Source: Seleniivibrio sp. (GTDB taxonomy: Bacteria > Chrysiogenota > Deferribacteres > Deferribacterales > Geovibrionaceae). From it: DNA of 64,000 bases. This document shows, piece after piece, positions 1-64,000 of the stretch. The stretch covers positions 1 through 64,000 of the forward strand of contig NZ_JAJOIL010000035.1 of NCBI RefSeq assembly GCF_021209385.1, written 5' to 3'. Position 1 is the stretch's first letter. Every line of letters begins with the position of its first letter. The notes under the pieces were generated by a model. That model did not search any database. It saw only the letters and a list, made by a program, of their open reading frames with translations, and had not been told where the DNA came from. The position numbers and the translations under genes are program-made.

Positions 1-121
1 ACAGAAGGCTGCATTCAGCTTTGGGATATAAGAGACCTATGGAAGTGCACATGAATCAGATGAAGATGGCGGCATAATATTTACTAAGAAATAGTAAACT
101 GATGTCTTGACAATAGGTCCA
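1..121 (+). mobile_element. Right end of an IS3-family insertion sequence
   Basis: The first 77 bases encode the C-terminus of an IS3-type OrfB transposase. They are followed by about 44 non-coding bases ending in CA at 120-121, the usual terminal dinucleotide of IS3 elements. From about 122 the sequence switches to the reading frame of a carbon-starvation transporter. The left end, the DDE core and the target duplication lie outside the window, so the element boundary is inferred from the frame change and not from a matched pair of inverted repeats. Confidence 0.65.
3..77 (+). CDS. IS3-family transposase OrfB, C-terminal end (partial)
   Basis: Frame 3 reads RRLHSALGYKRPMEVHMNQ and ends in TAA at 75-77. 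A run of the form R-P-H-S-A-L-G-Y-x-x-P is the conserved C-terminal tail of the integrase core (rve) of IS3-family OrfB proteins, which carry out DDE strand transfer. Only the last 24 residues are present. The catalytic residues would lie upstream of the window, so activity cannot be judged. Confidence 0.75.
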   Translation, partial: RRLHSALGYKRPMEVHMNQMKMAA

Positions 122-408
122 CTATAAGATACTTCGGCTGGGCAAACCAGACACTTGCCACAGTGGTTCTGTGGGCAGCCGCCGCTTACCTCATCCAGAA
201 CGGAAAAATACACTGGATAGCCACTATCCCCGCGATATTCATGACAGTGGTCGTTACTACATATCTTGCGAACCAGCCCATCGGCTTCGGGCTTGACATG
301 CAGGTTTCAACTTACATAGGTATACTCGTTTCCGCCGCCTCCACCGCCGCTTTCTTTATAAAATTCAGAAAGTGCGGCTGTGTTCAGGCTGAACCGGAAG
401 CTGAATAG
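122..408 (+). pseudogene. cstA: Carbon starvation protein A, C-terminal remnant cut by an IS element
   Basis: In frame from about 121 the translation contains RYFGWANQTLATVVLW, a typical CstA segment. Two hydrophobic helices follow and then a short Cys-containing tail (KCGC). CstA is an inner-membrane peptide or pyruvate transporter of roughly 500-700 residues induced on carbon limitation. Only about 95 C-terminal codons remain here. The same frame has stops at 61, 85 and 100, inside the IS end. The simplest reading is that an IS3 insertion disrupted the gene. The 5' part could still lie upstream of the IS. A GTG at 163 gives an 81-codon open frame that is unlikely to work alone. Confidence 0.7.
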
Positions 409-431
409 TACACACACCCAACATGTTTTCA

Positions 432-458
432 AGGGGCGGTCTGATGACCGCCCCTTTA
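432..458 (+). terminator. Rho-independent terminator after the cstA remnant
   Basis: A perfect 10-bp stem (432-441 with 446-455, AGGGGCGGTC) closes a TGAT loop and is followed by TTT. It lies 24 bases after the cstA stop codon. Confidence 0.75.
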
Positions 459-489
459 CTTTCCTCCGCATCTTTTCTATAGTCTTTTC

Positions 490-1179
490 ATGAACATAAT
501 CCTCATAAGACCCGAAGAAACAAACGGCAACACAGCACATATCACGGGCGAAAGGTTTGAGCATATCAGGCGGGTTCTGAAACTTGGTGTCGGAGACAGC
601 CTTAAGGTCGGCATACTCGGCGGAAAGCTCGGCACGGCAGTGATAACGGAAATGCGGACAGAGAGCGCCGTTCTGCGGTTTGAATGTAATCAGGAGCAAC
701 CTGCCCGCATGCCTGTCAGCATTGTTCTCGCTCTGCCCCGCCCGAAGGTGTTCAGGCGCATCTTCTTCGGTCTGGTCTGCGCAGGAGTTAAGGACATTCA
801 CATAATAAACTCATGGCGGGTTGACAAAAGCTATTGGGAAAGTCCGTACCTTGAACGCACTGATGAATACGTCTTTGAGGCTTTGCAGCAGTCAAAGGAC
901 ACAATGCCTCCAAAGGTTACATTCCACAGATATTTTATGGGATTCATAGAAAATGGTCTTGCCGGAATGACTGAAAACAGATACATAGCCCACCCGTCAG
1001 GTAATGAGATAAAAGAATTTGAAAAACCGCTCTGTCTCGCTGTGGGCTGCGAAGGCGGGTTCATACAGAAAGAACTGGATACGTTTGGAAAACAAGGATT
1101 CCGGCAGTTTTCCATAGGCGAAAGGATTCTGACTACAGAATATGCAGTGCCCTACATTCTGGGTATGATTGCGAAATAG
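490..1179 (+). CDS. rsmE: 16S rRNA (uracil-1498-N3)-methyltransferase RsmE
   Basis: A 229-residue SPOUT-class methyltransferase that methylates U1498 of 16S rRNA in the assembled 30S subunit, using S-adenosylmethionine. The N-terminal PUA-like part (about 1-70) contains HITGERFEHIRRVLKLGVGD. The knotted C-terminal domain carries the AdoMet-binding signatures AVGCEGGF and IGERILTTEYA; the usual form is IGPEGGF and LG-RILRTETA. Length is normal for the family. Eight bases separate it from the next gene, suggesting co-transcription. The start is the ATG at 490; no strong ribosome-binding site precedes it. Confidence 0.9.
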   Translation: MNIILIRPEETNGNTAHITGERFEHIRRVLKLGVGDSLKVGILGGKLGTAVITEMRTESAVLRFECNQEQPARMPVSIVLALPRPKVFRRIFFGLVCAGVKDIHIINSWRVDKSYWESPYLERTDEYVFEALQQSKDTMPPKVTFHRYFMGFIENGLAGMTENRYIAHPSGNEIKEFEKPLCLAVGCEGGFIQKELDTFGKQGFRQFSIGERILTTEYAVPYILGMIAK

Positions 1180-1187
1180 AGGATAAA

Positions 1188-1562
1188 ATGGAAAATGAAA
1201 AGATAATAAGAGAATATGTTAAGCACTACAATGAGTTCAATCTTGACGGAATGCTCGGACTCATGACGGACGACGTGTGTTTTGAAAACATAATGAACGG
1301 TGAAACAGACGTTAAAACAACGAACATAGCGGAACTTGAGCAGATCGCAGGTATTTCTCTGAACATTTTCAGCGAAAGACAGCAAACCATAAAGAGTATA
1401 AAGATAGAAAACGACAGCTATGTCGTCGAGATTGATTATTACGGCAGGATAGCGGATAACCTTCCTAACGGGCTGAAACAGGGGGACGAGATAAGGCTCA
1501 GCGGAAAATCAATCTACAAGTTCAGAGACGGAAAGATCTGTTCTTTAACAGACATATCATAA
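1188..1562 (+). CDS. SnoaL/NTF2-like protein of unknown role
   Basis: A 124-residue protein with the pattern of the SnoaL-like (NTF2 superfamily) cone fold. It starts with a helix (EKIIREYVKHYNEFNLDGML), then LMTDDVCFENI and alternating strands ending in a DGKICSLTDI-type strand, where many members have DGKI. The fold holds small polar ligands and supports very different reactions, so no substrate can be named. It is probably in one transcript with rsmE (8-base gap, GAGG before the ATG). No signal peptide, so presumably cytoplasmic. Confidence 0.7.
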   Translation: MENEKIIREYVKHYNEFNLDGMLGLMTDDVCFENIMNGETDVKTTNIAELEQIAGISLNIFSERQQTIKSIKIENDSYVVEIDYYGRIADNLPNGLKQGDEIRLSGKSIYKFRDGKICSLTDIS

Positions 1563-1566
1563 AAAG

Positions 1567-1592
1567 AAGGCGGTCAGTTGACCGCCTTTATC
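1567..1592. terminator. Bidirectional terminator between convergent genes
   Basis: Inverted repeat AAGGCGGTCA (1567-1576) and TGACCGCCTT (1579-1588), flanked by A-rich sequence on the left and TTATCTTTT on the right. It can end the rsmE transcript rightwards and the GyrI-like gene leftwards. Confidence 0.75.
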
Positions 1593-1594
1593 TT

Positions 1595-2053
1595 TTATAC
1601 AAGCGGAACGCAAACGTCAGTAATAAGCTGCTCCTCCGGCGTATTGATGGGCAGGTTTCTGTATATCTGTATTGTAGGCTGTTCTTTTCTGTAAGCTCTG
1701 CCGCTTGCTGGGAGCCATTCTTCAAAAAGCTGTTTATAGACCTCTTTCAGACCGTAATAGCTTCCGATGTGTCTGTAAACGGCATAGTCTCCGCCTTCGA
1801 TAACAGTGACCGCAATCGGGGCAGATGCCTGAAAATCTTCAGGGCAGGTTATGCAGGCATCATAACGGCACTCTTCTGTTTTTGAGGGGTCGTCATAACT
1901 AATGCCGATGAACGTGGATTTATCTGTAACAAGTGGCATCACGGAAGGATGCATCATCAGTGTCATCCATGCTGGTGTACACTGATCATATGCACCTACG
2001 TGGCGCACACTCGCTGTTTTAATATTTTCAAACTTCTGAATTGTAACTTCCAT
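1595..2053 (-). CDS. GyrI-like / AraC effector-binding-domain protein
   Basis: A 152-residue single-domain protein of the SHS2-type GyrI-like small-molecule-binding family, also found as the C-terminal sensor of AraC-type regulators such as Rob and BmrR. The start is set by the ATG at 2053, which has a GGAGG site seven bases upstream; the frame runs on upstream but without conserved sequence. Recognisable stretches are MEVTIQKFENIKTASVRHVG, the turn YRHIGSYYGLKEVYKQLFEE and the final DVCVPL strand. No DNA-binding domain is attached, so it may sequester small molecules or inhibit a target protein; its ligand is unknown. Confidence 0.75.
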   Translation of the reverse strand: MEVTIQKFENIKTASVRHVGAYDQCTPAWMTLMMHPSVMPLVTDKSTFIGISYDDPSKTEECRYDACITCPEDFQASAPIAVTVIEGGDYAVYRHIGSYYGLKEVYKQLFEEWLPASGRAYRKEQPTIQIYRNLPINTPEEQLITDVCVPLV

Positions 2054-2129
2054 AGAATCCTCCGTCAATAAATAGATTACAACGACTAAGTTTTGCGCTA
2101 CGAAATGCACATTAGCAAACTTATTTAAA

Positions 2130-4339
2130 CTATACAAGCTTTCCAGAGGTTTCAGACAACGCAAACATAGTCGTTTGAACATTTTTTTGAGCAATGAGTA
2201 CTGGCCACCAAAATTCACTTCCATTCCAACCGTCTGCTGAACCATCTTGATGTATTAGCATCAGGACTGGGTTATTAACTGCTATTGCCCTAAGCTTCTG
2301 CAACTCATAACCAGTATCAGGTGCATCTTGATATACTATGCCATTATTTTTATATTTTGATAATGTACCATTTCTACGAGTATATAGAATTAGTTTACCA
2401 GACTCTTTTGCAAGATACTGGATTGTTGACATAAAATGTTCTTTAGTAATAAATCTTGACGACTCATCATCTCCTTCTATCATTGAAAATACTTTATCAA
2501 TCACAATTTCAATAGCATCCGGTGAAATTTCGATTTCTTCTGACTTTCTATCACCTCCCAGTTTTTCCAGTAATTTTTTAATTTCTTTACTAATTTTACT
2601 AGCATATGATTTGGCTATAGTGTTAAAGCCGATTGGCAAAATGCGACTATGTGATTTAATTATAACAGTGCTAGAAAGTGCAATTTTTAATGGTGAACAT
2701 GGGACAATATTATTTTTAACTTGTTCCCCTAATTCGTTCACCCGACTACCAATATGTTTACGTATAAAGTAAATCCCATCTCCAAATGTTTTATTCTCAA
2801 TATCATCTCTCAACGCCTTATCTATTTCCGTAATGCGGGTCATATTTTCAAAAATATGCCTTGTCGTATAAAAGCGTGTTACAGAAAGTAATTCTTCACT
2901 TCTATAGCCAAACATCCTTGAGTGTTGCATTACAGTATCTTGTTGCATGGTTTTAGGGTTTCTCCCATAGTAAAACCCAATCATTCTTGGAATTGTCACC
3001 CCTCTATCCAATACTTGCCCACCAACAAAAACCGAAAATGGCGACCTAAGCTTCAATTCACCTGAATCTTCATCAAGAATAGTATCAATATCTTTATCAC
3101 TATTGACAGTAGTAACACTTATATAATCTTTAGTTATTGCATGAATAAAAGATTTTTTTATATCTTCGAATGACGGCATATTGAAATTATACTCAGAATA
3201 GGATTTCTTAATATCTTCATATGAATACTGAAGCATTTCATCTATTTTTGACATATTGGAATTTATTAGATTTTTAATCTGACTAAAAAATTCCCGCGTA
3301 ACATTTTCCAAACTGATATGTGATGTTTTTTGCGTCGCAGTGTGTATAACATAAGAATAATGCGTATTATTATTAACATGCCGAAGGACACAGCCTCCAA
3401 CAACAAAATTCATAAGTCCTTTTTTAAAAACCTCTAGTTTACTATCAAAACTAAGAATTTCTTCTATTTTGAATGTTCGTCTATCATTATTTTTGATTTC
3501 TTATTTTTCCTCTTCTGATTAGAAACAAGTTCGTTTTCATCTTCTGAAACTGGTTGAAAAATTAATCTAGCAGGGTGGTCTTCTTTCTGAGATTCAATAA
3601 AATAATAATCCCCACCAATATATCCAATTCCAGATGGAATCAAAACTGTTTTAATTGGTTTTATAGGCTTGATTATTGCAGGATCAAAATCAGGCTGTAA
3701 ATACAAGGCATAAGGAGTAGCTGTAACTTGAACAAAAGCACATCCATTTAATGTTCCTCGCAAATCGTTGACCTTTGAAGCAACCTTCCTTAAATCAAAT
3801 TCATCCTCTGTATCTTTAATTTTACAGAATCCAATTCCCGTTGTATCTGCTTCATCATCTATAATGAGACAATTTTTCTTCAAATTAAGTGTATAATTGG
3901 TAATAAATTTACTTATTCTGTCTAAATTTTTATGTTGCTTTTTGGCAACTAATACCAACTTTTTATCTAACTCATATTCAGTTAACCCTTGGTCTAGGAC
4001 TTTCATAATGTCAAAGACCTCAACTTCATTACCAGAAATCTCTTGTTTAAACTCTTGTCTCATTCTTTTGTAAGTTTGCTTTACTAAAGCGGAACTATTT
4101 TTAGTCAGGATTATGACCATATCAAATTTGTTATCAAAAGCGAGTGCCATCAAACCAGTAAATGCCCTTGTCTTTCCGCTTTGAATTTTACCTAATAACA
4201 TTAAAGGCTGTGCACTATGTTCTCCGTCAACAGAAATAGATTCCATGCAAAACAAACAAGCTTCTTTAATTGCATTCTGAAGTTCCAAGGAGTACGCATT
4301 ACTTATAACTTTAGCTTGGAAAAACTTACCATCGTTCAT
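2130..4339 (-). pseudogene. Z1-domain SF2-type ATPase, frameshifted (orphan defence-type gene)
   Basis: Two frames together make one Z1-domain protein of about 735 residues. The upstream frame (4339-3464) carries the ATPase half: Walker A GKIQSGKT near residue 51, Walker B-like LIIDDEAD and motif III VTATPYA. The downstream frame (to 2130) carries the Z1 core GGQVLDRGVTIPRM, then DTVMQHSRMFGYR, and the family C-terminus SEFWWPVLIAQKNVQT. The downstream frame is open from about 3500, and its residues before the first ATG (for example FDSKLEVFKKGL) fit the family. A single missing base near the A5 run around 3488-3493 therefore explains the split. Z1 proteins usually sit with methyltransferases and nucleases in restriction-type loci, but none is seen here. 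The gene is clearly more AT-rich than both neighbours, suggesting transfer. Confidence 0.7.
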
Positions 4340-4461
4340 AGCAACCGCCTTTATTTATCTAAAAGAAAATAAATACACACTAGCACTTATTATATCTTTT
4401 ATTAAATTCATTTGCATAGTAAAAGATTGACCTTTGACGAATTTAGGGGTTAACATTACAA

Positions 4462-5172
4462 ATGTTTTACGATTACACCAGAATAAAAGACATATCAGAT
4501 TACGGAGCAGACAAAAGGCTCCGTTTCGACGCCATTCTGAAGATTTTTCAGGAGGCGGCAGTGGCACATTCCGCAAGTGTGGGATTCTCTGCTGACAGCT
4601 ATATGGGCAAAGGCAACATATGGATACTGAACAGGCTGATGATACACGCCGATTTCTTCCCTGAATTCTCAAAAGAACTTACAGTGCGCACATGGTCGCG
4701 TGGGCTGGACAGATTCAAAGGGTTCAGGAACTATGAGATAAAGGCGGACGGCGAAGTATGCGTAAGAGGCTCCGGCATATGGCTTTACATCGACATTGAA
4801 AAGAAACGTCCTGTTCGTGTCACCCAGCAGATGTATGAAGACTATCAGAGCGAAAACGTGTGCAACATGTGCAGTATCATCGACGGCTGGGACAGAAAAG
4901 GTGCGGACAGCTACGACAGATCTATACATGTGCAGCTGCGTCCTGCGGACTTCGATATCAACGCCCACATGAACAATATTCGTTACGGCGAAATACTGAG
5001 CCTTGCATCCGGAGATATGGATTTCACAGGAAAAACAGTTGGACTTTTCTATAACCACGAGATAAAACCTGAAACAAAATCTGTCGAAGTCAAGATTGCC
5101 GATGAAGAAAAAAGCCGCATAGTTTCGATCTTCGATGGCGAAACACTCGCCTGTCTGTGTGAAATAATCTGA
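4462..5172 (+). CDS. Acyl-ACP thioesterase (FatA/FatB-like)
   Basis: A 236-residue double hot-dog acyl-ACP thioesterase that would release free fatty acids from acyl carrier protein in the cytoplasm. The first hot-dog begins DYTRIKDISDYGADKRLRFD and includes the substrate helix (FDAILKIFQEAAVAHSASVG) and the strand TWSRGLDRFKGFRNYEI. The second includes RPADFDINAHMNNIRYGE, matching the D-x-N-x-H-x-N-N catalytic loop of plant and bacterial members. Length is typical for bacteria. It lies alone between the Z1 island and a repeat region. An AGGGG stretch about 15 bases before the ATG is a weak ribosome-binding site. Confidence 0.85.
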   Translation: MFYDYTRIKDISDYGADKRLRFDAILKIFQEAAVAHSASVGFSADSYMGKGNIWILNRLMIHADFFPEFSKELTVRTWSRGLDRFKGFRNYEIKADGEVCVRGSGIWLYIDIEKKRPVRVTQQMYEDYQSENVCNMCSIIDGWDRKGADSYDRSIHVQLRPADFDINAHMNNIRYGEILSLASGDMDFTGKTVGLFYNHEIKPETKSVEVKIADEEKSRIVSIFDGETLACLCEII

Positions 5173-5218
5173 TATCCGGCGCTTTTTGTTCTGCCGGTTT
5201 CATCCTGAAATTTCCTCC

Positions 5219-5249
5219 GTCTTCGCGAGGGCAACGCCCGACGCGATCT
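5219..5249 (+). repeat. Dispersed palindromic repeat (GTCATTGCGA-type), degenerate copy
   Basis: The stretch starts GTCTTCGCGAGGGCAACG and ends CGACGCGATCT. It matches the outline of the better copies at 24097-24133 and 48822-48859 (GTCATTGCGA...GCGGCAATC). It sits just after the thioesterase stop codon. Confidence 0.5.
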
Positions 5250-5261
5250 AAACCGCTCGGA

Positions 5262-5440
5262 CTGCCGCGCCGATTGCATCGGCTCGCAGAGACAAAGATT
5301 AGGTTCTTAAATTGCTGTTAAGAATCGAGCAGTTCAAGGCGTCAGAGAAAAAATGTTTTGAGCGTACATAAAGGTACGTGATAAACATTTTTTGGATGAC
5401 AACGAAGAAATGCGATGGTTATAAACGGCAAAAAACGGCA
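5262..5440 (+). repeat. Composite dispersed repeat, copy 1
   Basis: This non-coding stretch shares two blocks with 13879-14104 and 58559-58765. The 5' block ends CTCGCAGAGAC (about 5282-5292). The 3' block has a GAGCGTACATAAAGGTACGTGA stem-loop region followed by GACAACGAAGAAATGCGATG (5398-5417) and TTATAAA. As in the other copies, a terminator hairpin for the next minus-strand gene follows directly. No open frame is conserved. Confidence 0.55.
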
Positions 5441-5467
5441 AAAAAAAGCGGCTCAAATGAGCCGCTT
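5440..5467 (-). terminator. Rho-independent terminator of the lipoprotein gene
   Basis: Stem AGCGGCTCA (5447-5455) with TGAGCCGCT (5458-5466). On the minus strand it is followed by a run of eight T residues. It starts six bases after the stop codon of the minus-strand gene. Confidence 0.8.
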
Positions 5468-5472
5468 ACTAT

Positions 5473-6015
5473 TTACTTAGTCTGTGATTTTACGATGGTA
5501 ATGCTGTAGCTCGGGTCGTTAAAGTTCCCGTGCTCTGTGGGGTGGTTTTTGAAAAGCCATCCGTCAAAGAAAGCTTCGCCCATCTTGTAAACTTTAATTT
5601 TCGCAACAGGGTTTTTCTCTTCCGCGCTTCTTGTTGTGATAGTACCGTCAGCCTCGATAACGAAATCGGGCATATAGTATTCAACTTCAACAGTAAAAGG
5701 AGTTCCCTGAACTTCGGCCTTCTGACCGATAAGGACGTCAGCCTGAACAGTTGAGTTGTCCGCAGTGTTTTTCACTTCAAGGATAAGGCTTTTGTATTTG
5801 TCAGCCACTTCCTTGGGGACATTGACCTTTCTCTCTTTCGGAGCATCCATTCCGGCGTGGGGATCTGCATTCATATTGCCGGCATGAGGATCGGCGGGTT
5901 GAGCAGATTCAGCTGCGGGAGCCTGCTGTTCTTTGGCTTTGTCTTTGTCAACAACACCCTGAGAACAGGAGAAAGCAAACACAGAAGCGATAAACATTGT
6001 GATTATTTTTTTCAT
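5473..6015 (-). CDS. Exported lipoprotein, DUF2155-like
   Basis: A 180-residue protein with a basic N-terminus, a hydrophobic stretch and Cys17 in SVFAFSC, an imperfect lipobox. A low-complexity spacer follows with two DPHAG(N/M) repeats and several Ala/Gln/Pro residues. The C-terminal half (from about 85) forms strands (FTVEVEYYMPDFVI, VAKIKVYKMGEAFFDGWLF) resembling the DUF2155 pattern, in which an aromatic-G-W-hydrophobic-F turn and a final Y-x-I-x-hydrophobic strand are conserved. It probably sits in the periplasm, attached to a membrane. The His-containing repeats might bind metal, but that is a guess. Confidence 0.65.
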   Translation of the reverse strand: MKKIITMFIASVFAFSCSQGVVDKDKAKEQQAPAAESAQPADPHAGNMNADPHAGMDAPKERKVNVPKEVADKYKSLILEVKNTADNSTVQADVLIGQKAEVQGTPFTVEVEYYMPDFVIEADGTITTRSAEEKNPVAKIKVYKMGEAFFDGWLFKNHPTEHGNFNDPSYSITIVKSQTK

Positions 6016-6042
6016 GACATCCTCTTATTATAGAAGTCGATA

Positions 6043-6135
6043 CGGAGTGGGAGGGATTCGAACCCTCGATACGGTTTAAAAGCCGTATACTCGCTTAGCA
6101 GGCGAGCGCCTTCGGCCTAGCTCGGCCACCACTCC
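6043..6135 (-). tRNA. tRNA-Ser (anticodon GCT)
   Basis: A class II tRNA with a 7-bp acceptor stem (GGAGTGG with CCACTCC), discriminator G, T-loop GGTTCGAATCC and a long variable arm. The anticodon arm CTCGC-CTGCTAA-GCGAG shows GCT, reading AGC/AGT serine codons. No CCA is encoded. Confidence 0.95.
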
Positions 6136-6152
6136 CAAGAGAAAATATAAAA

Positions 6153-6241
6153 CGGAGGAGGTAGGATTCGAACCCACGGAGCGCTCACACGCTCAACGGT
6201 TTTCAAGACCGCCTCCTTAAACCAGACTCGGACACTCCTCC
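6153..6241 (-). tRNA. tRNA-Ser (anticodon TGA)
   Basis: A second class II serine tRNA 17 bases away. Acceptor stem GGAGGAG with CTCCTCC, discriminator G, anticodon loop CTTGAAA (TGA), T-loop GGTTCGAATCC and a long variable arm. It reads TCA and other TCN codons. The two are probably transcribed together. Confidence 0.95.
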
Positions 6242-6318
6242 GTGTAAGCAGGGATTACTTATAAAATATTCCCGTCAATTTTTCAAGCACTATTTGACAT
6301 AAAAGTAAATTTTTTTTA

Positions 6319-6678
6319 TCAAGCGGTTATGGCGTTTTTCCGCACTTCTCTGGATTCGCGCAGGATCTTCCACTGACCGTCTTCCGTAACCAGAGCCGTT
6401 TTGGAATAATATGAAACAAGGCTTACGCCTTCGTGAATGTATTCTATATACTTCACTTCAGCGAGACCTCCTTTTGTATGCTCGGCAACTATCTTCACAC
6501 CCGCATGAGTACATCCTGCGGTCTGTTTAGAAAAATGATCGGAAAACGAGTCTTCGCTGAAAAACCGGCAAAGGTCGCTCCGCTCGGAATAGAGACTGAA
6601 AACGCCTCTTCCGTCAAGGTTTCTGTAACATTCAGCACGGAACTGAATAATCTCAGATGGTGTCAATGTCTCCGTCAT
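6319..6678 (-). CDS. NTF2/YchJ-like small protein
   Basis: A 119-residue soluble protein with the layout of the NTF2-like domain of YchJ-type (UPF0225) proteins. The N-terminal part TPSEIIQFRAECYRNLDGRGVFSLY is followed by a Phe/Ser-rich turn and then strands AEVKYIEYIHEGVSLVSYYSKTALV and DGQWKILRE, the usual last strand. The flanking SEC-C zinc motifs of full YchJ are absent. Its ATG overlaps the end of hflX by 26 bases, so it is translationally coupled to that gene. Function unknown. Confidence 0.6.
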   Translation of the reverse strand: MTETLTPSEIIQFRAECYRNLDGRGVFSLYSERSDLCRFFSEDSFSDHFSKQTAGCTHAGVKIVAEHTKGGLAEVKYIEYIHEGVSLVSYYSKTALVTEDGQWKILRESREVRKNAITA

Positions 6679-8410
6679 ATGCCCTCAGCCCGAAATAGCC
6701 TTCGATATCAATATCCACCTCTTTACCGCCGGAAAAGAGGGACAGCCGTATGGTCTCAAGCAGCTCGCGGAAGGTTCTTCTGTCCGTAGCGCTCACGAGA
6801 CATACTTTATTATAACGTTGAATCATATTTTCAACATCGAAAATTCGTGAATATTTTTCCGGCTGTTCGCCGTCGGGGACTATACCTGTTGCAAGATATT
6901 CCCGCTCGAAATCCTCGAGCATGTCAATCTTGTTCAGCACCAGAATCTTGTCCCTGTCTGAAAGACCAAGCTCCGCAAGGATAAGTTCAACGGATCTTGC
7001 ACGGGCATTGAATCCTTCGGATGCGATATCCAGCACATGCACAAGCAGATCAGCCTCTGCAAGTTCCTCAAGGGTGGATTTGAAAGCTCCTTTAAGGTTC
7101 TCCGGCAAATCCCGTATGAAACCTACCGTGTCGGTTATAATGACGTCCTTCTCCTCCGGAAAGCGTATCCTTTTGGAGCTGGTGTCGAGCGTCGCGAACA
7201 TAAGATTGTCCGCATACACTTCGCTCTGGGTAAGGCTGTTCAGAAGTGTGGATTTGCCCGCGTTGGTGTAGCCGATTATAGACACCACCGGCAGTTCGTT
7301 GCGGTTTCTGCGGGAACGCATGGTCTCGCGGTTCTTCTCTATCTGTTTCAGCTTCCCTGAAAGAAAAGCTATCCTCTCGTTTACGCGTCTTTTATCTATC
7401 TCAAGCTTGGTGTTTCCCGGTCCGCGTCCGCCGATTCCTCCGGTGAGCCTTGAAAGGGCATCATCCTTAGCGGTAAGCCTCGGCAGAAGGTATTTCATCT
7501 GTGCCAGCTCAACCCTTATCTTACCCTCGCCCGTCTTCGCGCGCTTCGCGAATATATCCAGAATCAGTTGCGGACGGTCGATGATCTTCATGTCGGTGAA
7601 ATTCGCAATTGAGCGGGACTGCGCAGGTGTCAGCGGGTTGTCGAACACAAGAAACTCCGCACCTGTCTGCATAGCCTTTATTACGATATCTTTCAGTTTG
7701 CCTGAACCTATGACATATTTAGGGTGTATCTGGTCTTTCACCTGAATAACAGTGTCGGTTATCTCCATCTCTGCGCTTCTGGCAAGCTCTTTAAGCTCCG
7801 CCATGTTGTCATCGCCGAAACTTTTTGACTTGTAACAGCCCACAAGAAGAGCATACGGCTTGTCCTGCACCTTGTGCAGTTTCTTTGTTTTGGATGCGAT
7901 CTCGCTGTCCAGTTCCGATATGAAATGCTCATAGTCGGTCTTCTGCCTGTAAACGTCTGTGTCGGGCAGATATGCATACATGCTCTCAGCATCAGGCGGC
8001 AGAAGGTGCGCTGTTTTCAGACCGTTGGGGTTACCCTGCGGGTCAAAATACACTGCGGTAACACTGTCCAGACGCAGAAGCGCAAGGTCGGTTATATCGT
8101 CCTCCGTGATATTCTCCCTGTAAAGGTGAGTGTGCAGAAGCCTTATCCCCCGCAGGTTACCGGGAACGAGACGGAAGCGCGACAGCGACGGAATAAACAG
8201 TCCGCGGGAATCGCCTACTATGACAAATTCCACTGCGCCCTTTCTGTCGGCAAGAACGCCGACCTGCCTGTTTATCTCCATGGATATGGAACAAAGCGCT
8301 TTCGCAAGCTCCGGTTGGATAACCTCGCGCGAGCCTGCTTTGCGTCCGTAAAGATTTTCGAGCCTTTTTATCTGTTGGGGCTTAAGCCCTATGATATTTC
8401 CGTGTAATAT
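6653..8410 (-). CDS. hflX: GTPase HflX (ribosome-splitting), unusual start
   Basis: HflX binds the 50S subunit and splits stalled ribosomes. The HflX N-domain, a coiled-coil linker (RLTGGIGGRGPGNTKLE, then a long helix) and the G domain are all present: G1 GYTNAGKS, G3 DTVGF, G4 NKID and G5 SAT. The first ATG (8281) leaves 542 residues, but conserved family sequence continues upstream in frame (HGNIIGLKPQQIKRLENLYG and PELAKALCSIS). The frame is open back to a stop at 8429-8431 and holds no ATG, GTG or TTG. A GGAG at 8424-8421 sits ten bases before an ATA at 8410, so an AUA start is proposed. Only five bases separate it from hypD. Confidence 0.85.
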   Translation of the reverse strand: MLHGNIIGLKPQQIKRLENLYGRKAGSREVIQPELAKALCSISMEINRQVGVLADRKGAVEFVIVGDSRGLFIPSLSRFRLVPGNLRGIRLLHTHLYRENITEDDITDLALLRLDSVTAVYFDPQGNPNGLKTAHLLPPDAESMYAYLPDTDVYRQKTDYEHFISELDSEIASKTKKLHKVQDKPYALLVGCYKSKSFGDDNMAELKELARSAEMEITDTVIQVKDQIHPKYVIGSGKLKDIVIKAMQTGAEFLVFDNPLTPAQSRSIANFTDMKIIDRPQLILDIFAKRAKTGEGKIRVELAQMKYLLPRLTAKDDALSRLTGGIGGRGPGNTKLEIDKRRVNERIAFLSGKLKQIEKNRETMRSRRNRNELPVVSIIGYTNAGKSTLLNSLTQSEVYADNLMFATLDTSSKRIRFPEEKDVIITDTVGFIRDLPENLKGAFKSTLEELAEADLLVHVLDIASEGFNARARSVELILAELGLSDRDKILVLNKIDMLEDFEREYLATGIVPDGEQPEKYSRIFDVENMIQRYNKVCLVSATDRRTFRELLETIRLSLFSGGKEVDIDIEGYFGLRAYDGDIDTI

Positions 8411-8415
8411 TTTTT

Positions 8416-9492
8416 TTACTCTCCGTATTTATAAACCGCTGCACACGCACCCTCAGAAGAGACCATACAGGGTCCCACTGGGCTGTCGGGTGTGCAGGCT
8501 GTGCCGAAAAGCGGGCAGTCGCTCGCCTTTATGTAGCCTTTCAGAACTTCACCACATCTGCATCCGGGGGTTTCCTTCTCCCCTTCAAGACTGACGTCGA
8601 ACTTCTCAAATGCGTCATATTCTTTGTATTCCGGTCTGAAAGCCAGACCGCTGTCATCTATCCAGCCGATGCCGCGCCACCAGCACCCCTGTTTCTGATA
8701 TACGGTTTTCAGGATGCTCTGAGCCTTTTCGTTTCCTTTATCAGAGACAACCCGACCGTACATGTTTTTTATTTCAAATTTGCCCGTATTGACCTGACGA
8801 ACCATCTCAAGGATTGAGGAAAGCACGTCCACCGGCTCGAACCCTGTTATAACAGCCGCCATATTATGAGCAACCATCGGTTCATAAAGAGCTGTTCCCG
8901 TCACGATAGTAACGTGTCCGGGACATACGAAACCATGAATGTTCAGATTCTCGTCGTTGAGAAGAATGTCCAGCACTTCGGGCATCGTCTTATTATAAGG
9001 AGTGACAGATACGTTTTTCACTCCCTGCTGTTTCGCAACCAGCGCAACCGATGCAACGGCAGGTGCTGTGGTCTCGAAACCGATACCTATGAAGACCGTC
9101 TCTTTGCCCGTATCTTTTGCAATCTTTATGGCGTCCAGCGGCGAAAACACTATGCGGATGTCAGCTCCCGCGCTTTTAAGTTCCTGCAGATTCTGACCTT
9201 TGCTGCCAGGCACCTTCATCATGTCTCCGAACGTTGTAATTACAGCGCCCTTTTCAACCAGCTTGAATATACCGTCTATCTCGCACTGGGGTGTAACACA
9301 GACGGGACATCCGGGTCCTGAAACCAGCTCTATGTTTTTCGGCAGAACACTGCGTATACCGAAGCGGGCTATCGCCACGGTGTGACTTCCGCAAACTTCC
9401 ATGAATCTGTAACTGCCCGTAGCTTCCTTATTTATCTGTTTTATGAGAGCAGCGCAAAGCTCCTTGTCTCTGAATCCCTCAACGAGCTTCAT
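8416..9492 (-). CDS. hypD: Hydrogenase maturation protein HypD
   Basis: HypD is the iron-sulfur scaffold on which, with HypC, the Fe(CN)2CO group of [NiFe] hydrogenases is assembled. Conserved stretches are MEVCGSHTVAIARFGI, the Cys pair in SGPGCPVCVTP, TTFGDMMKVPGS, GFETTAPA, FVCPGHVTIVTG and the [4Fe-4S]-binding C-terminal cysteines (GCRCGEVLKGYIKASDCPLF, then GTACTPDSPVGPCMVSSEGAC). The start at 9492 (MKLVEGFRD) overlaps hypC by 14 bases. HypC-HypD form one complex, so coupling makes sense. The remaining hyp genes are not in the window. Their product would serve the hydrogenase at 28819-31296 and any others elsewhere. Confidence 0.95.
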   Translation of the reverse strand: MKLVEGFRDKELCAALIKQINKEATGSYRFMEVCGSHTVAIARFGIRSVLPKNIELVSGPGCPVCVTPQCEIDGIFKLVEKGAVITTFGDMMKVPGSKGQNLQELKSAGADIRIVFSPLDAIKIAKDTGKETVFIGIGFETTAPAVASVALVAKQQGVKNVSVTPYNKTMPEVLDILLNDENLNIHGFVCPGHVTIVTGTALYEPMVAHNMAAVITGFEPVDVLSSILEMVRQVNTGKFEIKNMYGRVVSDKGNEKAQSILKTVYQKQGCWWRGIGWIDDSGLAFRPEYKEYDAFEKFDVSLEGEKETPGCRCGEVLKGYIKASDCPLFGTACTPDSPVGPCMVSSEGACAAVYKYGE

Positions 9493-9727
9493 CCGTTTCC
9501 ATCCTGTCCATTTCGTCCGCAAGGTCTGAAAGCGCCTCAAGGGTTTTTATAGCCTCTTCCTCATCCATCTTCGCAAGCGCCATCCCTGCGTGAACCATGA
9601 CCCAGTCGCCGATAACTACTTCATCTGGCAGCATCATGGTGGAAACCTCGCGTTTTGTTCCTGCTATATCCACAACTGCGGAATATTCATCCATTTTAAT
9701 TATCTTACCGGGAAATCCAAGACACAT
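9479..9727 (-). CDS. hypC: Hydrogenase maturation chaperone HypC
   Basis: An 82-residue HypC/HybG-family chaperone. The functional N-terminal MCLGFPGKI is present, with Cys2 that binds iron and the hydrogenase large-subunit precursor. The VVDIAGTKREVSTMML and VGDWVMVHAGMALAKMDEEEA stretches match the family OB-like fold. A strong AGGAGG site precedes the ATG. It is first in the hypC-hypD-hflX run. Confidence 0.95.
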   Translation of the reverse strand: MCLGFPGKIIKMDEYSAVVDIAGTKREVSTMMLPDEVVIGDWVMVHAGMALAKMDEEEAIKTLEALSDLADEMDRMETDEAR

Positions 9728-9766
9728 CGTCCCCTCCTAATAATCAGACTGCCGCGCAGTCCCATA

Positions 9767-10448
9767 TCATATTCTGTAATATCTTCTATGCGGCGTACCG
9801 CTCAAGCCTCTGTGTATCAACGCAAAAACAACTCCAGACGCAAATCCGCCTATATGCGCCAGAAAAGCAACGCCGGAACCGCTCCCAAGCACACCCATGA
9901 ACTGCATGGCAAGCCAGAAAAGCATGTATATCAATGCCGGAATCTCCACTATGCGGATGAAAAAAGGCAGAAGGAACAGCGTTCGCACCTGAGACTGCGG
10001 GAAATATATCATATAAGCTCCCATGACGCCCGCCAGAGCGCCGCTTGCGCCCACCATAGGCATCTGAGAGCTAACATCTGAAAGCACCTGTGCAGCAGCC
10101 GCACAGAGACCGAAAACAAAATACATTATCGCAAACCCGACATGCCCAATCCTCTCTTCAACATTGTCGCCGAAGATGAACAGGAAATACATGTTTCCCA
10201 GAATATGCATAAACCCGCCATGCATGAACATATGAGCTATGACGGGGGGTTATCTTCTCTGACAGGGGTAAAACCTCGTCAGGCATGAACAGATTGCGGG
10301 CTATGAGTCCGTATTCCATGATGAACTGATCAGGGTGCGGATTCTGCCCCATGTACATCATCCAGAAGACAACCACGTTTATCAGTATGATTACCCATGT
10401 TACAATCGGGTATATCCCTGTTTTGAACGAATCCGAAAGTGGGAACAA
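9767..10448 (-). pseudogene. Rhomboid-family intramembrane serine protease, frameshifted
   Basis: Two overlapping frames make one rhomboid protease of about 226 residues. The first (from 10448) encodes MFPLSDSFKTGIYPIVTWVI and transmembrane helix 1, ending near LPLSEKIT. The second contains HMFMHGGFMHILGNMYFLF, the catalytic serine motif GASGALAG and the catalytic His in AFLAHIGGFASG. In the G6 run at 10244-10249 one base too many breaks the frame; removing one restores ...EKITPVIAHMFMHGG. All catalytic residues are otherwise intact, so this is a recent mutation, a phase-variable tract or a sequencing error. Rhomboids cleave membrane proteins; the substrate here is unknown. Confidence 0.8.
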
Positions 10449-10460
10449 TTGTCACCTCAA

Positions 10461-10681
10461 AAATAACTTCCTGTTATTTTTTACGACAAGTCAGGAACAG
10501 AAACATTTGCATTATCAGGCAAATGTTTTCGCAACGCACAGCACAGGCAAAACATTTTGCATTAGGATTGCAAAATGTTTCTGCACAAAGCTAGCTGAAA
10601 AGCCTGCACAATGCTTACACTCTATTATGATTTTTTAATAAATCACAAAATCATAATTCCGTGAGGCACATCCATGTGCCT
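10461..10681. other. Intergenic region with five successive hairpins
   Basis: The 240 bases between the rhomboid gene and yedF hold no gene but five perfect inverted repeats in a row. They are AAATAAC/GTTATTT near 10461-10480; AAACATTTGC/GCAAATGTTT at 10501-10510 and 10519-10528; AAACATTTTGCA/TGCAAAATGTTT at 10550-10561 and 10569-10580; ATTATGATTTT/AAAATCATAAT at 10624-10634 and 10647-10657; and AGGCACAT/ATGTGCCT at 10664-10671 and 10674-10681. The last could end the yedF transcript. The second and third share arm sequence and could swap partners. Confidence 0.6.
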
Positions 10682-10689
10682 TGCACCTT

Positions 10690-11271
10690 TTACAGTCTTA
10701 TTACTTTATCTGCGCCGAAAAGCTTGTTTGCAACCGTCAGAGCATCTGATACTTTGCCGACCTTAAGCTCGTCCACCAGATTAAAATAGTTAAGACAGGC
10801 ACCGCACGCAAGGACTTCCACACCAAGAGCCTCAAGCTCTTTAACAGTTTCTGCCACTTCAAGGTTAAGAGTTACCATGCGCACACTGTTGTTAACAAAT
10901 ATAACCGTTTTGGGCAAAGGACTTACATGTTTCAGATTTCCGATGAAACCTTTCATGAGCATTTTGCCGAGTTCCGGCTCTTCGTTTCCGACACATTCGC
11001 CTGTGACGAACACAACGACGTTGGCAGCGCTTTCAGGCTGTTTTTCAACAATGGCGCAGTCGTAACCTTTCGCAGCATCTATCTGAAAACAGCCGTCCGC
11101 AAGTTCTTTAACAGACACTGTGCATCCGTTCGCTTCGCAGAAGTTTTTCACGTTTATGCATGAGCCTTTGTTATCCACAGTTATGGACACAACGCCCTCT
11201 GTTGTTTTATCAAGTTCGGCTTTCATCAGCAGAACGGGCTGGGGACATGCCATCCCTCTGGCGTCTATCAT
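10690..11271 (-). CDS. yedF: YedF-family sulfurtransferase-like protein (TusA + DsrE domains)
   Basis: A 193-residue fusion. Residues 1-70 are a TusA/SirA domain with the signature MIDARGMACPQPVLLMK, including the reactive Cys of the CPxP motif. Residues 85-193 are a DsrE-like domain (VVVFVTGECVGNEEPELGKML, then ACGACLNYFNL). This architecture is the YedF type often linked to selenium metabolism. It would carry or relay persulfide or selenium between proteins in the cytoplasm; the partner is unknown. A GGAGG site lies directly upstream of the ATG. The trihaem cytochrome gene ends 13 bases before it, so they may share a transcript. Confidence 0.85.
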   Translation of the reverse strand: MIDARGMACPQPVLLMKAELDKTTEGVVSITVDNKGSCINVKNFCEANGCTVSVKELADGCFQIDAAKGYDCAIVEKQPESAANVVVFVTGECVGNEEPELGKMLMKGFIGNLKHVSPLPKTVIFVNNSVRMVTLNLEVAETVKELEALGVEVLACGACLNYFNLVDELKVGKVSDALTVANKLFGADKVIRL

Positions 11272-11283
11272 ATTTGCCTCCTG

Positions 11284-11643
11284 TTACCATGTTACGGGTT
11301 TTGTATGGCAGGCTTTGCAGTCAGTATTATCAGGAACTTTTACTTTTTCTTTCATTTTTTCATGGCATATAAAGCAATCACCCTCTTTTGACTTCGCAAT
11401 GGGCTGATTCTCTTTAACACCGCCCTCGTGGCAGGCACTGCAATCCAGTTTTGCCTGAAAGTGGAGTTTATGGAACGGTTTGAGAGAACTGTTCTCTTCA
11501 GCCTGTTTGTCGAACTTGTCAAGCAAACGTAGTTTATTGCCTTCGTAAAGGAGGCTGAAGCTCCATGCGGCAACAAAGACTATTACGATTGATGCCAGAC
11601 TGCGGATGAGTATCTTTTTTACGTTCTTTTCCTGAGCGCTCAT
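11284..11643 (-). CDS. Membrane-anchored trihaem cytochrome c (class III-like)
   Basis: A 119-residue protein with one N-terminal membrane helix (about 11-31) and three haem-binding CxxCH motifs: CSACH, CFICH and CKACH. Extra His residues (FHKLHF) could act as distal ligands. Size and spacing fit cytochrome c7-like periplasmic electron carriers held to the inner membrane by an uncleaved helix. It would pass electrons between quinol-oxidising enzymes and terminal reductases. It lies upstream of yedF on the same strand. Confidence 0.8.
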   Translation of the reverse strand: MSAQEKNVKKILIRSLASIVIVFVAAWSFSLLYEGNKLRLLDKFDKQAEENSSLKPFHKLHFQAKLDCSACHEGGVKENQPIAKSKEGDCFICHEKMKEKVKVPDNTDCKACHTKPVTW

Positions 11644-11736
11644 AGGTTCTCCCCTGTGTAATTAATGTTCTATAGTTATAATAAATCGCGCATGGAAAAG
11701 CTACTTAAACAATAAAAGCAGGAATACAAAATTGCG

Positions 11737-13134
11737 TCAGCGTCTCCTTATAAACAATGACAAAACTAAAGCAAAGATAATCAGAATGAATGCTGAAATA
11801 AATGCAAGGTGGAATCCTGACGTGATTGCAGATACGCTGTCTGCATTTTTATCAAGTGCCATATTTTTCCCAAATGACATGATCCCCACAAAAACGGCTG
11901 TTCCCAAGCCGCCTCCAAGCTGCTGGAAAGTCATTAGTATCGCTGTGCCGTGAGCATATTCGTTTTTATCCAGCTGGTTGAGAGTTAATGTCTGAATAGA
12001 TGTTGCAACCAAAGCAACTGCAAGCATAAGCACGCAGTGTGCTGTTATAAATGTTTCTACAGACGTGTTTTTGTCAAAAGATGTCAGGAAAAGAGTAACG
12101 GCAGCCATTATAATCAAACCTGTAACAACAGGTATTTTGGGTCCTGTTCTGTCAAATATTTTACCTGCCACAGGCGATGCAAAACCGTTCATTATCCCGC
12201 CTGGAAGCATCGCCAGCCCTATAGCGTAAAATGAAAGATTCATCGCACCCTGCATGAAAATTGGCGACAGAAGAGTGAATGCAAAAATTATCATCATACA
12301 CATTGTCAGAATTGAAACGCCTATGCAGTACATCGGCTTTTTAAAAACACGAAGATCGAGCAGCGGTCTTTCCAGTCTGAACTGCCTCAATACGAAAAAT
12401 ATAATTGATGATATCCCGATTAAGAATACGACAGCAAGCTTTATATCTGATCCTGAATTCTCCAATTCGCTTATCACATAAAGGATTCCTCCCAAACCTA
12501 CTGATGAAAGGATAACTGACAGTAAATCAATTTTTACAGGATGCGTTTCAGTAATGTTTTTTATATACTTCAGCCCTAAAAGCAGGGTCACCGTCAAAGG
12601 AAATGCCAGAATATAAAACAACCACCTCCAGTCAAACATTTTCAGCACCACTCCAGCAAAAGCCGGTGCAACGGCAGGTGCAAATAAAACTACCAGACCG
12701 ACAAGCCCCATTGCAGCACCCCTTCTGCTGTGAGGAGTAATGATAAGTATTGTATTTGTCATTAAAGTCATAAGAACACATGTACCTGCAGCCTGTATTA
12801 GCCTCCCGGCAAATAACATCCCAAAAGAGACCGAAAAACCTCCGATAAGCGTTCCTGAAATGATCAGCAAAAGAGTTGTTATATAAATCCGCCGGATAGA
12901 AAACCTTTCCATTATAAACGCCGTTGTCGGTATGACAATCGCCATTACCAGCATAAAACCGGTTGTAAGCCATTGCACCTGCGACATGGTCACATTAAAG
13001 ATTTCCATAAACTTGGTAAGGGCTACGTTCAGGTAAGTTTCATTCAATACTGCGAAAAAAGCAGAAATCAGAAGAACGGACATCATTGCAAAATTGCCCT
13101 CGGATATATCTTTGTTCTGTAAATTCTGTTTCAT
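11737..13134 (-). CDS. MFS multidrug exporter, DHA2 (EmrB/QacA) family
   Basis: A 465-residue integral membrane protein with about 14 predicted helices, typical of the DHA2 family of H+-coupled drug exporters. Family marks are LNETYLNVALTKFMEIFNV in helix 1, QWLTTGFMLVMAIVIPTTA, RFSIRRIYITTLLLIISGT and the motif C-like region PAVAPAFAGVV. A GAGG site precedes the ATG. The tetR gene lies immediately upstream on the same strand, and each gene has a copy of the same 13-base motif before its start. The exported compound cannot be read from sequence. Confidence 0.85.
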   Translation of the reverse strand: MKQNLQNKDISEGNFAMMSVLLISAFFAVLNETYLNVALTKFMEIFNVTMSQVQWLTTGFMLVMAIVIPTTAFIMERFSIRRIYITTLLLIISGTLIGGFSVSFGMLFAGRLIQAAGTCVLMTLMTNTILIITPHSRRGAAMGLVGLVVLFAPAVAPAFAGVVLKMFDWRWLFYILAFPLTVTLLLGLKYIKNITETHPVKIDLLSVILSSVGLGGILYVISELENSGSDIKLAVVFLIGISSIIFFVLRQFRLERPLLDLRVFKKPMYCIGVSILTMCMMIIFAFTLLSPIFMQGAMNLSFYAIGLAMLPGGIMNGFASPVAGKIFDRTGPKIPVVTGLIIMAAVTLFLTSFDKNTSVETFITAHCVLMLAVALVATSIQTLTLNQLDKNEYAHGTAILMTFQQLGGGLGTAVFVGIMSFGKNMALDKNADSVSAITSGFHLAFISAFILIIFALVLSLFIRRR

Positions 13135-13154
13135 TTAAACCTCATATTATATAT

Positions 13155-13167
13155 ATCGGTCTATATA
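13155..13167. promoter_or_regulatory. Putative TetR operator upstream of the exporter gene
   Basis: ATCGGTCTATATA at 13155-13167, inside the 50-base gap before the exporter, is identical to 13771-13783 before tetR. On the minus strand it reads TATATAGACCGAT followed by ATATA, a partly palindromic site. Confidence 0.5.
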
Positions 13168-13184
13168 ATTTGTTATTAAAAAAA

Positions 13185-13748
13185 TTAGGATTCCAGTAAT
13201 TTGGGAATAACTTCAGCAAATAATAAAAAGACGGAAGGATCATTTTTGGTTATTGCAAAGGTAAACATCCCCTCCATTAAAGTCTGAAGCATGATGCTTA
13301 TTCTATTGGCATTTTCATCACAAAATCCGCTTCGGATAAGTTTCAGCCTGTACATTTCTGCCCACTCATCAAAAACTTCTCTGCATGCAGTTTTCAAATC
13401 TCCGTTATTATCCACGGTTTCAAGAGCGAGGAGAGCTACCGAAAAGTAGTTGCTTTTTCTGGTATTAAAGTCCTCAGCTATATTTTTTAATAGGTGTTGC
13501 AGTGAAGCGGCAGCGTCGTCTATCTTGTTGAGCTGATCCTCAACTTCATGTCTCACTCTTTGACCCACAAGCCTGACAGCCTCAGAGGCAAGCTGTTCTT
13601 TGCCGTTGGGGAAATAATAGTACAAACTGCCTTTTGGAGCTCCGCTAGCCTTAATTATTTCATTAAGCCCTACAGCGTAGTACCCCTTAGTGCGGAACAG
13701 TTCTGCAGCAGTGTTAAGTATTTTCAGGCGTGTATCAGGTTTCGTCAT
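13185..13748 (-). CDS. TetR/AcrR-family transcriptional repressor
   Basis: A 187-residue regulator. The N-terminal helix-turn-helix reads TKPDTRLKILNTAAELFRTK, then GYYAVGLNEIIKASGAPKGSLYYYFPNGKEQL, a TetR_N domain. The C-terminal ligand domain resembles the YcdC/LmrA-like type, with LQHLLKNIAEDF and a Met-rich end (LQTLMEGMFTFAI). It probably represses itself and the drug exporter 51 bases downstream, releasing DNA when an exported compound binds. Good GGAGAAGG site before the ATG. Confidence 0.85.
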   Translation of the reverse strand: MTKPDTRLKILNTAAELFRTKGYYAVGLNEIIKASGAPKGSLYYYFPNGKEQLASEAVRLVGQRVRHEVEDQLNKIDDAAASLQHLLKNIAEDFNTRKSNYFSVALLALETVDNNGDLKTACREVFDEWAEMYRLKLIRSGFCDENANRISIMLQTLMEGMFTFAITKNDPSVFLLFAEVIPKLLES

Positions 13749-13770
13749 TCCTTCTCCAGTTATTATAGCA

Positions 13771-13783
13771 ATCGGTCTATATA
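13771..13783. promoter_or_regulatory. Putative TetR operator upstream of tetR
   Basis: The 13 bases ATCGGTCTATATA repeat exactly the site before the exporter, 23 bases upstream of the tetR ATG. This is consistent with autorepression. Confidence 0.5.
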
Positions 13784-13878
13784 GTAGCTTGTAAAAAATC
13801 AGAATTCAAGAAAAAAATCAAAATGATATTCAGATACATATCACAGAAGATTAAAAACCAGAGTGACGTGAAAAATGA

Positions 13879-14104
13879 GACTGTTTCGCTGCACTCGCAG
13901 AAACAAGCAGACTGAGAATGAAACTGAGCATTCTTTCAATTGATTTTTAGAACCAAGCAGTTCAAGGCGGCGGATATCTCTGATTTGGTGTTTTGATACG
14001 AACAGAACAAGGAAACTGAGCCGAGCGGGCTGCGAGCATACACATAAGTATGTGAGCAGTTCCGAGGCGAAGATGACGCAGTTATGTGAAGTATAAAAGC
14101 GCCA
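13879..14104 (+). repeat. Composite dispersed repeat, copy 2
   Basis: The intergenic stretch between tetR and the cytochrome operon holds no gene. It begins with a block like GACTGTTTCGCTGCACTCGC, continues through AAGCAGTTCAAGGCG, TTTTGATACGAACAGAA and CATACACATAAGTATGTGAGCAG-type stem sequence, and ends GACGCAGTTATGTGAAGTATAAAA. It aligns in order with 5262-5440 and especially with 58559-58765, and is again followed at once by a terminator hairpin. Confidence 0.6.
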
Positions 14105-14133
14105 AAAAAAGGGGCGGTTTTAAGCCGCCCCTT
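14103..14133 (-). terminator. Rho-independent terminator of the 11-haem cytochrome gene
   Basis: Stem GGGGCGG (14111-14117) with CCGCCCC (14125-14131). On the minus strand a run of seven T residues follows. It lies six bases beyond the stop codon. Confidence 0.8.
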
Positions 14134-14138
14134 GCTGA

Positions 14139-15626
14139 TTATTTCTTATGGCAAGTGTTACAGGAAGTTTTTGCTTTCTTCTCTTTGTGACACTTGATGC
14201 AAAGTTCATCGTGGAAGACGTTTTTGGTACCTTTAACTTCTTTCACTTCAAACTTAAGAACGCCGGGTTCTGAGTGGCAATCTGCACATGCAACCCTTTC
14301 AGCGTGACCTTTGTGATCAAAGATAACTGCCGGTTTTGTGGGTGCAGGAACGTGACGCTCTGCAAGATTTATGGTTTCAGAACCTTCAAGCATTGCCATA
14401 TCTTCGGCAGTGTTCACGGGACCGGCGGGTTTTGCTTCCGCTTTTGGTTCCTCGTGTCTTTTCTGCTCAACATGTTCCTCTGCTTTTGCAGCAGGAGCGG
14501 TCCATGTGTCGATGGCAGTTGCAAGTTCTGCAACTTTGTCAAACATCATATCGAAGTATTCGGGATTGTGAACGCCTTTAGATCCGTCGTTTTCCAGAAT
14601 ACGGAGGATGTTTTTCATTTCGTTGTAGATAGCCAGTTTGCCCGCGGGCATACCTTTTGTCTGCGCAGCATATTTGTCGCGTGTTGATTTTGCCTGAGCC
14701 AGTTTCTGTTTGTAGGCAGTCTGAGTCTCTTTCATGATGTCGCTGTAGCTGGCATCGTGGCATCCTGCGCAAGTTTCAGGTGTAGGCAGTGTGTATGCGT
14801 CGGTATGGCAGTCTGAACAGTTAAGGTCTGCCATGTACCATTTGTCACCTTTAACGGTTTTTGCATATGTACCCTGCTGAACGCCCTTCTGCATAGTGTG
14901 ACACTGAGCGCAGTTGTCGTTTGCGGGAACTTTTGCAACGTTTCTGTTATCGTCGTGACATTTGAAGCAGGTTTCCATTTTAGGTTTATGGTTTTTAACG
15001 CCTGCGTGGCCAATGCCAAGGTGGCAGTCAAGACAGTTTACGCCTGCCTGATAGTGTTTAAGGTGATCGGGATTAACACCGATGGGACCTTCTTTCATAA
15101 TGTCGGGTCTTCCGAATTTCTCGCGATATTCAGGATTCACAACTTCGTCGATAGGTCTGAACTCGCCAAGAACCTTAATGACTCTGTCGCGTCTCAGTTT
15201 TCTGTTGAAATCGTCAGAGTGGCAGAATATACAGGATTCCGAAGATGCAATGTGTGCAGCAACTTTGGGATCAGTAGCCATCTCTGTCAGGTCTTTAACA
15301 ACCTGTTCTTCTGATGTAAAAATCTCGTGATAAAGGCTTCTCATACCGGCAACAACGTGAGCATCGAAATAGCCCTTAATGCCGGGAGCCCCGTGACAGT
15401 CGAGACAGCCGACGCCGGCCTCGCTGTGGACACCCATTCTGTAGGAATAATACTCGCCTCTAACCTCAACAGCCTCTTTCGGGTGGCAGGTTTTACAGAA
15501 CTCAGGCTTGCTTGTAGCATGCATCATCTGCAATGAGCCGTAGCCGCCGACCACTATAATAACCGCCAATATTAAGGTAAAGATGAGAGGATCTTTCCTG
15601 CTAAACTCTTTCAGCTTTTGCCACAT
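14139..15626 (-). CDS. NapC/NirT-type 11-haem cytochrome c
   Basis: A 495-residue cytochrome with one N-terminal membrane helix (about 14-32) and eleven CxxCH motifs. The first four (CKTCH, CLDCH, CIFCH, CLDCH) form a NapC/NirT/NrfH-like quinol dehydrogenase module. Four more follow (CFKCH, CAQCH, CSDCH, CAGCH). A linker of about 130 residues rich in Ala, Lys and Glu comes next, and then a trihaem cytochrome c7-like end (CADCH, CIKCH, CNTCH). It would take electrons from menaquinol and move them to periplasmic acceptors. It lies just downstream of atpE on the same strand, but a terminator separates them. Strong AGGGGG site before the ATG. Confidence 0.85.
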   Translation of the reverse strand: MWQKLKEFSRKDPLIFTLILAVIIVVGGYGSLQMMHATSKPEFCKTCHPKEAVEVRGEYYSYRMGVHSEAGVGCLDCHGAPGIKGYFDAHVVAGMRSLYHEIFTSEEQVVKDLTEMATDPKVAAHIASSESCIFCHSDDFNRKLRRDRVIKVLGEFRPIDEVVNPEYREKFGRPDIMKEGPIGVNPDHLKHYQAGVNCLDCHLGIGHAGVKNHKPKMETCFKCHDDNRNVAKVPANDNCAQCHTMQKGVQQGTYAKTVKGDKWYMADLNCSDCHTDAYTLPTPETCAGCHDASYSDIMKETQTAYKQKLAQAKSTRDKYAAQTKGMPAGKLAIYNEMKNILRILENDGSKGVHNPEYFDMMFDKVAELATAIDTWTAPAAKAEEHVEQKRHEEPKAEAKPAGPVNTAEDMAMLEGSETINLAERHVPAPTKPAVIFDHKGHAERVACADCHSEPGVLKFEVKEVKGTKNVFHDELCIKCHKEKKAKTSCNTCHKK

Positions 15627-15641
15627 GGCAACCCCCTAGAT

Positions 15642-15681
15642 AAAAAAACCGAAAGGGCGGACACCCGTTAAATGTCCGCCC
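15642..15681 (-). terminator. Terminator of the F0 operon
   Basis: Perfect 9-bp stem GGGCGGACA (15655-15663) with TGTCCGCCC (15673-15681). On the minus strand TTTCGGTTTTTTT follows. It ends the atpZ-atpI-atpB-atpE transcript, 18 bases after atpE. Confidence 0.8.
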
Positions 15682-15698
15682 CGTCATTATTTTTGATA

Positions 15699-16016
15699 TT
15701 AAGCAACGAAAAGAAGGATAAGAGCTACAACAAGTGCATAGATAGCAAGTGATTCGATCAGTGCAAGACCGATGATCATTGTTGTAGAGATTTTACCAGC
15801 TGCGCTGGGGTTTCTGGAGATACCTTCAACAGCACCTTTGATAGCGTTACCCTGACCGATACCGGTACCAAGAGCCGCAACACCGATAGCAAGACCTGCA
15901 CCGATGTATTTTGCCCATGAAGCATCTGCAACAGCACCTGCTTCAGCAGCGGAAGCTACGCCTGCAACTGCGAAAAGAGCAGCAACAGAAAGAACGATTC
16001 TTACAAGTTTAGACAT
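15699..16016 (-). CDS. atpE: ATP synthase F0 subunit c
   Basis: The 105-residue rotor ring subunit. A signal-like N-terminal segment ends ASA and is followed by [11 protein letters not shown]. The two ring helices are [19 protein letters not shown] and [20 protein letters not shown], joined by the polar loop [11 protein letters not shown]. Glu88 is the ion-carrying carboxylate; Gln55, Ser89 and Tyr93 are also present. Two-helix subunits with a cleavable N-terminus are known in several delta-type bacteria. GGAGG precedes the ATG. The F1 genes are not adjacent. Confidence 0.95.
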
Positions 16017-16042
16017 TTTGTCCTCCGTATTAGTTATATCTC

Positions 16043-16717
16043 TTAGTGTGCTTCTTCAAGTGCACCACTGATATAGATCATAGAAAGCATCATAAACACA
16101 TACGCCTGAAGCAGCGATGTGAAAAGCCCAAGGAAAAACATGGGCAGCGGAACAAGGAAAGGTACAAGCATAAAAAGGATGATAATAACAAGATCTTCAC
16201 CGAAGATGTTACCAAAAAGCCTCATAGACAGTGAAAGGGGTCTTGCGAGGTGTCCGATAAGCTCAATGATAAGCATCAGAGGTGCAAGCCATGAAACCGG
16301 TCCGAGGAAATGCTTGATATAGTGAGAACCATGCGTCTTAATACCAATGTATTGGTACAGAACAAAAACAACCAGTGCGGGTGCAGCTGTGGAGTTAAGG
16401 TTTGACGTGGGAGCAAGGAAACCGGGTATGATACCCAGCACGTTTGAAAAAGCTACATAAAGACCGATACCGAAGATAACGGGAATGTAGGGTCTTCCGT
16501 GATGTCCCATAACATCGTCGCACATACCGTATACTGCTTTGACCAGCAGTTCAACGGTGTTCTGACCTCTGCCGGGAACCTCGGCTCTGGCGCGGAGCGC
16601 AAAAGCGCCAAGCGCAAGGCAGAGAAGCACAACAATAAATGTCATGACTACGTGCCAGTAGGTATGGGAAAATTCCATGCCGAAGAGCATGGATACATTA
16701 AGCGGGTGTTCCATCAT
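16043..16717 (-). CDS. atpB: ATP synthase F0 subunit a
   Basis: A 224-residue stator membrane subunit that forms the ion half-channels against the c ring. The essential Arg lies in [20 protein letters not shown]. The [20 protein letters not shown] end is typical. Six membrane helices are expected. The start overlaps the end of the subunit I gene by 20 bases; a second ATG follows directly at 16714. Confidence 0.95.
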
Positions 16718-17069
16718 TCTTCCCCTTTAAGTTGTTATATATCGCAACAATCGGCACACACACGGGCAGGATAGTAAGCCCGACCAGCATACCTGTAACG
16801 TTTAATTTAAGCGGTACAATGCAGTACCATGCAAAAACACCTGAGACCAGAAGTCTGAACATTCCCCAGAGAATCATCAGACCGGCTCTGCCCTCTTCCG
16901 TAACCCTCCGCACACCCTTTGAAAGATAGCGGAAGTTCACTGCGCCAAGCGCAAAACCTGCCAAAATGCCATTACAAAACGCAGGTTCAAATATAAACGT
17001 GGATACTGTATACAATATTCCACAAAAAATCAACGATAGAATTAATATTTTATTTTCTATCTTCATCAT
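16698..17069 (-). CDS. atpI: ATP synthase-associated subunit I family protein
   Basis: A 123-residue membrane protein with four predicted helices. The segment GILAGFALGAVNFRYLSKGVRR resembles the family G-x-x-x-G-x-x-N-x-x-x-L pattern. AtpI proteins assist c-ring assembly or Mg uptake. It overlaps atpZ upstream (20 bases) and atpB downstream (20 bases), so all three are translationally coupled. Confidence 0.75.
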   Translation of the reverse strand: MMKIENKILILSLIFCGILYTVSTFIFEPAFCNGILAGFALGAVNFRYLSKGVRRVTEEGRAGLMILWGMFRLLVSGVFAWYCIVPLKLNVTGMLVGLTILPVCVPIVAIYNNLKGKNDGTPA

Positions 17070-17292
17070 CTAGCAGGTCAGTTTTCTTTAAAAAGTAAAC
17101 CATGTTTTTAAATCCGGCAATTATCCCGCAGATAAGAAAAAGCAGGAAAAGCCATGGCTTTGTACCGAACGTTTTGTCCAGCCACCAGCCCATGGCGCCG
17201 CCTATGATAACGGAGAACGCCAGCGATGTTCCCACCGAGCTGGCGTTTGCCATTCTTTTTACAAACTGGTCAACTTCTCTTTTTTTAGTCAT
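17050..17292 (-). CDS. AtpZ/AtpQ-type small F0 accessory protein
   Basis: An 80-residue protein with two membrane helices: VGTSLAFSVIIGGAMGWWLD, which contains the G-x-x-x-G-W-x-x-D mark of the AtpZ family, and WLFLLFLICGIIAGFKNMVY. Members form a channel-like accessory of Na+ or H+ ATPases or help assembly. It begins six bases after hemL ends, so hemL and the F0 genes may be one transcript. The ribosome-binding site is weak. Confidence 0.8.
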   Translation of the reverse strand: MTKKREVDQFVKRMANASSVGTSLAFSVIIGGAMGWWLDKTFGTKPWLFLLFLICGIIAGFKNMVYFLKKTDLLDDEDRK

Positions 17293-17298
17293 ATGTTA

Positions 17299-18564
17299 TT
17301 ACAGAGCCTTAAGGCTTTCGTAATGTGCTTTCGCAGTTTTTTCCAGATCCTCTTCCGTGTGAGCCGCGGATACGAACATAGCCTCGAACTGGCTGGGAGC
17401 GAGGTTTACCCCTCTGTTCAGCATCTCGTGGAAGAATTTTGCATATTTTTTAGTGTCTGATTTCATGGCATCCTGAAAGCTTTCTACGCGCCCCTCTGTA
17501 AAGAACAGGCACGCGAGGGATTCCACTCGGTTGAACGCGTAGTTCAGACCGAGCTTTTTGCAGTTGTCAGTCATTGCATCGTAAAGGATGTCAGACTTAG
17601 CTTTCAGATTTTTATAGAAATCGGGCTGTGAAAGCTTTTTAAGCATGGTTATGCCCGCAGCTGTTGCAAGAGGGTTACCGGAGAGTGTTCCCGCCTGATA
17701 AACGGGACCTACGGGGGACATCATCTCCATCAGTTCGCGTCTGGCACCGAATGCGCCCACGGGAAGACCGCCGCCGATTATCTTACCCATTGTGGTGATA
17801 TCGGGCATCACTCCGTAATATTCCTGAGCGCCGCCCTTCGCAACGCGGAAACCTGTGATGACCTCATCCAGAAGCAGAAGGATTCCGTCGCTGTCGCAAG
17901 CCTTGCGCAGGTCTGCGAGGAAACCGTCTTTGGGAAGCACAAGTCCCATGTTGCCCGCAACAGGTTCAACGAGAAGACATGCTATCTGCCCTTTGTTCTC
18001 GGATATAAGTTTTTTAACGGATTCGATATCGTTGTATTGAGCTATGAGAGTATGTTTAGCGAAATCTTCCGGGACGCCTGGGCTTGAGGGTTCGTTGAAT
18101 GTCAGAAGTCCGCTACCGGATTTCACGAGAAGGCTGTCGGAGTGACCGTGATAGCAGCCTTCAAATTTGATTATCTTGTCGCGTTTGGTGTATGCGCGTG
18201 CGAGGCGGATGGCGCTCATGAGCGCTTCCGTGCCGGAGCTCACCAGACGAACCATCTCGACAGAAGGGACCATTTCGCATATGAGTTTTGCGATGTCTAG
18301 TTCCGCCTTTGTGGGCGCGCCGAAGCTGGTTCCAAGTTCTGCGGCGTGTTTGACCGCATTTATGATATCGTCGTCGGCATGACCTGTTACCATGGGACCC
18401 CACGAACCGATGTAATCTATGTATTCTTTGCCGTCTTCACTGTAGATTTTGGAGCCTTTCGCGCTCTTAACTATGACAGGATCGCCGCCTACGGAGCCGT
18501 ATGCGCGCACGGGGCTGTTTACGCCGCCGGGAATAAACTTTTTGGATTCCTCGAAGATATTCAT
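17299..18564 (-). CDS. hemL: Glutamate-1-semialdehyde 2,1-aminomutase HemL
   Basis: A PLP enzyme converting glutamate-1-semialdehyde into 5-aminolevulinate, the tRNA-dependent C5 route to haem. The start at 18564 gives MNIFEESKKFIPGGVNSPVR, with GGGAG seven bases upstream. Two further ATGs upstream are less well placed. Conserved stretches include SSGTEALMSAIRLARAYTKR, FEGCYHGHSDSLL, LLLLDEVITGFRV and the PLP lysine in TTMGKIIGGGLPVGAFG. Length (421) is normal. Its place before the F0 genes and a haem-rich cytochrome fits a respiratory function. Confidence 0.95.
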   Translation of the reverse strand: MNIFEESKKFIPGGVNSPVRAYGSVGGDPVIVKSAKGSKIYSEDGKEYIDYIGSWGPMVTGHADDDIINAVKHAAELGTSFGAPTKAELDIAKLICEMVPSVEMVRLVSSGTEALMSAIRLARAYTKRDKIIKFEGCYHGHSDSLLVKSGSGLLTFNEPSSPGVPEDFAKHTLIAQYNDIESVKKLISENKGQIACLLVEPVAGNMGLVLPKDGFLADLRKACDSDGILLLLDEVITGFRVAKGGAQEYYGVMPDITTMGKIIGGGLPVGAFGARRELMEMMSPVGPVYQAGTLSGNPLATAAGITMLKKLSQPDFYKNLKAKSDILYDAMTDNCKKLGLNYAFNRVESLACLFFTEGRVESFQDAMKSDTKKYAKFFHEMLNRGVNLAPSQFEAMFVSAAHTEEDLEKTAKAHYESLKAL

Positions 18565-18806
18565 CGTCATCTCCCGAAATATATTTGTGCCGATGATACT
18601 AAATAAAGAAGCACACCTCAACCGTTAACTTACCCTATTTAAAAAATTCACTCAGACAGGCACATATTCCTCTCTGCATACAATCATATATCCAATTAAG
18701 TGATATTAACTTCAATTAAATCTCATTTCCCTGACTTATGCATAATATATCCATGAAAAATACACTATAAAGTACGCTTACTAATTTAAAAGGGGGTATC
18801 TCAAAA

Positions 18807-20693
18807 ATGTATTTAAAAAAGTGGACAAAAATGCTTTTGCATTTCGCACTGGTTGTCTGTATAGCCGCAGCACTGTCTTCATGCGGCAACGACGACAATA
18901 ACGACGAATCACAGGACAATACGCCGAAAAACTCGGCTGTAAGTGTTAAACTGATTCACACAAACGACCACCACTCATATCTGGACAGTGCAGCATATGA
19001 TCTCACCATAGACGGTGTGGTCACACGCGTTCAAATGGGCGGCTTTGCAAGGCTGGCAGAGGTAATACAGGAAGAAAGAACATCGAACAGTATCGTTGTG
19101 AACAGCGGCGAGCTGAACGGAACCCTGTATTTCTCAATGTTCAAAGGCGAACCCGACTTCAAAGTGTTTAATGAGCTTGCTCTCGACGGCTACACTCTTG
19201 GCAACCACGAATTTGACGAGGGGGACGAAGGGCTTGCAAAACTTATTGAGATAGCTAACTTCCCAATCCTCTCTTCAAACATAACTCCCAAACCTGCAAG
19301 TCCTCTCTACAGAGTTAAGGACAAGATAAAACCTTATGTAATCAAGGAAATAGACGGGCAGAAGATAGCCCTTCTCGGTATTCTCAAAGTCGAAAAGACT
19401 AAAAATTCGTCAATGGTATCCGATGACGTCGAATTTTCAGACGAAATCGCTACCGCGAAAAAATACGTTGCCGAACTTACCGCTCAGGGAATCAATAAGA
19501 TAATCCTTGTCAGCCACCTTGGATATTATAACGACCTGCTTCTGGCGAAAAACGTATCAGGGATAGACGTTATAGTCGGCGGCGACACCCACGACCTGCT
19601 CGGCAATCCTGCGCAACTTGCAGAGGTGGGATTAACGCAAACATACGACAACCAGACAGGACCTTTTGAAGGATATACACATGACGGAATTAAAGATGAA
19701 GATCTGGGTTCTTACCCGACCACAGTCACTGCTCCCGACGGCAACCCTGTTCATGTTGTCACAGCATGGTGCTATGCAAGAGCGGTGGGGATACTGAACG
19801 TAGATTTTTCCGCTGACGGCATCGCGCAAATGGCTAAAGGAAAACTCGTCATACCTGTCGGCGGTCCATACCAGCAGAAAGACGGTTCAGGAACATTTGT
19901 CGATGTTTCAGAAAGTGTGAAAAACTCGCTTATCACAGCTATAAACAAGACAAGCCTTTTAAGAACCAAAGAGGTAAACACTGCCATAGAAAACATTCTG
20001 AAACCTTACAGAGACCAGATAACAACCGCCATGTCACAGGTGGTGGGAACAGTCACAACCACGCTTGGGTATGACAGAATCCCGACTGCGTTCACGGCGG
20101 GTTCGACACCCACAGGAAGCTATGCAGCCCAGATAGTTACCAATGCATTCAAGCAGACGAACCCCGCCATCGATATTGCAATACAGAACGCAGGCGGCGT
20201 CCGCACAACCATCAATCAGGGGACAATAACAATGGGAGATATCATAGCAGTTCTCCCGTTCTCCAATACTGTGGCAATGATAAACATGAAAGGGTCTGAT
20301 ATCGTTCAGGTGCTCAACGAAGCCGCGTATTACTCGCTCCACTCCGGCTCATCAGGAGCTTTCCCTTATGCATCAGGGCTTAGATATGACGTAAATCTCA
20401 GCGGAGCCGAAGGAAATGTTATAACTAATGTTGAGGTTCAGGACAGAACAAGCGGAACATGGTCAACTATTTCTGCAAACACCGTGTACACGGTAGCAAC
20501 CAACTCGTTCACTGCACTGGGGAAAGACAACTACCTTTCCTTCAAAAGAGTCCGTGATGCCGACCCTTCCGTTTATGAAGATACGTCCATACTCTACTAC
20601 ATCCCGCTTGTGCAATATTTTGAAAATCTGCCGGGCAAAGTGCTGCCGGCTCTCGATACCTCCACTTATTGCCTCAAGTCAGTAACTAACTGA
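18807..20693 (+). CDS. 5'-nucleotidase / cyclic phosphodiesterase-type lipoprotein with altered metal site
   Basis: A 628-residue secreted lipoprotein (lipobox LSSC, Cys26) of the UshA/NadN/CpdB type. The N-terminal metallophosphatase domain has LIHTNDHH (Asp54, His56), TLGNHEFDE (Asn133, His134) and VSHLGYYND (His237). The C-terminal nucleotidase domain (about 400-628) has the substrate loop NAGGVRTTINQGTITMGD and LPFSN. Two metal-ligand positions differ from UshA. The bridging Asp84 of E. coli is Glu102 (SGELNGT), and His252 is Asp260 (GGDTHD). The protein probably hydrolyses nucleotides or related phosphate esters in the periplasm, but the metal site may be remodelled. GGGGG precedes the start; a strong terminator follows. 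Confidence 0.8.
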   Translation: MYLKKWTKMLLHFALVVCIAAALSSCGNDDNNDESQDNTPKNSAVSVKLIHTNDHHSYLDSAAYDLTIDGVVTRVQMGGFARLAEVIQEERTSNSIVVNSGELNGTLYFSMFKGEPDFKVFNELALDGYTLGNHEFDEGDEGLAKLIEIANFPILSSNITPKPASPLYRVKDKIKPYVIKEIDGQKIALLGILKVEKTKNSSMVSDDVEFSDEIATAKKYVAELTAQGINKIILVSHLGYYNDLLLAKNVSGIDVIVGGDTHDLLGNPAQLAEVGLTQTYDNQTGPFEGYTHDGIKDEDLGSYPTTVTAPDGNPVHVVTAWCYARAVGILNVDFSADGIAQMAKGKLVIPVGGPYQQKDGSGTFVDVSESVKNSLITAINKTSLLRTKEVNTAIENILKPYRDQITTAMSQVVGTVTTTLGYDRIPTAFTAGSTPTGSYAAQIVTNAFKQTNPAIDIAIQNAGGVRTTINQGTITMGDIIAVLPFSNTVAMINMKGSDIVQVLNEAAYYSLHSGSSGAFPYASGLRYDVNLSGAEGNVITNVEVQDRTSGTWSTISANTVYTVATNSFTALGKDNYLSFKRVRDADPSVYEDTSILYYIPLVQYFENLPGKVLPALDTSTYCLKSVTN

Positions 20694-20713
20694 TACTGAT
20701 TTCTATTATTTGT

Positions 20714-20736
20714 CAGGGGCGGAAACTCCGCCCCTT
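20714..20736. terminator. Terminator between convergent genes
   Basis: Stem GGGGCGG (20716-20722) and CCGCCCC (20728-20734) with loop AAACT. It lies 22 bases after the nucleotidase stop and touches the stop of the AraC gene. Confidence 0.7.
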
Positions 20737-21736
20737 AATAATTTCTTTCTCTCCTGAAACTTTTCGGTGTGGCGAGATTCCACTTCTTATATGCCCTGTA
20801 AAAGGCGCTGACCTCTGAATAACCCAGCATGGCGGAGATATCCGCATCGTTCAGCTTTGTGTTAAGAATATAATGCTCCGCGAGACTGCGGCGCACCTTC
20901 GCCAGAGCCTCCGAAAAGCTCCTGTTCTCCGCTTTCAGATAGTTCTGCAATGTCCGCACACTGACGTTCAGCCTGTCCGCAACAAAATCTATGCTTACCG
21001 ACTTGTCGCCGATATTCTTAAGAATCTCCTTCTCAACGCGGCTGAACCATGAGCTGTTCCCCATCTCCTGCAAAATGGCGTTCGCCTGTGCCTCAAAATA
21101 TTCCAGCATGGTTCTGTTGGCATTGCTGACAGGGATATTCAACTCGTCTTTTTTAAAGAAAAGAGCGTTTTCGCTCTTCTCAAAAAAGATATGCTCACCG
21201 AAAAGCTCATGGTGTCTTTTGCAGTCTTTCATCCTCTTCTGTGAAAAATAGGTATATGCAGGAAGAACCTGCCTTCCCAGAATCTGGGACAGAACGTTCA
21301 GAATTGCGCTGAGATGCACCTCCGCATGATGTGCGGGAACGGGAATATTTCTGTTCTCATTAATATATACGGCAAACTTATAATATTTGCCGTCATCAGA
21401 AATATGAAATTTCAGCAGTCTGCTGACGAGCTGCTGATACCTGCTGAACTTCTCGATCATCTGCTTGAGGTTTGCCGTGTTCAGAAGCAGATAACCCAGA
21501 AGTCCAAGCGACTGATAAGGCATTGACTGCCCGATATCCAGCGCCAGATGCGGATTTTCGGTCTTTTCCATGCAATAGCGGAAAACGGAGGTAAGAAAGC
21601 CGCTGTCGGTCTTTCCGCTTTGAAACACCGACCCGTCAAGTCCCAGATGCTCCAGCATCTCGTCGGCAGGTATGCCGGTGTTCGCCTCAAGAGCTTTCAC
21701 GACATACTGAAATGTTACGCCCGACACCTCGGTCAT
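20735..21736 (-). CDS. AraC-family regulator (OruR/ArgR-like architecture)
   Basis: A 333-residue regulator. The N-terminal domain (1-200) is of the arabinose-binding PF12625 type (LDIGQSMPYQSLGLLGYLLL), found in regulators such as OruR. The C-terminal AraC helix-turn-helix pair (about 235-330) reads FVADRLNVSVRTLQNYLKAE and then ISAMLGYSEVSAFYRAYKKW, with the typical second-helix spacing. It is transcribed away from cowN across a 104-base gap that holds a matched inverted repeat, so cowN is the obvious target candidate. The effector is unknown. AAGGTG precedes the ATG. Confidence 0.85.
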   Translation of the reverse strand: MTEVSGVTFQYVVKALEANTGIPADEMLEHLGLDGSVFQSGKTDSGFLTSVFRYCMEKTENPHLALDIGQSMPYQSLGLLGYLLLNTANLKQMIEKFSRYQQLVSRLLKFHISDDGKYYKFAVYINENRNIPVPAHHAEVHLSAILNVLSQILGRQVLPAYTYFSQKRMKDCKRHHELFGEHIFFEKSENALFFKKDELNIPVSNANRTMLEYFEAQANAILQEMGNSSWFSRVEKEILKNIGDKSVSIDFVADRLNVSVRTLQNYLKAENRSFSEALAKVRRSLAEHYILNTKLNDADISAMLGYSEVSAFYRAYKKWNLATPKSFRRERNY

Positions 21737-21766
21737 AAATCACCTTTTTTCGTAAAATGTCAGTAA

Positions 21767-21811
21767 TTATACATACAATACCATTAAAATAATATGTGTA
21801 TTTATGTATAA
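21767..21811. promoter_or_regulatory. Inverted repeat in the araC-type / cowN divergent promoter region
   Basis: Perfect 9-base arms TTATACATA (21767-21775) and TATGTATAA (21803-21811), 27 bases apart, centred between the two divergent starts. No sigma-54 -24/-12 element is visible here. Possibly the regulator's binding site. Confidence 0.4.
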
Positions 21812-21840
21812 CAGCAGAAAATATCATAAGGTGTCGGAAA

Positions 21841-22161
21841 ATGTGCGATTGCAAAAAAGAGATAAAAGTTGATGAAAGCTATGTGAGCTTTAAGAACATA
21901 AACTGCTTTGAAAACGCGTGTCAGGTCGTTGACCACCTTCTGCGTCTGCTGAAAGACCCGCAGAACGGCAACGTATACTGGGAACGCTTCGTCGGTCGTA
22001 TCCCCGAAGGGTATTACCTGCGCGATCCGCAGAAAGACCCGAAAGAGGAACTGCTTTATCTGGTCTGCTCCTGCGCATCCATGATAGGCGAACTCTTTGA
22101 CAACGTTGAAGACGAAGAAGCCATCCACGCCCTTGAAAAATGCGAATCGGAATGCTGCTGA
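21841..22161 (+). CDS. cowN: CowN-like protein, protects nitrogenase from carbon monoxide
   Basis: A 106-residue protein matching CowN, which lets diazotrophs keep fixing N2 in the presence of CO. Marks are SYVSFKNINCFENA near the start, NVYWERFVGRIP in the middle and the acidic Cys-Cys end LFDNVEDEEAIHALEKCESE. The start is the ATG at 21841 (MCDCKKEI); an upstream GTG frame is not conserved. Extra N-terminal cysteines (CDC) are notable. It has its own upstream region shared with the divergent AraC regulator. Its presence suggests nitrogenase genes elsewhere in the genome. Confidence 0.75.
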   Translation: MCDCKKEIKVDESYVSFKNINCFENACQVVDHLLRLLKDPQNGNVYWERFVGRIPEGYYLRDPQKDPKEELLYLVCSCASMIGELFDNVEDEEAIHALEKCESECC

Positions 22162-22228
22162 CAGAAATCTATTGCCAAATTGCCAACATCCGCTGATTTT
22201 AGTTGAAATACCGCTAAAAGGAGCCGAT

Positions 22229-22966
22229 ATGAAGACTCTTCTATCTTTTATTTGTTCCCTGTTCGTTGCAGGAACGGTATACGCCGGCGAATCAGTTACC
22301 TACAAATCAGACGGAAAAGAATACGAAGGCTATTACGCACCCGCATCTAAAACCGCACCGCTGGTGTTCATCATCCACGACTGGAACGGTCTGGACGAAT
22401 ACGAGATGCAGCGCGCGGCGATGCTGAACAAACTGGGCTATTCAGCCTTTGCCATTGATATGTTCGGCAAGGGTGTGCGCCCTGAAGCTGTTGAAGATAA
22501 AAAGCGACTCACCGGAGACCTTTACGCAGACAGAACAAAAATGCGTAGACTACTCACAGCAGGCTATGAAGCAGCAAAAGAGCTGGGCGCTAATGTTGAA
22601 ACCGCTGTTATGATAGGCTACTGCTTCGGCGGCAATGTAACTCTTGAATACGCCAGATCAGGCGCACCGCTCAAATCATTCATCTCATTCCACGGCGGGC
22701 TGGACAAACCTTTCGGACAAAGCTGGAATACGATAAAAGGAGAAGTCGTCATTTTCCATGGAACTGCCGACACTGCTGTCAGCATTGAATCATTCGCCGA
22801 ACTCGCAAAAGCACTGGAAAAGGCAGGCATTAAGCATGAAATGCACACATACAGCGGCGCACCCCACGCGTTCACTGTTTTCGGCGCACCGTCATACAGA
22901 AAAGACGCCGATGAAAAATCATGGAAGCGCTTCACTGAATATCTTTCTGAGATATTTAAAAACTGA
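22229..22966 (+). CDS. Secreted dienelactone hydrolase-family protein
   Basis: A 245-residue alpha/beta hydrolase. It has a signal peptide (MKTLLSFICSLFVAGTVYA, predicted cleavage after YA) and a full DLH-type triad: nucleophile Cys in GYCFGG, Asp in HGTAD and His in GAPHAF. The oxyanion region is VFIIHDWNGLDEYEMQRA. DLH proteins open lactone rings, but many periplasmic members have unknown esterase substrates. The start at 22229 is chosen because AAAAGGAG lies just upstream and the signal peptide begins there. Confidence 0.85.
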   Translation: MKTLLSFICSLFVAGTVYAGESVTYKSDGKEYEGYYAPASKTAPLVFIIHDWNGLDEYEMQRAAMLNKLGYSAFAIDMFGKGVRPEAVEDKKRLTGDLYADRTKMRRLLTAGYEAAKELGANVETAVMIGYCFGGNVTLEYARSGAPLKSFISFHGGLDKPFGQSWNTIKGEVVIFHGTADTAVSIESFAELAKALEKAGIKHEMHTYSGAPHAFTVFGAPSYRKDADEKSWKRFTEYLSEIFKN

Positions 22967-23047
22967 CATTTACTGACATAGATTTGCTTTGATTTTCAGA
23001 GCGTTTTGCACTATCTTGTACCCCATCAACCTTACATGGAGGGCGCA

Positions 23048-24052
23048 ATGATAGTTTCCGTCATCGGAGCAACGGGCTACACCGGATATGAACTCATCAA
23101 AATTCTGGTAAGACACCCGCGCTTTGTTATCGGACAACTTGTGAGCGAGACCTATGAAGGCAAAGCTTTCAGCGAGGTCTACCCCTACTTTAAGAACCTG
23201 TGCGACACGGTTATCATCGGACGGAACTATGAAAAGGTAGCCGCAGAATCCGAAGCGGTATTTCTCTGCCTGCCCCACGCGGCGGCACAGCAGGCGGCGG
23301 ATTTTTTCCACGGAAAAGGATTGAAAGTCGTGGATCTGTCCGCGGATTTCAGAATCAAAGACGCACAGTTATACGAGAAAGTTTACAAAACAAAACACCT
23401 CTTCCCCGAACTGCTTGAAAAGGCGGTCTACGGCATACCTGAGATATTCGGTGAAGAGCTTGCTAAAACAAATATGGCGGCAAACCCCGGATGCTACCCA
23501 ACAACTGTGATCATGCCGCTGTTCCCCCTTGTCAAAAAGGGACTGATAGACGCTTCATACATAATTGCAGATTCAAAATCCGGCGTTACGGGCGCAGGGA
23601 GAAAGGCAGACCTGTCACTCTCTTTCAGCGAAGTGAACGAGGATTTCAGACCATATAACATCTTCGGGCACAGACACAATCCCGAAATGAACCATATCCT
23701 TGAGCGGACAGGCAACAAAGCGGACGTAACCTTTACGGCGCACCTGCTCCCCGTCAACAAAGGGATAGAAACCACCATCTATGCAAAAACCGACAAAAGC
23801 CTTGCGGAGCTTGCCTCCTGCATGAAGGCTTTCTACAAAGACCGACGTTTCGTGCGCATTTATGACAACGGACACGTTCCGTCCATCAAAGATGTCGTGG
23901 ATACAAACTTCATCGACATCTCTCTTTTCCTTAAGGACGGAAAACTGATAATAGTGTCCTGTATAGACAATCTGATAAAGGGTTCAAGCGGCGCCGCCGT
24001 ACAGAATCTCAATGTCATGTGCGGTCTGGACGAGACGGCAGGTATACTTTAA
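23048..24052 (+). CDS. argC: N-acetyl-gamma-glutamyl-phosphate reductase ArgC
   Basis: A 334-residue NADP-dependent enzyme for the third step of arginine biosynthesis, reducing N-acetylglutamyl phosphate to the semialdehyde. The Rossmann motif GATGYTGYELIKIL, catalytic Cys in NPGCYPTT, VVDLSADFRI and the His in AHLLPVNKGI are all present. The start at 23048 follows a GGAGG site. It is upstream of argJ on the same strand; a repeat fills the 107-base gap between them. Confidence 0.95.
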   Translation: MIVSVIGATGYTGYELIKILVRHPRFVIGQLVSETYEGKAFSEVYPYFKNLCDTVIIGRNYEKVAAESEAVFLCLPHAAAQQAADFFHGKGLKVVDLSADFRIKDAQLYEKVYKTKHLFPELLEKAVYGIPEIFGEELAKTNMAANPGCYPTTVIMPLFPLVKKGLIDASYIIADSKSGVTGAGRKADLSLSFSEVNEDFRPYNIFGHRHNPEMNHILERTGNKADVTFTAHLLPVNKGIETTIYAKTDKSLAELASCMKAFYKDRRFVRIYDNGHVPSIKDVVDTNFIDISLFLKDGKLIIVSCIDNLIKGSSGAAVQNLNVMCGLDETAGIL

Positions 24053-24060
24053 AATAACAC

Positions 24061-24135
24061 AGACTGCTTCGGGTTGAAACCCTCGCAGAGACGGCACTGT
24101 CATTGCGAACCCGCAGAGCGGGTGCGGCAATCTAT
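24061..24135 (+). repeat. Dispersed repeat unit inside the argC-argJ gap
   Basis: Two repeat blocks lie side by side. 24061-24093 (GACTGCTTCGGGTTGAAACC then CTCGCAGAGACGG) matches 58559-58592 closely. 24097-24133 is a palindromic unit, CTGTCATTGCGAACCCGC then GCGGGTGCGGCAATCT, which matches 48822-48859 in reverse. Confidence 0.65.
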
Positions 24136-24159
24136 TCAAAAAAAATCAGGAGATTTACA

Positions 24160-25362
24160 ATGATACAGAAGATAAACAAAGCGGGAGTGTGCGCACCCCT
24201 CGGATTCCTCGCAAGTGCGGTCAACGCGGACGTCAAAGGCAAGGGCAAAGACAAAAACGACCTCTGTCTCCTCTATTCAGAAGTTCCGTGCAAAACAGCG
24301 GCTGTGTTCACGGCGAACACATTCAAGGCAGCTCCCCTCAGACACGCCATTAAAGCCATGGAAAAATCAAAAGATTTTCAGGCAATTCTTGTCAACAGCG
24401 GAAACGCAAACGCATGTACAGGTCCTCAGGGTATCGTGAACTGCGAAAACCTTGCCGAAGCCGTCGCCGAAAGTCTCGGTATCGACGCGGCAAAGGTTCT
24501 GACTGGTTCCACAGGCACCATAGGCGTTCAGCTTCCCGTCGAAAGGATGGCTCAGCATATTGATGCTCTGGTTGACGAGCTGGACGACGGGAATTCCGAT
24601 ATCTTCGCGGAAGCCATCATGACAACGGACACCTTCCCGAAACAGGCGGGCGTTCTTGTTGAAACAGCAAACGGCGCGTACGTTGTAGCGGGTGCGGCAA
24701 AGGGCGCAGGTATGATAGCCCCCAACATGGCGACCATGCTCTGCTATATCACGACAGATGCTCTGGTTAATGAAAAAAATCTCCAGACAGCGCTTTCCGA
24801 CGCCGTTAAAGGCTCATTCAACTCAATAACAGTAGACAACGATATGAGTACCAACGACACAGTAATTCTTATGGCGAACGGCATGAGCGGCATAATCCCC
24901 GATATGGACGAGTTTAAAGAGGCTGTGACACAGGTGTGCCTTGAGCTTGCCAAAATGATAGTTAAAGACGGCGAGGGCGCAACCAAGTTCATCACCGTTA
25001 ACGTAAAAGGAGCAGACAACGACGAGGATGCGAAAAAATGCGCGTTCCTTATAGCCAACTCTCCCCTTGTTAAGACCATGTTCCACGGCGAAGACCCAAA
25101 CTGGGGCAGGCTGATGGCATGCGTGGGTGCAAGCGGCGTTAAAGCTGACGAAAGCACGACCGACCTTTACTTTGAAGACCTGCTCTATGCAAAAGGTGGG
25201 CTCATCATAGACGAAAAGATGGAACCTAAAGCAGCTGCAATAATGAAGCAGCCGGAAATAAGTATAACGCTGGATTTAAACTGCGGTTCTGGAACTGCAC
25301 AGGTATTCACTTGCGACCTTAGCAGGGAGTACATTGCTATCAACGCCGATTACAGAAGCTAA
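24160..25362 (+). CDS. argJ: Bifunctional glutamate N-acetyltransferase ArgJ
   Basis: A 400-residue enzyme that moves the acetyl group from N-acetylornithine to glutamate (cyclic arginine pathway) and may also use acetyl-CoA. It is self-cleaved at the conserved Thr in AGMIAPNMATML, giving alpha and beta chains. The oxyanion pair (TGSTGTIG) and ILVNSGNANACTG are conserved, as is the ending REYIAINADYRS. The start at 24160 follows an AGGAG site. It is probably co-transcribed with argC through the repeat; a terminator follows. Confidence 0.95.
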   Translation: MIQKINKAGVCAPLGFLASAVNADVKGKGKDKNDLCLLYSEVPCKTAAVFTANTFKAAPLRHAIKAMEKSKDFQAILVNSGNANACTGPQGIVNCENLAEAVAESLGIDAAKVLTGSTGTIGVQLPVERMAQHIDALVDELDDGNSDIFAEAIMTTDTFPKQAGVLVETANGAYVVAGAAKGAGMIAPNMATMLCYITTDALVNEKNLQTALSDAVKGSFNSITVDNDMSTNDTVILMANGMSGIIPDMDEFKEAVTQVCLELAKMIVKDGEGATKFITVNVKGADNDEDAKKCAFLIANSPLVKTMFHGEDPNWGRLMACVGASGVKADESTTDLYFEDLLYAKGGLIIDEKMEPKAAAIMKQPEISITLDLNCGSGTAQVFTCDLSREYIAINADYRS

Positions 25363-25369
25363 GTCAATC

Positions 25370-25397
25370 AAAGCCCCTGATGAAATCGGGGGCTTCT
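25370..25397 (+). terminator. Terminator after argJ
   Basis: AAGCCCCTGAT pairs with ATCGGGGGCTT (one G-T pair) around a GAA loop, then CTTTAC. It lies about ten bases after the argJ stop. Confidence 0.75.
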
Positions 25398-25496
25398 TTA
25401 CATATTTTAACTTTCATTTTTGTTTTTCTGTGCTAAAATAACACATTGTCTCATATCGACATATGCGCTTTTATTTATTCTGTTGCGGTGACAATT

Positions 25497-27038
25497 ATGA
25501 AAACAAATATTCCCGTCTGGGTCAAAGTCGTACTCCCTATAGGAATCTCAGTAGCCCTGTTTGTTTTCATAATCTTCGGAATCCACATTCCAGACGTCGA
25601 AAAACGTCTTCTTGAGCAAAAAAAATCCCAGATATACGATCTGACGCAGACTGCTATTGATGTCATATCCTACCAGTATAAGCTCTCTCAGCAGGGTAAG
25701 ATAACTGAAAAAGAAGCGAAAAAACAGGCGGCGGCAATAATCGGCGCTATGAAGTTCGGACCGGAAAGAAAGGATTATTTCTGGATAACCAATTACGAAC
25801 CGCGCATGGTCATGCACCCTTACCGGACAGATCTGGACGGAAAGATGCTGGATGATTTTGCCGATCCGAAAGGGAAGCATGTTTTCAACGAAATGGTTCA
25901 TGCGGTCAAAACCGACGGAGAAGGATTCGTTGATTATATGTGGCAATGGAAGGACGATTCCGGCACAATAATACCGAAAATATCATACGTAAAAGCATTT
26001 CCTGAATGGCAATGGATCGTCGGCACGGGAATATACATAGACGACATAAAACGTGAGGCGGCATCTCAGGTTGCAAAGCTAATTTTTTATACAATCTCAA
26101 TTTTCTTCTTTATCCTCATCCTCTCAGGCTACACCATAATGTCCGGCGTTCACACGAACGAAGCGCTTCTTATGCGTGAAAAAGAACTGGAAAACCTTAA
26201 CAGCAAGTTGGAAGACAGGGTTTCCGCACGAACGAAAGACCTTCAAGAATCGCTGGAAAATCTGAAACGCACCCAGAACCAGCTTATAGAGGCGGAAAAA
26301 ATGGCATCGTTGGGAAATCTGGTGGCAGGAGTTGCCCACGAGATAAATACTCCGGTGGGTATAGGCGTAACAACAGCAACGTATCTTGAAGACAAACTGA
26401 AAGCACTGATAATGGCATATAACTCCGGTCAGATGAAAAAGAGCGATCTGGACAAATTTTTTGAAACGGCGGAACAGTCTCTCCACAACATTTCCACCAA
26501 CCTGCTCAGGGCGGGAAGCCTCGTCCGCAGTTTTAAACAGGTGGCAGTGGATCAGTCCAGCGAACTCCCCAGAAAATTCAGTGTTAAAAACTATCTGAAC
26601 GATATTTTGCAAAGTTTAAGTCCAAAACTTAAAAATAGCGGACATAATGTCTACCTTGATGTACCTGAAGATCTTATAATAGAATCATACCCAGGCGCTC
26701 TGATGCAGATATTCTCCAATCTGATAATCAACAGCCTCATGCACGGATTTGACGAAATTGAGAACGGGATAATTGAAATCAAAGGGGAAATGGAAGGCAC
26801 AAACCTGATACTGACCTATTCGGACAACGGGGTCGGCATGAACGAAGAACAGCTTGCCCGTATATACGAACCATTCTACACAACAAAACGGAACGCAGGC
26901 GGGTCTGGTCTGGGTATGAACATAGTTTATAACCTGATCAGCAGAAAGCTGAACGGAACCATAAGTATACAGAGCAAACCAGGGCAGGGAACCACATTCA
27001 AAATAACCGTGCCTGTGAAGGGAGAACGCAATGACTGA
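25497..27038 (+). CDS. Cache-domain sensor histidine kinase
   Basis: A 513-residue membrane kinase. Helix 1 (about 8-30) is followed by a single Cache type 2 sensor: DYFWITNYEPRMVMHPYRTD, GEGFVDYMWQWK and WIVGTGIYIDDIK. Helix 2 (about 205-225) leads into a coiled coil. The HisKA motif ASLGNLVAGVAHEINTPVG carries the phospho-acceptor His. The HATPase_c domain has N-box NLIINSLMHGF, G1 DNGVGM and G2 GGSGLGMNI. Cache domains of this kind bind small carboxylates or amines. Its stop overlaps the start of the next gene by eight bases, so the two form a pair. The start at 25497 is preferred over an upstream frame. Confidence 0.85.
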   Translation: MKTNIPVWVKVVLPIGISVALFVFIIFGIHIPDVEKRLLEQKKSQIYDLTQTAIDVISYQYKLSQQGKITEKEAKKQAAAIIGAMKFGPERKDYFWITNYEPRMVMHPYRTDLDGKMLDDFADPKGKHVFNEMVHAVKTDGEGFVDYMWQWKDDSGTIIPKISYVKAFPEWQWIVGTGIYIDDIKREAASQVAKLIFYTISIFFFILILSGYTIMSGVHTNEALLMREKELENLNSKLEDRVSARTKDLQESLENLKRTQNQLIEAEKMASLGNLVAGVAHEINTPVGIGVTTATYLEDKLKALIMAYNSGQMKKSDLDKFFETAEQSLHNISTNLLRAGSLVRSFKQVAVDQSSELPRKFSVKNYLNDILQSLSPKLKNSGHNVYLDVPEDLIIESYPGALMQIFSNLIINSLMHGFDEIENGIIEIKGEMEGTNLILTYSDNGVGMNEEQLARIYEPFYTTKRNAGGSGLGMNIVYNLISRKLNGTISIQSKPGQGTTFKITVPVKGERND

Positions 27039-28596
27039 CAGCGGCGAGAACATTATTTTTGCACCGGAAGACGATTTTGACAGCCCGATGACAAGCCACG
27101 CGGAAGAATTCTGGAAAGTACTTATCGTTGATGACGAACCGGACATCCATACAACAACTAAGATGGTTTTGGACGATTTTGTTTTCGAGGATAAAAAACT
27201 TAAATTCTACAGCGCGTATTCCGCAAAAGAAGCCATAGACATAATGAATCAGGTCAAGGATTTCGCGGTTATCCTCCTTGACGTGGTGATGGAAAGCAAC
27301 ATAGCGGGACTTAATCTTGCGAAGATAATACGGGGCGAAATGGGCAACAGGTTCAGCAGAATAATACTGCGCACAGGACAGCCAGGCGAAGCACCCGAAA
27401 AAAAGGTTATAGCCGAATATGACATCAACGATTACAAGAACAAAGCGGAACTCACCAGCCAGCAGCTTTATACAACAATGTTCTCAGCACTCAGGTCATA
27501 CCGCGACCTGCGCATAATAAACCGAAACAGCGAGGGTCTGAAACAGATAATCAACTCCACAGCGAACCTTTTCCAGCGCCAGAATGTTGAACAGCTCGCG
27601 CAGGGCGTACTTACGCAGGTTGTGTCTATTCTGGGACTTGAAAATTCATATTATGTCAGCACTTCAGGTTTCACAGCCGCGCGCACCGGAGACAGCGATT
27701 TCCGCATTATCGCTGCCACAGGAAGGTTCACCCAATGCCTGGGAGCAACCGTAGATACCTGCACCCCTATACCTACAGAAATAGTGCCTTACCTGAAACA
27801 GGCTGTTACAAAAGAGAAAAGCGGATTTATAGACAGTCATTACGTCGGCTATTTTCCGACCATGAAGGATAAGATACACCTGCTGTTCATCGAAGACTGC
27901 TCAAAAGATCTCGGTCCGGAGATTGAGAACCTGCTCACAATTTTCAACCACAACGCCGGCATAGCCTTTGATAACGTAATACTCAACAAAGAGATACAGG
28001 AAACCCAGATCGACATCATCCACCACCTCGGAGAGGTTGTGGAGAGCCGCTCCAAAGAGACGGCATACCACGTCAAACGTGTATCGGAATACACCTTTAC
28101 GATAGCACTTGAAATGGGTTTTTCAGAAGAGGACGCCCAACTTTTCAAGATGGCGTCTCCTATGCACGACATAGGCAAGATAGGCATCTCGGATTCGATT
28201 CTTCTGAAACCCGACAGGCTCACCCACGACGAAATGAGCATAATGCGCACCCACACGGAGATAGGATACAACATGCTGAAAAACTCCTCACGCCCTCTTT
28301 TGCAGACAAGTGCGGTGATAGCCCGCGACCACCACGAATACTGGGACGGCAGCGGATACCCAAGGGGCATAGAAGGAGAGAATATACATCCGGCAGCTCG
28401 CATAGTCTGTCTCGCTGACGTTTACGACGCCCTCGGCAGCAAACGCGTCTATAAAGAAGCCTGGCAGGAGGAAGACGTTCTGAAATTCATAAACGATAAC
28501 CGCGGAAAAATGTTCGACCCGAAAACAGTTGACGCTCTTTTAAGCGCCTATGAAAAAATAAAGCTTATAAAAGAGCGATACAAAGATCCCGAATGA
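27031..28596 (+). CDS. Response regulator with REC, DUF3369 and HD-GYP domains (c-di-GMP phosphodiesterase)
   Basis: A 521-residue regulator. The receiver (about 28-160) has VDDEPD, the phospho-acceptor Asp in VILLDVVME and a Lys in DYKNKAEL. The central DUF3369 sensor-like domain (about 165-320) is GAF-like. The HD-GYP domain (about 335-500) keeps all metal and substrate residues: MHDIGKIGISD, DHHEYWDGSGYPRG and LADVYDAL. It would break down c-di-GMP when phosphorylated by the overlapping Cache kinase upstream. Confidence 0.9.
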   Translation: MTDSGENIIFAPEDDFDSPMTSHAEEFWKVLIVDDEPDIHTTTKMVLDDFVFEDKKLKFYSAYSAKEAIDIMNQVKDFAVILLDVVMESNIAGLNLAKIIRGEMGNRFSRIILRTGQPGEAPEKKVIAEYDINDYKNKAELTSQQLYTTMFSALRSYRDLRIINRNSEGLKQIINSTANLFQRQNVEQLAQGVLTQVVSILGLENSYYVSTSGFTAARTGDSDFRIIAATGRFTQCLGATVDTCTPIPTEIVPYLKQAVTKEKSGFIDSHYVGYFPTMKDKIHLLFIEDCSKDLGPEIENLLTIFNHNAGIAFDNVILNKEIQETQIDIIHHLGEVVESRSKETAYHVKRVSEYTFTIALEMGFSEEDAQLFKMASPMHDIGKIGISDSILLKPDRLTHDEMSIMRTHTEIGYNMLKNSSRPLLQTSAVIARDHHEYWDGSGYPRGIEGENIHPAARIVCLADVYDALGSKRVYKEAWQEEDVLKFINDNRGKMFDPKTVDALLSAYEKIKLIKERYKDPE

Positions 28597-28612
28597 GCTT
28601 AGGTCAAAAATA

Positions 28613-28637
28613 ACCCTACCCTTTCGGGTAGTTAAAA
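28613..28637 (+). terminator. Weak hairpin after the HD-GYP regulator
   Basis: CTACCC (28616-28621) pairs with GGGTAG (28626-28631) around TTTC, followed by TTAAAA. Short stem and little U tract, so termination may be partial. Confidence 0.45.
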
Positions 28638-28726
28638 TGACATATGTACGGAATTAATACATATTTTCCATATTTATAAACGAGATACACAGCACAAATA
28701 ATAACTGAGTATTAACGCAAGAATAA

Positions 28727-28756
28727 TTGACACCTTATATCGATATTTGATATCCT
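28727..28756 (+). promoter_or_regulatory. Putative sigma-70 promoter of the H2-sensing operon
   Basis: TTGACA at 28727-28732 and TATCCT at 28751-28756 with an 18-base spacer, about 60 bases before the small-subunit ATG. Overlapping palindromes ATATCGATAT and GATATTTGATATC lie between and over the -10. Confidence 0.4.
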
Positions 28757-28818
28757 TTATGAAATATGCTCTTTTACCTGCATATTGTTATTCGTTTATT
28801 TTCTTATTGGAGAAACCT

Positions 28819-29754
28819 ATGAAAAACGTCTACTGGCTGCATTGCGGCGGCTGTGATGGCGACAGTGTATCTCTGCTTAACCTGGATAAGCCCAATCTGG
28901 TTGACATTTTCGTTGATCTGGAAATCAACCCTCTTTATCACCCTTCCCTATCAATTAAGTCGCATAAGGAACAGCACGAACTGCTGGAATCCCTTCAGGA
29001 CGGTACAATCCCACTGGACATTCTGGTGGTTGAGGGCAACATTCTGAAAGGACCCGCCAGCACGGGTATGTTCGATCTCAAATTCGGCGTTCCGAAAAAG
29101 AATATTCTAGTCGCCCTGTCTAAGAGGGCACAGTATATAATAGCTCTCGGCACCTGCGCGTCTTTCGGCGGAATAGGCGTCGGATCGGAAACGCAGGCGA
29201 CAGGCATACAGTTCACCCGCAAGGAAAAAGGCGGTCTGCTCGGTGCGGACTACGTTTCCGGAGGCGGTCTGCCGGTCATCAACCTGCCCGGCTGCCCCTG
29301 CCACCCTGAAATATTCACCAGCATACTCGCGATGCTCAACAGCGGCATAGAAATTGAACTGGACGAATACAACCGCCCGCTGGCATGGTACGGCATGATG
29401 GTGCATCAGGGCTGCACCCGAAACGAATATCACGAATACCGCGTTGAGGAGAACGATTTCGGTGAGAAGGGCTGTCTGTTTTTCCACCTCGGCTGTCACG
29501 GTCCGCTTACAGGCGGTTCATGCAATAAACTTCTCTGGAGCAAACGCTCTTCCAAACCCAGAGTCGGCGTACCCTGCTTCGGATGCAACAATCCGGACTT
29601 TCCTCAGGAATACCCCTTCTTTGACACAAAAAATATCGAAGGTATCCCGATAGCACTGCCAAACGGCATCAGCCGCGCACAGTACATGGCTTACAAAGGC
29701 ATGGCGGCTGCGGCGGCACCTTTAAGACTCAAAAAACGTCAGACAAGAATATAG
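28819..29754 (+). CDS. [NiFe] hydrogenase small subunit, cytoplasmic H2-sensor type
   Basis: A 311-residue small subunit without a Tat signal or C-terminal membrane anchor, as in regulatory hydrogenases (HupU/HoxB). It should be cytoplasmic. Iron-sulfur ligands are visible: Cys9 and Cys12 in LHCGGCDGD, GTCASFGG and LPGCPCHPE for the proximal cluster; HQGCTRNEYHEY, HLGCHGPLTGGSC and VPCFGCNNPDFP for the others. The start at 28819 has GGAG upstream. The large subunit follows ten bases later. Assignment to the sensor group rests on architecture and neighbours; a cytoplasmic uptake enzyme remains possible. Confidence 0.8.
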   Translation: MKNVYWLHCGGCDGDSVSLLNLDKPNLVDIFVDLEINPLYHPSLSIKSHKEQHELLESLQDGTIPLDILVVEGNILKGPASTGMFDLKFGVPKKNILVALSKRAQYIIALGTCASFGGIGVGSETQATGIQFTRKEKGGLLGADYVSGGGLPVINLPGCPCHPEIFTSILAMLNSGIEIELDEYNRPLAWYGMMVHQGCTRNEYHEYRVEENDFGEKGCLFFHLGCHGPLTGGSCNKLLWSKRSSKPRVGVPCFGCNNPDFPQEYPFFDTKNIEGIPIALPNGISRAQYMAYKGMAAAAAPLRLKKRQTRI

Positions 29755-29763
29755 GAGTCTGCC

Positions 29764-31296
29764 ATGGCAAAGATATCTTGCAGTTTCCCCGTCAACAGAG
29801 TCGAGGGCGACCTCACTTTGCAGATAGATTTTGAAAATGATACAGTTACGCAAGCCCGCAGTGTCGGCACCCTGTACAGAGGCTTTGAAAAGATAATGAG
29901 AGGACGCGGTGCTCTGGACGGACTTGTCATAACCCCGCGGATATGCGGGATATGCAGTCTGTCACACCTTGCGGCGGCATCAGCAGCACTGGACAACCTC
30001 TGCAAAACCACACCACCCGACAACGCACTGCGCATAAAGAACATCACAGGTATGATGGAGATGATCCAGAGCGATATACGCCAGTCCGTGCTGATGTTCA
30101 TGCCGGATTTTGTTAATCAGGCTTATTCATCAAACCCGCTCTATATTGAAGCTGTGAAACGATACTCACCCCTTCGCGGTGCAAGATGCGTTTCCGCCGT
30201 TAAAAACACTGCAACAATCGTTGAGATAATCGCCATACTAGGCGGTCAGTGGCCCCACACCTCTTTCATGGTGCCGGGCGGCGTAACAAACATCCCGACA
30301 ATCCACGATATAGTACAATGCAGACACCTTATAGTCAGATGCATGAAGTCATACGAGGAACAGATACTCGGATGCAGCGTCGAACGCTTCAATAATATAA
30401 GCACCAAACAGGAGCTTGACGAATGGCTCTCATCATCGCAGGAGCACAGCGAAAGCGATATGGGATTTTTAATCAGGTTCGGCAGAAGCATCGGTCTTGA
30501 TACTATCGGCAACAGCTACGGAAATTTCCTTTCATACGGAGCTTTCGACATACCCTCCGACTCTGATGTCAGTCCCCGCCATGGACGCGAGAAGCTTATA
30601 CGCAGCGGATATGCAGAGGGAACGAACGTCACGGAGTTCGACCAGAGCTACATTGCCGAGGCAATATCCCACTCATGGTTCAACGGATATGAAGGGGCAA
30701 AACATCCTTTCGACGGTATGACGGAACCGGAAGCGAGCGGAGAGGACGGCAAAAAATACTCATGGGTCAAAGCGCCAAGGTATAACGACAAACCTGTTGA
30801 AACCGGACCTCTGGCACAGATGGTAATAAACGGCATCCCGCTCTTTACAGAACTGATAAAAACCGAAGGTTCATCAGCTCTCACAAGGCAGATGGCAAGA
30901 CTGGCACGTCCGGCAAAACTCTTCCCGAAAGCTTTGGCATGGATAGATGAAATGGCAAAACTGCTAGGCAGTTCGCAGTTTTACATCCCCTACGGTGAGA
31001 TAAAAAACGGACGTGGCATGGGGCTTACCGATGCCGCACGGGGCGCTTTGGGTCACTGGATAATTGTTGAAGACAAAACAATTATGAAATATCAGATAAT
31101 AACCCCCACAGCATGGAACGGTTCGCCGCGGGACGACGCGGGTATGCCGGGAGCGTGGGAAAAGGCGCTTGAGGGAATAAGAGTTGCGGATACCGATAAT
31201 CCTATTGAGATAGGACACATTATACGGTCGTTCGACCCCTGCCTTGTCTGTGCCGTACACAGGCTGGACAGCGGGAAAAAGATATTCATATGCTAA
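29764..31296 (+). CDS. [NiFe] hydrogenase large subunit, H2-sensor (HupV/HoxC) type
   Basis: A 510-residue catalytic subunit. The NiFe site is bound by RICGICSLSH (residues 59-68) and DPCLVCAVH near the C-terminus. Isoleucine in RICGIC replaces the valine of ordinary uptake enzymes, as in known H2 sensors. A short 11-residue tail (RLDSGKKIFIC) remains after the last His. True sensors usually lack a tail and are not processed, so this may mean that processing still occurs. No maturation protease is nearby; hypC and hypD lie at 8416-9727. The operon continues into a PAS hybrid kinase, as HupUV is coupled to HupT. Confidence 0.8.
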   Translation: MAKISCSFPVNRVEGDLTLQIDFENDTVTQARSVGTLYRGFEKIMRGRGALDGLVITPRICGICSLSHLAAASAALDNLCKTTPPDNALRIKNITGMMEMIQSDIRQSVLMFMPDFVNQAYSSNPLYIEAVKRYSPLRGARCVSAVKNTATIVEIIAILGGQWPHTSFMVPGGVTNIPTIHDIVQCRHLIVRCMKSYEEQILGCSVERFNNISTKQELDEWLSSSQEHSESDMGFLIRFGRSIGLDTIGNSYGNFLSYGAFDIPSDSDVSPRHGREKLIRSGYAEGTNVTEFDQSYIAEAISHSWFNGYEGAKHPFDGMTEPEASGEDGKKYSWVKAPRYNDKPVETGPLAQMVINGIPLFTELIKTEGSSALTRQMARLARPAKLFPKALAWIDEMAKLLGSSQFYIPYGEIKNGRGMGLTDAARGALGHWIIVEDKTIMKYQIITPTAWNGSPRDDAGMPGAWEKALEGIRVADTDNPIEIGHIIRSFDPCLVCAVHRLDSGKKIFIC

Positions 31297-31333
31297 AACA
31301 GGTTGACGAAAAGATCAGCCGGGACGGCCATTT

Positions 31334-33352
31334 ATGGAATATCAGGATATGGAGAGTATCAGAAACAGTATGATAGACGGCAGAATAGTCGAAAAACTTA
31401 TGTCTGAAAACAGCCTGCTGCGCTCTGAGGTTCGTGTTTCACACGAGGCGGCGGAGATTACCACCAGACTGGTAATAGAACAGTTTGAAAAAGCGGAATC
31501 GCTCATGCAGAAATTCGAGTCTGCAAGCGGTTTTCTGAAAGCTGTGATGGATGCCGCAATGCAGATATCCATCATCGCCACAGACCTTGACGGACAGATC
31601 ATTCTATTTAACCGCGGTGCCGAGTTTATGCTTGGCTATACCGAAAAAGAAGCCCGCCAGATGAGTTTTTTCGATATTTTCGACAACAAGGATCTGCTGA
31701 ACAACTGCGTAACTCTCATGGCGAATACCGAAACGCTCATGTCCGACAGAGAAAAACACGCTGAGGTCATTTCGCAGATATCCTCTCAGATAAACGAAGG
31801 AGTGTTCTGCCGCAGAAACGGCAGCCGATTCCCGGTCAGCTTTGCCATAACCCCCATAAAAGAGAACGGAAATATCGTCGGCTGTCTGTCGGTGGCAATG
31901 GATATATCCACACTGAAGCACGCAGAAAATGAGCTTCAGAGAGCTTACAAAGAAATATCGGAAGCGAACGAAAGGCTGCAGAAGCTGGACAAACTGAAAT
32001 CCGATTTCCTTTCGTCAGTCTCCCACGAGTTAAGAACACCGCTGACTTCCATACGCGGGTTCTCTAAACTCATCGGCAAAGACTTTGAGAGGTACTTCGT
32101 TCCTCTCACCGGAGAAAACCCAGCACTTGCGGCAAAATCAGAGAAAATAAAGGAAAACCTGTCCATAATTCTCAGCGAAACCGAAAGGCTTACAAGACTG
32201 ATAAACGACGTTCTCGACCTCTCAAAGATAGAATCACAGAAAACACATTGGCGCGAGGAAGCGGTAAATATGTCCGAAATGCTCCGCCATGCTGTCAACG
32301 CCGCCAAGGGACAGTTTGATGACAAACCGGAGATAGAGCTTATTACGGACATACCGGAAGCACTGCCTTATGTTTTCGGTGACTATGACCGCTTTGTGCA
32401 GGTTACAGTCAACCTGCTGAACAACGCATCGAAATTTACCAAAAAGGGCAGCGTAACAGTCCACGCTTTTGAAACCGGAAGCGGATTCGTTCAGGTGGAC
32501 GTAACAGACACAGGTTGCGGTTTCCCCCAGGAGGAAGCAGAAGCGGTGTTCGATAAGTTTCGTCAGGTCTGCCACGGCGACACCCTTGAGGAAAAGCCGA
32601 CAGGAACAGGACTCGGACTTTCAATTTCACATGAAATAATAACCCGCTTCGGCGGAAAGATATGGGCACGTTCCGCCCTTAATCAGGGCAGCACGTTCAG
32701 CTTTACCCTGCCCGCAATGGTGCAGGAAACCGGAATGGCTGAAACCACGGAAAACGCCGACGGCAAGCTGATTCTCGTGGTTGACGATGAAATGGCGATA
32801 CGCTCGCTTCTGACACAGTTCTTCACATCATACGGCTTCCGTGTGGCAACCGCCGACAACGGAAAAACCGCAATTGATATGGCGAAAAAGTTCGATCCCG
32901 ACCTTATAACAATGGACATCGCGATGCCTGTTATGGACGGCAAAACCGCAATTGACTATATGAAACAGGACGAAAAGCTCAAAGATATCCCGATTGTGGT
33001 TCTTTCCGCATTCAACGACAGCTTTGCCGCCAACGGGGACGTTGTTTTTGATAAACCGTTAAACGAACAGAGACTGATTGACAGCGTTTTTATGCTGATA
33101 AATAAAGAAAAACTGAAAGATTGCCATGCCTGCCTGATTATTTGCAGGCAGGACTGCGAACGCAGTGTCGAAATTCCGTCCATCTCTCCTAAAAATGCCG
33201 AGATGTGCCAGCCGCACGATCTCACAGCAAAACTGGAGAACGGTTATAAGGGTCTGGTGGTGATTCCCGCCGATATGATGGACTACGTTGACCTGCAAAG
33301 GATAAGCACTTACGAAAGTATTCAACTGCTCATCCTGCCGCACAAACAGTGA
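31334..33352 (+). CDS. PAS-domain hybrid histidine kinase (candidate H2-signal kinase)
   Basis: A 672-residue soluble kinase without membrane helices. An N-terminal coiled coil (1-65) leads into a PAS domain (about 70-195; IIATDLDGQIILFNRGAEFM). HisKA carries the acceptor His in SSVSHELRTPLTS near 230. HATPase_c has NLLNNASKFT, DTGCGFP and GTGLGLSIS. A receiver (about 475-595) has VVDDEMAIRSLL and MDIAMPVMDGK. A Cys-rich tail of about 75 residues (CHACLIICRQDCE) is of unknown purpose. It lies 37 bases after the hydrogenase large subunit, matching the place of HupT/HoxJ kinases, whose PAS domain receives the signal from the sensor hydrogenase. Confidence 0.85.
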   Translation: MEYQDMESIRNSMIDGRIVEKLMSENSLLRSEVRVSHEAAEITTRLVIEQFEKAESLMQKFESASGFLKAVMDAAMQISIIATDLDGQIILFNRGAEFMLGYTEKEARQMSFFDIFDNKDLLNNCVTLMANTETLMSDREKHAEVISQISSQINEGVFCRRNGSRFPVSFAITPIKENGNIVGCLSVAMDISTLKHAENELQRAYKEISEANERLQKLDKLKSDFLSSVSHELRTPLTSIRGFSKLIGKDFERYFVPLTGENPALAAKSEKIKENLSIILSETERLTRLINDVLDLSKIESQKTHWREEAVNMSEMLRHAVNAAKGQFDDKPEIELITDIPEALPYVFGDYDRFVQVTVNLLNNASKFTKKGSVTVHAFETGSGFVQVDVTDTGCGFPQEEAEAVFDKFRQVCHGDTLEEKPTGTGLGLSISHEIITRFGGKIWARSALNQGSTFSFTLPAMVQETGMAETTENADGKLILVVDDEMAIRSLLTQFFTSYGFRVATADNGKTAIDMAKKFDPDLITMDIAMPVMDGKTAIDYMKQDEKLKDIPIVVLSAFNDSFAANGDVVFDKPLNEQRLIDSVFMLINKEKLKDCHACLIICRQDCERSVEIPSISPKNAEMCQPHDLTAKLENGYKGLVVIPADMMDYVDLQRISTYESIQLLILPHKQ

Positions 33353-33362
33353 GGTTTAGAAA

Positions 33363-33749
33363 ATGAAACGTATTCTGATTGTGGACGATGAAGTTCACAT
33401 CCGCTCACTCCTTGAGCAAACGCTTGAAGACATTGAATTTCTCCACAATATAGAGGTTGAAATTCATCAGGCGTCTGACGGGAGAAACGGACTGAACATG
33501 ATCGCCTCCGTACGCCCGGATCTTGTTTTTCTCGATGTTATGATGCCCGAAATGAACGGATACGAAGTCTGTAAAGCTGTAAAATCCAACAGCGAGCTTC
33601 AGCAAACGCTGATAATAATGCTCACTGCCAAGGGTCAGGAAACAGATAGGGAAAAGGGTGTCGGCAACGGCGCCGACTACTTTATGACCAAACCGTTCGA
33701 CCCTGACGAGGTACTTGAACTCGCGGGAAAACTCCTTGGGCTCGCCTGA
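33363..33749 (+). CDS. Single-domain response regulator
   Basis: A 128-residue CheY-like receiver with no output domain. It has the acidic pair in VDDEVHIRSLL, the acceptor Asp in LVFLDVMMPEMNGYEV, the switch Thr in MLTAKG and the conserved Lys in TKPFDPDEV. It starts 11 bases after the hybrid kinase and its end overlaps the next gene by 35 bases. It probably relays phosphate within this operon. Confidence 0.9.
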   Translation: MKRILIVDDEVHIRSLLEQTLEDIEFLHNIEVEIHQASDGRNGLNMIASVRPDLVFLDVMMPEMNGYEVCKAVKSNSELQQTLIIMLTAKGQETDREKGVGNGADYFMTKPFDPDEVLELAGKLLGLA

Positions 33750-35526
33750 TAACTTTAACCTGCTGAAGAAACTTCTGCGCTCTCAGCAGGCAAAATCCAT
33801 GCTCTGCGCCTTTTCCAAGGCGACGGGAAACGTTCTGGGGTTTCGCATAAGTTCAGGCAGCAGCGTGCTTTGTCAGTATCCGGATAACCCCGAAAGGGAA
33901 TTTTCGGTCATGCGCTCTTTAGAAATAAACAGAGACCGTCTGGGCACTCTCTTTGTTTATTCCGGAAGAGAAAGTGAATCTTTGTGCGAAAATATGGCAG
34001 ATGCACTCGCCTGTTCGCTCAGCTCAATGATTGAAAGCGAGCACGCGCGAAGAGCTGTCTCCACTGAGACCCTTTCCGCATACAGAGAGCTTGCCATGCT
34101 CCAGCGCACGGCAGACAGGCTTAACCGCGAACTGAAACCGTCCGGTATAGGCTCCGTCCTTCTTGACGAAACAGGGCTTTCATACGAGGGCGGAAAAGTC
34201 GGTGCAGTCCTTGGATTTGACAAGAACTCCAGGACATACAGCCTTCTTGCCGGCAGAGGAGATGATTCCGACAGAATATTCAGTTCCTTTATAGAATCCG
34301 GCACATGTATGATCTTTGCCAACATGGAAAAGGTGCAGATTGTCAACGACTTCGGACTGTTTATATCTGCCGGTGGAAAAAACTATTATTACAAATCCGT
34401 TATGGTTGTTCCGCTCACAGACGGCACATCCTATATGGGGTATATGCTGACAGCCGCACCGGAGGGCGATTTCTATTTGTCGTCCGACAAAAAGAGGATG
34501 GAAACCATCAGCCCCGCAGCTGCAACAGCCCTGCACAACGCTATAATGTTTGATGAGCAAAAGATGCTTTTCGACTCGTTCCTCAACGCCATCGCTACTG
34601 CCATCGACGCAAAATCACCATACACGGCGGGACACTGTAAACGCGTCCCATGGATAGCCAGTGAGCTTTTATGCGCTGCAAACGAAATGCAGAAAGGTAT
34701 TTTTGCCGATTTCAACGTCACGGAAGACGAAATAAACGAACTTAGGGTCGCGGCACTTCTGCACGACTGCGGAAAGATCAGCACCCCCGAATGGGTGATG
34801 GACAAATCTCTTAAACTGGAAGGCATCATAAACGGCATAGATATTATCAGGCTGAAAATGGAACTGTATAAACTTAACCTTATTCTGGAAGAATACAGGC
34901 AGCAGAAGGGTGAACTGAAAGACACTAAGGAGCTTTCCGAGCGGCTTGAAAAAGCAGAATTACATATGAAAACGCTGGAAAGCCTCAACAAAGGCGGCGA
35001 ATATCTTGACGCAAGCATAAAAGCCTGGCTGTCGGATTTGGGCAGTATTCAGGTGAAACTTGCCGACAGAAGCAGTATTCCGCTGCTAAACGCCGACGAA
35101 ATTGAAAAACTCTCCATAGCCAGAGGCACCCTTACAGCCGCAGAAAGACAGATTATCGAGGATCACGTCGTTAAAACCGTCATGATGCTGCGTGAAATAA
35201 AATTTCCTGAAAATATGTCCGATGTCATAAACATAGCAGGGCTGCACCACGAAAAGCTCAACGGAACCGGATATCCGTATCACATGAAGGGAGACGAAAT
35301 CCCCATGAAAGCAAGGATAATCGCAATCGCGGATATTTTCGAGGCGCTCACTGCGGAGGACAGACCATATAAAGGTCCCGGAACACTGAGCCGCGCAATT
35401 GAGATAATGGGATATATGGTACGCGACGGTCATATCGACGAAAACCTTTACCACCTGTTGATGGAATCCGGCATACATGTAAAATATGCCAGACAGTTTC
35501 TGCCGCCTGCAGCCATGGATATATAG
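33715..35526 (+). CDS. GAF-like / HD-GYP protein with a large insertion (c-di-GMP phosphodiesterase candidate)
   Basis: A 603-residue protein. The first 270 residues look like a GAF-type sensor. The HD-GYP core begins SFLNAIATAIDAKSPYTAGH and has LLHDCGKISTPEWV, then HHEKLNGTGYP and IADIFEALTAEDRPYK, so metal and GYP residues are kept. About 95 extra residues, mostly helical and charged, separate HDCGK from the GTLTAAERQIIEDH segment that usually follows closely. The start is a TTG at 33715 (GAGG just upstream) or possibly the TTG at 33736. It ends the H2-sensor operon; a terminator follows at 35532. Confidence 0.8.
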   Translation: MNSRENSLGSPDNFNLLKKLLRSQQAKSMLCAFSKATGNVLGFRISSGSSVLCQYPDNPEREFSVMRSLEINRDRLGTLFVYSGRESESLCENMADALACSLSSMIESEHARRAVSTETLSAYRELAMLQRTADRLNRELKPSGIGSVLLDETGLSYEGGKVGAVLGFDKNSRTYSLLAGRGDDSDRIFSSFIESGTCMIFANMEKVQIVNDFGLFISAGGKNYYYKSVMVVPLTDGTSYMGYMLTAAPEGDFYLSSDKKRMETISPAAATALHNAIMFDEQKMLFDSFLNAIATAIDAKSPYTAGHCKRVPWIASELLCAANEMQKGIFADFNVTEDEINELRVAALLHDCGKISTPEWVMDKSLKLEGIINGIDIIRLKMELYKLNLILEEYRQQKGELKDTKELSERLEKAELHMKTLESLNKGGEYLDASIKAWLSDLGSIQVKLADRSSIPLLNADEIEKLSIARGTLTAAERQIIEDHVVKTVMMLREIKFPENMSDVINIAGLHHEKLNGTGYPYHMKGDEIPMKARIIAIADIFEALTAEDRPYKGPGTLSRAIEIMGYMVRDGHIDENLYHLLMESGIHVKYARQFLPPAAMDI

Positions 35527-35529
35527 AAA

Positions 35530-35555
35530 AAAGACGGCTCGAAAGAGCCGTCTGA
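35530..35555. terminator. Bidirectional terminator
   Basis: AGACGGCTC (35532-35540), GAAA loop, GAGCCGTCT (35545-35553). It lies between the HD-GYP gene and the convergent pirin gene. Confidence 0.75.
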
Positions 35556-35557
35556 GA

Positions 35558-36262
35558 TTATTTATCCGGTACCTCCATCAGAAGTACATCGGCATCCGTC
35601 TCCGCCTTAAACTTAACAGTGTCATAAGCAGTAAAAGTTGCCTCGTCCCGCCTGTTCAGAGTTTCACCCGCTACGGCGATAACACCTTCCACAGGCATCA
35701 GAAACACGCCGTTGCCTTTTTTACGCAGTTCATATTCAAAATCCTGACCTTTACTGAACACGCCTCTGTGTATCCATGCGTCCTGACGGAACACAAGCCC
35801 TCCATCCGCCGCATCGCCTGAAACCAATGTCACAAGCCTGTTTTTTCCGAGTTCAAACTCTCTCTGGTCATACTCCGGTTCGATACCCTTGTCGCGCGTG
35901 CGTATCCATATCTGAAAAAGTTTCAGAGTTTCCGTGGCAGAAGGATTATATTCCGAATGCATAAGCCCTTTTCCGGCGCTCATTCTCTGCACTTCACCCG
36001 CTTTTATAACTGTTCCGTTGCCCATCGTATCTTTATGCGCCACTGAACCTTCCGTAACAATGGTTACTATCTCCATATTATTATGCGGGTGCATGGGGAA
36101 ACCTGTTGACGGTGCTATGATATCGTCATTTACCACCCGCAGGACACCGAATCCCATTCTGGAAGGATCAAAATATTCAGCAAAGCTATAGCTGAAAGCG
36201 GATTTCAACCAGCCGTGGTCAGCAACTCCTCTGTCTTTTGCACGATGTATCTTCATTGACAT
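35558..36262 (-). CDS. Pirin-family bicupin protein
   Basis: A 234-residue pirin. The metal-binding His residues lie in GFPMHPHNNMEIVTIV and GEVQRMSAGKGLMHSEYN, matching the G-P-H-P-H...H-x-E arrangement of bacterial pirins. Some oxidise quercetin; others bind other enzymes. The MarR gene ends one base before the ATG at 36262, so the two genes form an operon in which the regulator probably controls the pirin. MarR/pirin pairs often respond to phenolics or electrophiles. Confidence 0.9.
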   Translation of the reverse strand: MSMKIHRAKDRGVADHGWLKSAFSYSFAEYFDPSRMGFGVLRVVNDDIIAPSTGFPMHPHNNMEIVTIVTEGSVAHKDTMGNGTVIKAGEVQRMSAGKGLMHSEYNPSATETLKLFQIWIRTRDKGIEPEYDQREFELGKNRLVTLVSGDAADGGLVFRQDAWIHRGVFSKGQDFEYELRKKGNGVFLMPVEGVIAVAGETLNRRDEATFTAYDTVKFKAETDADVLLMEVPDK

Positions 36263-36263
36263 A

Positions 36264-36722
36264 TCAATCTCCTCTTCTGTTCGCCTTCCTGAGTTTCCTT
36301 AAGATAACGGAAAGCGTTTCCTGCTCATCTTCCGTCAGGCAGTCGAAATACCCTTCCATGTTCTTCGCATGAACGGGAAATATGTTCGATATGACTGCGC
36401 TGCCCGCATCTGTTATCGCCGCAACGGTCACGCGCCTGTCGGTCTCAGGGTGTTTTGTATCTATAAGCCCTTTCTGTTTAAGGTTTCTAAGCACCACTGT
36501 CATATTCCCCGGAGTGCTGAGAACCAGCTTGGTCAATTCGCCAACGGTAAGTTCTCCCATATGATAAAGCGCTTCCAGAACTCCAAACTGCTGTATGGTA
36601 AGCCCCTTTGACTCTATGAAAGAATTCTCTTTTGCGCGTACGGCTGTAAAAGCTCTGGCAATGTCTACCCATGTGCGCATTGCCCTGTCTACTTTTGCTC
36701 CGTATGTGTGTTTCGTTCTCAT
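36264..36722 (-). CDS. MarR-family transcriptional regulator
   Basis: A 152-residue regulator with the winged helix LTIQQFGVLEALYHMGELTV, ELTKLVLSTPGNMTVVLRNL and the wing LIDTKHPETDRRVTVAAITD. No conserved redox cysteine is present. A 7+7 palindrome (36748-36763) lies 25 bases upstream of its ATG and is the likely autoregulatory site. Confidence 0.9.
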   Translation of the reverse strand: MRTKHTYGAKVDRAMRTWVDIARAFTAVRAKENSFIESKGLTIQQFGVLEALYHMGELTVGELTKLVLSTPGNMTVVLRNLKQKGLIDTKHPETDRRVTVAAITDAGSAVISNIFPVHAKNMEGYFDCLTEDEQETLSVILRKLRKANRRGD

Positions 36723-36747
36723 TTTTATCTCCTATGAGAGTGAATAT

Positions 36748-36763
36748 ATTACTAGTTAGTAAT
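36748..36763. promoter_or_regulatory. MarR-type operator palindrome
   Basis: ATTACTA and TAGTAAT with a GT spacer, a perfect 7-bp inverted repeat directly upstream of the marR-pirin operon. Its size and AT-rich sequence fit MarR-family operators. Confidence 0.55.
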
Positions 36764-36804
36764 TTCACAACATTTTTTTTCGACTTATCTGAAACCCGTT
36801 GATA

Positions 36805-37107
36805 TCAGGATATTTTAAGGATTACGCTGATAACGAGAACAAAGATGATGGCAATTGAATAGAAGGTCATGGCTCTGTTTTTTTCGCTGAGGTAGAACAG
36901 AAAAGCAATCAGAATACCTGTGAACGGGGTTGCTATAAGAAAGAACACTGTAAACAGCGCCGTGTAATGATCAAGCGGGAGGTCGGTTTTAAAGATGTAT
37001 TTCGTTACCAGCGAGAGAATTATCACAGCGGACGCAAGAATAATGCTGGATCTGGTGGTAAACGAATATATCTTTGCTATACGTCGTTTAAGAACTTCGT
37101 CCGTCAT
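36805..37107 (-). CDS. DUF1634 membrane protein
   Basis: A 100-residue protein with three membrane helices (about 18-38, 50-70, 78-98). The start region RRIAKIYSFTTRSSIILASA and the middle TPFTGILIAFLFYLSEKNRA fit DUF1634, which is nearly always found next to a TauE/SafE permease. Its ATG overlaps the stop of the permease gene by four bases. It is presumably an accessory of that transporter. Confidence 0.8.
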   Translation of the reverse strand: MTDEVLKRRIAKIYSFTTRSSIILASAVIILSLVTKYIFKTDLPLDHYTALFTVFFLIATPFTGILIAFLFYLSEKNRAMTFYSIAIIFVLVISVILKIS

Positions 37108-37922
37108 TGTATCCCCTTATAAAACATCTGAACCGCGATTATCGCAAGCACAGCCGCGAACATTATTCTGAGCCTTTTATCAGTTACCTTCTGGAATTTG
37201 GACGCACCCAGTCTTGAACCGAAGATAACCCCCAGAACCATCGTAATTGATGTAACGGGGGATGATTTGCCGTATATGAGATAAGGTATGCTTCCGGCAG
37301 CCGCTGTCAGCCCTATCATGTAGTTGCTGGTGGCGATGGACACCTTTATGGGAAGTCTGGAAACAAGGTTCATGACAGGAACCTTGATAACTCCGCCGCC
37401 GATACCCAACGATCCTGATGCAAATCCGGCAAAAGAAGAAACAAGCGCAACAACGGGAAGTTTCACAGGAGTATATTTTATATTTTCGCCCCTCTCCGTA
37501 TCGTAATAAGAGTCGGAAAAGCGGTTGGTGTATGATGTTTCGTATGTTATTGCATCGGATTTTTTAAAACTCTCGCGGACATAGAGCAGAGCAATCAGAA
37601 ACAGTATAACACCGAAGCTGATCTCAAGCAGATGTTCCGGCGTATGGTTGCCGATAAGCCCGCCGACAAAAGCCGCAAGCACTGTGAGAGTCTCAAGAAA
37701 TATGCTGAAACGAAGGTTTACGAACCCCTTCATAATGTTGACAGGAACAACGGAAGTACTGGTTGAGACAATGGTCATAAGCCCTGCCGCAACAGCGTAA
37801 TGCATGGGTACGTTGAAGAAAAGAACCAGAATGGGAACGATGATGGAACCGCCGCCGATACCCAGAAGCGCCCCTATGATACCCGTAACAAAACCGACAA
37901 TAAGCAGCAAAATAACCGTCAT
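37104..37922 (-). CDS. TauE/SafE-family anion permease
   Basis: A 272-residue permease with eight predicted helices and the paired glycine-rich motifs of the family: GIIGALLGIGGGSIIVPILV near the start and GFASGSLGIGGGVIKVPVMN in the second half. Members move sulfite, sulfoacetate, taurine-derived anions or thiosulfate across the inner membrane. The substrate here is not evident. It is coupled to the DUF1634 gene. Confidence 0.85.
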   Translation of the reverse strand: MTVILLLIVGFVTGIIGALLGIGGGSIIVPILVLFFNVPMHYAVAAGLMTIVSTSTSVVPVNIMKGFVNLRFSIFLETLTVLAAFVGGLIGNHTPEHLLEISFGVILFLIALLYVRESFKKSDAITYETSYTNRFSDSYYDTERGENIKYTPVKLPVVALVSSFAGFASGSLGIGGGVIKVPVMNLVSRLPIKVSIATSNYMIGLTAAAGSIPYLIYGKSSPVTSITMVLGVIFGSRLGASKFQKVTDKRLRIMFAAVLAIIAVQMFYKGIQ

Positions 37923-37962
37923 AGGTTATACTAGTACCGCCACGTCAGATTAGTCAACCGAT

Positions 37963-37992
37963 AAAATTTTAGGGGGAGGCAAAGCCTCCCCC
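37963..37992 (-). terminator. Terminator of the cydAB operon
   Basis: Perfect stem GGGGGAGGC (37972-37980) and GCCTCCCCC (37984-37992), loop AAA. On the minus strand TAAAATTTT follows. It lies nine bases after the cydB stop. Confidence 0.8.
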
Positions 37993-38000
37993 AATCCAAA

Positions 38001-39041
38001 TCAGTAGGTCTCAACGTCAGGGTCGGCTATATCCTCAGGTTTAACGGGGTGTCTGAAGATATAATACGACCATATCTGATATACCAGCACTACTGGCACA
38101 AACATGGCAACAACGATTGTCATGATTTTAAGTGTGTAGAGGCTGGAAGAAGTGTTGAAAGCTGTAAGGGAAAACTCCGGTGATATGCTTGAAGGTATCA
38201 GACTTGGGAAAAGCCCTATGATACCTGTAAAAACTGTCAGCACTATCACAAGACAGGAAAGCGCAAACGCCTTTACCCCTTTGAACAGACCGGAAACCAG
38301 CAGAGCAATGACGCAAAGAACAATGACAGCAAAAAACGCAGGCATTTTAAAGAAGTTATCATATAGATGCGTTGAGAAATAAGTCATCGCAAGGAAGAGA
38401 ACCGCAACAACAACAAGCGGGATGAACAGTTTTTTTGCCATTTTAGCCGCACGCACTGAAAGCTCCCCTTCCGTTTTGCAGTTAAGCCACAGCGCACCGT
38501 GATAAGCAAAAACAAGAACAAAGAGGATTCCTGTCAGAATTGCATATGGGTTCAGCAGAAGGAAAAAATTCCCTTCATAAACGAACTGTCCGTCAACCAT
38601 ATTGATTGGAATGCCTCTGAAAATGTTGCCGAAAGCCACACCAAACAGAAACGCTGCAAGGAAACTGCTCACTGCAATCACTTTATCCCATCCGTTCTGC
38701 CAGCCGTAAGAATCCTTTTTGCCTCTGAACTCAAAAGCGACTCCTCTGAATATCAGACAAAAAAGAATTGCCAAAAGGGGCAGATAAAGCCAGCTGAACA
38801 TATAAGCGTATGTTGTGGGGAACGCCGCAAACGTCGCGCCGCCAGCAGTGATAAGCCAGACCTCGTTGCCATCCCACACGGGTCCCAGTGTGTTTATTAT
38901 AATGCGTTTATCCGTATCGGATTTCGCAAGAAACGGCATTAAATAACCCGCGCCGAAGTCAAAACCGTCCAGCATAAAATATACTGCCCAGAGCAGTCCC
39001 CAGAGGGCGAACCAGATAATTTGTAATGTTTCAAGTCCCAT
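38001..39041 (-). CDS. cydB: Cytochrome bd ubiquinol/menaquinol oxidase subunit II
   Basis: A 346-residue membrane protein with nine expected helices. Conserved features are LWAVYFMLDGFDFGAGYLMP, GPVWDGNEVWLITAGGATFA and RGVAFEFRGKK. It partners CydA in the high-affinity oxygen reductase that protects anaerobes from trace O2. GGAGG precedes the ATG, ten bases after cydA. Confidence 0.95.
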   Translation of the reverse strand: MGLETLQIIWFALWGLLWAVYFMLDGFDFGAGYLMPFLAKSDTDKRIIINTLGPVWDGNEVWLITAGGATFAAFPTTYAYMFSWLYLPLLAILFCLIFRGVAFEFRGKKDSYGWQNGWDKVIAVSSFLAAFLFGVAFGNIFRGIPINMVDGQFVYEGNFFLLLNPYAILTGILFVLVFAYHGALWLNCKTEGELSVRAAKMAKKLFIPLVVVAVLFLAMTYFSTHLYDNFFKMPAFFAVIVLCVIALLVSGLFKGVKAFALSCLVIVLTVFTGIIGLFPSLIPSSISPEFSLTAFNTSSSLYTLKIMTIVVAMFVPVVLVYQIWSYYIFRHPVKPEDIADPDVETY

Positions 39042-39051
39042 TTTCGCCTCC

Positions 39052-40365
39052 CTATGCCCTTTCGGGTCCTTTTTTAGAATATTTCACAAGCAGGAAAATA
39101 TCTATTACGCCAAGCAGTGTGTAGAAGCCCACGAATCCCACAAGGGAAAGGATAACGTGACCGGGTGTAAGGTTTACAGACACTGCATCAGAAGTCTTCA
39201 TAAGCCCGTATACTATCCATGGCTGTCTGCCAACCTCTGCAACTATCCAGCCGAGCTGTCCGGCAATATACGGCAGCGGGATGGAATAAAGCAGTATTTT
39301 CAAAAGCAGTGTTTTGTTCTCAATAGTGTCCTTATTTGAGTAGTAAAGAGCCATGCAGGACAAAACTATGAAAATTACGCCAAGATAGATCATAAAACGG
39401 AAACTGAAAAATGTCAGACCCACCGGAGGTCTGAGGTCGGGAGAGAACTCTTTCAGACCTTTAACCTCTGCGTTGACATCGTGAAACGCAAGGAAGCTTG
39501 CCATTTTCGGAACAGGGATGAACTCCAGGGAGTTCTTCTCATTTGAGCTGTCCGGGACAGCAAACAGATATGAAGGCGCACCATTCTGGGTTTCCCAGAG
39601 TGATTCCATCGCTGCGAATTTTGAAGGCTGGTGTTTCGCAACATCAATACCGCTGCTGTCGCCCAGAACAGCAAGAAAAATTGTTGCCGCAAGTCCGAAC
39701 ACTGCTCCGAACTTAAGGCTCTTTTTAAAGAATTCAACTTCATTCTTCCTGAGTATGTGGTACGCGGAGACACCCATTACAAAAAACGCAGCCACTACCC
39801 AGCCGGAAGAAATTGAATGGAAGAATTTCACCCATGCAGAAGATGAGAAGATGAGCGCACCGAAATCAACCATTTCGGCTCTGCCGTTATTAAGAACATA
39901 CCCCACTGGATGCTGCATCCAGGCATTTGCAATGAGAATCCAGAGTGCGGAAAGGTTTGAACCGAGAGCCACCATCCATACGGCAAAGAGGTGGGCTTTT
40001 TTGCTTATCTTTTTCCATCCGAAAATCCAGATTCCAAGGAAAGTGGACTCAAGGAAAAATGCCACCGTCGCCTCAATCGCCAATGGCGCCCCGAATATGT
40101 CGCCCACATATTTCGAGTATTCCGCCCAGTTCATTCCGAACTGAAATTCCATGGTTATACCGGTCACAACTCCTATTGCGAAGTTGATGAGAAACAATTT
40201 TCCCCAGAATTTTGTCATTCTGAGATAAAGCTGATTTCCGGTTCGCACATACATTGTTTCCATAAAAGCAGTAAGGATTATCAGTCCCAGAGTGAGCGGG
40301 ACAAAAATCCAGTGAAAACCTGCCGTAAGTGCAAACTGGAGTCTTGACAGAGCTATTGCGTCCAT
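39052..40365 (-). CDS. cydA: Cytochrome bd oxidase subunit I
   Basis: A 437-residue subunit carrying haems b558, b595 and d. The start at 40365 (MDAIALSRLQFALTAGFHWI) has GGAGG upstream and brings the axial His in FHWIFVPLTLG. EFQFGMNWAEYSKYVGDIFG, the Q-loop region and GRQPWIVYGLMKTSDAVS are conserved. The protein is shorter than E. coli CydA (522), so it has the short Q-loop of the CioA type. The 370 bases upstream hold a long palindrome, a candidate control site. Confidence 0.95.
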   Translation of the reverse strand: MDAIALSRLQFALTAGFHWIFVPLTLGLIILTAFMETMYVRTGNQLYLRMTKFWGKLFLINFAIGVVTGITMEFQFGMNWAEYSKYVGDIFGAPLAIEATVAFFLESTFLGIWIFGWKKISKKAHLFAVWMVALGSNLSALWILIANAWMQHPVGYVLNNGRAEMVDFGALIFSSSAWVKFFHSISSGWVVAAFFVMGVSAYHILRKNEVEFFKKSLKFGAVFGLAATIFLAVLGDSSGIDVAKHQPSKFAAMESLWETQNGAPSYLFAVPDSSNEKNSLEFIPVPKMASFLAFHDVNAEVKGLKEFSPDLRPPVGLTFFSFRFMIYLGVIFIVLSCMALYYSNKDTIENKTLLLKILLYSIPLPYIAGQLGWIVAEVGRQPWIVYGLMKTSDAVSVNLTPGHVILSLVGFVGFYTLLGVIDIFLLVKYSKKGPERA

Positions 40366-40498
40366 TAAAAAACCTCCGTTAACAAAATTAACATGAAATA
40401 CATGCCCAAAGAGTACCACTCATAATACACACGTCAAGATTAAAAGACTCTTTAAATCTCATAACAACCGTTTGATAATAACGCTTTTTAATAATTAA

Positions 40499-40528
40499 TA
40501 AACAGTATATTCTTGAATATACTGTTTA
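40499..40528. promoter_or_regulatory. 14-bp perfect palindrome upstream of cydA
   Basis: TAAACAGTATATTC (40499-40512) and GAATATACTGTTTA (40515-40528), separated by TT. It lies 134 bases before cydA and 212 bases after the WYL gene, both on the minus strand. It could be a redox-regulator site for cydAB or a terminator for the upstream gene; the T-tract on the minus strand is poor, favouring an operator. The rest of 40366-40739 is AT-rich and shows no gene. Confidence 0.45.
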
Positions 40529-40739
40529 ACTAACAAGCTGATAATAGGGTAAATTTTATCTTATAAAACCATAGTTGGATATTGAACAATGGCTTATTGA
40601 ATAAACAGAGAAAAAATCTTAATATTTTTTATTTTTTATTATGATTGTTTTGAGAAATTAAAGTGTTTAAGATAAATTTTACTGACTGGAAGCGGGTTTC
40701 AGCAATATTGAAAGTTGATCAATTTACAAAATTACAGTA

Positions 40740-41672
40740 TTAAGCATGGTAAGAATCGAGTGATTCCTTTAAAACTCCGACGAGATAATTCCGCATTGAA
40801 TCAGGTGACAATATTTTGATATGAGGGAGCCAGTCGAGGCACAGTTTCGTACATTCAAGCGCAGAACCCACCTTAAAACTGAACCGGAGGCTCATATCGT
40901 CGTTCTCTTCAAGTATCTGCTGATTCGGGAAGAAACGTTTGCGCCGCAGATAATCGGACATTGGCTGTTTCATTATGCACTCGACAGTAACCTTTTGTCC
41001 TGAATCAAAAAATATGCTTTTCGCCTCGTCAATGGCGCTGTCCAGACCATCCGGTACTTCGTCGTAAAGTTTTCCGGTTGGTTTAATATCTGTCATAAGG
41101 TCGAGGCTGAATTTGCGCAGTTCTCCGCCCTTTCCGCCCGCCAGATACCAGAACCCGTCTCCGTAAATTATCCTGTACGGCTGAATGATATAGCTTTTGC
41201 CGTTTTTGCTGTACAGAAAAGAGATCTCCTGACGGTTCATGATAAAAATTTCAATCTCGGCGAAGATGTCGGCTATCTTATCAAACTCTATTGAATCCTG
41301 TTTCAGAAAACGAACGACTCTCTCCCTGTTCGACGCAGAGATAACCTTCTTCTTTATCTTCCGCAGGATGGGTGAGAAATCGTTGTTCAGAATGTTCTCT
41401 GCATAATCGAAAAGCCCCGAAAGAACGGCAAGTTCATCCTGTTTCAGATAGCTTTCGGAAAGCCCGTATTTTTCCGTCATATACCAGCAGTGGCGGGCAT
41501 CGTCGTAGCAGACGCCAGGCAGATGGCTCATTTCCAGAAGGTAGCGCTGTGCCGTGCGCAGACTGATACCCATATCATCCGCCACAAGAGTTGAGGTCAC
41601 TGTGCGGTTTTCGTTCAGAAGTCTGATGAGGTTCAGTGCGACATAAAGTTTATTCATGAGAAAGTATACCAT
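40740..41672 (-). CDS. WYL-domain transcriptional regulator
   Basis: A 310-residue regulator. An N-terminal winged helix (VALNLIRLLNENRTVTSTLV, then MGISLRTAQRYLLEMSHLPG) is followed by a WYL domain (about 135-215; IIQPYRIIYGDGFWYLAGG) and a WCX-like C-terminus. WYL domains bind nucleic acids or nucleotides and often control stress genes. Two in-frame ATGs (41672, 41657) lack good ribosome-binding sites, so the exact start is uncertain. Target unknown; cydAB lies downstream. Confidence 0.8.
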   Translation of the reverse strand: MVYFLMNKLYVALNLIRLLNENRTVTSTLVADDMGISLRTAQRYLLEMSHLPGVCYDDARHCWYMTEKYGLSESYLKQDELAVLSGLFDYAENILNNDFSPILRKIKKKVISASNRERVVRFLKQDSIEFDKIADIFAEIEIFIMNRQEISFLYSKNGKSYIIQPYRIIYGDGFWYLAGGKGGELRKFSLDLMTDIKPTGKLYDEVPDGLDSAIDEAKSIFFDSGQKVTVECIMKQPMSDYLRRKRFFPNQQILEENDDMSLRFSFKVGSALECTKLCLDWLPHIKILSPDSMRNYLVGVLKESLDSYHA

Positions 41673-41806
41673 GACGACAAAAAATGACGCTATTGAATTT
41701 AGACTGCTTCGTCATTTCATTCCCAGCAGGAACATATAATTTTTTCCCAACTTAACGACAGCAGTTGTCGCTTGGCTGTTTTATATTAGACCCATAGGAG
41801 GAAGAA

Positions 41807-41941
41807 ATGGACAGATATGCGATACACATAACCGCTGTGATATTCTTCGGGTTTCTGGTGCTGTTCGCTGTGAACGGCGGGCAGAAAGGCATTCAGCCGC
41901 AGGCAAAACAACAGGTGGCTTATGAACTGAGCGCTGAATGA
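41807..41941 (+). CDS. Small single-helix membrane protein (44 residues)
   Basis: A short gene with an excellent ribosome-binding site (AGGAGG seven bases before the ATG). The product starts MDRYAIHITAVIFFGFLVLF and ends with a polar Gln/Lys-rich tail of about 22 residues. One helix spans the inner membrane. No family is recognised. It is transcribed against def, and their stop codons are separated by one base. Confidence 0.55.
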   Translation: MDRYAIHITAVIFFGFLVLFAVNGGQKGIQPQAKQQVAYELSAE

Positions 41942-41942
41942 C

Positions 41943-42446
41943 CTACTTGAATTTCTTTCTGCGGAAAAGGTCGGTACGTTTTGATATGACCCTGTCGAGG
42001 AACAGCGTACCGTCAAGGTGGTCTGTCTCGTGCTGTAAAAGAACCGCCTCGAAATCCTCAGCCTCGATAACCTTCTGTTCAAGATTCTCATCCTGATAGC
42101 GCAGAAGTATCTTCTTCGCGCGGTTAACGTTTCCGGTGTAATCCGGCACGCTCATACAGCCTTCGCGGAACTGTATCATGCCCTCCCACTGGATAACCTC
42201 CGGATTTATAAGAACAAGTCTGCCGTGGTTAACCTCGCACTTTGAGTTCTTTGAAGCGTCCGCAACAACTATGCGCACGTTCTCGCCTATCTGCGTTGCT
42301 GCTATGCCTGTGGAGTGTCCGGCTGCCTCCATAGTGTCTGAAAGGTCTGTGATGACCTGTTTTATATAATCGTTTATCTCAACGACATCTTCCGCGATCT
42401 CCTTCAAGCGGGGATCGGGATATTTCAATACTTCTCTGACTGCCAT
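41943..42446 (-). CDS. def: Peptide deformylase
   Basis: A 167-residue Fe/Zn enzyme that removes the formyl group from new proteins. Motifs: STGIAATQIG (motif 1, with Ser in place of the usual first Gly), EGCMSVP (motif 2, metal-ligand Cys) and QHETDHLDG (HExDH, two His ligands and the catalytic Glu). It starts three bases after the ACT-domain gene ends, so they are coupled. Confidence 0.95.
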   Translation of the reverse strand: MAVREVLKYPDPRLKEIAEDVVEINDYIKQVITDLSDTMEAAGHSTGIAATQIGENVRIVVADASKNSKCEVNHGRLVLINPEVIQWEGMIQFREGCMSVPDYTGNVNRAKKILLRYQDENLEQKVIEAEDFEAVLLQHETDHLDGTLFLDRVISKRTDLFRRKKFK

Positions 42447-42449
42447 ATA

Positions 42450-42989
42450 TTAAAACTCGTATGTTTCTATCTGTCTGATATTTACGTCGGTACCCATATC
42501 TCTGGATATTTTTTTCAGGTCGTCTTCCCAGCCTGTACCCATCATTTTGGGATCGATGATAACCTCAAGCACCATAAGATATATGGGACTTTTTTCCGAT
42601 CCGGCGACCTTCGTCTGGAGGTCGAGGATGTTTATTTCTCTGTTTGCGAGGTATTCGGCAACCTTGTTAACGATTCCGGGTTTGTCGGAACCGTAAACGG
42701 AGATGATGAAATGTTCTCCGATAGGTTTCACTCCTGCCTCGCTCATCGCCTGCACATTAAAGTCAATGTTCATGGTCTTTTCAAGGGGAGCGAATATCTT
42801 TTTAACGCTGTCCGCATCAACTCCTTCCTTGCTGACGATAAATATTGCAGAGAAAAACCCCTGTAAAAGAGTGGAGCTGGAATCCTCTATGTTAAAGCTG
42901 TTTTCGTAGAATATCTTAGACACCGCCGCGACTATCCCGGGTCTGTCCGCCGCGATAAGCGTAACTGCGAAAAGGTTTTTTTGATTCAT
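42450..42989 (-). CDS. Tandem ACT-domain protein, GcvR-like
   Basis: A 179-residue protein of two ACT domains: FAVTLIAADRPGIVAAVSKI at the start and FIISVYGSDKPGIVNKVAEY in the second half. The D-R/K-P-G-I-V turn binds small molecules, usually amino acids. The architecture is that of GcvR-type regulators of glycine cleavage, but no DNA-binding part is present, so the regulatory role is inferred. The start at 42989 follows AAGGAGT. It is coupled to def. Confidence 0.85.
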   Translation of the reverse strand: MNQKNLFAVTLIAADRPGIVAAVSKIFYENSFNIEDSSSTLLQGFFSAIFIVSKEGVDADSVKKIFAPLEKTMNIDFNVQAMSEAGVKPIGEHFIISVYGSDKPGIVNKVAEYLANREINILDLQTKVAGSEKSPIYLMVLEVIIDPKMMGTGWEDDLKKISRDMGTDVNIRQIETYEF

Positions 42990-43165
42990 AAAACACTCCT
43001 TATATGAGCTACTTAAAATATTATTATGATTACGCACTCTTGTGTCAACTCAATTCTTATTGCGAGTATTTCTGTCGGGTTATATATTCAAGTTTATTGA
43101 GATTGTCCTTGATAAACCATACCCGCAGGCAATATAATAGATTTATCTTATTAAGGGATACTTAT

Positions 43166-45571
43166 ATGTTTGAATTATTTACCGACAGAGCCAGACGCGT
43201 GATCCTGTTTGCAAGAGAAGCTTCCGAAAGGCTTATGCAGTCGTCAATCGACACAGAGCATATCCTTATGGGACTTCTGCGCGAACGTTCCGGCATAGCA
43301 GCCGAAATATTCACCAAAAGGGGCATAGACGTCACAATGCTGATGAACGATGTGAAAAGCGTCAGCGAAAAGGGACACAACCTTATGATAAAAGGCAGCC
43401 TCCCTTTCAGCCCAGCCGGCAAGAATGTCTTGGACTATGCAGTGGACGAAGCGAAGATTCTTAACACAAAATATGTCAACACAGAGCATATCCTTCTTGG
43501 TCTTCTGAAAGAGAAGAAGGGAAAAGCTTCCATGCTCCTTTCAAAGCTGGGCTTTGAACTGCTCCCCCTGCGCGACGAGATAGCGGGACTTATCCGCACC
43601 TACAGCAAAAAGCAGGGACAGGCGGCAACCCCCACCATAGACGAGTTCGGCAGAGACATGACCGCACAGGCGAGGGAGGGGAAACTTGACCCCGTCATCG
43701 GACGCGGAAAAGAGATTGAAAGACTTATCCAGATTCTCGGAAGACGCATCAAGAACAACGCCGTTATCATCGGCGAACCGGGCGTTGGTAAAACAGCCAT
43801 AGTCGAAGGGCTTGCACTGCGCATGGTCTCCGACGACATACCCGACTTTCTGCGCAACAAGAGACTCATCTCTCTTGAGCTTGGCAACGTTGTTGCAGGT
43901 ACGAAGTACCGCGGTCAGTTTGAAGAGAGAATGAAAAACCTCATCAAAGAGATAGAGGTTGACGGAAATATAATAATCTTCATTGACGAGATACACACCA
44001 TGGTGGGCGCAGGAGCCGCAGAGGGTTCCATCGACGCATCGAACATGCTTAAACCCGCCCTTGCAAGGGGTGTTTTCCAGTGTATCGGCGCAACAACCCT
44101 GAACGAGTTCCGCAAGAACTTTGAAAAGGACGGCGCACTCAACAGAAGATTCCAGACAATACCCGTGGAACAGCCATCAGTTATCGCTACGGTTGAGATT
44201 CTCGCCGGTATCAAGAGATATTACGAGGACTTCCACAAGGTTCTCATCAGCCACGAGGTTCTGGAAGAGATAGCAAGGCTCACCGACAGATACATTACGG
44301 ACAAGTTCCAGCCGGACAAGAGCATAGACGTTCTGGACGAAGCCTGCTCAAGACTGAAACTCGCCGTGCGTCAGGTGCCGGAGGCACTGCTTAAGCTGAA
44401 AGCAAAGCTGAACGAGGCGAGAACCACCCGCGACGAAAAGCTCAAGGCTTCGGATTACGACGATATCCAGAGATTTTCAAAGGATGTTGAACGTTTCTCC
44501 AAAAAAGCCGCAGAGATGGAAAAAAGCTGGACAAAAGAGCTTGACGACAACTGGCCAACGCTTCATGTGGAGCATGTCAGCGAAGTTGTGGCACATATGA
44601 CCGGCATCCCTGTTCAGAAACTCCAGCAGGACGATCTGGCGCGGATATCCAACATCGACACAGAGATAAAGAAACATGTTGTAGGACAGGACGAGGCAGT
44701 AAACGCACTGGCAAAAGCAGTGAAACGCAGCTTCGCAGGGCTTTCAAACCCCAACAGACCCCTTGGCTCATTCATATTTATGGGTCCCACGGGAGTCGGC
44801 AAAACAGAGGTTGCGAAGAAACTGGCGGAAATCGTGTTCGGTTCCGAATCAGCCCTTGTCCGCATAGATATGAGCGAATATATGGAGCGGTTCAACGCTT
44901 CAAAGCTGATAGGTGCGCCCCCCGGATACGTCGGGTATGAAGAGGGCGGAAAACTTACGGAGCTGGTACGCAGAAAACCATACAGCGTCGTTCTTTTCGA
45001 CGAGATTGAAAAAGCGCACCCTGAAGTTCTCAACGTGCTTCTGCAAATACTTGACGACGGACATATATCCGACAGCCTCGGACATAAGGTCAACTTCAAG
45101 AATACAATAGTGATAATGACGTCCAACCTCGGCACAAAACTGAGCCTCAATAAAAAATCAATGGGCTTTGAAACTGCCGAAAGGTTGAACACAATAGACT
45201 ACGGCGCTTTCAGCTCAAACGCAAACCGCGAACTGAAAGATCAGTTTCCGCCTGAATTCATCAACAGGGTGGACAATGTGATCGTGTTCAAACCGCTGGG
45301 CAAACAGGAACTGTTCAGAATCATCGACCTTCAGGTTAACGAGCTTAACAGACGTCTTGCAGACATTGGCAAGTCCATCGAGATAGACGACGAAGTTAAA
45401 GAGCATATCTTAAGCGCGGACTATGATTTCACATACGGCGCAAGACCCATAAGAAGGATGCTCCAGTCGCTCATAGAAGATCCGCTGAGCGAACTTCTGC
45501 TTAACAGCAAACTCGGCAGGCGGAAAAACCTGAAAGCAAAACTTTCGGAAGCCGAAATAGTATTTAAATAA
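43166..45571 (+). CDS. clpC: AAA+ unfoldase ClpC/ClpA-type, ClpP partner
   Basis: An 801-residue HSP100 protein. Two Clp_N repeats (MFELFTDRARRVILFAREAS; VNTEHILLGLLKEKKGKASM) precede AAA1 (Walker A GEPGVGKT, FIDEIHTMVGAG), a short middle region and AAA2 (GPTGVGKT, VVLFDEIEKAHP, GAPPGYVGYEEGG). A MGF tripeptide after NKKS matches the ClpP-docking loop, so it should feed a ClpP protease. The start at 43166 has AAGGG upstream; an upstream extension in frame is not conserved. It lacks a long coiled-coil M domain, unlike ClpB. Confidence 0.95.
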   Translation: MFELFTDRARRVILFAREASERLMQSSIDTEHILMGLLRERSGIAAEIFTKRGIDVTMLMNDVKSVSEKGHNLMIKGSLPFSPAGKNVLDYAVDEAKILNTKYVNTEHILLGLLKEKKGKASMLLSKLGFELLPLRDEIAGLIRTYSKKQGQAATPTIDEFGRDMTAQAREGKLDPVIGRGKEIERLIQILGRRIKNNAVIIGEPGVGKTAIVEGLALRMVSDDIPDFLRNKRLISLELGNVVAGTKYRGQFEERMKNLIKEIEVDGNIIIFIDEIHTMVGAGAAEGSIDASNMLKPALARGVFQCIGATTLNEFRKNFEKDGALNRRFQTIPVEQPSVIATVEILAGIKRYYEDFHKVLISHEVLEEIARLTDRYITDKFQPDKSIDVLDEACSRLKLAVRQVPEALLKLKAKLNEARTTRDEKLKASDYDDIQRFSKDVERFSKKAAEMEKSWTKELDDNWPTLHVEHVSEVVAHMTGIPVQKLQQDDLARISNIDTEIKKHVVGQDEAVNALAKAVKRSFAGLSNPNRPLGSFIFMGPTGVGKTEVAKKLAEIVFGSESALVRIDMSEYMERFNASKLIGAPPGYVGYEEGGKLTELVRRKPYSVVLFDEIEKAHPEVLNVLLQILDDGHISDSLGHKVNFKNTIVIMTSNLGTKLSLNKKSMGFETAERLNTIDYGAFSSNANRELKDQFPPEFINRVDNVIVFKPLGKQELFRIIDLQVNELNRRLADIGKSIEIDDEVKEHILSADYDFTYGARPIRRMLQSLIEDPLSELLLNSKLGRRKNLKAKLSEAEIVFK

Positions 45572-45583
45572 ACGAACGACTTT

Positions 45584-45615
45584 CAGCGCCGCAGGAAGAA
45601 ATTTCTGCGGCGCTG
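45584..45615 (+). terminator. GC-rich hairpin after clpC
   Basis: CAGCGCCGCAG (45584-45594) pairs perfectly with CTGCGGCGCTG (45605-45615). The following U tract is weak (TGGTCTCATTTT). It lies 13 bases beyond the clpC stop. Confidence 0.6.
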
Positions 45616-45645
45616 TGGTCTCATTTTAATCTACGGAGTTTCAAA

Positions 45646-46959
45646 TTGTTCACAAATAAAAGGATACTCATTGCGGGAGCCGGAGCCATCGGCAGCTTTT
45701 ACGGCGGACTGATGTCAAAGGCAGGCTACGACGTTGAACTGATGGCTAGAGGCAAACACCTGAAAGCCATGCAGGAAACGGGCGTTCTGAAAATGAAAAG
45801 CTGGAAACACGGAGAACCTGTGATTCCTGTGAAAGCAGTGGCAAAAGCAAACGGCAGATACGGCATGATAATCCTCTGCGTCAAATCACAGGATACTGAA
45901 GAGACCTGTCGGCAGCTCAAGGACAATCTGGCGGATGACGGATGTATCGTGTCTTTCCAGAACGGCGTGGAAAACCCCAACATTCTGGCAGAACATTTCG
46001 GAGCAGATAGAACTGTCGGAGCAAGCCTTTTCGTCGGTTTATGGATTGAACCTGCGGGAACTGTTAACCACACAAGTACAGGCGAATGTGTCTTCGGCGC
46101 ATGGTCGGAAGGTGCGAAACGTTTTGAAAAGCCAATAAAAGAGATATTTGACAGGAGTGAAATATTCTCGAACATATCTCCTGACATAAAGCATACTCTC
46201 TGGAGCAAACTTGTCTGGAACGTGGCTTACAACCCACTTTCGGCACTCCTTGAAAGCACATGCGGTCCTATGATGAGAAATCCGCTGATTTTCGAGCTTA
46301 TCGAAAAGATGGTGAAAGAGACGGTCGCGGCGGCAAAGCTTGAAGGCGTCACCATAACCGAACAGGAATGGCGCAGAAAGATAGAATACAGCGATCAGCT
46401 TGAAAAATACAAAACCAGCATGCTGCAGGACATAGAAAGGCTTAAAAATCCTGAGATAGACGGCATACTCGGTCCCGTCATCAGAACACTTGAAAAACAC
46501 GGGCTTTCAGCACCTTACTGCGAAACCGTGTTCAGAAGCGTTCAGTTCAAATACGGCGGACACTACCTTTATACCCCAAAGCTTACTGCTGACGTAATAG
46601 TGCGAAACGGCGATTCAGTTCTGCTTATCGAGCGGAAAAATGAGCCTTTCGGCTGGGCAATCCCAGGCGGATTCGTAGATTACGGCGAAAAGGTTGAAGA
46701 CGCTGCCGTCCGCGAACTTTTTGAGGAAACAGGAATTAAAGCAGACAAAATTGAGCTGCTCGGAATCTATTCCGATCCGAAAAGGGATAAGAGAGGACAC
46801 ACCGCAACCGCTGTGTATTACACCGATTCAACACAGACACCGAAAGCGGGTGACGATGCAAAAAATGCAGTGTTTTTTAAGCTTACGGAACTCCCAGCGA
46901 ATATAGCATTTGACCATAAACAGATACTTGAAGATTATGTAAAAAAGCTTCATATATAA
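45646..46959 (+). CDS. Ketopantoate reductase fused to a Nudix hydrolase
   Basis: A 437-residue fusion. Residues 1-305 are a PanE/ApbA-type 2-dehydropantoate 2-reductase: NAD(P) motif ILIAGAGAIGSFYGGLMSKA, ILCVKSQDTEET, FQNGVEN and the catalytic Lys region SKLVWNVAYNPLSALLE. Residues 310-437 are a Nudix domain with a complete box: GGFVDYGEKVEDAAVRELFE, then ETGI. PanE makes pantoate for CoA; Nudix enzymes of the ADP-ribose type clean damaged nucleotides. The start is a TTG at 45646 with GGAG before it. The two parts share one uninterrupted frame. Confidence 0.85.
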   Translation: MFTNKRILIAGAGAIGSFYGGLMSKAGYDVELMARGKHLKAMQETGVLKMKSWKHGEPVIPVKAVAKANGRYGMIILCVKSQDTEETCRQLKDNLADDGCIVSFQNGVENPNILAEHFGADRTVGASLFVGLWIEPAGTVNHTSTGECVFGAWSEGAKRFEKPIKEIFDRSEIFSNISPDIKHTLWSKLVWNVAYNPLSALLESTCGPMMRNPLIFELIEKMVKETVAAAKLEGVTITEQEWRRKIEYSDQLEKYKTSMLQDIERLKNPEIDGILGPVIRTLEKHGLSAPYCETVFRSVQFKYGGHYLYTPKLTADVIVRNGDSVLLIERKNEPFGWAIPGGFVDYGEKVEDAAVRELFEETGIKADKIELLGIYSDPKRDKRGHTATAVYYTDSTQTPKAGDDAKNAVFFKLTELPANIAFDHKQILEDYVKKLHI

Positions 46960-46988
46960 TAACAATTTCAAGTTATTTTTCCCTTGAT

Positions 46989-47013
46989 TTATCATCAGAA
47001 ATGACGATGATAA
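46989..47013. promoter_or_regulatory. Inverted repeat before the PilZ gene
   Basis: TTATCATC (46989-46996) and GATGATAA (47006-47013), 8-base perfect arms 17 bases before the ATG. It is either an operator or a leader hairpin. A weaker AATAAC/GTTATT hairpin at 46958-46977 with TTT may end the preceding gene. Confidence 0.35.
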
Positions 47014-47029
47014 TGGTAGAGGAGATAAC

Positions 47030-47479
47030 ATGACATTCCTACCAGAAAAAGTAGTTAACAGACGCGAGCATATGAGGGTCAGTGTCACTATAGATTTTTG
47101 CGTTACAAACGTAAGAAGACCCAATGCTCTCGAATCTGAAACAGCAAATATCTGTTTCCGCACAAAATCACTGGATATCAGTGCGGGCGGAATCTGTTTC
47201 GGTCAGAAAAATATATTGAAGGTCGGCGACATCATCGAGATGCGCACAAAAAACTGCCTCACAAAACAGGTATGCCTCACCTGTGAGGACGTATATTTCA
47301 TGAGTTCAAAGCATGAACTCCAGCCCCTTGAAGGTGTCGTAATGTGGGTTACTGACAGCATCGCAGGCGTTAAATTCCATAAACTTTCCCTGCGCAACGA
47401 AAATGTAATCAGCAAGCTTGTCTGGGACAGCCACCTCGAAGAGGTCAGGAACTCAAGACAGAAGCCTATTATCTTTTAA
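47030..47479 (+). CDS. PilZ-domain c-di-GMP receptor
   Basis: A 149-residue protein with the PilZ ligand motifs: RREHMR (R-x-x-x-R) at residues 11-16 and DISAGG (D/N-x-S-x-x-G) near 52. It should bind c-di-GMP and act on a partner protein, and could read the c-di-GMP pool controlled by the HD-GYP proteins at 27031-35526. No other domain is present. AGAGGAG precedes the ATG. Confidence 0.85.
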   Translation: MTFLPEKVVNRREHMRVSVTIDFCVTNVRRPNALESETANICFRTKSLDISAGGICFGQKNILKVGDIIEMRTKNCLTKQVCLTCEDVYFMSSKHELQPLEGVVMWVTDSIAGVKFHKLSLRNENVISKLVWDSHLEEVRNSRQKPIIF

Positions 47480-47520
47480 TTTCCTTTTGACATCCGCCGC
47501 GTCAGTAATATAATCACCTC

Positions 47521-48054
47521 ATGAAGTATATTATTATATTGATAGCAATGATGTCTCTGCTCACTGGCTGTGTCACCGCACTGACAGCGGAAGGGACGAT
47601 GCAGCCGGGCGCATATGCAACCCCTGAAAAGGTTTTCAGCGGCGTATACAATGGAGACGGTATGCGTCTGGATATCTTCGGCAATGCAAAATACACGTTC
47701 AAATCAACACTTAAAGCTTACTCTGAAAACGGCGCAATCTTCATGCAGGAAACCACTGTTGACGACGCCGGAGCGCAGACAACAACCACCTACAGATTCA
47801 TGCAAAAAACCGACGGCAGTTATTCCTGCGTAGATATCAATAATATCGGAAGCTGTTCACTCACCCGTGCGGGCGATTCCATCGTTCTGAAAAACTGGGT
47901 CTTTGAGAGGGGAAGAAGCGATTCAATGAACATAAACGTACAGTCCGTTTATCGGCTGCTGCCCGATGGCAAACTTATAAAACGTTCGTCTTTAAACAGA
48001 TTCATGTTCTTCTTCGATGAAGAGGAAATCACGACATATCAGAAAGAACTATAA
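47521..48054 (+). CDS. Lipoprotein of unknown function
   Basis: A 177-residue lipoprotein with lipobox LTGC (Cys17). The mature part looks beta-rich, with many Thr and aromatic residues (YTFKSTLKAYSENGAIFMQE; SVYRLLPDGKLIKRSS) and a terminal acidic Phe-rich stretch. A pair of cysteines (YSCVDI, GSCSL) could form a disulfide. I do not recognise a family with certainty. It stands alone between PilZ and the peroxiredoxin. Confidence 0.6.
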   Translation: MKYIIILIAMMSLLTGCVTALTAEGTMQPGAYATPEKVFSGVYNGDGMRLDIFGNAKYTFKSTLKAYSENGAIFMQETTVDDAGAQTTTTYRFMQKTDGSYSCVDINNIGSCSLTRAGDSIVLKNWVFERGRSDSMNINVQSVYRLLPDGKLIKRSSLNRFMFFFDEEEITTYQKEL

Positions 48055-48095
48055 TTATCTGACATTAAAGAGACAATTTTAATCTCATTTTTATA

Positions 48096-48124
48096 TTGAC
48101 AACTCCGAAAAAAAAGAATACTGT
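48096..48124 (+). promoter_or_regulatory. Putative sigma-70 promoter of the peroxiredoxin gene
   Basis: TTGACA (48096-48101), 17-base spacer, TACTGT (48119-48124), about 45 bases before the ATG. Perfect -35, moderate -10. Confidence 0.5.
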
Positions 48125-48168
48125 TAATAAAAATTATCACTAACTTAAAATTAACGGAGGAAATCACA

Positions 48169-48765
48169 ATGAGCCTTGTAACAAAACAAGCACCCGCTTT
48201 TTCTGAAGCAGCAGTTCTCAACAAAGAATTCAAAAATGTAAGCCTTGAAGACTACAAAGGCAAATGGGTAGTTCTTTTCTTCTATCCCATGGACTTCACA
48301 TTCGTATGCCCCACTGAGATCACTGCACTTTCCGATGCAAACGCAGAATTTGCAAAAAGAGATGCACAGGTTATCGGCGTTTCCACCGACAGCAAGTTCA
48401 GCCACCTTGCATGGGTAAACACTCCCAGAACAGAGGGCGGTCTCGGCGATATCGCATATCCCCTTGTTGCTGACTTTACAAAATCAATTGCAACAGACTA
48501 CGGCGTTCTTCTTGAAGGCGGCATGGCTCTGCGTGCAACTTTCATCATCGACCCCGAAGGCAACGTTCAGTTTGAACTGATCCACGACCTCGGCATAGGC
48601 AGAAACGTTACTGAGATTCTCAGAAACCTTGACGCTCTCCAGTTCGTACGCAAACACGGTGAAGTTTGCCCCGCAGGCTGGACACCCGGAAAGGACACCA
48701 TGACTCCCGACCCCGAAAAAATGAAAGAATACTACAAAAACAACCCCACTGGTTGGCAGAAATAA
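48169..48765 (+). CDS. Typical 2-Cys peroxiredoxin (AhpC/Prx1 type)
   Basis: A 198-residue peroxidase that reduces H2O2 and alkyl hydroperoxides. The peroxidatic Cys lies in [13 protein letters not shown] (near residue 49) and the resolving Cys in [11 protein letters not shown] (near 168). The C-terminal YYKNNPTGW resembles the YF tail of oxidation-sensitive enzymes. Reductant unknown (thioredoxin or AhpF-like). GGAGG precedes the ATG. Such enzymes are central to oxidative defence in anaerobes, together with cydAB. Confidence 0.95.
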
Positions 48766-48771
48766 CAAAAA

Positions 48772-48950
48772 AAGCGGAGCGAAAGCTCCGTTCAGGTTAT
48801 TGATAAACTGGTTAAAATCAATGAGATTGCCGCGTCAGCCTGAGGCTTCCTCGCAATGACAGTAGCTTACGTCTTCGCGAGAAGCCTAGCGACGAAGCGA
48901 TCTCGTCTTTTTCAACTTTGTCATCAGTCTGAAGCGGAGCGAAAGCTCCG
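48772..48950 (+). repeat. Repeat element flanked by a duplicated terminator hairpin
   Basis: The 19-base hairpin sequence AAGCGGAGCGAAAGCTCCG occurs at 48772-48790 and again at 48932-48950. Between them lie a GTCATTGCGA-type palindrome in reverse orientation (48822-48859) and a related degenerate unit (48871-48904, starting GTCTTCGCGAGAAGCC). No gene is present. Confidence 0.7.
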
Positions 48951-48958
48951 CTTTTTTT
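48932..48958 (+). terminator. Rho-independent terminator
   Basis: AAGCGGAGC-GAAA-GCTCCGCTT followed by seven T residues. It is the better of two hairpins that end the peroxiredoxin transcript; the upstream copy has no U tract. Confidence 0.8.
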
Positions 48959-50315
48959 ATCTGAAATCGGCAGGATTGATAGAATGTTTTTTGAGAAGGT
49001 CGTAAAGATCGGCTCTGTATATGTCTGAAAGTTTTGATGCCTTGCTGATATTTCCCTTTGTTTTTCCCATGAGCTGACGCAGAAAAACTTCCTCAAACTG
49101 TTTTTTCGCTTCCCTGTATACCTGTGCATGTTTATCAGGATTCTGCGCAAACCGTATCATGTCCGCCTTTATGATATCTTTCGGTGCAAGCACCACCGCA
49201 CACTCGATAACGTTTTCAAGCTCGCGTATGTTCCCCGCCCAGTCATAATCCATAAGCTTTTCAAGAGCATCCTGCGAAAGTGAGCGCACGGCGCGTCCAT
49301 ACCGCCCGGCATATTTCTTTATGAAATGTCCGCTGAGCAGAGGAATATCCTCTTTGCGGTCTCGCAGTGGTGGAAGCTCTATCTGAACCACATGTATCCT
49401 GTAAAACAGGTCGGCGCGAAACTCTTTTTTGTCTATCAGTGCCAGAAGATCCTTATTCGATGCCGAAACCAGTCTGAAATCAAGTTTGACCGTTCTTTCG
49501 CTGCCGAGCGGCGAGATCTCTCTGTTTTCAAGAACCCGCAGAAGTTTCGTCTGCATGGCAAAAGGCATCTCGGATATCTCGTCAAGGAAGATCGTTCCGT
49601 TCTGCGCCTGTTCAAAAAAACCTTTCTTTTTCCTGTCGGCACCGGTAAAAGCACCCTTTTCATACCCGAAAAGCTCACTTTCGATGAGTGTTTCGGGAAT
49701 AGCTGACGAGTTGACAGCCACGAAAGGAGCATTTTTTCTGCTGCCGGATTCATGCAGCATCCTTGCGGTAAGTTCCTTTCCTGTGCCGCTTTCGCCATAT
49801 ATAAATACGCTTGCGTCACTCTCGGCGGCAATTGCAATACGCTCGCGAAGGGTTTTCGTCTTTTCCGAAACACCGATGATGGTTTCCGCCATTACAGAAT
49901 GGTTTTCACCCGCTCCCGCCCTGAGCAGTCTTCGGGATGATGCGTTCTGGCTTATGGCGTTATCTACCTTAACCATCAGTTCCTTATGATTGAAAGGCTT
50001 GGTCAGATAGCTGAACGCGCCCTCCTGCATAGCCTGAACAGCGTCGCCGATAGTTCCGTATGCGGTGAGAAAAATAACAGGCAGCCCCCAGTCCAGATTT
50101 CTTATTTCGCGCATAAGTTCCAGTCCTGTTCTTCCGTCGATGCGCATGTCAAAGACGGCTGCGTCGAATATATCGTTTCTGACCAGCTCTATCGCTTCGG
50201 CACTGCTGTCCGCGGCAAAAGGAGTGTATCCGCTGCTGCCGAACCTCATCCGCAATATTTCGAGCAGGCTTCTGTCGTCGTCAACTATAAGCACTTTCGG
50301 ATTGCTATTTGCCAA
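48957..50315 (-). CDS. Sigma-54-dependent response regulator (GlrR/QseF-like)
   Basis: A 452-residue NtrC-family activator. The receiver (1-125) has VLIVDDDRSLLEIL and the acceptor Asp in AAVFDMRIDG. The AAA+ domain has Walker A GESGTGKE, GAFTGA in ELFGYEKGAFTGADRKKKGF for sigma-54 contact and the arginine-finger region. The C-terminus holds a Fis-like helix-turn-helix (GNISKASKLSDIYRADLYDL). The start is a TTG at 50315 with GGGAAG upstream. It is last in a kinase-lipoprotein-regulator operon like glrK-qseG-glrR, and a sigma-54 promoter lies at 52521. Confidence 0.9.
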   Translation of the reverse strand: MANSNPKVLIVDDDRSLLEILRMRFGSSGYTPFAADSSAEAIELVRNDIFDAAVFDMRIDGRTGLELMREIRNLDWGLPVIFLTAYGTIGDAVQAMQEGAFSYLTKPFNHKELMVKVDNAISQNASSRRLLRAGAGENHSVMAETIIGVSEKTKTLRERIAIAAESDASVFIYGESGTGKELTARMLHESGSRKNAPFVAVNSSAIPETLIESELFGYEKGAFTGADRKKKGFFEQAQNGTIFLDEISEMPFAMQTKLLRVLENREISPLGSERTVKLDFRLVSASNKDLLALIDKKEFRADLFYRIHVVQIELPPLRDRKEDIPLLSGHFIKKYAGRYGRAVRSLSQDALEKLMDYDWAGNIRELENVIECAVVLAPKDIIKADMIRFAQNPDKHAQVYREAKKQFEEVFLRQLMGKTKGNISKASKLSDIYRADLYDLLKKHSINPADFR

Positions 50316-50914
50316 TTATCTTCCCGCCTATTTTCATATCGACTTCTTTCATCTTCTCAAGCTGATGCCTGATGCTATCGTTTTCTTTATTAAGAGCTTT
50401 TATACGCTCGTTTAGTTCTTTATTTTCTTCAGAAATTTTTTTATTGTCCTCTTCCGATGCTTTCAGAGATTCTGCCAGTTTTTTATTCTGGGCTTCTGTC
50501 TCCTGAAGCTTCTTCCGTCCCAGCTCAAGAGCGTCCATCAGTTCGGCGTTCTTTTTTTTCTTCGTTCACGCCATTTTCAAAGAGGCTCATGATGTGTCCG
50601 GCATATGCGGTATACTGACTGTCGGGATAGATGCTTTTCATCCTGCCGTAATAAGCTGCCGCCAGTTCGGCGTCAAAACAGCCGCAGTTTTTGTCCGAGA
50701 ACAGAATGACATAGCCTAACAGATCGCGGTCGTCCAAAGCTCTTTTTAATGTTTCAAGAGCGTCGTATGCCCGTCCGCACTCCCCTTTGCCGTAATGCTC
50801 CGCGAAGCCGCCGTCCCCTGTCCCTGTGAAGGCGCATCCGCAGCAGACAAACGTCAGACACAGCGCAGTGTAAAGAAAAATCTGCTTCCGCAGCCCTTCT
50901 GACTTTCCGCCCAT
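50305..50914 (-). pseudogene. QseG-like coiled-coil lipoprotein split at an A8 run
   Basis: The first frame (50914-50525) encodes a lipoprotein of 129 residues with hydrophobic leader QIFLYTALCLTFVCCGC and a helical region up to ENGVNEEKK. The second (50538-50305) encodes a 77-residue coiled coil (KKLQETEAQNKKLAESLKAS). Removing one A from the A8 run at about 50551-50558 joins them (NEEKKNAELMDALELGRKKL) into one protein of about 210 residues, close to QseG in size and plan. The second ATG has no ribosome-binding site. Slippage on A8 could make both forms. The start at 50914 has GGAGG and overlaps the kinase gene by 61 bases. Confidence 0.65.
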
Positions 50915-52269
50915 ATAGTGCCTCCGTGTTTTTCTATTATCTTCCTGCATATGGCAAGCCCCAGTCCTGTGCCTTTATACTCAGTGGAACGGTTGCTCCC
51001 CTGCCTGTATCGTTCAAATATCAGCGAAAGCTCTTCAGAATCTATCCCCGTTCCGTTGTCGGAAACGCAAACGGTCAGCAATGAGTCTTTGCGCTCAGCC
51101 GTAACCTTAACAAAAGAGCCGTCGCCGGAATATTTCAGCGCGTTTCCTATCAGATTCACAAACACCAGCGAAAGTTTCTCCTCATCCGCATAAACCATCA
51201 GGTCGGGTGCAATGTCCGAAACCACCGCAATACCCCGCCCCGCCGCTATGGGCGCTGTTTTCTCTATGGATGAAACTGCTGCACGCCCGATGTCCACAGG
51301 TGCTATGTTGTATGAATCCTGCTCTATGTCCAGCCTCGTGATCTCCAATATATTGCTGACGGAATTTATCATCCGTTTGCTTTCGGTTTCTATGATGTTC
51401 AGCAGTCTTTCGGAACTCTCTCTGTCGTTAATAAAATAATCCTCTTTAAGCATTGAGGAAGCCTCGTATATAGATGTGAGCGGCGTCCGCAGTTCATGGG
51501 AAACGTTGCCTATAAACTCTGTCCGCAGTTCGTCGCTCTCTTTCAGCCGGCGCACCATCGTGCCGAAATCCTCCGAAAGCCTGCGTATCTCTGACGGACC
51601 GCCCGTGCCGATGTGGTCAGGGTATTTGCCTTGGGCAACCCTGCGGGTATTTTCACTCAGTTTTCTGATGGGGAGCGCGATACTTCTGGTGTTCAGATAA
51701 GCAAGGCAGACTATGAGAACTCCGCCGGTTACAATAAATACGAATATCTCTGTTCTTACCTGTTCAACAAGCTTGCCTGACGTTTTCAGAGCCTTTTCAC
51801 GTTTTGAGGCGGCAACACCCCTCAGATCTTCAAGCGCCGCAGAAACACTGTTTACTGACGGCACATACGATCCTTTGCCGCCGTTTCTTATATACACCTT
51901 CTCCGCCTGGAAATATTCATTATAAGCGGTCCTGAGCTTCGCCAGTGCCTGCAGTTTACGTTCGCCTGCCGCAACGGCGTCGAGCTCCGCAAGCACTTTG
52001 CGGAAAGAATCTGTGTATTCTTCATACTGGCGCAGGAAGTCAGTATCCGCCGATATGATGTATTTCTCTCTGAATTCTATCTGACGCAGAATGATACCGC
52101 TCAGTCTGTCCGTTTTCTCAATAACAGGTATCTCAACCAGCGTAATCTGTTTCATCAGGCGGTCAAGTTTCTGTATATTAAAGAAAATAAACGACATGAA
52201 CATCGAAAGAAAGACCAGCGGAATGAAATTTGTAATTATAAGACGCGCAAATATTCCGTTCAGTTTCAT
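50854..52269 (-). CDS. Membrane sensor histidine kinase (GlrK/QseE-like)
   Basis: A 471-residue kinase. Helix 1 (about 8-28), a periplasmic helical domain of about 140 residues, helix 2 (about 172-192), a HAMP domain (RSIALPIRKLSENTRRVAQG), HisKA with GNVSHELRTPLTS and a HATPase_c domain with NLIGNALKYS, DNGTGID and GTGLGLAIC. Gene order (kinase, lipoprotein, sigma-54 regulator) and overlaps match QseE-QseG-QseF, which senses envelope stress. Ligand unknown. Confidence 0.85.
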   Translation of the reverse strand: MKLNGIFARLIITNFIPLVFLSMFMSFIFFNIQKLDRLMKQITLVEIPVIEKTDRLSGIILRQIEFREKYIISADTDFLRQYEEYTDSFRKVLAELDAVAAGERKLQALAKLRTAYNEYFQAEKVYIRNGGKGSYVPSVNSVSAALEDLRGVAASKREKALKTSGKLVEQVRTEIFVFIVTGGVLIVCLAYLNTRSIALPIRKLSENTRRVAQGKYPDHIGTGGPSEIRRLSEDFGTMVRRLKESDELRTEFIGNVSHELRTPLTSIYEASSMLKEDYFINDRESSERLLNIIETESKRMINSVSNILEITRLDIEQDSYNIAPVDIGRAAVSSIEKTAPIAAGRGIAVVSDIAPDLMVYADEEKLSLVFVNLIGNALKYSGDGSFVKVTAERKDSLLTVCVSDNGTGIDSEELSLIFERYRQGSNRSTEYKGTGLGLAICRKIIEKHGGTIWAESQKGCGSRFFFTLRCV

Positions 52270-52520
52270 AAATGCAGTTTAGCACCTGTATTAACTACAT
52301 TCAATACGCAACATGTAAAAAATAAGCATCACATAGATAAAGCAATTTACGTTTTTTCATCCTGTTTTAGGTGTAGGAAAATCCCTGCATTTTAACCGAT
52401 TGATAACAAATGACTCCCGAAAAAGTGAATGAAAATCCATACAAAACGGGTATATGCAAGCTTGATATGCATTAAACAAAATAAACTTATTTATAAGCAT
52501 TTTACCTGAAACAAGCAATA

Positions 52521-52536
52521 TGGCACGCAATCTGCT
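52521..52536 (+). promoter_or_regulatory. Sigma-54 (-24/-12) promoter of the small secreted protein
   Basis: TGGCACGCAATCTGCT: -24 TGGCACG and -12 CTGCT with exact GG-N10-GC spacing (GG 52522-52523, GC 52534-52535). Transcription would start near 52547, giving a leader of about 28 bases with a strong ribosome-binding site. An inverted ATGCA/TGCAT repeat near 52455-52472 could be an activator site. Confidence 0.7.
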
Positions 52537-52574
52537 TTATAGAAGCGAGCAATCAACAACAAGGAGAGAGACCA

Positions 52575-52778
52575 ATGAAAAAACTTATCACATTCGTGTT
52601 CGCAGCGGCTCTTATGCTTGCATCCGTTTCTGCATTAGCAGCAGACGACTCAGAAAAGTCCGACACAACAGTTAAACAGGAAACAACAACAGAAGTTAAA
52701 CCCGACGCAAAAGCTGACTCCGCAAAGACAGAACAAACAACCCAACAACCCGTACAAACGGAAGTTCAACCTAACTAA
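52575..52778 (+). CDS. Small secreted Thr/Gln/Lys-rich protein
   Basis: A 67-residue protein with a clear signal peptide (MKKLITFVFAAALMLASVSA, cleavage near ALA-AD). The mature part is about 45 residues of low-complexity sequence (Thr, Lys, Gln, Asp; no Cys), predicted disordered. AAGGAG precedes the ATG and a terminator follows, so it is a stand-alone gene. Its promoter is sigma-54 type, next to the operon encoding a sigma-54 activator, so it is the most obvious target of that system. Function unknown. Confidence 0.7.
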   Translation: MKKLITFVFAAALMLASVSALAADDSEKSDTTVKQETTTEVKPDAKADSAKTEQTTQQPVQTEVQPN

Positions 52779-52787
52779 GCACGCAAA

Positions 52788-52817
52788 AAGGGCAGAGGTT
52801 TCCGTGCCTCTGCCCGC
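52788..52817. terminator. Terminator between convergent genes
   Basis: GGGCAGAGG (52790-52798) pairs with CCTCTGCCC (52807-52815); AAAAA flanks the left side. It serves the small secreted protein gene and the isochorismatase gene. Confidence 0.7.
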
Positions 52818-52824
52818 CCAAAAT

Positions 52825-53373
52825 CTATTTTACAAGCCCTGATATCTCTTTAAATCCGTCCCGCCCTGCTCCGCCGACAAGCTGGAACAGAACAGTTTCT
52901 GTAACGGTTATCACAGCGCCAGCCTGCTCCATATACCGAAGAGCGGTCTTCCAGTTGAATTTTGCCCGTGAGCATACGGCATCAGCTGCCACATGCACTT
53001 TGTAACCTGCCTGAAGCAGATCGAGAGCAGTTTGCAAAACACAGACGTGGGTTTCCATGCCGCACAGGACAACCGTATCTATGCCCGCCGTTTTAAGCTG
53101 GTCTACGAAGCTCAGTTCCCCGCAGCATGAGAAAGAGGTCTTCTCTATGGCTTCGCAATTCAGATGTTCCGCAAGCTCCGGTATTGTCGCTCCAAGCCCT
53201 TTGGTGTACTGCTGGGTGACAAGCGTTTTGATCCCGAGAACATTCGCACCCTTAATGAGCCTTGCGGTATTGTCGGTTATTTTTCTGAGAACACCCTCGT
53301 CCATAGCCTTAACAAGTCTTTCCTGAATGTCGATGACAACCAAAGCCGTAGTCTGCTTATCCGGTTTAAACAT
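52825..53373 (-). CDS. Isochorismatase-family cysteine hydrolase
   Basis: A 182-residue hydrolase with the full triad: Asp in LVVIDIQERL, Lys in AIEKTSFSCC and Cys in CGMETHVCVLQTALDL. The preceding cis-peptide region is typical. The family includes nicotinamidases and other amide hydrolases as well as isochorismatases; the substrate is not clear. AGGAGG precedes the ATG. It follows the HAD gene on the same strand (11 bases), suggesting an operon. Confidence 0.85.
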   Translation of the reverse strand: MFKPDKQTTALVVIDIQERLVKAMDEGVLRKITDNTARLIKGANVLGIKTLVTQQYTKGLGATIPELAEHLNCEAIEKTSFSCCGELSFVDQLKTAGIDTVVLCGMETHVCVLQTALDLLQAGYKVHVAADAVCSRAKFNWKTALRYMEQAGAVITVTETVLFQLVGGAGRDGFKEISGLVK

Positions 53374-53384
53374 GCATATCCTCC

Positions 53385-53984
53385 TTAAACATTAATCAGT
53401 TTTTCTATCTCCGCTACTCCTCTGTCGGGGTCGGTAAATAACACTGTGTTCAGTCCGCAGTCCTTTGCACGCCCGATATGCCCTTCGTTGTCGTCAACGA
53501 AAAGAGCCTCCTGCGGCTCTATGCCCATCTCTCTGCATACCAGCGGAAAAACTTCCGGAAATTTCTTTCCCGTTCCGAGGTTATATGAATTAAAAACCCG
53601 CTCGAACAGTTTGAAAAAGTCGAACCTGTCGTCAAACTCCTCAAGCCAGTTGGTCTGATCGCTTAGTATCGCCGTGCGGTATCCAGCCTCTCCAACACGT
53701 TTTATAAGCTCCAGCACCTTAGGGCGCATGGTGAACCTGCTGAAAATGACATTGCGCATCTCGTCCACAGACATTCTGAATTCGTACCTTTCGCCCAGTT
53801 TAAGCCAGAACGTCGCCTCGTCCGCACGTCCGTACATGTATCCGGTACTCCAGAGAACGTCACATGCATCATTAAAAAATTTATCCGGCGAAAAGCCATG
53901 GTGATTGGCGATGTCTGTTAAACCATGAACCCAGCCCTCGTCCGCTATAACTCCGCCAAAATCAAAGAAAACCACTTTAATCAT
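53385..53984 (-). CDS. HAD-superfamily hydrolase (IA type)
   Basis: A 199-residue HAD hydrolase. Motif I FFDFGGVIADEGW has Gly in place of the second Asp that most phosphatases use (D-x-D), as in the haloacid dehalogenase / YihX group. Motif II is ILSDQTNW, motif III the Lys in GTGKKFPEVF and motif IV FVDDNEGHI. The start at 53984 (MIKVVFF) follows GGGAGAG. The substrate is unknown. Confidence 0.85.
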   Translation of the reverse strand: MIKVVFFDFGGVIADEGWVHGLTDIANHHGFSPDKFFNDACDVLWSTGYMYGRADEATFWLKLGERYEFRMSVDEMRNVIFSRFTMRPKVLELIKRVGEAGYRTAILSDQTNWLEEFDDRFDFFKLFERVFNSYNLGTGKKFPEVFPLVCREMGIEPQEALFVDDNEGHIGRAKDCGLNTVLFTDPDRGVAEIEKLINV

Positions 53985-54101
53985 TATAAACTCTCCCAAT
54001 TTCATTAACATACTATAAAATAGAAATAAGTCAAACATCCGCTGTTGAAAAAAGCCCGCTACTGAACTATGTTAGTCCATACATCAAAAACGGAGCATCA
54101 A

Positions 54102-55136
54102 TTGAAAACGAAAGTTCTGGTCGCAATGAGCGGCGGAGTTGACAGCACCCTCACAGCCCACATCATGAAAGAACAGGGATACGATGTTCAGGGCGTCACC
54201 ATAAAGTTTTTTGAAGGACAGGAACAGGCTCTTGCCGACGGCGAAAAAGCGGCGAAAGAACTCGGCGTGCCGTGGTATGCGGCGGACTATACCCAGTTCT
54301 TTAAAGAGGATGTTATCTCCTATTTCATAAGAACTTATAAGCTGGGCAAAACTCCCAACCCCTGCGCATGGTGCAACAGGAACGCCAAACTTAATTATCT
54401 GTTCCGTGAGATGAAATCCACCTGCTCCGAAAAGATAGCCACAGGTCACTATGCAAAAAAAGTGATGTACGGCGAAAACCTGCGTATCGCGAAAGGTGCC
54501 GACCAGTCAAAAGACCAGTCGTATTATCTTTCACTGCTCCGCCAGTGTCAGATAGACGTGGTTGAGTTCCCTCTGGGCGAAATGGCAAAAGCAGACGTTA
54601 AGGCGAAAGCGGCGGAGCTGGGGCTTTCTGTTGCGGAGAAAAAGGAGAGTCAGGACATCTGCTTCCTCATGGGCGGCGATTACGGCGATTATCTTGAAAA
54701 ACATATAGACCCCTCCACAATCAAAAAAGGCTGGTTCATCAAAGACGGACAAAGACTTAAAGAACATAAAGGAATCATTTACTACACAGTCGGACAGAGA
54801 CGCGGACTGGAAATCGGTTATCACGAACCGCTTTTCGTTAAATCCATAGACCCCAAAACGGGTGATATTATCCTTTCCGACAAGGAAGAGGTCACAGGCA
54901 GAGGCGTGAAGCTCACCGACATGGAATACCCTGCCGACCACGACAGGATTTTTTCCGCAGAGGTCAAAATCCGCTACAGAATGGAACCGGTTGGATGCAT
55001 GGTGGAAATACAGCCATCGAACACGGCAACCATCCTGTTCGACACGCCGGAATTTGCACCGACACCGGGACAGGTGGCGTGCATTTACAAAGACGATGTA
55101 GTTATAGGCGGGGGATTGATTGGAAACGTATTTTAA
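54102..55136 (+). CDS. mnmA: tRNA-specific 2-thiouridylase MnmA
   Basis: A 344-residue enzyme that thiolates the wobble uridine of tRNA-Lys, -Glu and -Gln. The PP-loop AMSGGVDST binds ATP. The first catalytic Cys lies in NPCAWCNRNAKLNYL and the second in KESQDICFLMGGDYG. KKGWFIKDGQRLKEHKGIIYY and YTVGQRRGLEIGYHEPLFV mark the central domain. The start is a TTG at 54102 with GGAG seven bases before it; an ATG at 54069 has no ribosome-binding site. It overlaps larE by 17 bases, suggesting coupling. Confidence 0.95.
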   Translation: MKTKVLVAMSGGVDSTLTAHIMKEQGYDVQGVTIKFFEGQEQALADGEKAAKELGVPWYAADYTQFFKEDVISYFIRTYKLGKTPNPCAWCNRNAKLNYLFREMKSTCSEKIATGHYAKKVMYGENLRIAKGADQSKDQSYYLSLLRQCQIDVVEFPLGEMAKADVKAKAAELGLSVAEKKESQDICFLMGGDYGDYLEKHIDPSTIKKGWFIKDGQRLKEHKGIIYYTVGQRRGLEIGYHEPLFVKSIDPKTGDIILSDKEEVTGRGVKLTDMEYPADHDRIFSAEVKIRYRMEPVGCMVEIQPSNTATILFDTPEFAPTPGQVACIYKDDVVIGGGLIGNVF

Positions 55137-55791
55137 TAGGTTCAAACAGGCTTATGTCGCTCTCAGCGGCGGCGCGGACAGTGCGGCGGTTCTCATGCTG
55201 GCGGCAGAGAACATGGGTGCAAAGAACGTTAAAGCGTTCACATGCATCGGCGGACACGTCTTTGAATATGAAATACAAAAAGCGGCGGAGATAGCCGCGA
55301 AACTTGGTGTCGAGCATATTACAGCACCCGCTGTAATACCTGCCGTGTTCTACGAAAACACTCCTGACAGATGCTACCATTGTAAGAAAGCGGTGCTGGC
55401 AAAAATTGCTGAATACGCAGGAACAGCCGTTATATTCGACGGCACGAACATCGACGACGACCCGGCAAACAGACCGGGCTTCCGTGCGCTGGCAGAAACA
55501 GGCGTGGTATCACCTCTGCGCGATCTTGGACTTGGAAAAAGTTTTACTCTGGAAAAAGTAAAGGCTCTGGGCATAGATTTTCACGACGAATCATGCAAGG
55601 CGACAAGGCTTACACTGCCTATAGATTCCGAACGGATGGACACTGTTGAGCGGGCGGAAAACCTCCTGCGCGACAGATACAGAGGCATCCGTTACAAGAT
55701 AGACGAAAACAGGATAGAGTTTAAAAAACCGCTATGCCTGACAGAGCAGGATTTTGAGAATATCGTAAACGCGGTCAAACTAAGTCGGTGA
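55120..55791 (+). CDS. larE: LarE-type ATP-dependent sulfur transferase
   Basis: A 223-residue PP-loop protein. The ATP motif ALSGGADSAAVLML is near the start, the Cys pair in DRCYHCKKAVLAKI follows, and the sacrificial Cys position is in HDESCKATRLTL (near 160), as in LarE, which gives up its own Cys sulfur to make the nickel-pincer cofactor. A TTG start at 55120 has GGGGGA upstream. No larA, larB or larC is visible, so another sulfur-transfer task is possible. Its end overlaps the convergent kinase gene by 17 bases. Confidence 0.8.
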   Translation: METYFNRFKQAYVALSGGADSAAVLMLAAENMGAKNVKAFTCIGGHVFEYEIQKAAEIAAKLGVEHITAPAVIPAVFYENTPDRCYHCKKAVLAKIAEYAGTAVIFDGTNIDDDPANRPGFRALAETGVVSPLRDLGLGKSFTLEKVKALGIDFHDESCKATRLTLPIDSERMDTVERAENLLRDRYRGIRYKIDENRIEFKKPLCLTEQDFENIVNAVKLSR

Positions 55792-57010
55792 CCTCACAGG
55801 GGATCACGATGCGGAATCTCGCGCCGCCCTCTTCTCCGTCAGATGCCGTTATCTCCGCGGACATTGCCTCCGCTATCGCGGCGCACACGGCAAGCCCCAG
55901 ACCGGAACCGTCAGCTTTGGTCGTATAATACGGCTGAAATATCTTATCCATATCGGCATCGCCGAAACCCTTTCCGTCGTCGTTGTAAATCAGTTCGATC
56001 CCCTTCTTCACAACGTTCAGATTTATCACTGCGTTTTTTGCTCCCGCATCAAGGGAATTGCTCAAAAGAACGGTAACTATCTTGCCTATCTTCGACCTGT
56101 CCACAGTCACTTTTACATCGTCGGCATAATGCACGGCAGTTATAAGGTTTTTCTGTATGTATCTGGATGCTTTACGGCGGATGTAGTCGCCGAGTTCTGC
56201 CAATGTCACTTTTGATGCCGTTATTTTAACGGGAAGAGAGTATTCCACAAACTCCCCTATTCTCTCCCCGAGCTTAAAAGTTTCATTACGGATGGACATG
56301 ATGTCCGCATGGCGGTGTCCCTGCCTCTCAAGGCTGTCAACGATACGGTTTATCTCGTCTATCGGTTCCGCAAGTTCCTGCGCCAGTCCGAACGAAAGGT
56401 TCTCCATACGGGTCTCGTGCTTCTGCCTGTTCTCTTCGTGCAGTTTGGAATAATCACTGATGGGTTTTGTCATGCGCTGACTGAGATACAGTCCGGTGAG
56501 AAGAGCCGAAACTATAATCAGCAGATTCAAGAGAATAAGACTGCTGATGTTCGTAACAATCACTTTAACGATGGAAACTCTGCTGATAAAAAACTCCATA
56601 GTTCCTATATGCTTGCCGAGTTTATCCGTTAAAGGTATACGGAAAACGATGTTATTGACATCCGGTGTCAGGCTGTCTCTGTCAACCTTTCCGTCCGCCA
56701 TGTAAAGTCCGTCAGAATTGTAAACGGCGATGTTGTCCAGATGGGGTACTGCATCGGTCAGACGGGTGATAAGTGTAAAGATTCCGAAGGAATTGTCATC
56801 CTCAAGATATTTTTCAAGATCGGATGACACTATTTTGCGCTGAGCCTCTATAAAATGCTTTGCCGAATTCACTTCGGCGATATACTGAATGTAAACGAAG
56901 AGAACTACGTTCACCATCACGGCTGTAAGAGCCAAAAGCCCAATGAGCAGAATGGGTCTGCGCTTTAAACGTTTAACAAGCCTTTCCGCCTTTTCACTTG
57001 GTGAGTTCAT
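55775..57010 (-). CDS. Histidine-kinase-like membrane protein lacking the phospho-acceptor His
   Basis: A 411-residue protein with two membrane helices (about 19-42 and 150-175) around a sensor of about 105 residues. The HATPase_c domain is intact: LLSNSLDAGAKNAVINLN, NDDGKGFGD and GSGLGLAV. In the dimerisation helix the usual HE-x-x-x-P motif reads AQELAEPIDEI, with Gln211 (CAG at 56378-56380) where His is expected. It may sense through dimer changes, act as a phosphatase or use a different residue. The start at 57010 has GGAGG. No response regulator is adjacent. Confidence 0.75.
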   Translation of the reverse strand: MNSPSEKAERLVKRLKRRPILLIGLLALTAVMVNVVLFVYIQYIAEVNSAKHFIEAQRKIVSSDLEKYLEDDNSFGIFTLITRLTDAVPHLDNIAVYNSDGLYMADGKVDRDSLTPDVNNIVFRIPLTDKLGKHIGTMEFFISRVSIVKVIVTNISSLILLNLLIIVSALLTGLYLSQRMTKPISDYSKLHEENRQKHETRMENLSFGLAQELAEPIDEINRIVDSLERQGHRHADIMSIRNETFKLGERIGEFVEYSLPVKITASKVTLAELGDYIRRKASRYIQKNLITAVHYADDVKVTVDRSKIGKIVTVLLSNSLDAGAKNAVINLNVVKKGIELIYNDDGKGFGDADMDKIFQPYYTTKADGSGLGLAVCAAIAEAMSAEITASDGEEGGARFRIVIPCEVTDLV

Positions 57011-57136
57011 TCTCTCCTCCCAAAATATATTATACCTCAACATTAGAAATGAGCAACTATTCGATCTCTGATCACCCTTAACCTTCTTTTCATTATTAAC
57101 GTTGTTCATACGTTATTATTCTGATATCTGAAAGCT

Positions 57137-57802
57137 ATGGAACTGGATATTTTCCTGATATTTCTTACAGGCGTTTTTGCATGGTTTACGGCTGTGTTGT
57201 CCGGCGGCAGCGGTTCGCTTATCTTTCTGCCCTTGTCTTTTCTCTTTCTGCCTGCGGAAACAATGGCACCTGTTACAGTCATAGCAATGTTCTTCAGCAA
57301 CATGTTCAACACTCTGAGACACCTACATAATGCTGATCCTACAAAGCTCAAAAAATCGCTGGCTAAGGTTTTTGTCTGCGCTTTCCTGAGCGTGTGGCTA
57401 TATTCTGTAACGGATGCACTCATATATTCCGTTCTTCTTCTGTTGTTCTACATATCTCATCTGGCACTTGGCGTGAGACTTAACAGAGGCAGTCTGCCCT
57501 CATATTTCGTAACCGGATTTTTCGGCATCAGCCCATTGCCGCCAGCTACAGCTACAGATGATAAAGCAGCATCTAATATCTTGAATCTGATATCTCTGGT
57601 AACTGTAATATCAGGGTACGTCTTTTTCGGTATCATCAACAGTAATATTCTCCTATCCGGTGTCGCAGGAGGCATTGGTGCTGTTTCCGGCGGCTTGATA
57701 GGAAAAAGATTTTCAGCGGCTTTTCCTGACAGAGTCTTCAGAACATTGATAAACATCGTTCTTATCGTCTGCGTATGCATAATAGTAGCCGGTCAGCTAT
57801 AA
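57137..57802 (+). CDS. TauE/SafE-family permease
   Basis: A 221-residue membrane protein with seven or eight helices and the family motif FTAVLSGGSGSLIFLPLSFL near the start; the second Gly-rich motif (GVAGGIGAVSGGLIGKRFSA) is more divergent. It would move a sulfur-containing anion. It converges on an ArsR gene (6-base overlap) whose divergent partner encodes a DsrE protein, making a sulfur-related trio. Confidence 0.75.
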   Translation: MELDIFLIFLTGVFAWFTAVLSGGSGSLIFLPLSFLFLPAETMAPVTVIAMFFSNMFNTLRHLHNADPTKLKKSLAKVFVCAFLSVWLYSVTDALIYSVLLLLFYISHLALGVRLNRGSLPSYFVTGFFGISPLPPATATDDKAASNILNLISLVTVISGYVFFGIINSNILLSGVAGGIGAVSGGLIGKRFSAAFPDRVFRTLINIVLIVCVCIIVAGQL

Positions 57803-58117
57803 TGTATTAATGAATTCTTTGACTCCGCATAGAGTATCCATATCCGGTTCAACAAATATCCGGTTGCCTGACTTATACATTTTGATCAATCCTGAATCTT
57901 TGAGTTCTTTCAGATGTCTCGATATTGTCGGCAAACTGTAATTAAACTCTGCAGCTATCGTACCTACGCATGTCGCCTGACTTATAATATCCGTATTTTC
58001 TGCTGATGTGTCTGCATTGCAAACATATGGCGATTTCAAAACTTTCAGCATAATGGAAAGCCTCGTTGTATTCCCAAGAGCCTTAAACACCTTGGCGTAT
58101 CTGACTGAATTGCTCAT
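57797..58117 (-). CDS. ArsR-family regulator with an extra cysteine-containing loop
   Basis: A 106-residue winged-helix repressor: VFKALGNTTRLSIMLKVL, then EFNYSLPTISRHLKELKDSG and the wing LIKMYKSGNRIFVEP. Between helix 2 and the recognition helix it has an unusual insert of about 18 residues with two Cys (VCNADTSAEN, ATCVG) and a third Cys near the end (TLCGV). These could sense persulfide, metals or oxidants, as in BigR/SqrR types. It probably controls itself and the divergent DsrE gene, through a palindrome at 58158-58173. Confidence 0.8.
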   Translation of the reverse strand: MSNSVRYAKVFKALGNTTRLSIMLKVLKSPYVCNADTSAENTDIISQATCVGTIAAEFNYSLPTISRHLKELKDSGLIKMYKSGNRIFVEPDMDTLCGVKEFINTL

Positions 58118-58157
58118 AAATCTCCTTGCCTAATATAATATGTCAGTGTAAAATTAC

Positions 58158-58173
58158 TTAGCAATTTAGCTAA
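58158..58173. promoter_or_regulatory. Putative ArsR operator
   Basis: TTAGC (58158-58162), AATTTA, GCTAA (58169-58173): a perfect inverted repeat in the 77-base gap between divergent arsR and dsrE-like genes. Confidence 0.45.
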
Positions 58174-58194
58174 ATATGCAACTAGAGGAACAGT

Positions 58195-58551
58195 ATGGAC
58201 ATACTCATGATTCTTAACGGAAACCCTTATGACGGAAGTGATAAAACATGGAACGCACTCCGTCTGGCAAACACTCTATTACAGAAAGAGTGCAAAGTCT
58301 GCATTTTTCTGATGAACGATTCGGTTGATTTGGCAAGGGATAAAACGGTTAAACCTGACTATTATGACACAGACCTTGTAGCCATGCTTAAAGAACTGAT
58401 AAGCAAAGGACTAGTTCTCAAAGTATGCGGCACATGTCAGGCAAGATGCGGTATACACAAAAATGAACCATATTTCTCACCGGATGTAAAAAGCACAATG
58501 AACGAATTGGCTGAACTTGTCATTAACAGCGGAAAGGTTATAACATTCTGA
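58195..58551 (+). CDS. DsrE-family protein
   Basis: A 118-residue DsrE/DsrF-fold protein (ILMILNGNPYDGSDKTWNAL; CKVCIFLMNDSVDLARDK) with a Cys pair in VCGTCQARCGI, where persulfide-carrying DsrE proteins have their active cysteine. It would bind or relay sulfane sulfur in the cytoplasm. It is transcribed away from the ArsR gene. AGAGGAAC precedes the ATG. Confidence 0.8.
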   Translation: MDILMILNGNPYDGSDKTWNALRLANTLLQKECKVCIFLMNDSVDLARDKTVKPDYYDTDLVAMLKELISKGLVLKVCGTCQARCGIHKNEPYFSPDVKSTMNELAELVINSGKVITF

Positions 58552-58558
58552 AGGGATG

Positions 58559-58765
58559 AGACTGTGCTTCGGGCTGAAGCCCTCGCAGAGACGGGAGAAA
58601 ATGTAAAAATCAGCCCCAGCCCATCTTTGCCAAAGATAGGAGCAATCTTTAGTCTTTTGATACGAGCAGAAAGAGGCGCTTGTGATAAAATTCCCGAAGT
58701 GCACACGAACGTATATGAGCAGAATTTTCGAGCAAAGAACGAAGTTATGCGATGTATATAAAGGA
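58559..58765 (+). repeat. Composite dispersed repeat, copy 3
   Basis: It begins GACTGTGCTTCGGGCTGAAG and CCCTCGCAGAGACGG, nearly the same as 24061-24093. It continues TTTTGATACGAGCAGAA and GTATATGAGCAG, and ends GAACGAAGTTATGCGATG then TATATAAA. Order and sequence match copies 1 and 2, and the rpsI terminator follows directly. No conserved frame; the 249-base gap holds nothing else. Confidence 0.6.
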
Positions 58766-58798
58766 TAAAAAAAAGGGTCTGCAAAAGCAGACCCTTGA
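58766..58798 (-). terminator. Terminator of the rplM-rpsI operon
   Basis: Perfect 10-bp stem AAGGGTCTGC (58773-58782) and GCAGACCCTT (58787-58796) around AAAA. On the minus strand it runs into a long T tract. It lies four bases after the rpsI stop. Confidence 0.85.
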
Positions 58799-58800
58799 AT

Positions 58801-59190
58801 TTAACGTTTTGAGAACTGAGAAGATTTTCTCGCTTTCGGTTTACCGGGTTTCTTACGTTCAACTGCTCTTGAGTCTCTGGTAAGGAAACCTTCTTTTTTC
58901 AGTGCGGGACGGTTAGTAGCATCGAATTCGCAAAGTGCTCTTGCGAGACCGTGGCGAACTGCGCCTGCCTGACCGCTTTTGCCGCCGCCTTTAACAGTGA
59001 TGTAAAGGTCGAACTTGCCCTCAGCGCTGATGGTGGAAAGGGGCTGGAGGCTGATCATTGTAAGAGTAGGTCTCTCAAAGTAAGCCTCGGGCTCTTTGCC
59101 GTTGATAGTGACAACACCTTTGCCGGGTTTGATGAAAACTCTGGCACAGGATGTTTTTCTTCTGCCTGTTCCGTATGTATAGTCAGCCAT
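58801..59190 (-). CDS. rpsI: Ribosomal protein S9
   Basis: A 129-residue S9. The start is the ATG at 59190 ([20 protein letters not shown]), with AAGGAG eight bases upstream; an adjacent TTG is less likely. [20 protein letters not shown] and the basic tail [13 protein letters not shown], which reaches the P-site tRNA, are typical. It follows rplM with an 11-base gap. Confidence 0.97.
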
Positions 59191-59201
59191 CAATAGTCTC
59201 C

Positions 59202-59630
59202 TTATATCTCGAATACTTCGGGATTCTGAGCAGCATGAGGATGCTCGGAACCGGTATAGATTTTAAGTTTGCTGATCATAGCTCTGCCCATTTTAGTTTT
59301 GGGGAGCATGTTCTTAACAGCCAGACGGATGACATCTTCGGGTTTTTTCTCAAGTTGTTCTTTAAGAGTTCTCTCTTTAAGACCGCCGAGGTAACCGGAG
59401 TGTCTGTAGTACATTTTGTCGTCCATCTTAGCGCCTGTGACGATGAATTTGTCAGCGTTGATAACGATAACAAAGTCGCCTGTGTCTATAGAGGGAGTGT
59501 AGATCGGTTTCTTTTTGCCCATAAGAGTCATTGCGATCTCAGTAGCCATACGTCCAAGAACTTTGCCTTTAGCGTCGAGAACGTACCATTTTTTTTCTAT
59601 TTCGTCGGGTTTTGCCCAATAGCTTTTCAT
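59202..59630 (-). CDS. rplM: Ribosomal protein L13
   Basis: A 142-residue L13, an early-assembly 50S protein. [39 protein letters not shown] and [20 protein letters not shown] are conserved. It is first in the rplM-rpsI pair. Confidence 0.97.
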
Positions 59631-59702
59631 GTGTAAACCTCGTCAAAAATGTGAGCCTTTTAATTTATTTAATCTGTGACAAACTGTCAAGCAGATTTTA
59701 AA

Positions 59703-60062
59703 TTAAAGACCTTTCCTTCTTTCTTTAATTCTCGCAGCTTTACCGCGCAGGTCTCTCATGTAGAACAGTCTAGCCTGACGGACTTTACCTGTTCTGATGA
59801 GTTCAACCTTGTCTATACGGGGTGAACAATAGGGGAAAGTTCTTTCAACGCCTATGTCGCCTACCATCTTTCTGACGGTGAATGTTGAGTTGGTGCTGTT
59901 TCTGTGGATCTTGATAACAAGACCTTCGTATGCCTGAATACGCTCTTTGTTACCCTCAACGATACGGAAGTAAACTCTTACTGTATCTCCGGCGCGGAAA
60001 GCAGGCGTTTCTTTTTCAGTTTTAAACATCGCCTCAACAGAAGCGATAAGTTTATTTTTCAT
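59703..60062 (-). CDS. rplS: Ribosomal protein L19
   Basis: A 119-residue L19 at the 30S-50S interface. [40 protein letters not shown] and [12 protein letters not shown] are diagnostic. It starts 12 bases after trmD ends and closes the ffh-to-rplS cluster. Confidence 0.97.
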
Positions 60063-60073
60063 GGATGAGCCTC

Positions 60074-61351
60074 CTAAAAACTATGTATCCTGTCAAGTAT
60101 TATGGCCACGGCGCTTCTGACCGAAAGGTGGTTGAAAGGTCCGACCCCCTTTATGGGTTTAAGCACCCTGTCCGACATTTTGAAAACGTCTTCGGTGAAG
60201 CCCCAGCCTGTGCCGAAAATAATCAGGCACGGTTTTTCTTCTGAGAGCCTCGCCGTTTCTTCAAAATCGATATTTGCTCTGGAATCGCGCGCTGTGGTTG
60301 CGATAACCACCGGACGCTCTCCTTCGAGCTTTTCGATTTCTGCTATAACATCAAGAAGTCCTTCCGAAAGTCGGGTCCTTTCAAAAGCCTCCTTGCGGTT
60401 GACATTGTAAGTTGCACCGTAACCGTTAAGCCAGTGGTCGATAACTCTTGAAGCTATCTCACGCTGAGCCTGAAGGGGTGTCACAACGAAGTATTTTTTA
60501 ACGTCATACGTTGTGCAGCTTCTGGAGATGTCGTGCAGATCCATGTTGGTGATGGACGTTGCAACGTTTGTCTTCTCCTTGTCCTTCATCGGGTAGTGCA
60601 GAAGGGCGACGTATATTTTCTTTTTTAATGCGATCATGTCAAGATATTTTTTATCTTCGGCACTTAAATCTGCATTTTTGAGCATGTCCGGTCTGTTCTT
60701 CGCGGTTATTTCGATGGATTTCTGTCTTCTCCATTTCTCAATTTCCGCGTGGTGTCCCGATAGAAGGATTTCGGGTACCGACTGACCATCAAACTCCTGT
60801 GGCCTTGTGTAATGGGGATACTCCAACATTCCGGAGGTGTGAGAGTCCTCCAGAGGCGAGTTTTCATCACCCAGAACGCCCGGCAGAAGCCTTGCGATGG
60901 AATCTATCATAACCATTGAGGCAAATTCGCCGCCTGTCAGAACAAAATCGCCCAGCGAGAGCGACTCATCAACACAAAGACCGACTACCCGTTCATCCAC
61001 TCCTTCATAACGTCCGCAGATGAATGTGAGGCTATCATACTCGCGGAGCCTTTCGGCGTCCTTCTGGGTAAATTTCTTACCCCTCGGGTCCATGAGTATG
61101 ACGTGGGTATCGCCATCCTTTTGTTTCAGATCTCTGACAGCGGAAACGATAGGTTCCGGCTTCATAACAAGTCCCTGTCCGCCGCCGTACTGATAATCAT
61201 CGGTGAGCCTGTGTTTGTCTGTGGTATAGCTTCTTATATCAACGGGGTTTATGGCAAAGAAGCCTGAATCCGCAGCCTTAGACAGAACACCCTGCGAGAA
61301 GGGCGTTGTGAACATCTCCGGAAATATCGTAAGGATATTAAACGTTTTCAC
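60074..61351 (-). CDS. trmD: TrmD fused to a second SPOUT-type RNA methyltransferase
   Basis: A 425-residue two-part enzyme. Residues 1-240 are TrmD (tRNA guanine-37 N1-methyltransferase): [52 protein letters not shown], and [11 protein letters not shown] with its catalytic Asp. Residues 245-425 match the RNA-methyltransferase family (PF09936-like) that in many related genomes is a separate gene beside trm[57 protein letters not shown] and [15 protein letters not shown]. One open frame spans both. The GTG start at 61351 overlaps rimM by 14 bases. The target of the second part is unknown. Confidence 0.9.
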
Positions 61352-61847
61352 TTATTAAGCCCTCTCTGTTGATCACCAGTTTTTTCTCTTTCACGTTTAT
61401 CTCTGTAACGTGGTCCTTATTATTGGAAATCAGGTAGGTTTCGCCGTCGCCCTGAATTCTGAAAACCTCAGCGGCTCCAGCCTCCATATAGTCGATGAGC
61501 GTTCCGACCGTATTTCCGTCAGTGTCTAACACCGTACACCCCTCAAGCTCGTGCCAATATATTTCGTCATCAAGCTCTGGGAGCATCTCTTCGGGGAGAA
61601 CAACGTCCATCCCCTTGTATTTCAGAGCGGAGTCTATATCCTCCACCCCTTTGAAGCCCACAAGGAGCATGCCCTTGTAGTCCTTCATATACTCAACTTC
61701 GAGAGACGCTTTCACTTTGCCCTCTTTTGAAAGCATCATGTACTGCATCTCTTCCAGAACTTCGGGGCTTTCCGTGGTGACCTGCATCAAAAGAAGCCCG
61801 TCCAGTCCGTGTGTGTTAACAAGTTTCCCTATCTTTATAAATTTCAT
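61338..61847 (-). CDS. rimM: 16S rRNA processing protein RimM
   Basis: A 169-residue assembly factor for the 30S head, which binds S19. The N-terminal barrel IGKLVNTHGLDGLLLMQVTT and the C-terminal PRC-like barrel (YWHELEGCTVLDTDGNTVGT) are both present. It lies in the usual place between khpA and trmD. Confidence 0.93.
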   Translation of the reverse strand: MKFIKIGKLVNTHGLDGLLLMQVTTESPEVLEEMQYMMLSKEGKVKASLEVEYMKDYKGMLLVGFKGVEDIDSALKYKGMDVVLPEEMLPELDDEIYWHELEGCTVLDTDGNTVGTLIDYMEAGAAEVFRIQGDGETYLISNNKDHVTEINVKEKKLVINREGLISENV

Positions 61848-61892
61848 GAACCACGCCGCAGGGAATCTTTATCTCCTCTGCAAATGGGAAAA

Positions 61893-62123
61893 TCAGTCCA
61901 GAATTTCCAGAATGACTTTCTTTCCGTTTTTAACGCCCGAAGCATTGATTATCGTTCTGATAGCCTTTGCCGTGCGTCCCTGTTTGCCGATGACCTTTCC
62001 GAGGTCGGCGGAATCCACCCTGAGTTCGAGGATGGCGGCCTTTTCGCCTTCAACCTCTTTAAGCTCCACAGCCTCGGGTTTATCGACCAGAGACTTTACG
62101 ATGAATTCAACAAGCTCTTTCAT
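61893..62123 (-). CDS. khpA: KH-domain RNA-binding protein KhpA
   Basis: A 76-residue protein consisting of one KH domain with the GKQG loop in LGKVIGKQGRTAKAIRTIIN. It starts KELVEFIVKSLVDKPEAVEL. KhpA works with KhpB as a small-RNA chaperone and influences cell-wall growth in some bacteria. It lies between rpsP and rimM as in most genomes. Confidence 0.93.
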   Translation of the reverse strand: MKELVEFIVKSLVDKPEAVELKEVEGEKAAILELRVDSADLGKVIGKQGRTAKAIRTIINASGVKNGKKVILEILD

Positions 62124-62147
62124 GGTTCACCTCGTAATTATCGGTGC

Positions 62148-62411
62148 TTATTTGGATGCTGCGTACTCAGCGATAACGCCTTGTTTAGACAGCAGGTTTT
62201 TCACTGTGTCAGAGGGCTGTGCGCCTTTTCTCAGCCAATCCAGAGCTTTTTCGGTGTCTATTTTCACTTCTGCCTCTGCGGGCATAGGGTTGTAATAGCC
62301 GAGGATCTCGATGAAGTTACCGTTACGTCTCTCCTGAGCATCACATACAACGATTCTGTAGAAGGGTCTTTTTTTACGTCCAAGTCTTACAAGTCTGATT
62401 CTGGTAGCCAC
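62148..62411 (-). CDS. rpsP: Ribosomal protein S16
   Basis: An 87-residue S16, required for 30S assembly. It begins [20 protein letters not shown] after a GTG start at 62411 with GAGGT upstream; [11 protein letters not shown] and [19 protein letters not shown] follow. It comes after ffh. Confidence 0.97.
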
Positions 62412-62445
62412 TTAAATGTACCTCACTTTTGTACTTATATTATTG

Positions 62446-63798
62446 TTATCTCATTTTGAGAAAATCTCTCATCATGGCAGGGTTCAGCTTATTGGAGCCA
62501 CCCAGTTTCTTTTTCATCTGCTTCATCATCTTGTTCATCTGATTAAGCTGATTGACCAGTCTATTAACATCGGCAACGGAGGTTCCGCTGCCCTTTGCTA
62601 TCCTTTTTCTCCTGCCGGAGTTGAGTATCTTGGCATTCTTACGCTCATGACGTGTCATGGAGAAGATTATAGCCTCGATCTTTTTGAACTGTTTTTCGTC
62701 CATGTCGCCCATGGAAACGTTGCCCAGTCCGGGTATCATACGCATGATGCTCTCAAGGGAGCCCATCTTCTTTATCATCTTGAACTGTTTGAGCATGTCG
62801 TCAAAGTCGAGACCGTATTTCGCCATCTTTTCGGCCATGTCTTCCGCATCGCCGTCTTCAATGGATTCCTGTGCTCTTTCAACCAGTGTGACGATATCGC
62901 CCATGCCGAGTATTCTTGACGCCATCCTGTCGGGATAGAACGCCTCGAACTCAGTCATTTTTTCGCCCGTACCGATGAATTTAAGAGGTTTACCTGTCAC
63001 TTCCTTAATGGAAAGCGCGGCTCCGCCTCGTGCATCACCGTCCATTTTGGTAAGGATTATACCTGTCGCTTCAAGGCTTTCGTTAAAGCTTTTGGCAACG
63101 TTTACTGCATCCTGACCTGTCATGGCATCCGCAACGAAGAGTATTTCGTCGGGGGTTACAGCCTCTTTTGTACGGACAAGTTCCGCCATCAGCTCTTCAT
63201 CAATGTGAAGTCGTCCGGCGGTATCTATAATAACCACGTCTTTCGCGGTCTTTTTTGCATATGCAAGAGCGTCTGACGCAATTTTAACGGCATCTTTGCT
63301 CTGTTTGTCGGAGTAAACGTCGCAGTTAAGCTGTTTACCCAGAGTTTCAAGCTGGTCTATCGCTGCTGGACGGTAAATATCGCCCGCAACAAGCAGAACG
63401 TTTCTTTTCTGCTTCATAAGAAGTCCGGCGAGCTTGCCCGCGGACGTAGTTTTACCCGAACCCTGAAGACCTGCCATCATGATAACGGTTGGCGGCTGTG
63501 AGTTCAGTCTTATCTTGCCCTCATCATAGTCCTTTCCGCCGAGTATCTCAACAAGCTCGTCATGCACTATCTTAATGAAGACCTGATCCGGTGTGAGGCT
63601 CTTTAAAACCTCTTCGCCCAGAGCCTTCGCCTGAACGCTTCCTATAAAGTTTTTTACGACTTTATAGTTGACATCCGCCTCCAGCAGAGCCATCCGCACC
63701 ATTTTAAGTGCTTCCTGTATATTGCTTTCATCAAGGCGTACCTGCTTCTTGAGCTTCTTGAATACGCCGTTGAGCTTGTCGTTCAAAGTAGCAAACAT
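62446..63798 (-). CDS. ffh: Signal recognition particle protein Ffh
   Basis: A 450-residue GTPase that, with 4.5S RNA, delivers membrane proteins to FtsY. N domain (MFATLNDKLNGVFKKLKKQV), G domain with GLQGSGKTTSAGKLAG, DTAGRLHIDEELM, TKMDGDARGG, and a Met-rich M domain (QLNQMNKMMKQMKKKLGG) that binds signal sequences. The ATG at 63798 is preferred to a GTG four codons upstream. First gene of the cluster. Confidence 0.97.
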   Translation of the reverse strand: MFATLNDKLNGVFKKLKKQVRLDESNIQEALKMVRMALLEADVNYKVVKNFIGSVQAKALGEEVLKSLTPDQVFIKIVHDELVEILGGKDYDEGKIRLNSQPPTVIMMAGLQGSGKTTSAGKLAGLLMKQKRNVLLVAGDIYRPAAIDQLETLGKQLNCDVYSDKQSKDAVKIASDALAYAKKTAKDVVIIDTAGRLHIDEELMAELVRTKEAVTPDEILFVADAMTGQDAVNVAKSFNESLEATGIILTKMDGDARGGAALSIKEVTGKPLKFIGTGEKMTEFEAFYPDRMASRILGMGDIVTLVERAQESIEDGDAEDMAEKMAKYGLDFDDMLKQFKMIKKMGSLESIMRMIPGLGNVSMGDMDEKQFKKIEAIIFSMTRHERKNAKILNSGRRKRIAKGSGTSVADVNRLVNQLNQMNKMMKQMKKKLGGSNKLNPAMMRDFLKMR

Positions 63799-63903
63799 TT
63801 TTAAGCGCACCTCTAGGACGTTATAAGGGTGAACTAAAGTTTATAGGTGAAACACCCCTCGCTGTCAATGAATTTTTGCTTATGGAAGGTCATTTATGTA
63901 TGA

Positions 63904-63999
63904 TTATTCTTCCGTATTCAGCCTGCTCAAAGCGGCATCGGTCTGTTTGAGCCGTCCGCAAAGAGTTGACATCACGCGGCGGGAAAGAACGTAGCTGTC
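63904..63999 (-). CDS. C-terminal end of an unidentified gene (cut by the window edge)
   Basis: On the minus strand one frame runs from the window edge to TAA at 63904-63906, giving DSYVLSRRVMSTLCGRLKQT and then DAALSRLNTEE. It looks like an ordinary helical C-terminus but is too short to assign. The 105 bases between it and ffh are A/T-rich and would hold the ffh promoter. Confidence 0.35.
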   Translation of the reverse strand, partial: DSYVLSRRVMSTLCGRLKQTDAALSRLNTEE

Positions 64000-64000
64000 T

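Follow-up and report, generated by a model that had tools for sequence, protein, structure and literature searches.

A probable H2-responsive signalling cassette in Seleniivibrio, linking a group 2c-like [NiFe] hydrogenase to a predicted c-di-GMP phosphodiesterase

The window analysed here, the 64,000 nucleotides at positions 1 to 64,000 of contig NZ_JAJOIL010000035.1 of a Seleniivibrio sp., contains a run of five plus-strand genes, defined by open reading frames and Pfam matches, that encode a [NiFe] hydrogenase and three signalling proteins (Table 1). The intergenic gaps are 9, 37 and 10 bases, and the receiver gene extends 35 bases into that for the HD-GYP protein; these spacings, the lack of a Tat signal and the RICGIC motif, all described in the initial annotation, were confirmed by the reading frames, motifs and Pfam assignments. 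Part of the promoter-like site ahead of the cassette (TTGACAcctt...ATATTTG) is conserved in the genomes of two other Seleniivibrio species (G026 and G028), in both of which a hairpin is also present at the position equivalent to that closing the cassette. Matches to a sigma-54 pattern were at chance level. The cassette has no adjoining gene for a maturation protease, whereas in several relatives a HycI-type protease gene lies next to that for the large subunit; three HycI-type genes are located elsewhere in the genome. The HD-GYP protein may alternatively start at a later in-frame TTG, at 33736.

Table 1. Position of the cassette features and of related elements discussed in the text
Feature	Position	Strand	Remarks
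Cache-domain histidine kinase and REC-DUF3369-HD-GYP pair	25497-28596		Pfam; directly upstream of the cassette
Promoter-like site	28727..28756	+	TTGACA, 18-nt spacer, TATCCT, extended -10 TG; ahead of the cassette; consensus match only
Five-gene cassette	28819-35526	+	Small subunit, large subunit, PAS hybrid kinase, receiver, HD-GYP
[NiFe]-hydrogenase small subunit, 311 aa	28819..29754	+	Pfam; no Tat signal; proximal-cluster motif C-D-G-D
[NiFe]-hydrogenase large subunit, 510 aa	29764..31296	+	Pfam; L1 RICGICSLSH, L2 SFDPCLVCAVH, 11-residue C-terminal extension RLDSGKKIFIC
Hybrid histidine kinase, 672 aa	31334..33352	+	N-terminal segment, PAS, HisKA, HATPase, receiver, C-terminal tail of ~90 aa
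Candidate hydrogenase-coupling segment of the kinase	31397..31519	+	Residues ~22-62: LMSENSLLRSEVRVSHEAAEITTRLVIEQFEKAESLMQKFE
Stand-alone receiver P0004, 128 aa	33363..33749	+	Pfam; phospho-acceptor Asp motif, LTA and TKPF intact
Receiver/HD-GYP gene overlap	33715-33749		Out of frame
HD-GYP protein P0005, 603 aa	33715..35526	+	Pfam; TTG start; predicted c-di-GMP phosphodiesterase
Terminator-like hairpin	35532..35553	+	9-bp perfect stem; closes the cassette
G500 class III nucleotide cyclase	L081 6325-7587		Kinase-type N-terminal segment; directly after hydrogenase and protease genes

Outside its own assembly, the nearest matches to the large subunit are in a Deferribacteraceae bin (90% identity) and Seleniivibrio woodruffii (88%), and a contig scan reached only these two genus-mates. 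The identical gene order, gaps and overlap occur in G026 and G028, and all five genes have dN/dS values of 0.01-0.09 at dS of about 0.5-1.2, i.e. are under strong purifying selection; thus, the arrangement is not due to chance. The cassette is present in three of five Seleniivibrio species and is cleanly absent from the other two, where the DNA that follows the upstream HD-GYP gene leads to a MarR gene (G027) or a pirin gene (G025), so it is a self-contained unit that was acquired or lost inside the genus. Its hydrogenase is carried by 3 of the 51 Deferribacterota genomes searched. Conservation of the five-gene synteny, on which the first reading in part depended, holds for the three Seleniivibrio species; beyond the genus it gives way to variable loci, the kinase and output modules changing. 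The overlap of the receiver and HD-GYP genes is kept in all three species, and may permit a frameshifted fusion product.

The upstream pair encoding a Cache-domain kinase and a further HD-GYP protein, which the initial annotation had pointed out and which was considered here as a possible part of the system, is conserved in all five Seleniivibrio genomes searched. As the two species without the hydrogenase cassette still keep the pair, it was rejected as a component and is an independent neighbour.

The small subunit begins with MKNVYWLHCGGCDGD. Trees were built from 26 large and 21 small subunits; in these, both cassette subunits fall in a clade (support 100/99) with the enzymes of genomes G384, G382, G462, G500 (large-subunit tree only) and G367 and with that of an Ideonella dechloratans plasmid. 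This clade, which rests on nine large subunits, spans at least three other phyla (at least two from the G-numbered genomes, plus the Pseudomonadota via Ideonella); large-subunit identity between the cassette enzyme and those of G384, G382, G462 and G500 is 48-52%. The clade is sister to group 2a, which includes Huc, lies outside it and is apart from group 2b; a firm grouping with catalytic uptake enzymes, which had been considered as a finding that would tell against sensing, was not observed. The proximal-cluster motif of the small subunit follows the same division, being CxGD in the clade, CxGC in 2b and CxGN in 2a members. The L1 motif RICGIC is no sensor signature, because it is common to the catalytic group 2a enzymes. 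The L2 motif of the cassette enzyme is one substitution from the group 2c consensus, SFDxCLVCTVH, as given in papers that cite the definition of the group, and those of G384, G382 and G462 match it exactly. With Ideonella as a stand-in for 2c reference sequences, the clade resembles HydDB group 2c, which the cassette would fit by idea and nearly by L2 motif. A search of 400 genomes centred on G485, mostly of one Huc-bearing genus, yielded only 2a references, and scans of IMG/VR with the small subunit and with the large subunits of the clade gave no matches.

The kinase boxes and receiver motifs of the hybrid kinase are intact; no Hpt domain was found in it, and its C-terminal tail has no Pfam match. 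Structures predicted from three-sequence alignments had mean pLDDT values of 37 (kinase) and 34 (HD-GYP protein). Residues ~22-62 of the kinase align with the N-termini of the kinases of G384, G382 and G462 and of the G500 cyclase, with E values, from small pairwise databases, of 4e-7 to 9e-10; residues E25, N26, E32, A39, I42, T43, Q50 and F51 are invariant. Among 342 genomes, a profile of the segment matched only G384 and G382, besides one chance match. Those two are hydrogenase-bearing and contributed to the profile, so the positives are circular and the informative part is the absence elsewhere, i.e. of any credible match in the 340 other genomes; the one further match, in G108 (E 0.0076), was judged from the surrounding DNA to be a chance one. 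A search of plasmids with the kinase segment of G462 gave no match. On this distribution, which takes in hybrid kinases beside related hydrogenases of two other phyla, the N-terminal segment of ~40 residues looks like a hydrogenase-coupling plug.

The related loci differ in what accompanies the hydrogenase. In G384, a gene for a single REC-GAF-HD-GYP protein lies just upstream of those for the small subunit, large subunit, protease and a hybrid kinase with two receivers and an Hpt domain. The G462 locus has small subunit, large subunit, protease and a similarly organized hybrid kinase (two receivers plus Hpt), followed by a REC-class III cyclase. In the G500 locus, which has no kinase gene, those for small subunit, large subunit and protease are followed by one for a class III cyclase. 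The G500 cyclase, which bears the kinase-type segment, is 49% identical over 356 residues to the G462 REC-cyclase; the kinase and output enzyme therefore belong to one pathway, and G500 seems to have bypassed the kinase and receiver. In the second subclade, the G367 locus encodes small subunit, large subunit, protease, a 112-residue protein that reads like a Rieske-type protein and a PAS-PAS hybrid kinase, and the Ideonella plasmid locus encodes small subunit, large subunit, protease and a PAS-GGDEF-EAL protein. The G367 kinase has its first 200 residues in common with the GGDEF-EAL protein of Ideonella (32% identity, E 1.5e-33), a region different from the cassette-type segment. The G500/G462 and G367/Ideonella cases show one putative input attached to different outputs; among clade relatives in other phyla, outputs thus seem to have been swapped, sometimes to an enzyme predicted to make cAMP. 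It may be, tentatively and with somewhat less than an even chance, that the ~40-residue segment is a transferable plug by which a 2c-like hydrogenase would control whichever enzyme is attached, be it a hybrid kinase or a class III nucleotide cyclase, such that H2 would feed directly into c-di-GMP and cAMP signalling in at least three phyla, domain shuffling having exchanged the outputs.

The HD-GYP motifs of P0005 are complete (GHxxRV, HDCGK, EDH, HHE, GYP, ADIFEAL). P0004 matches the N-terminal receiver of the G384 REC-GAF-HD-GYP protein, and P0005 matches the C-terminal 396 residues of that same protein (38% identity, E 2e-72); no GAF domain was detected in P0005 by Pfam. By sequence, P0004 and P0005 together match a REC-GAF-HD-GYP regulator, its counterpart in the cassette being split over two overlapping genes.

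Taken with the operon-like layout, these observations suggest that the cassette is a one-operon, H2-responsive signalling unit coupled to c-di-GMP, with a probability of roughly 0.6, its hydrogenase probably being the H2 sensor. That reading was already proposed when the locus was first annotated, and it stands as the best one for a hydrogenase that lacks an export signal and is arrayed with genes for kinase, receiver and HD-GYP protein. The cytosolic, group 2c-like enzyme would bind and turn over H2, and its redox or conformational state would be read by the N-terminal coiled segment of the kinase, perhaps also by the PAS domain. The hybrid kinase would then pass phosphate to its own receiver and/or to P0004, which, with P0005, would work as a two-chain response regulator. 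Because no Hpt domain was found in the kinase, phosphate may pass from it straight to P0004, the kinase's own receiver being a branch. H2 would thereby alter c-di-GMP hydrolysis, in whichever direction, and so motility, attachment or hydrogenase expression. Supporting a sensing role, the hydrogenases of the clade have adjoining signalling genes in G384, G462, G500, G367 and Ideonella. Against the c-di-GMP-coupled unit, the only relative with an HD-GYP gene beside the hydrogenase is G384, and REC-GAF-HD-GYP proteins are common; the missing Hpt domain and the lack of an adjoining protease gene also count against it.

The alternative that best survives is that the enzyme is a catalytic, 2a-like uptake hydrogenase, with the signalling genes of the operon regulating its use or reporting electron flux and H2 sensing being secondary. 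The clade is the sister of that containing Huc, and the Huc enzyme of Mycobacterium smegmatis (PDB 7utd, 7uus; PMC10017518) is the best match of solved structure, at 379 bits vs 217 for the next distinct enzyme. The active-site cysteines, the L1 His and a C-terminal extension of the cleavable type are all present, and the gas-channel position equivalent to Phe110 of HoxC is Met, not Phe. In Huc, as in the cassette enzyme, the fourth proximal position is not Cys; for Huc, three [3Fe-4S] clusters are reported on the basis of the fourth coordinating residues and the density (PMC10017518). However, the residue is Asn in Huc and Asp in the cassette enzyme, which falls outside group 2a and has no partner genes for a menaquinone-reducing scaffold such as that of Huc. 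The operon partners of group 2a enzymes seen on plasmids (DUF1641, NifU-type and TPR proteins) are absent from the cassette, their place being taken by the signalling genes, and in G500 the kinase segment is fused directly to a cyclase, which suits a signalling role and not a respiratory one. An uptake role as the primary function is hence considered fairly unlikely. Because of its sister position to the catalytic 2a enzymes, complete active site and C-terminal extension, the enzyme may nonetheless turn over H2 for energy as well, a point against the sensing unit.

It is also conceivable that H2 is sensed by the hydrogenase and kinase together, with P0004 as a diffusible, CheY-like output, the HD-GYP protein having an unrelated input of its own and the link to c-di-GMP being one of neighbourhood only. 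The receiver is indeed a separate gene product with an intact phospho-acceptor motif, P0005 has no receiver of its own, and other members of the clade use different outputs, including class III cyclases. By contrast, the overlap of the receiver and HD-GYP genes in three of three species, and the match of both products to one fused protein beside the G384 hydrogenase, argue for joint action, making an uncoupled P0004 quite improbable and favouring the c-di-GMP-coupled unit.

To our knowledge, HoxBC/HupUV, which acts on hydrogenase gene expression, is the only case in which H2 sensing is understood in detail. The cassette has the same outline as those group 2b systems (HoxBC/HupUV, HoxJ/HupT and HoxA/HupR), i.e. 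a soluble hydrogenase, a PAS histidine kinase and a two-component output. That the enzyme is a true regulatory hydrogenase of this family with a replaced regulator, as the initial comparison with HupUV/HoxBC implied, is very improbable: the absent Tat signal, the Ile at the L1 gas-channel position (RICGIC), the adjoining PAS kinase and a C-terminal region of the small subunit that can be aligned with HoxB (tblastn 3-309) are as expected for 2b, but trees constrained to place the cassette enzyme with HoxC or the whole clade with 2b were rejected (AU p = 1.2e-5 and 0.005, respectively), the fourth proximal position is Asp rather than Cys, the kinase N-terminus differs from the HupT/HoxJ type, and a second-messenger enzyme stands in place of an NtrC-type activator. 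Further, 11 residues follow His499 of the large subunit, whereas HoxC stops at the corresponding His, and an L1 position that is Gln in HoxC and G130 is His68 in the cassette enzyme. Regulatory hydrogenases have a Gln replacing a His conserved in other [NiFe] hydrogenases (PMC5665086); equating the L1 position with that site is the reading of this analysis.

The c-di-GMP-coupled reading is closer to a proposal for HydDB group 2c (Greening et al.; as described in PMC4853749), enzymes which would sense H2 and act via diguanylate cyclases or phosphodiesterases. Like them, the cassette hydrogenase is a group 2 enzyme with no export signal, and its L2 motif departs from the consensus at one residue; the linkage to c-di-GMP enzymes is matched by the HD-GYP protein of the cassette, and by the GGDEF-EAL neighbour in Ideonella. 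The difference is that the c-di-GMP enzyme is an HD-GYP protein, and that the path to it leads through a hybrid kinase and a receiver encoded on its own. The coupling of H2 to c-di-GMP is thus an idea already put forward for group 2c and not new; the initial annotation did not know the arrangement as a described system. Relative to the literature examined, what appears to be new is the splitting of the response regulator, the route via a kinase, the common N-terminal segment and the cyclase variants. If the proposal is correct, H2 would also set second-messenger levels, and decisions on lifestyle would be tied to a gas that is key in anaerobic habitats. With the common segment so short, and with the G500 fusion bypassing the kinase, communication between hydrogenase and partner becomes directly testable with short constructs.

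A second unusual hydrogenase is encoded in the same genome (G000:C12, locus L062, 6379-10704). Its large subunit ends exactly at DPCTACSVH, with no C-terminal extension, and its small subunit has a Tat-type RRDFIK signal. An NtrC-type regulator gene adjoins the locus on the other strand, and nitrogenase-type genes lie upstream. The hydrogenase genes are followed by one for a methyl-accepting chemotaxis protein, a possible chemoreceptor for H2 or redox state. The N-terminal half of this protein contains a CxxCH heme-type motif, and its match to CZB is weak and below the cutoff.
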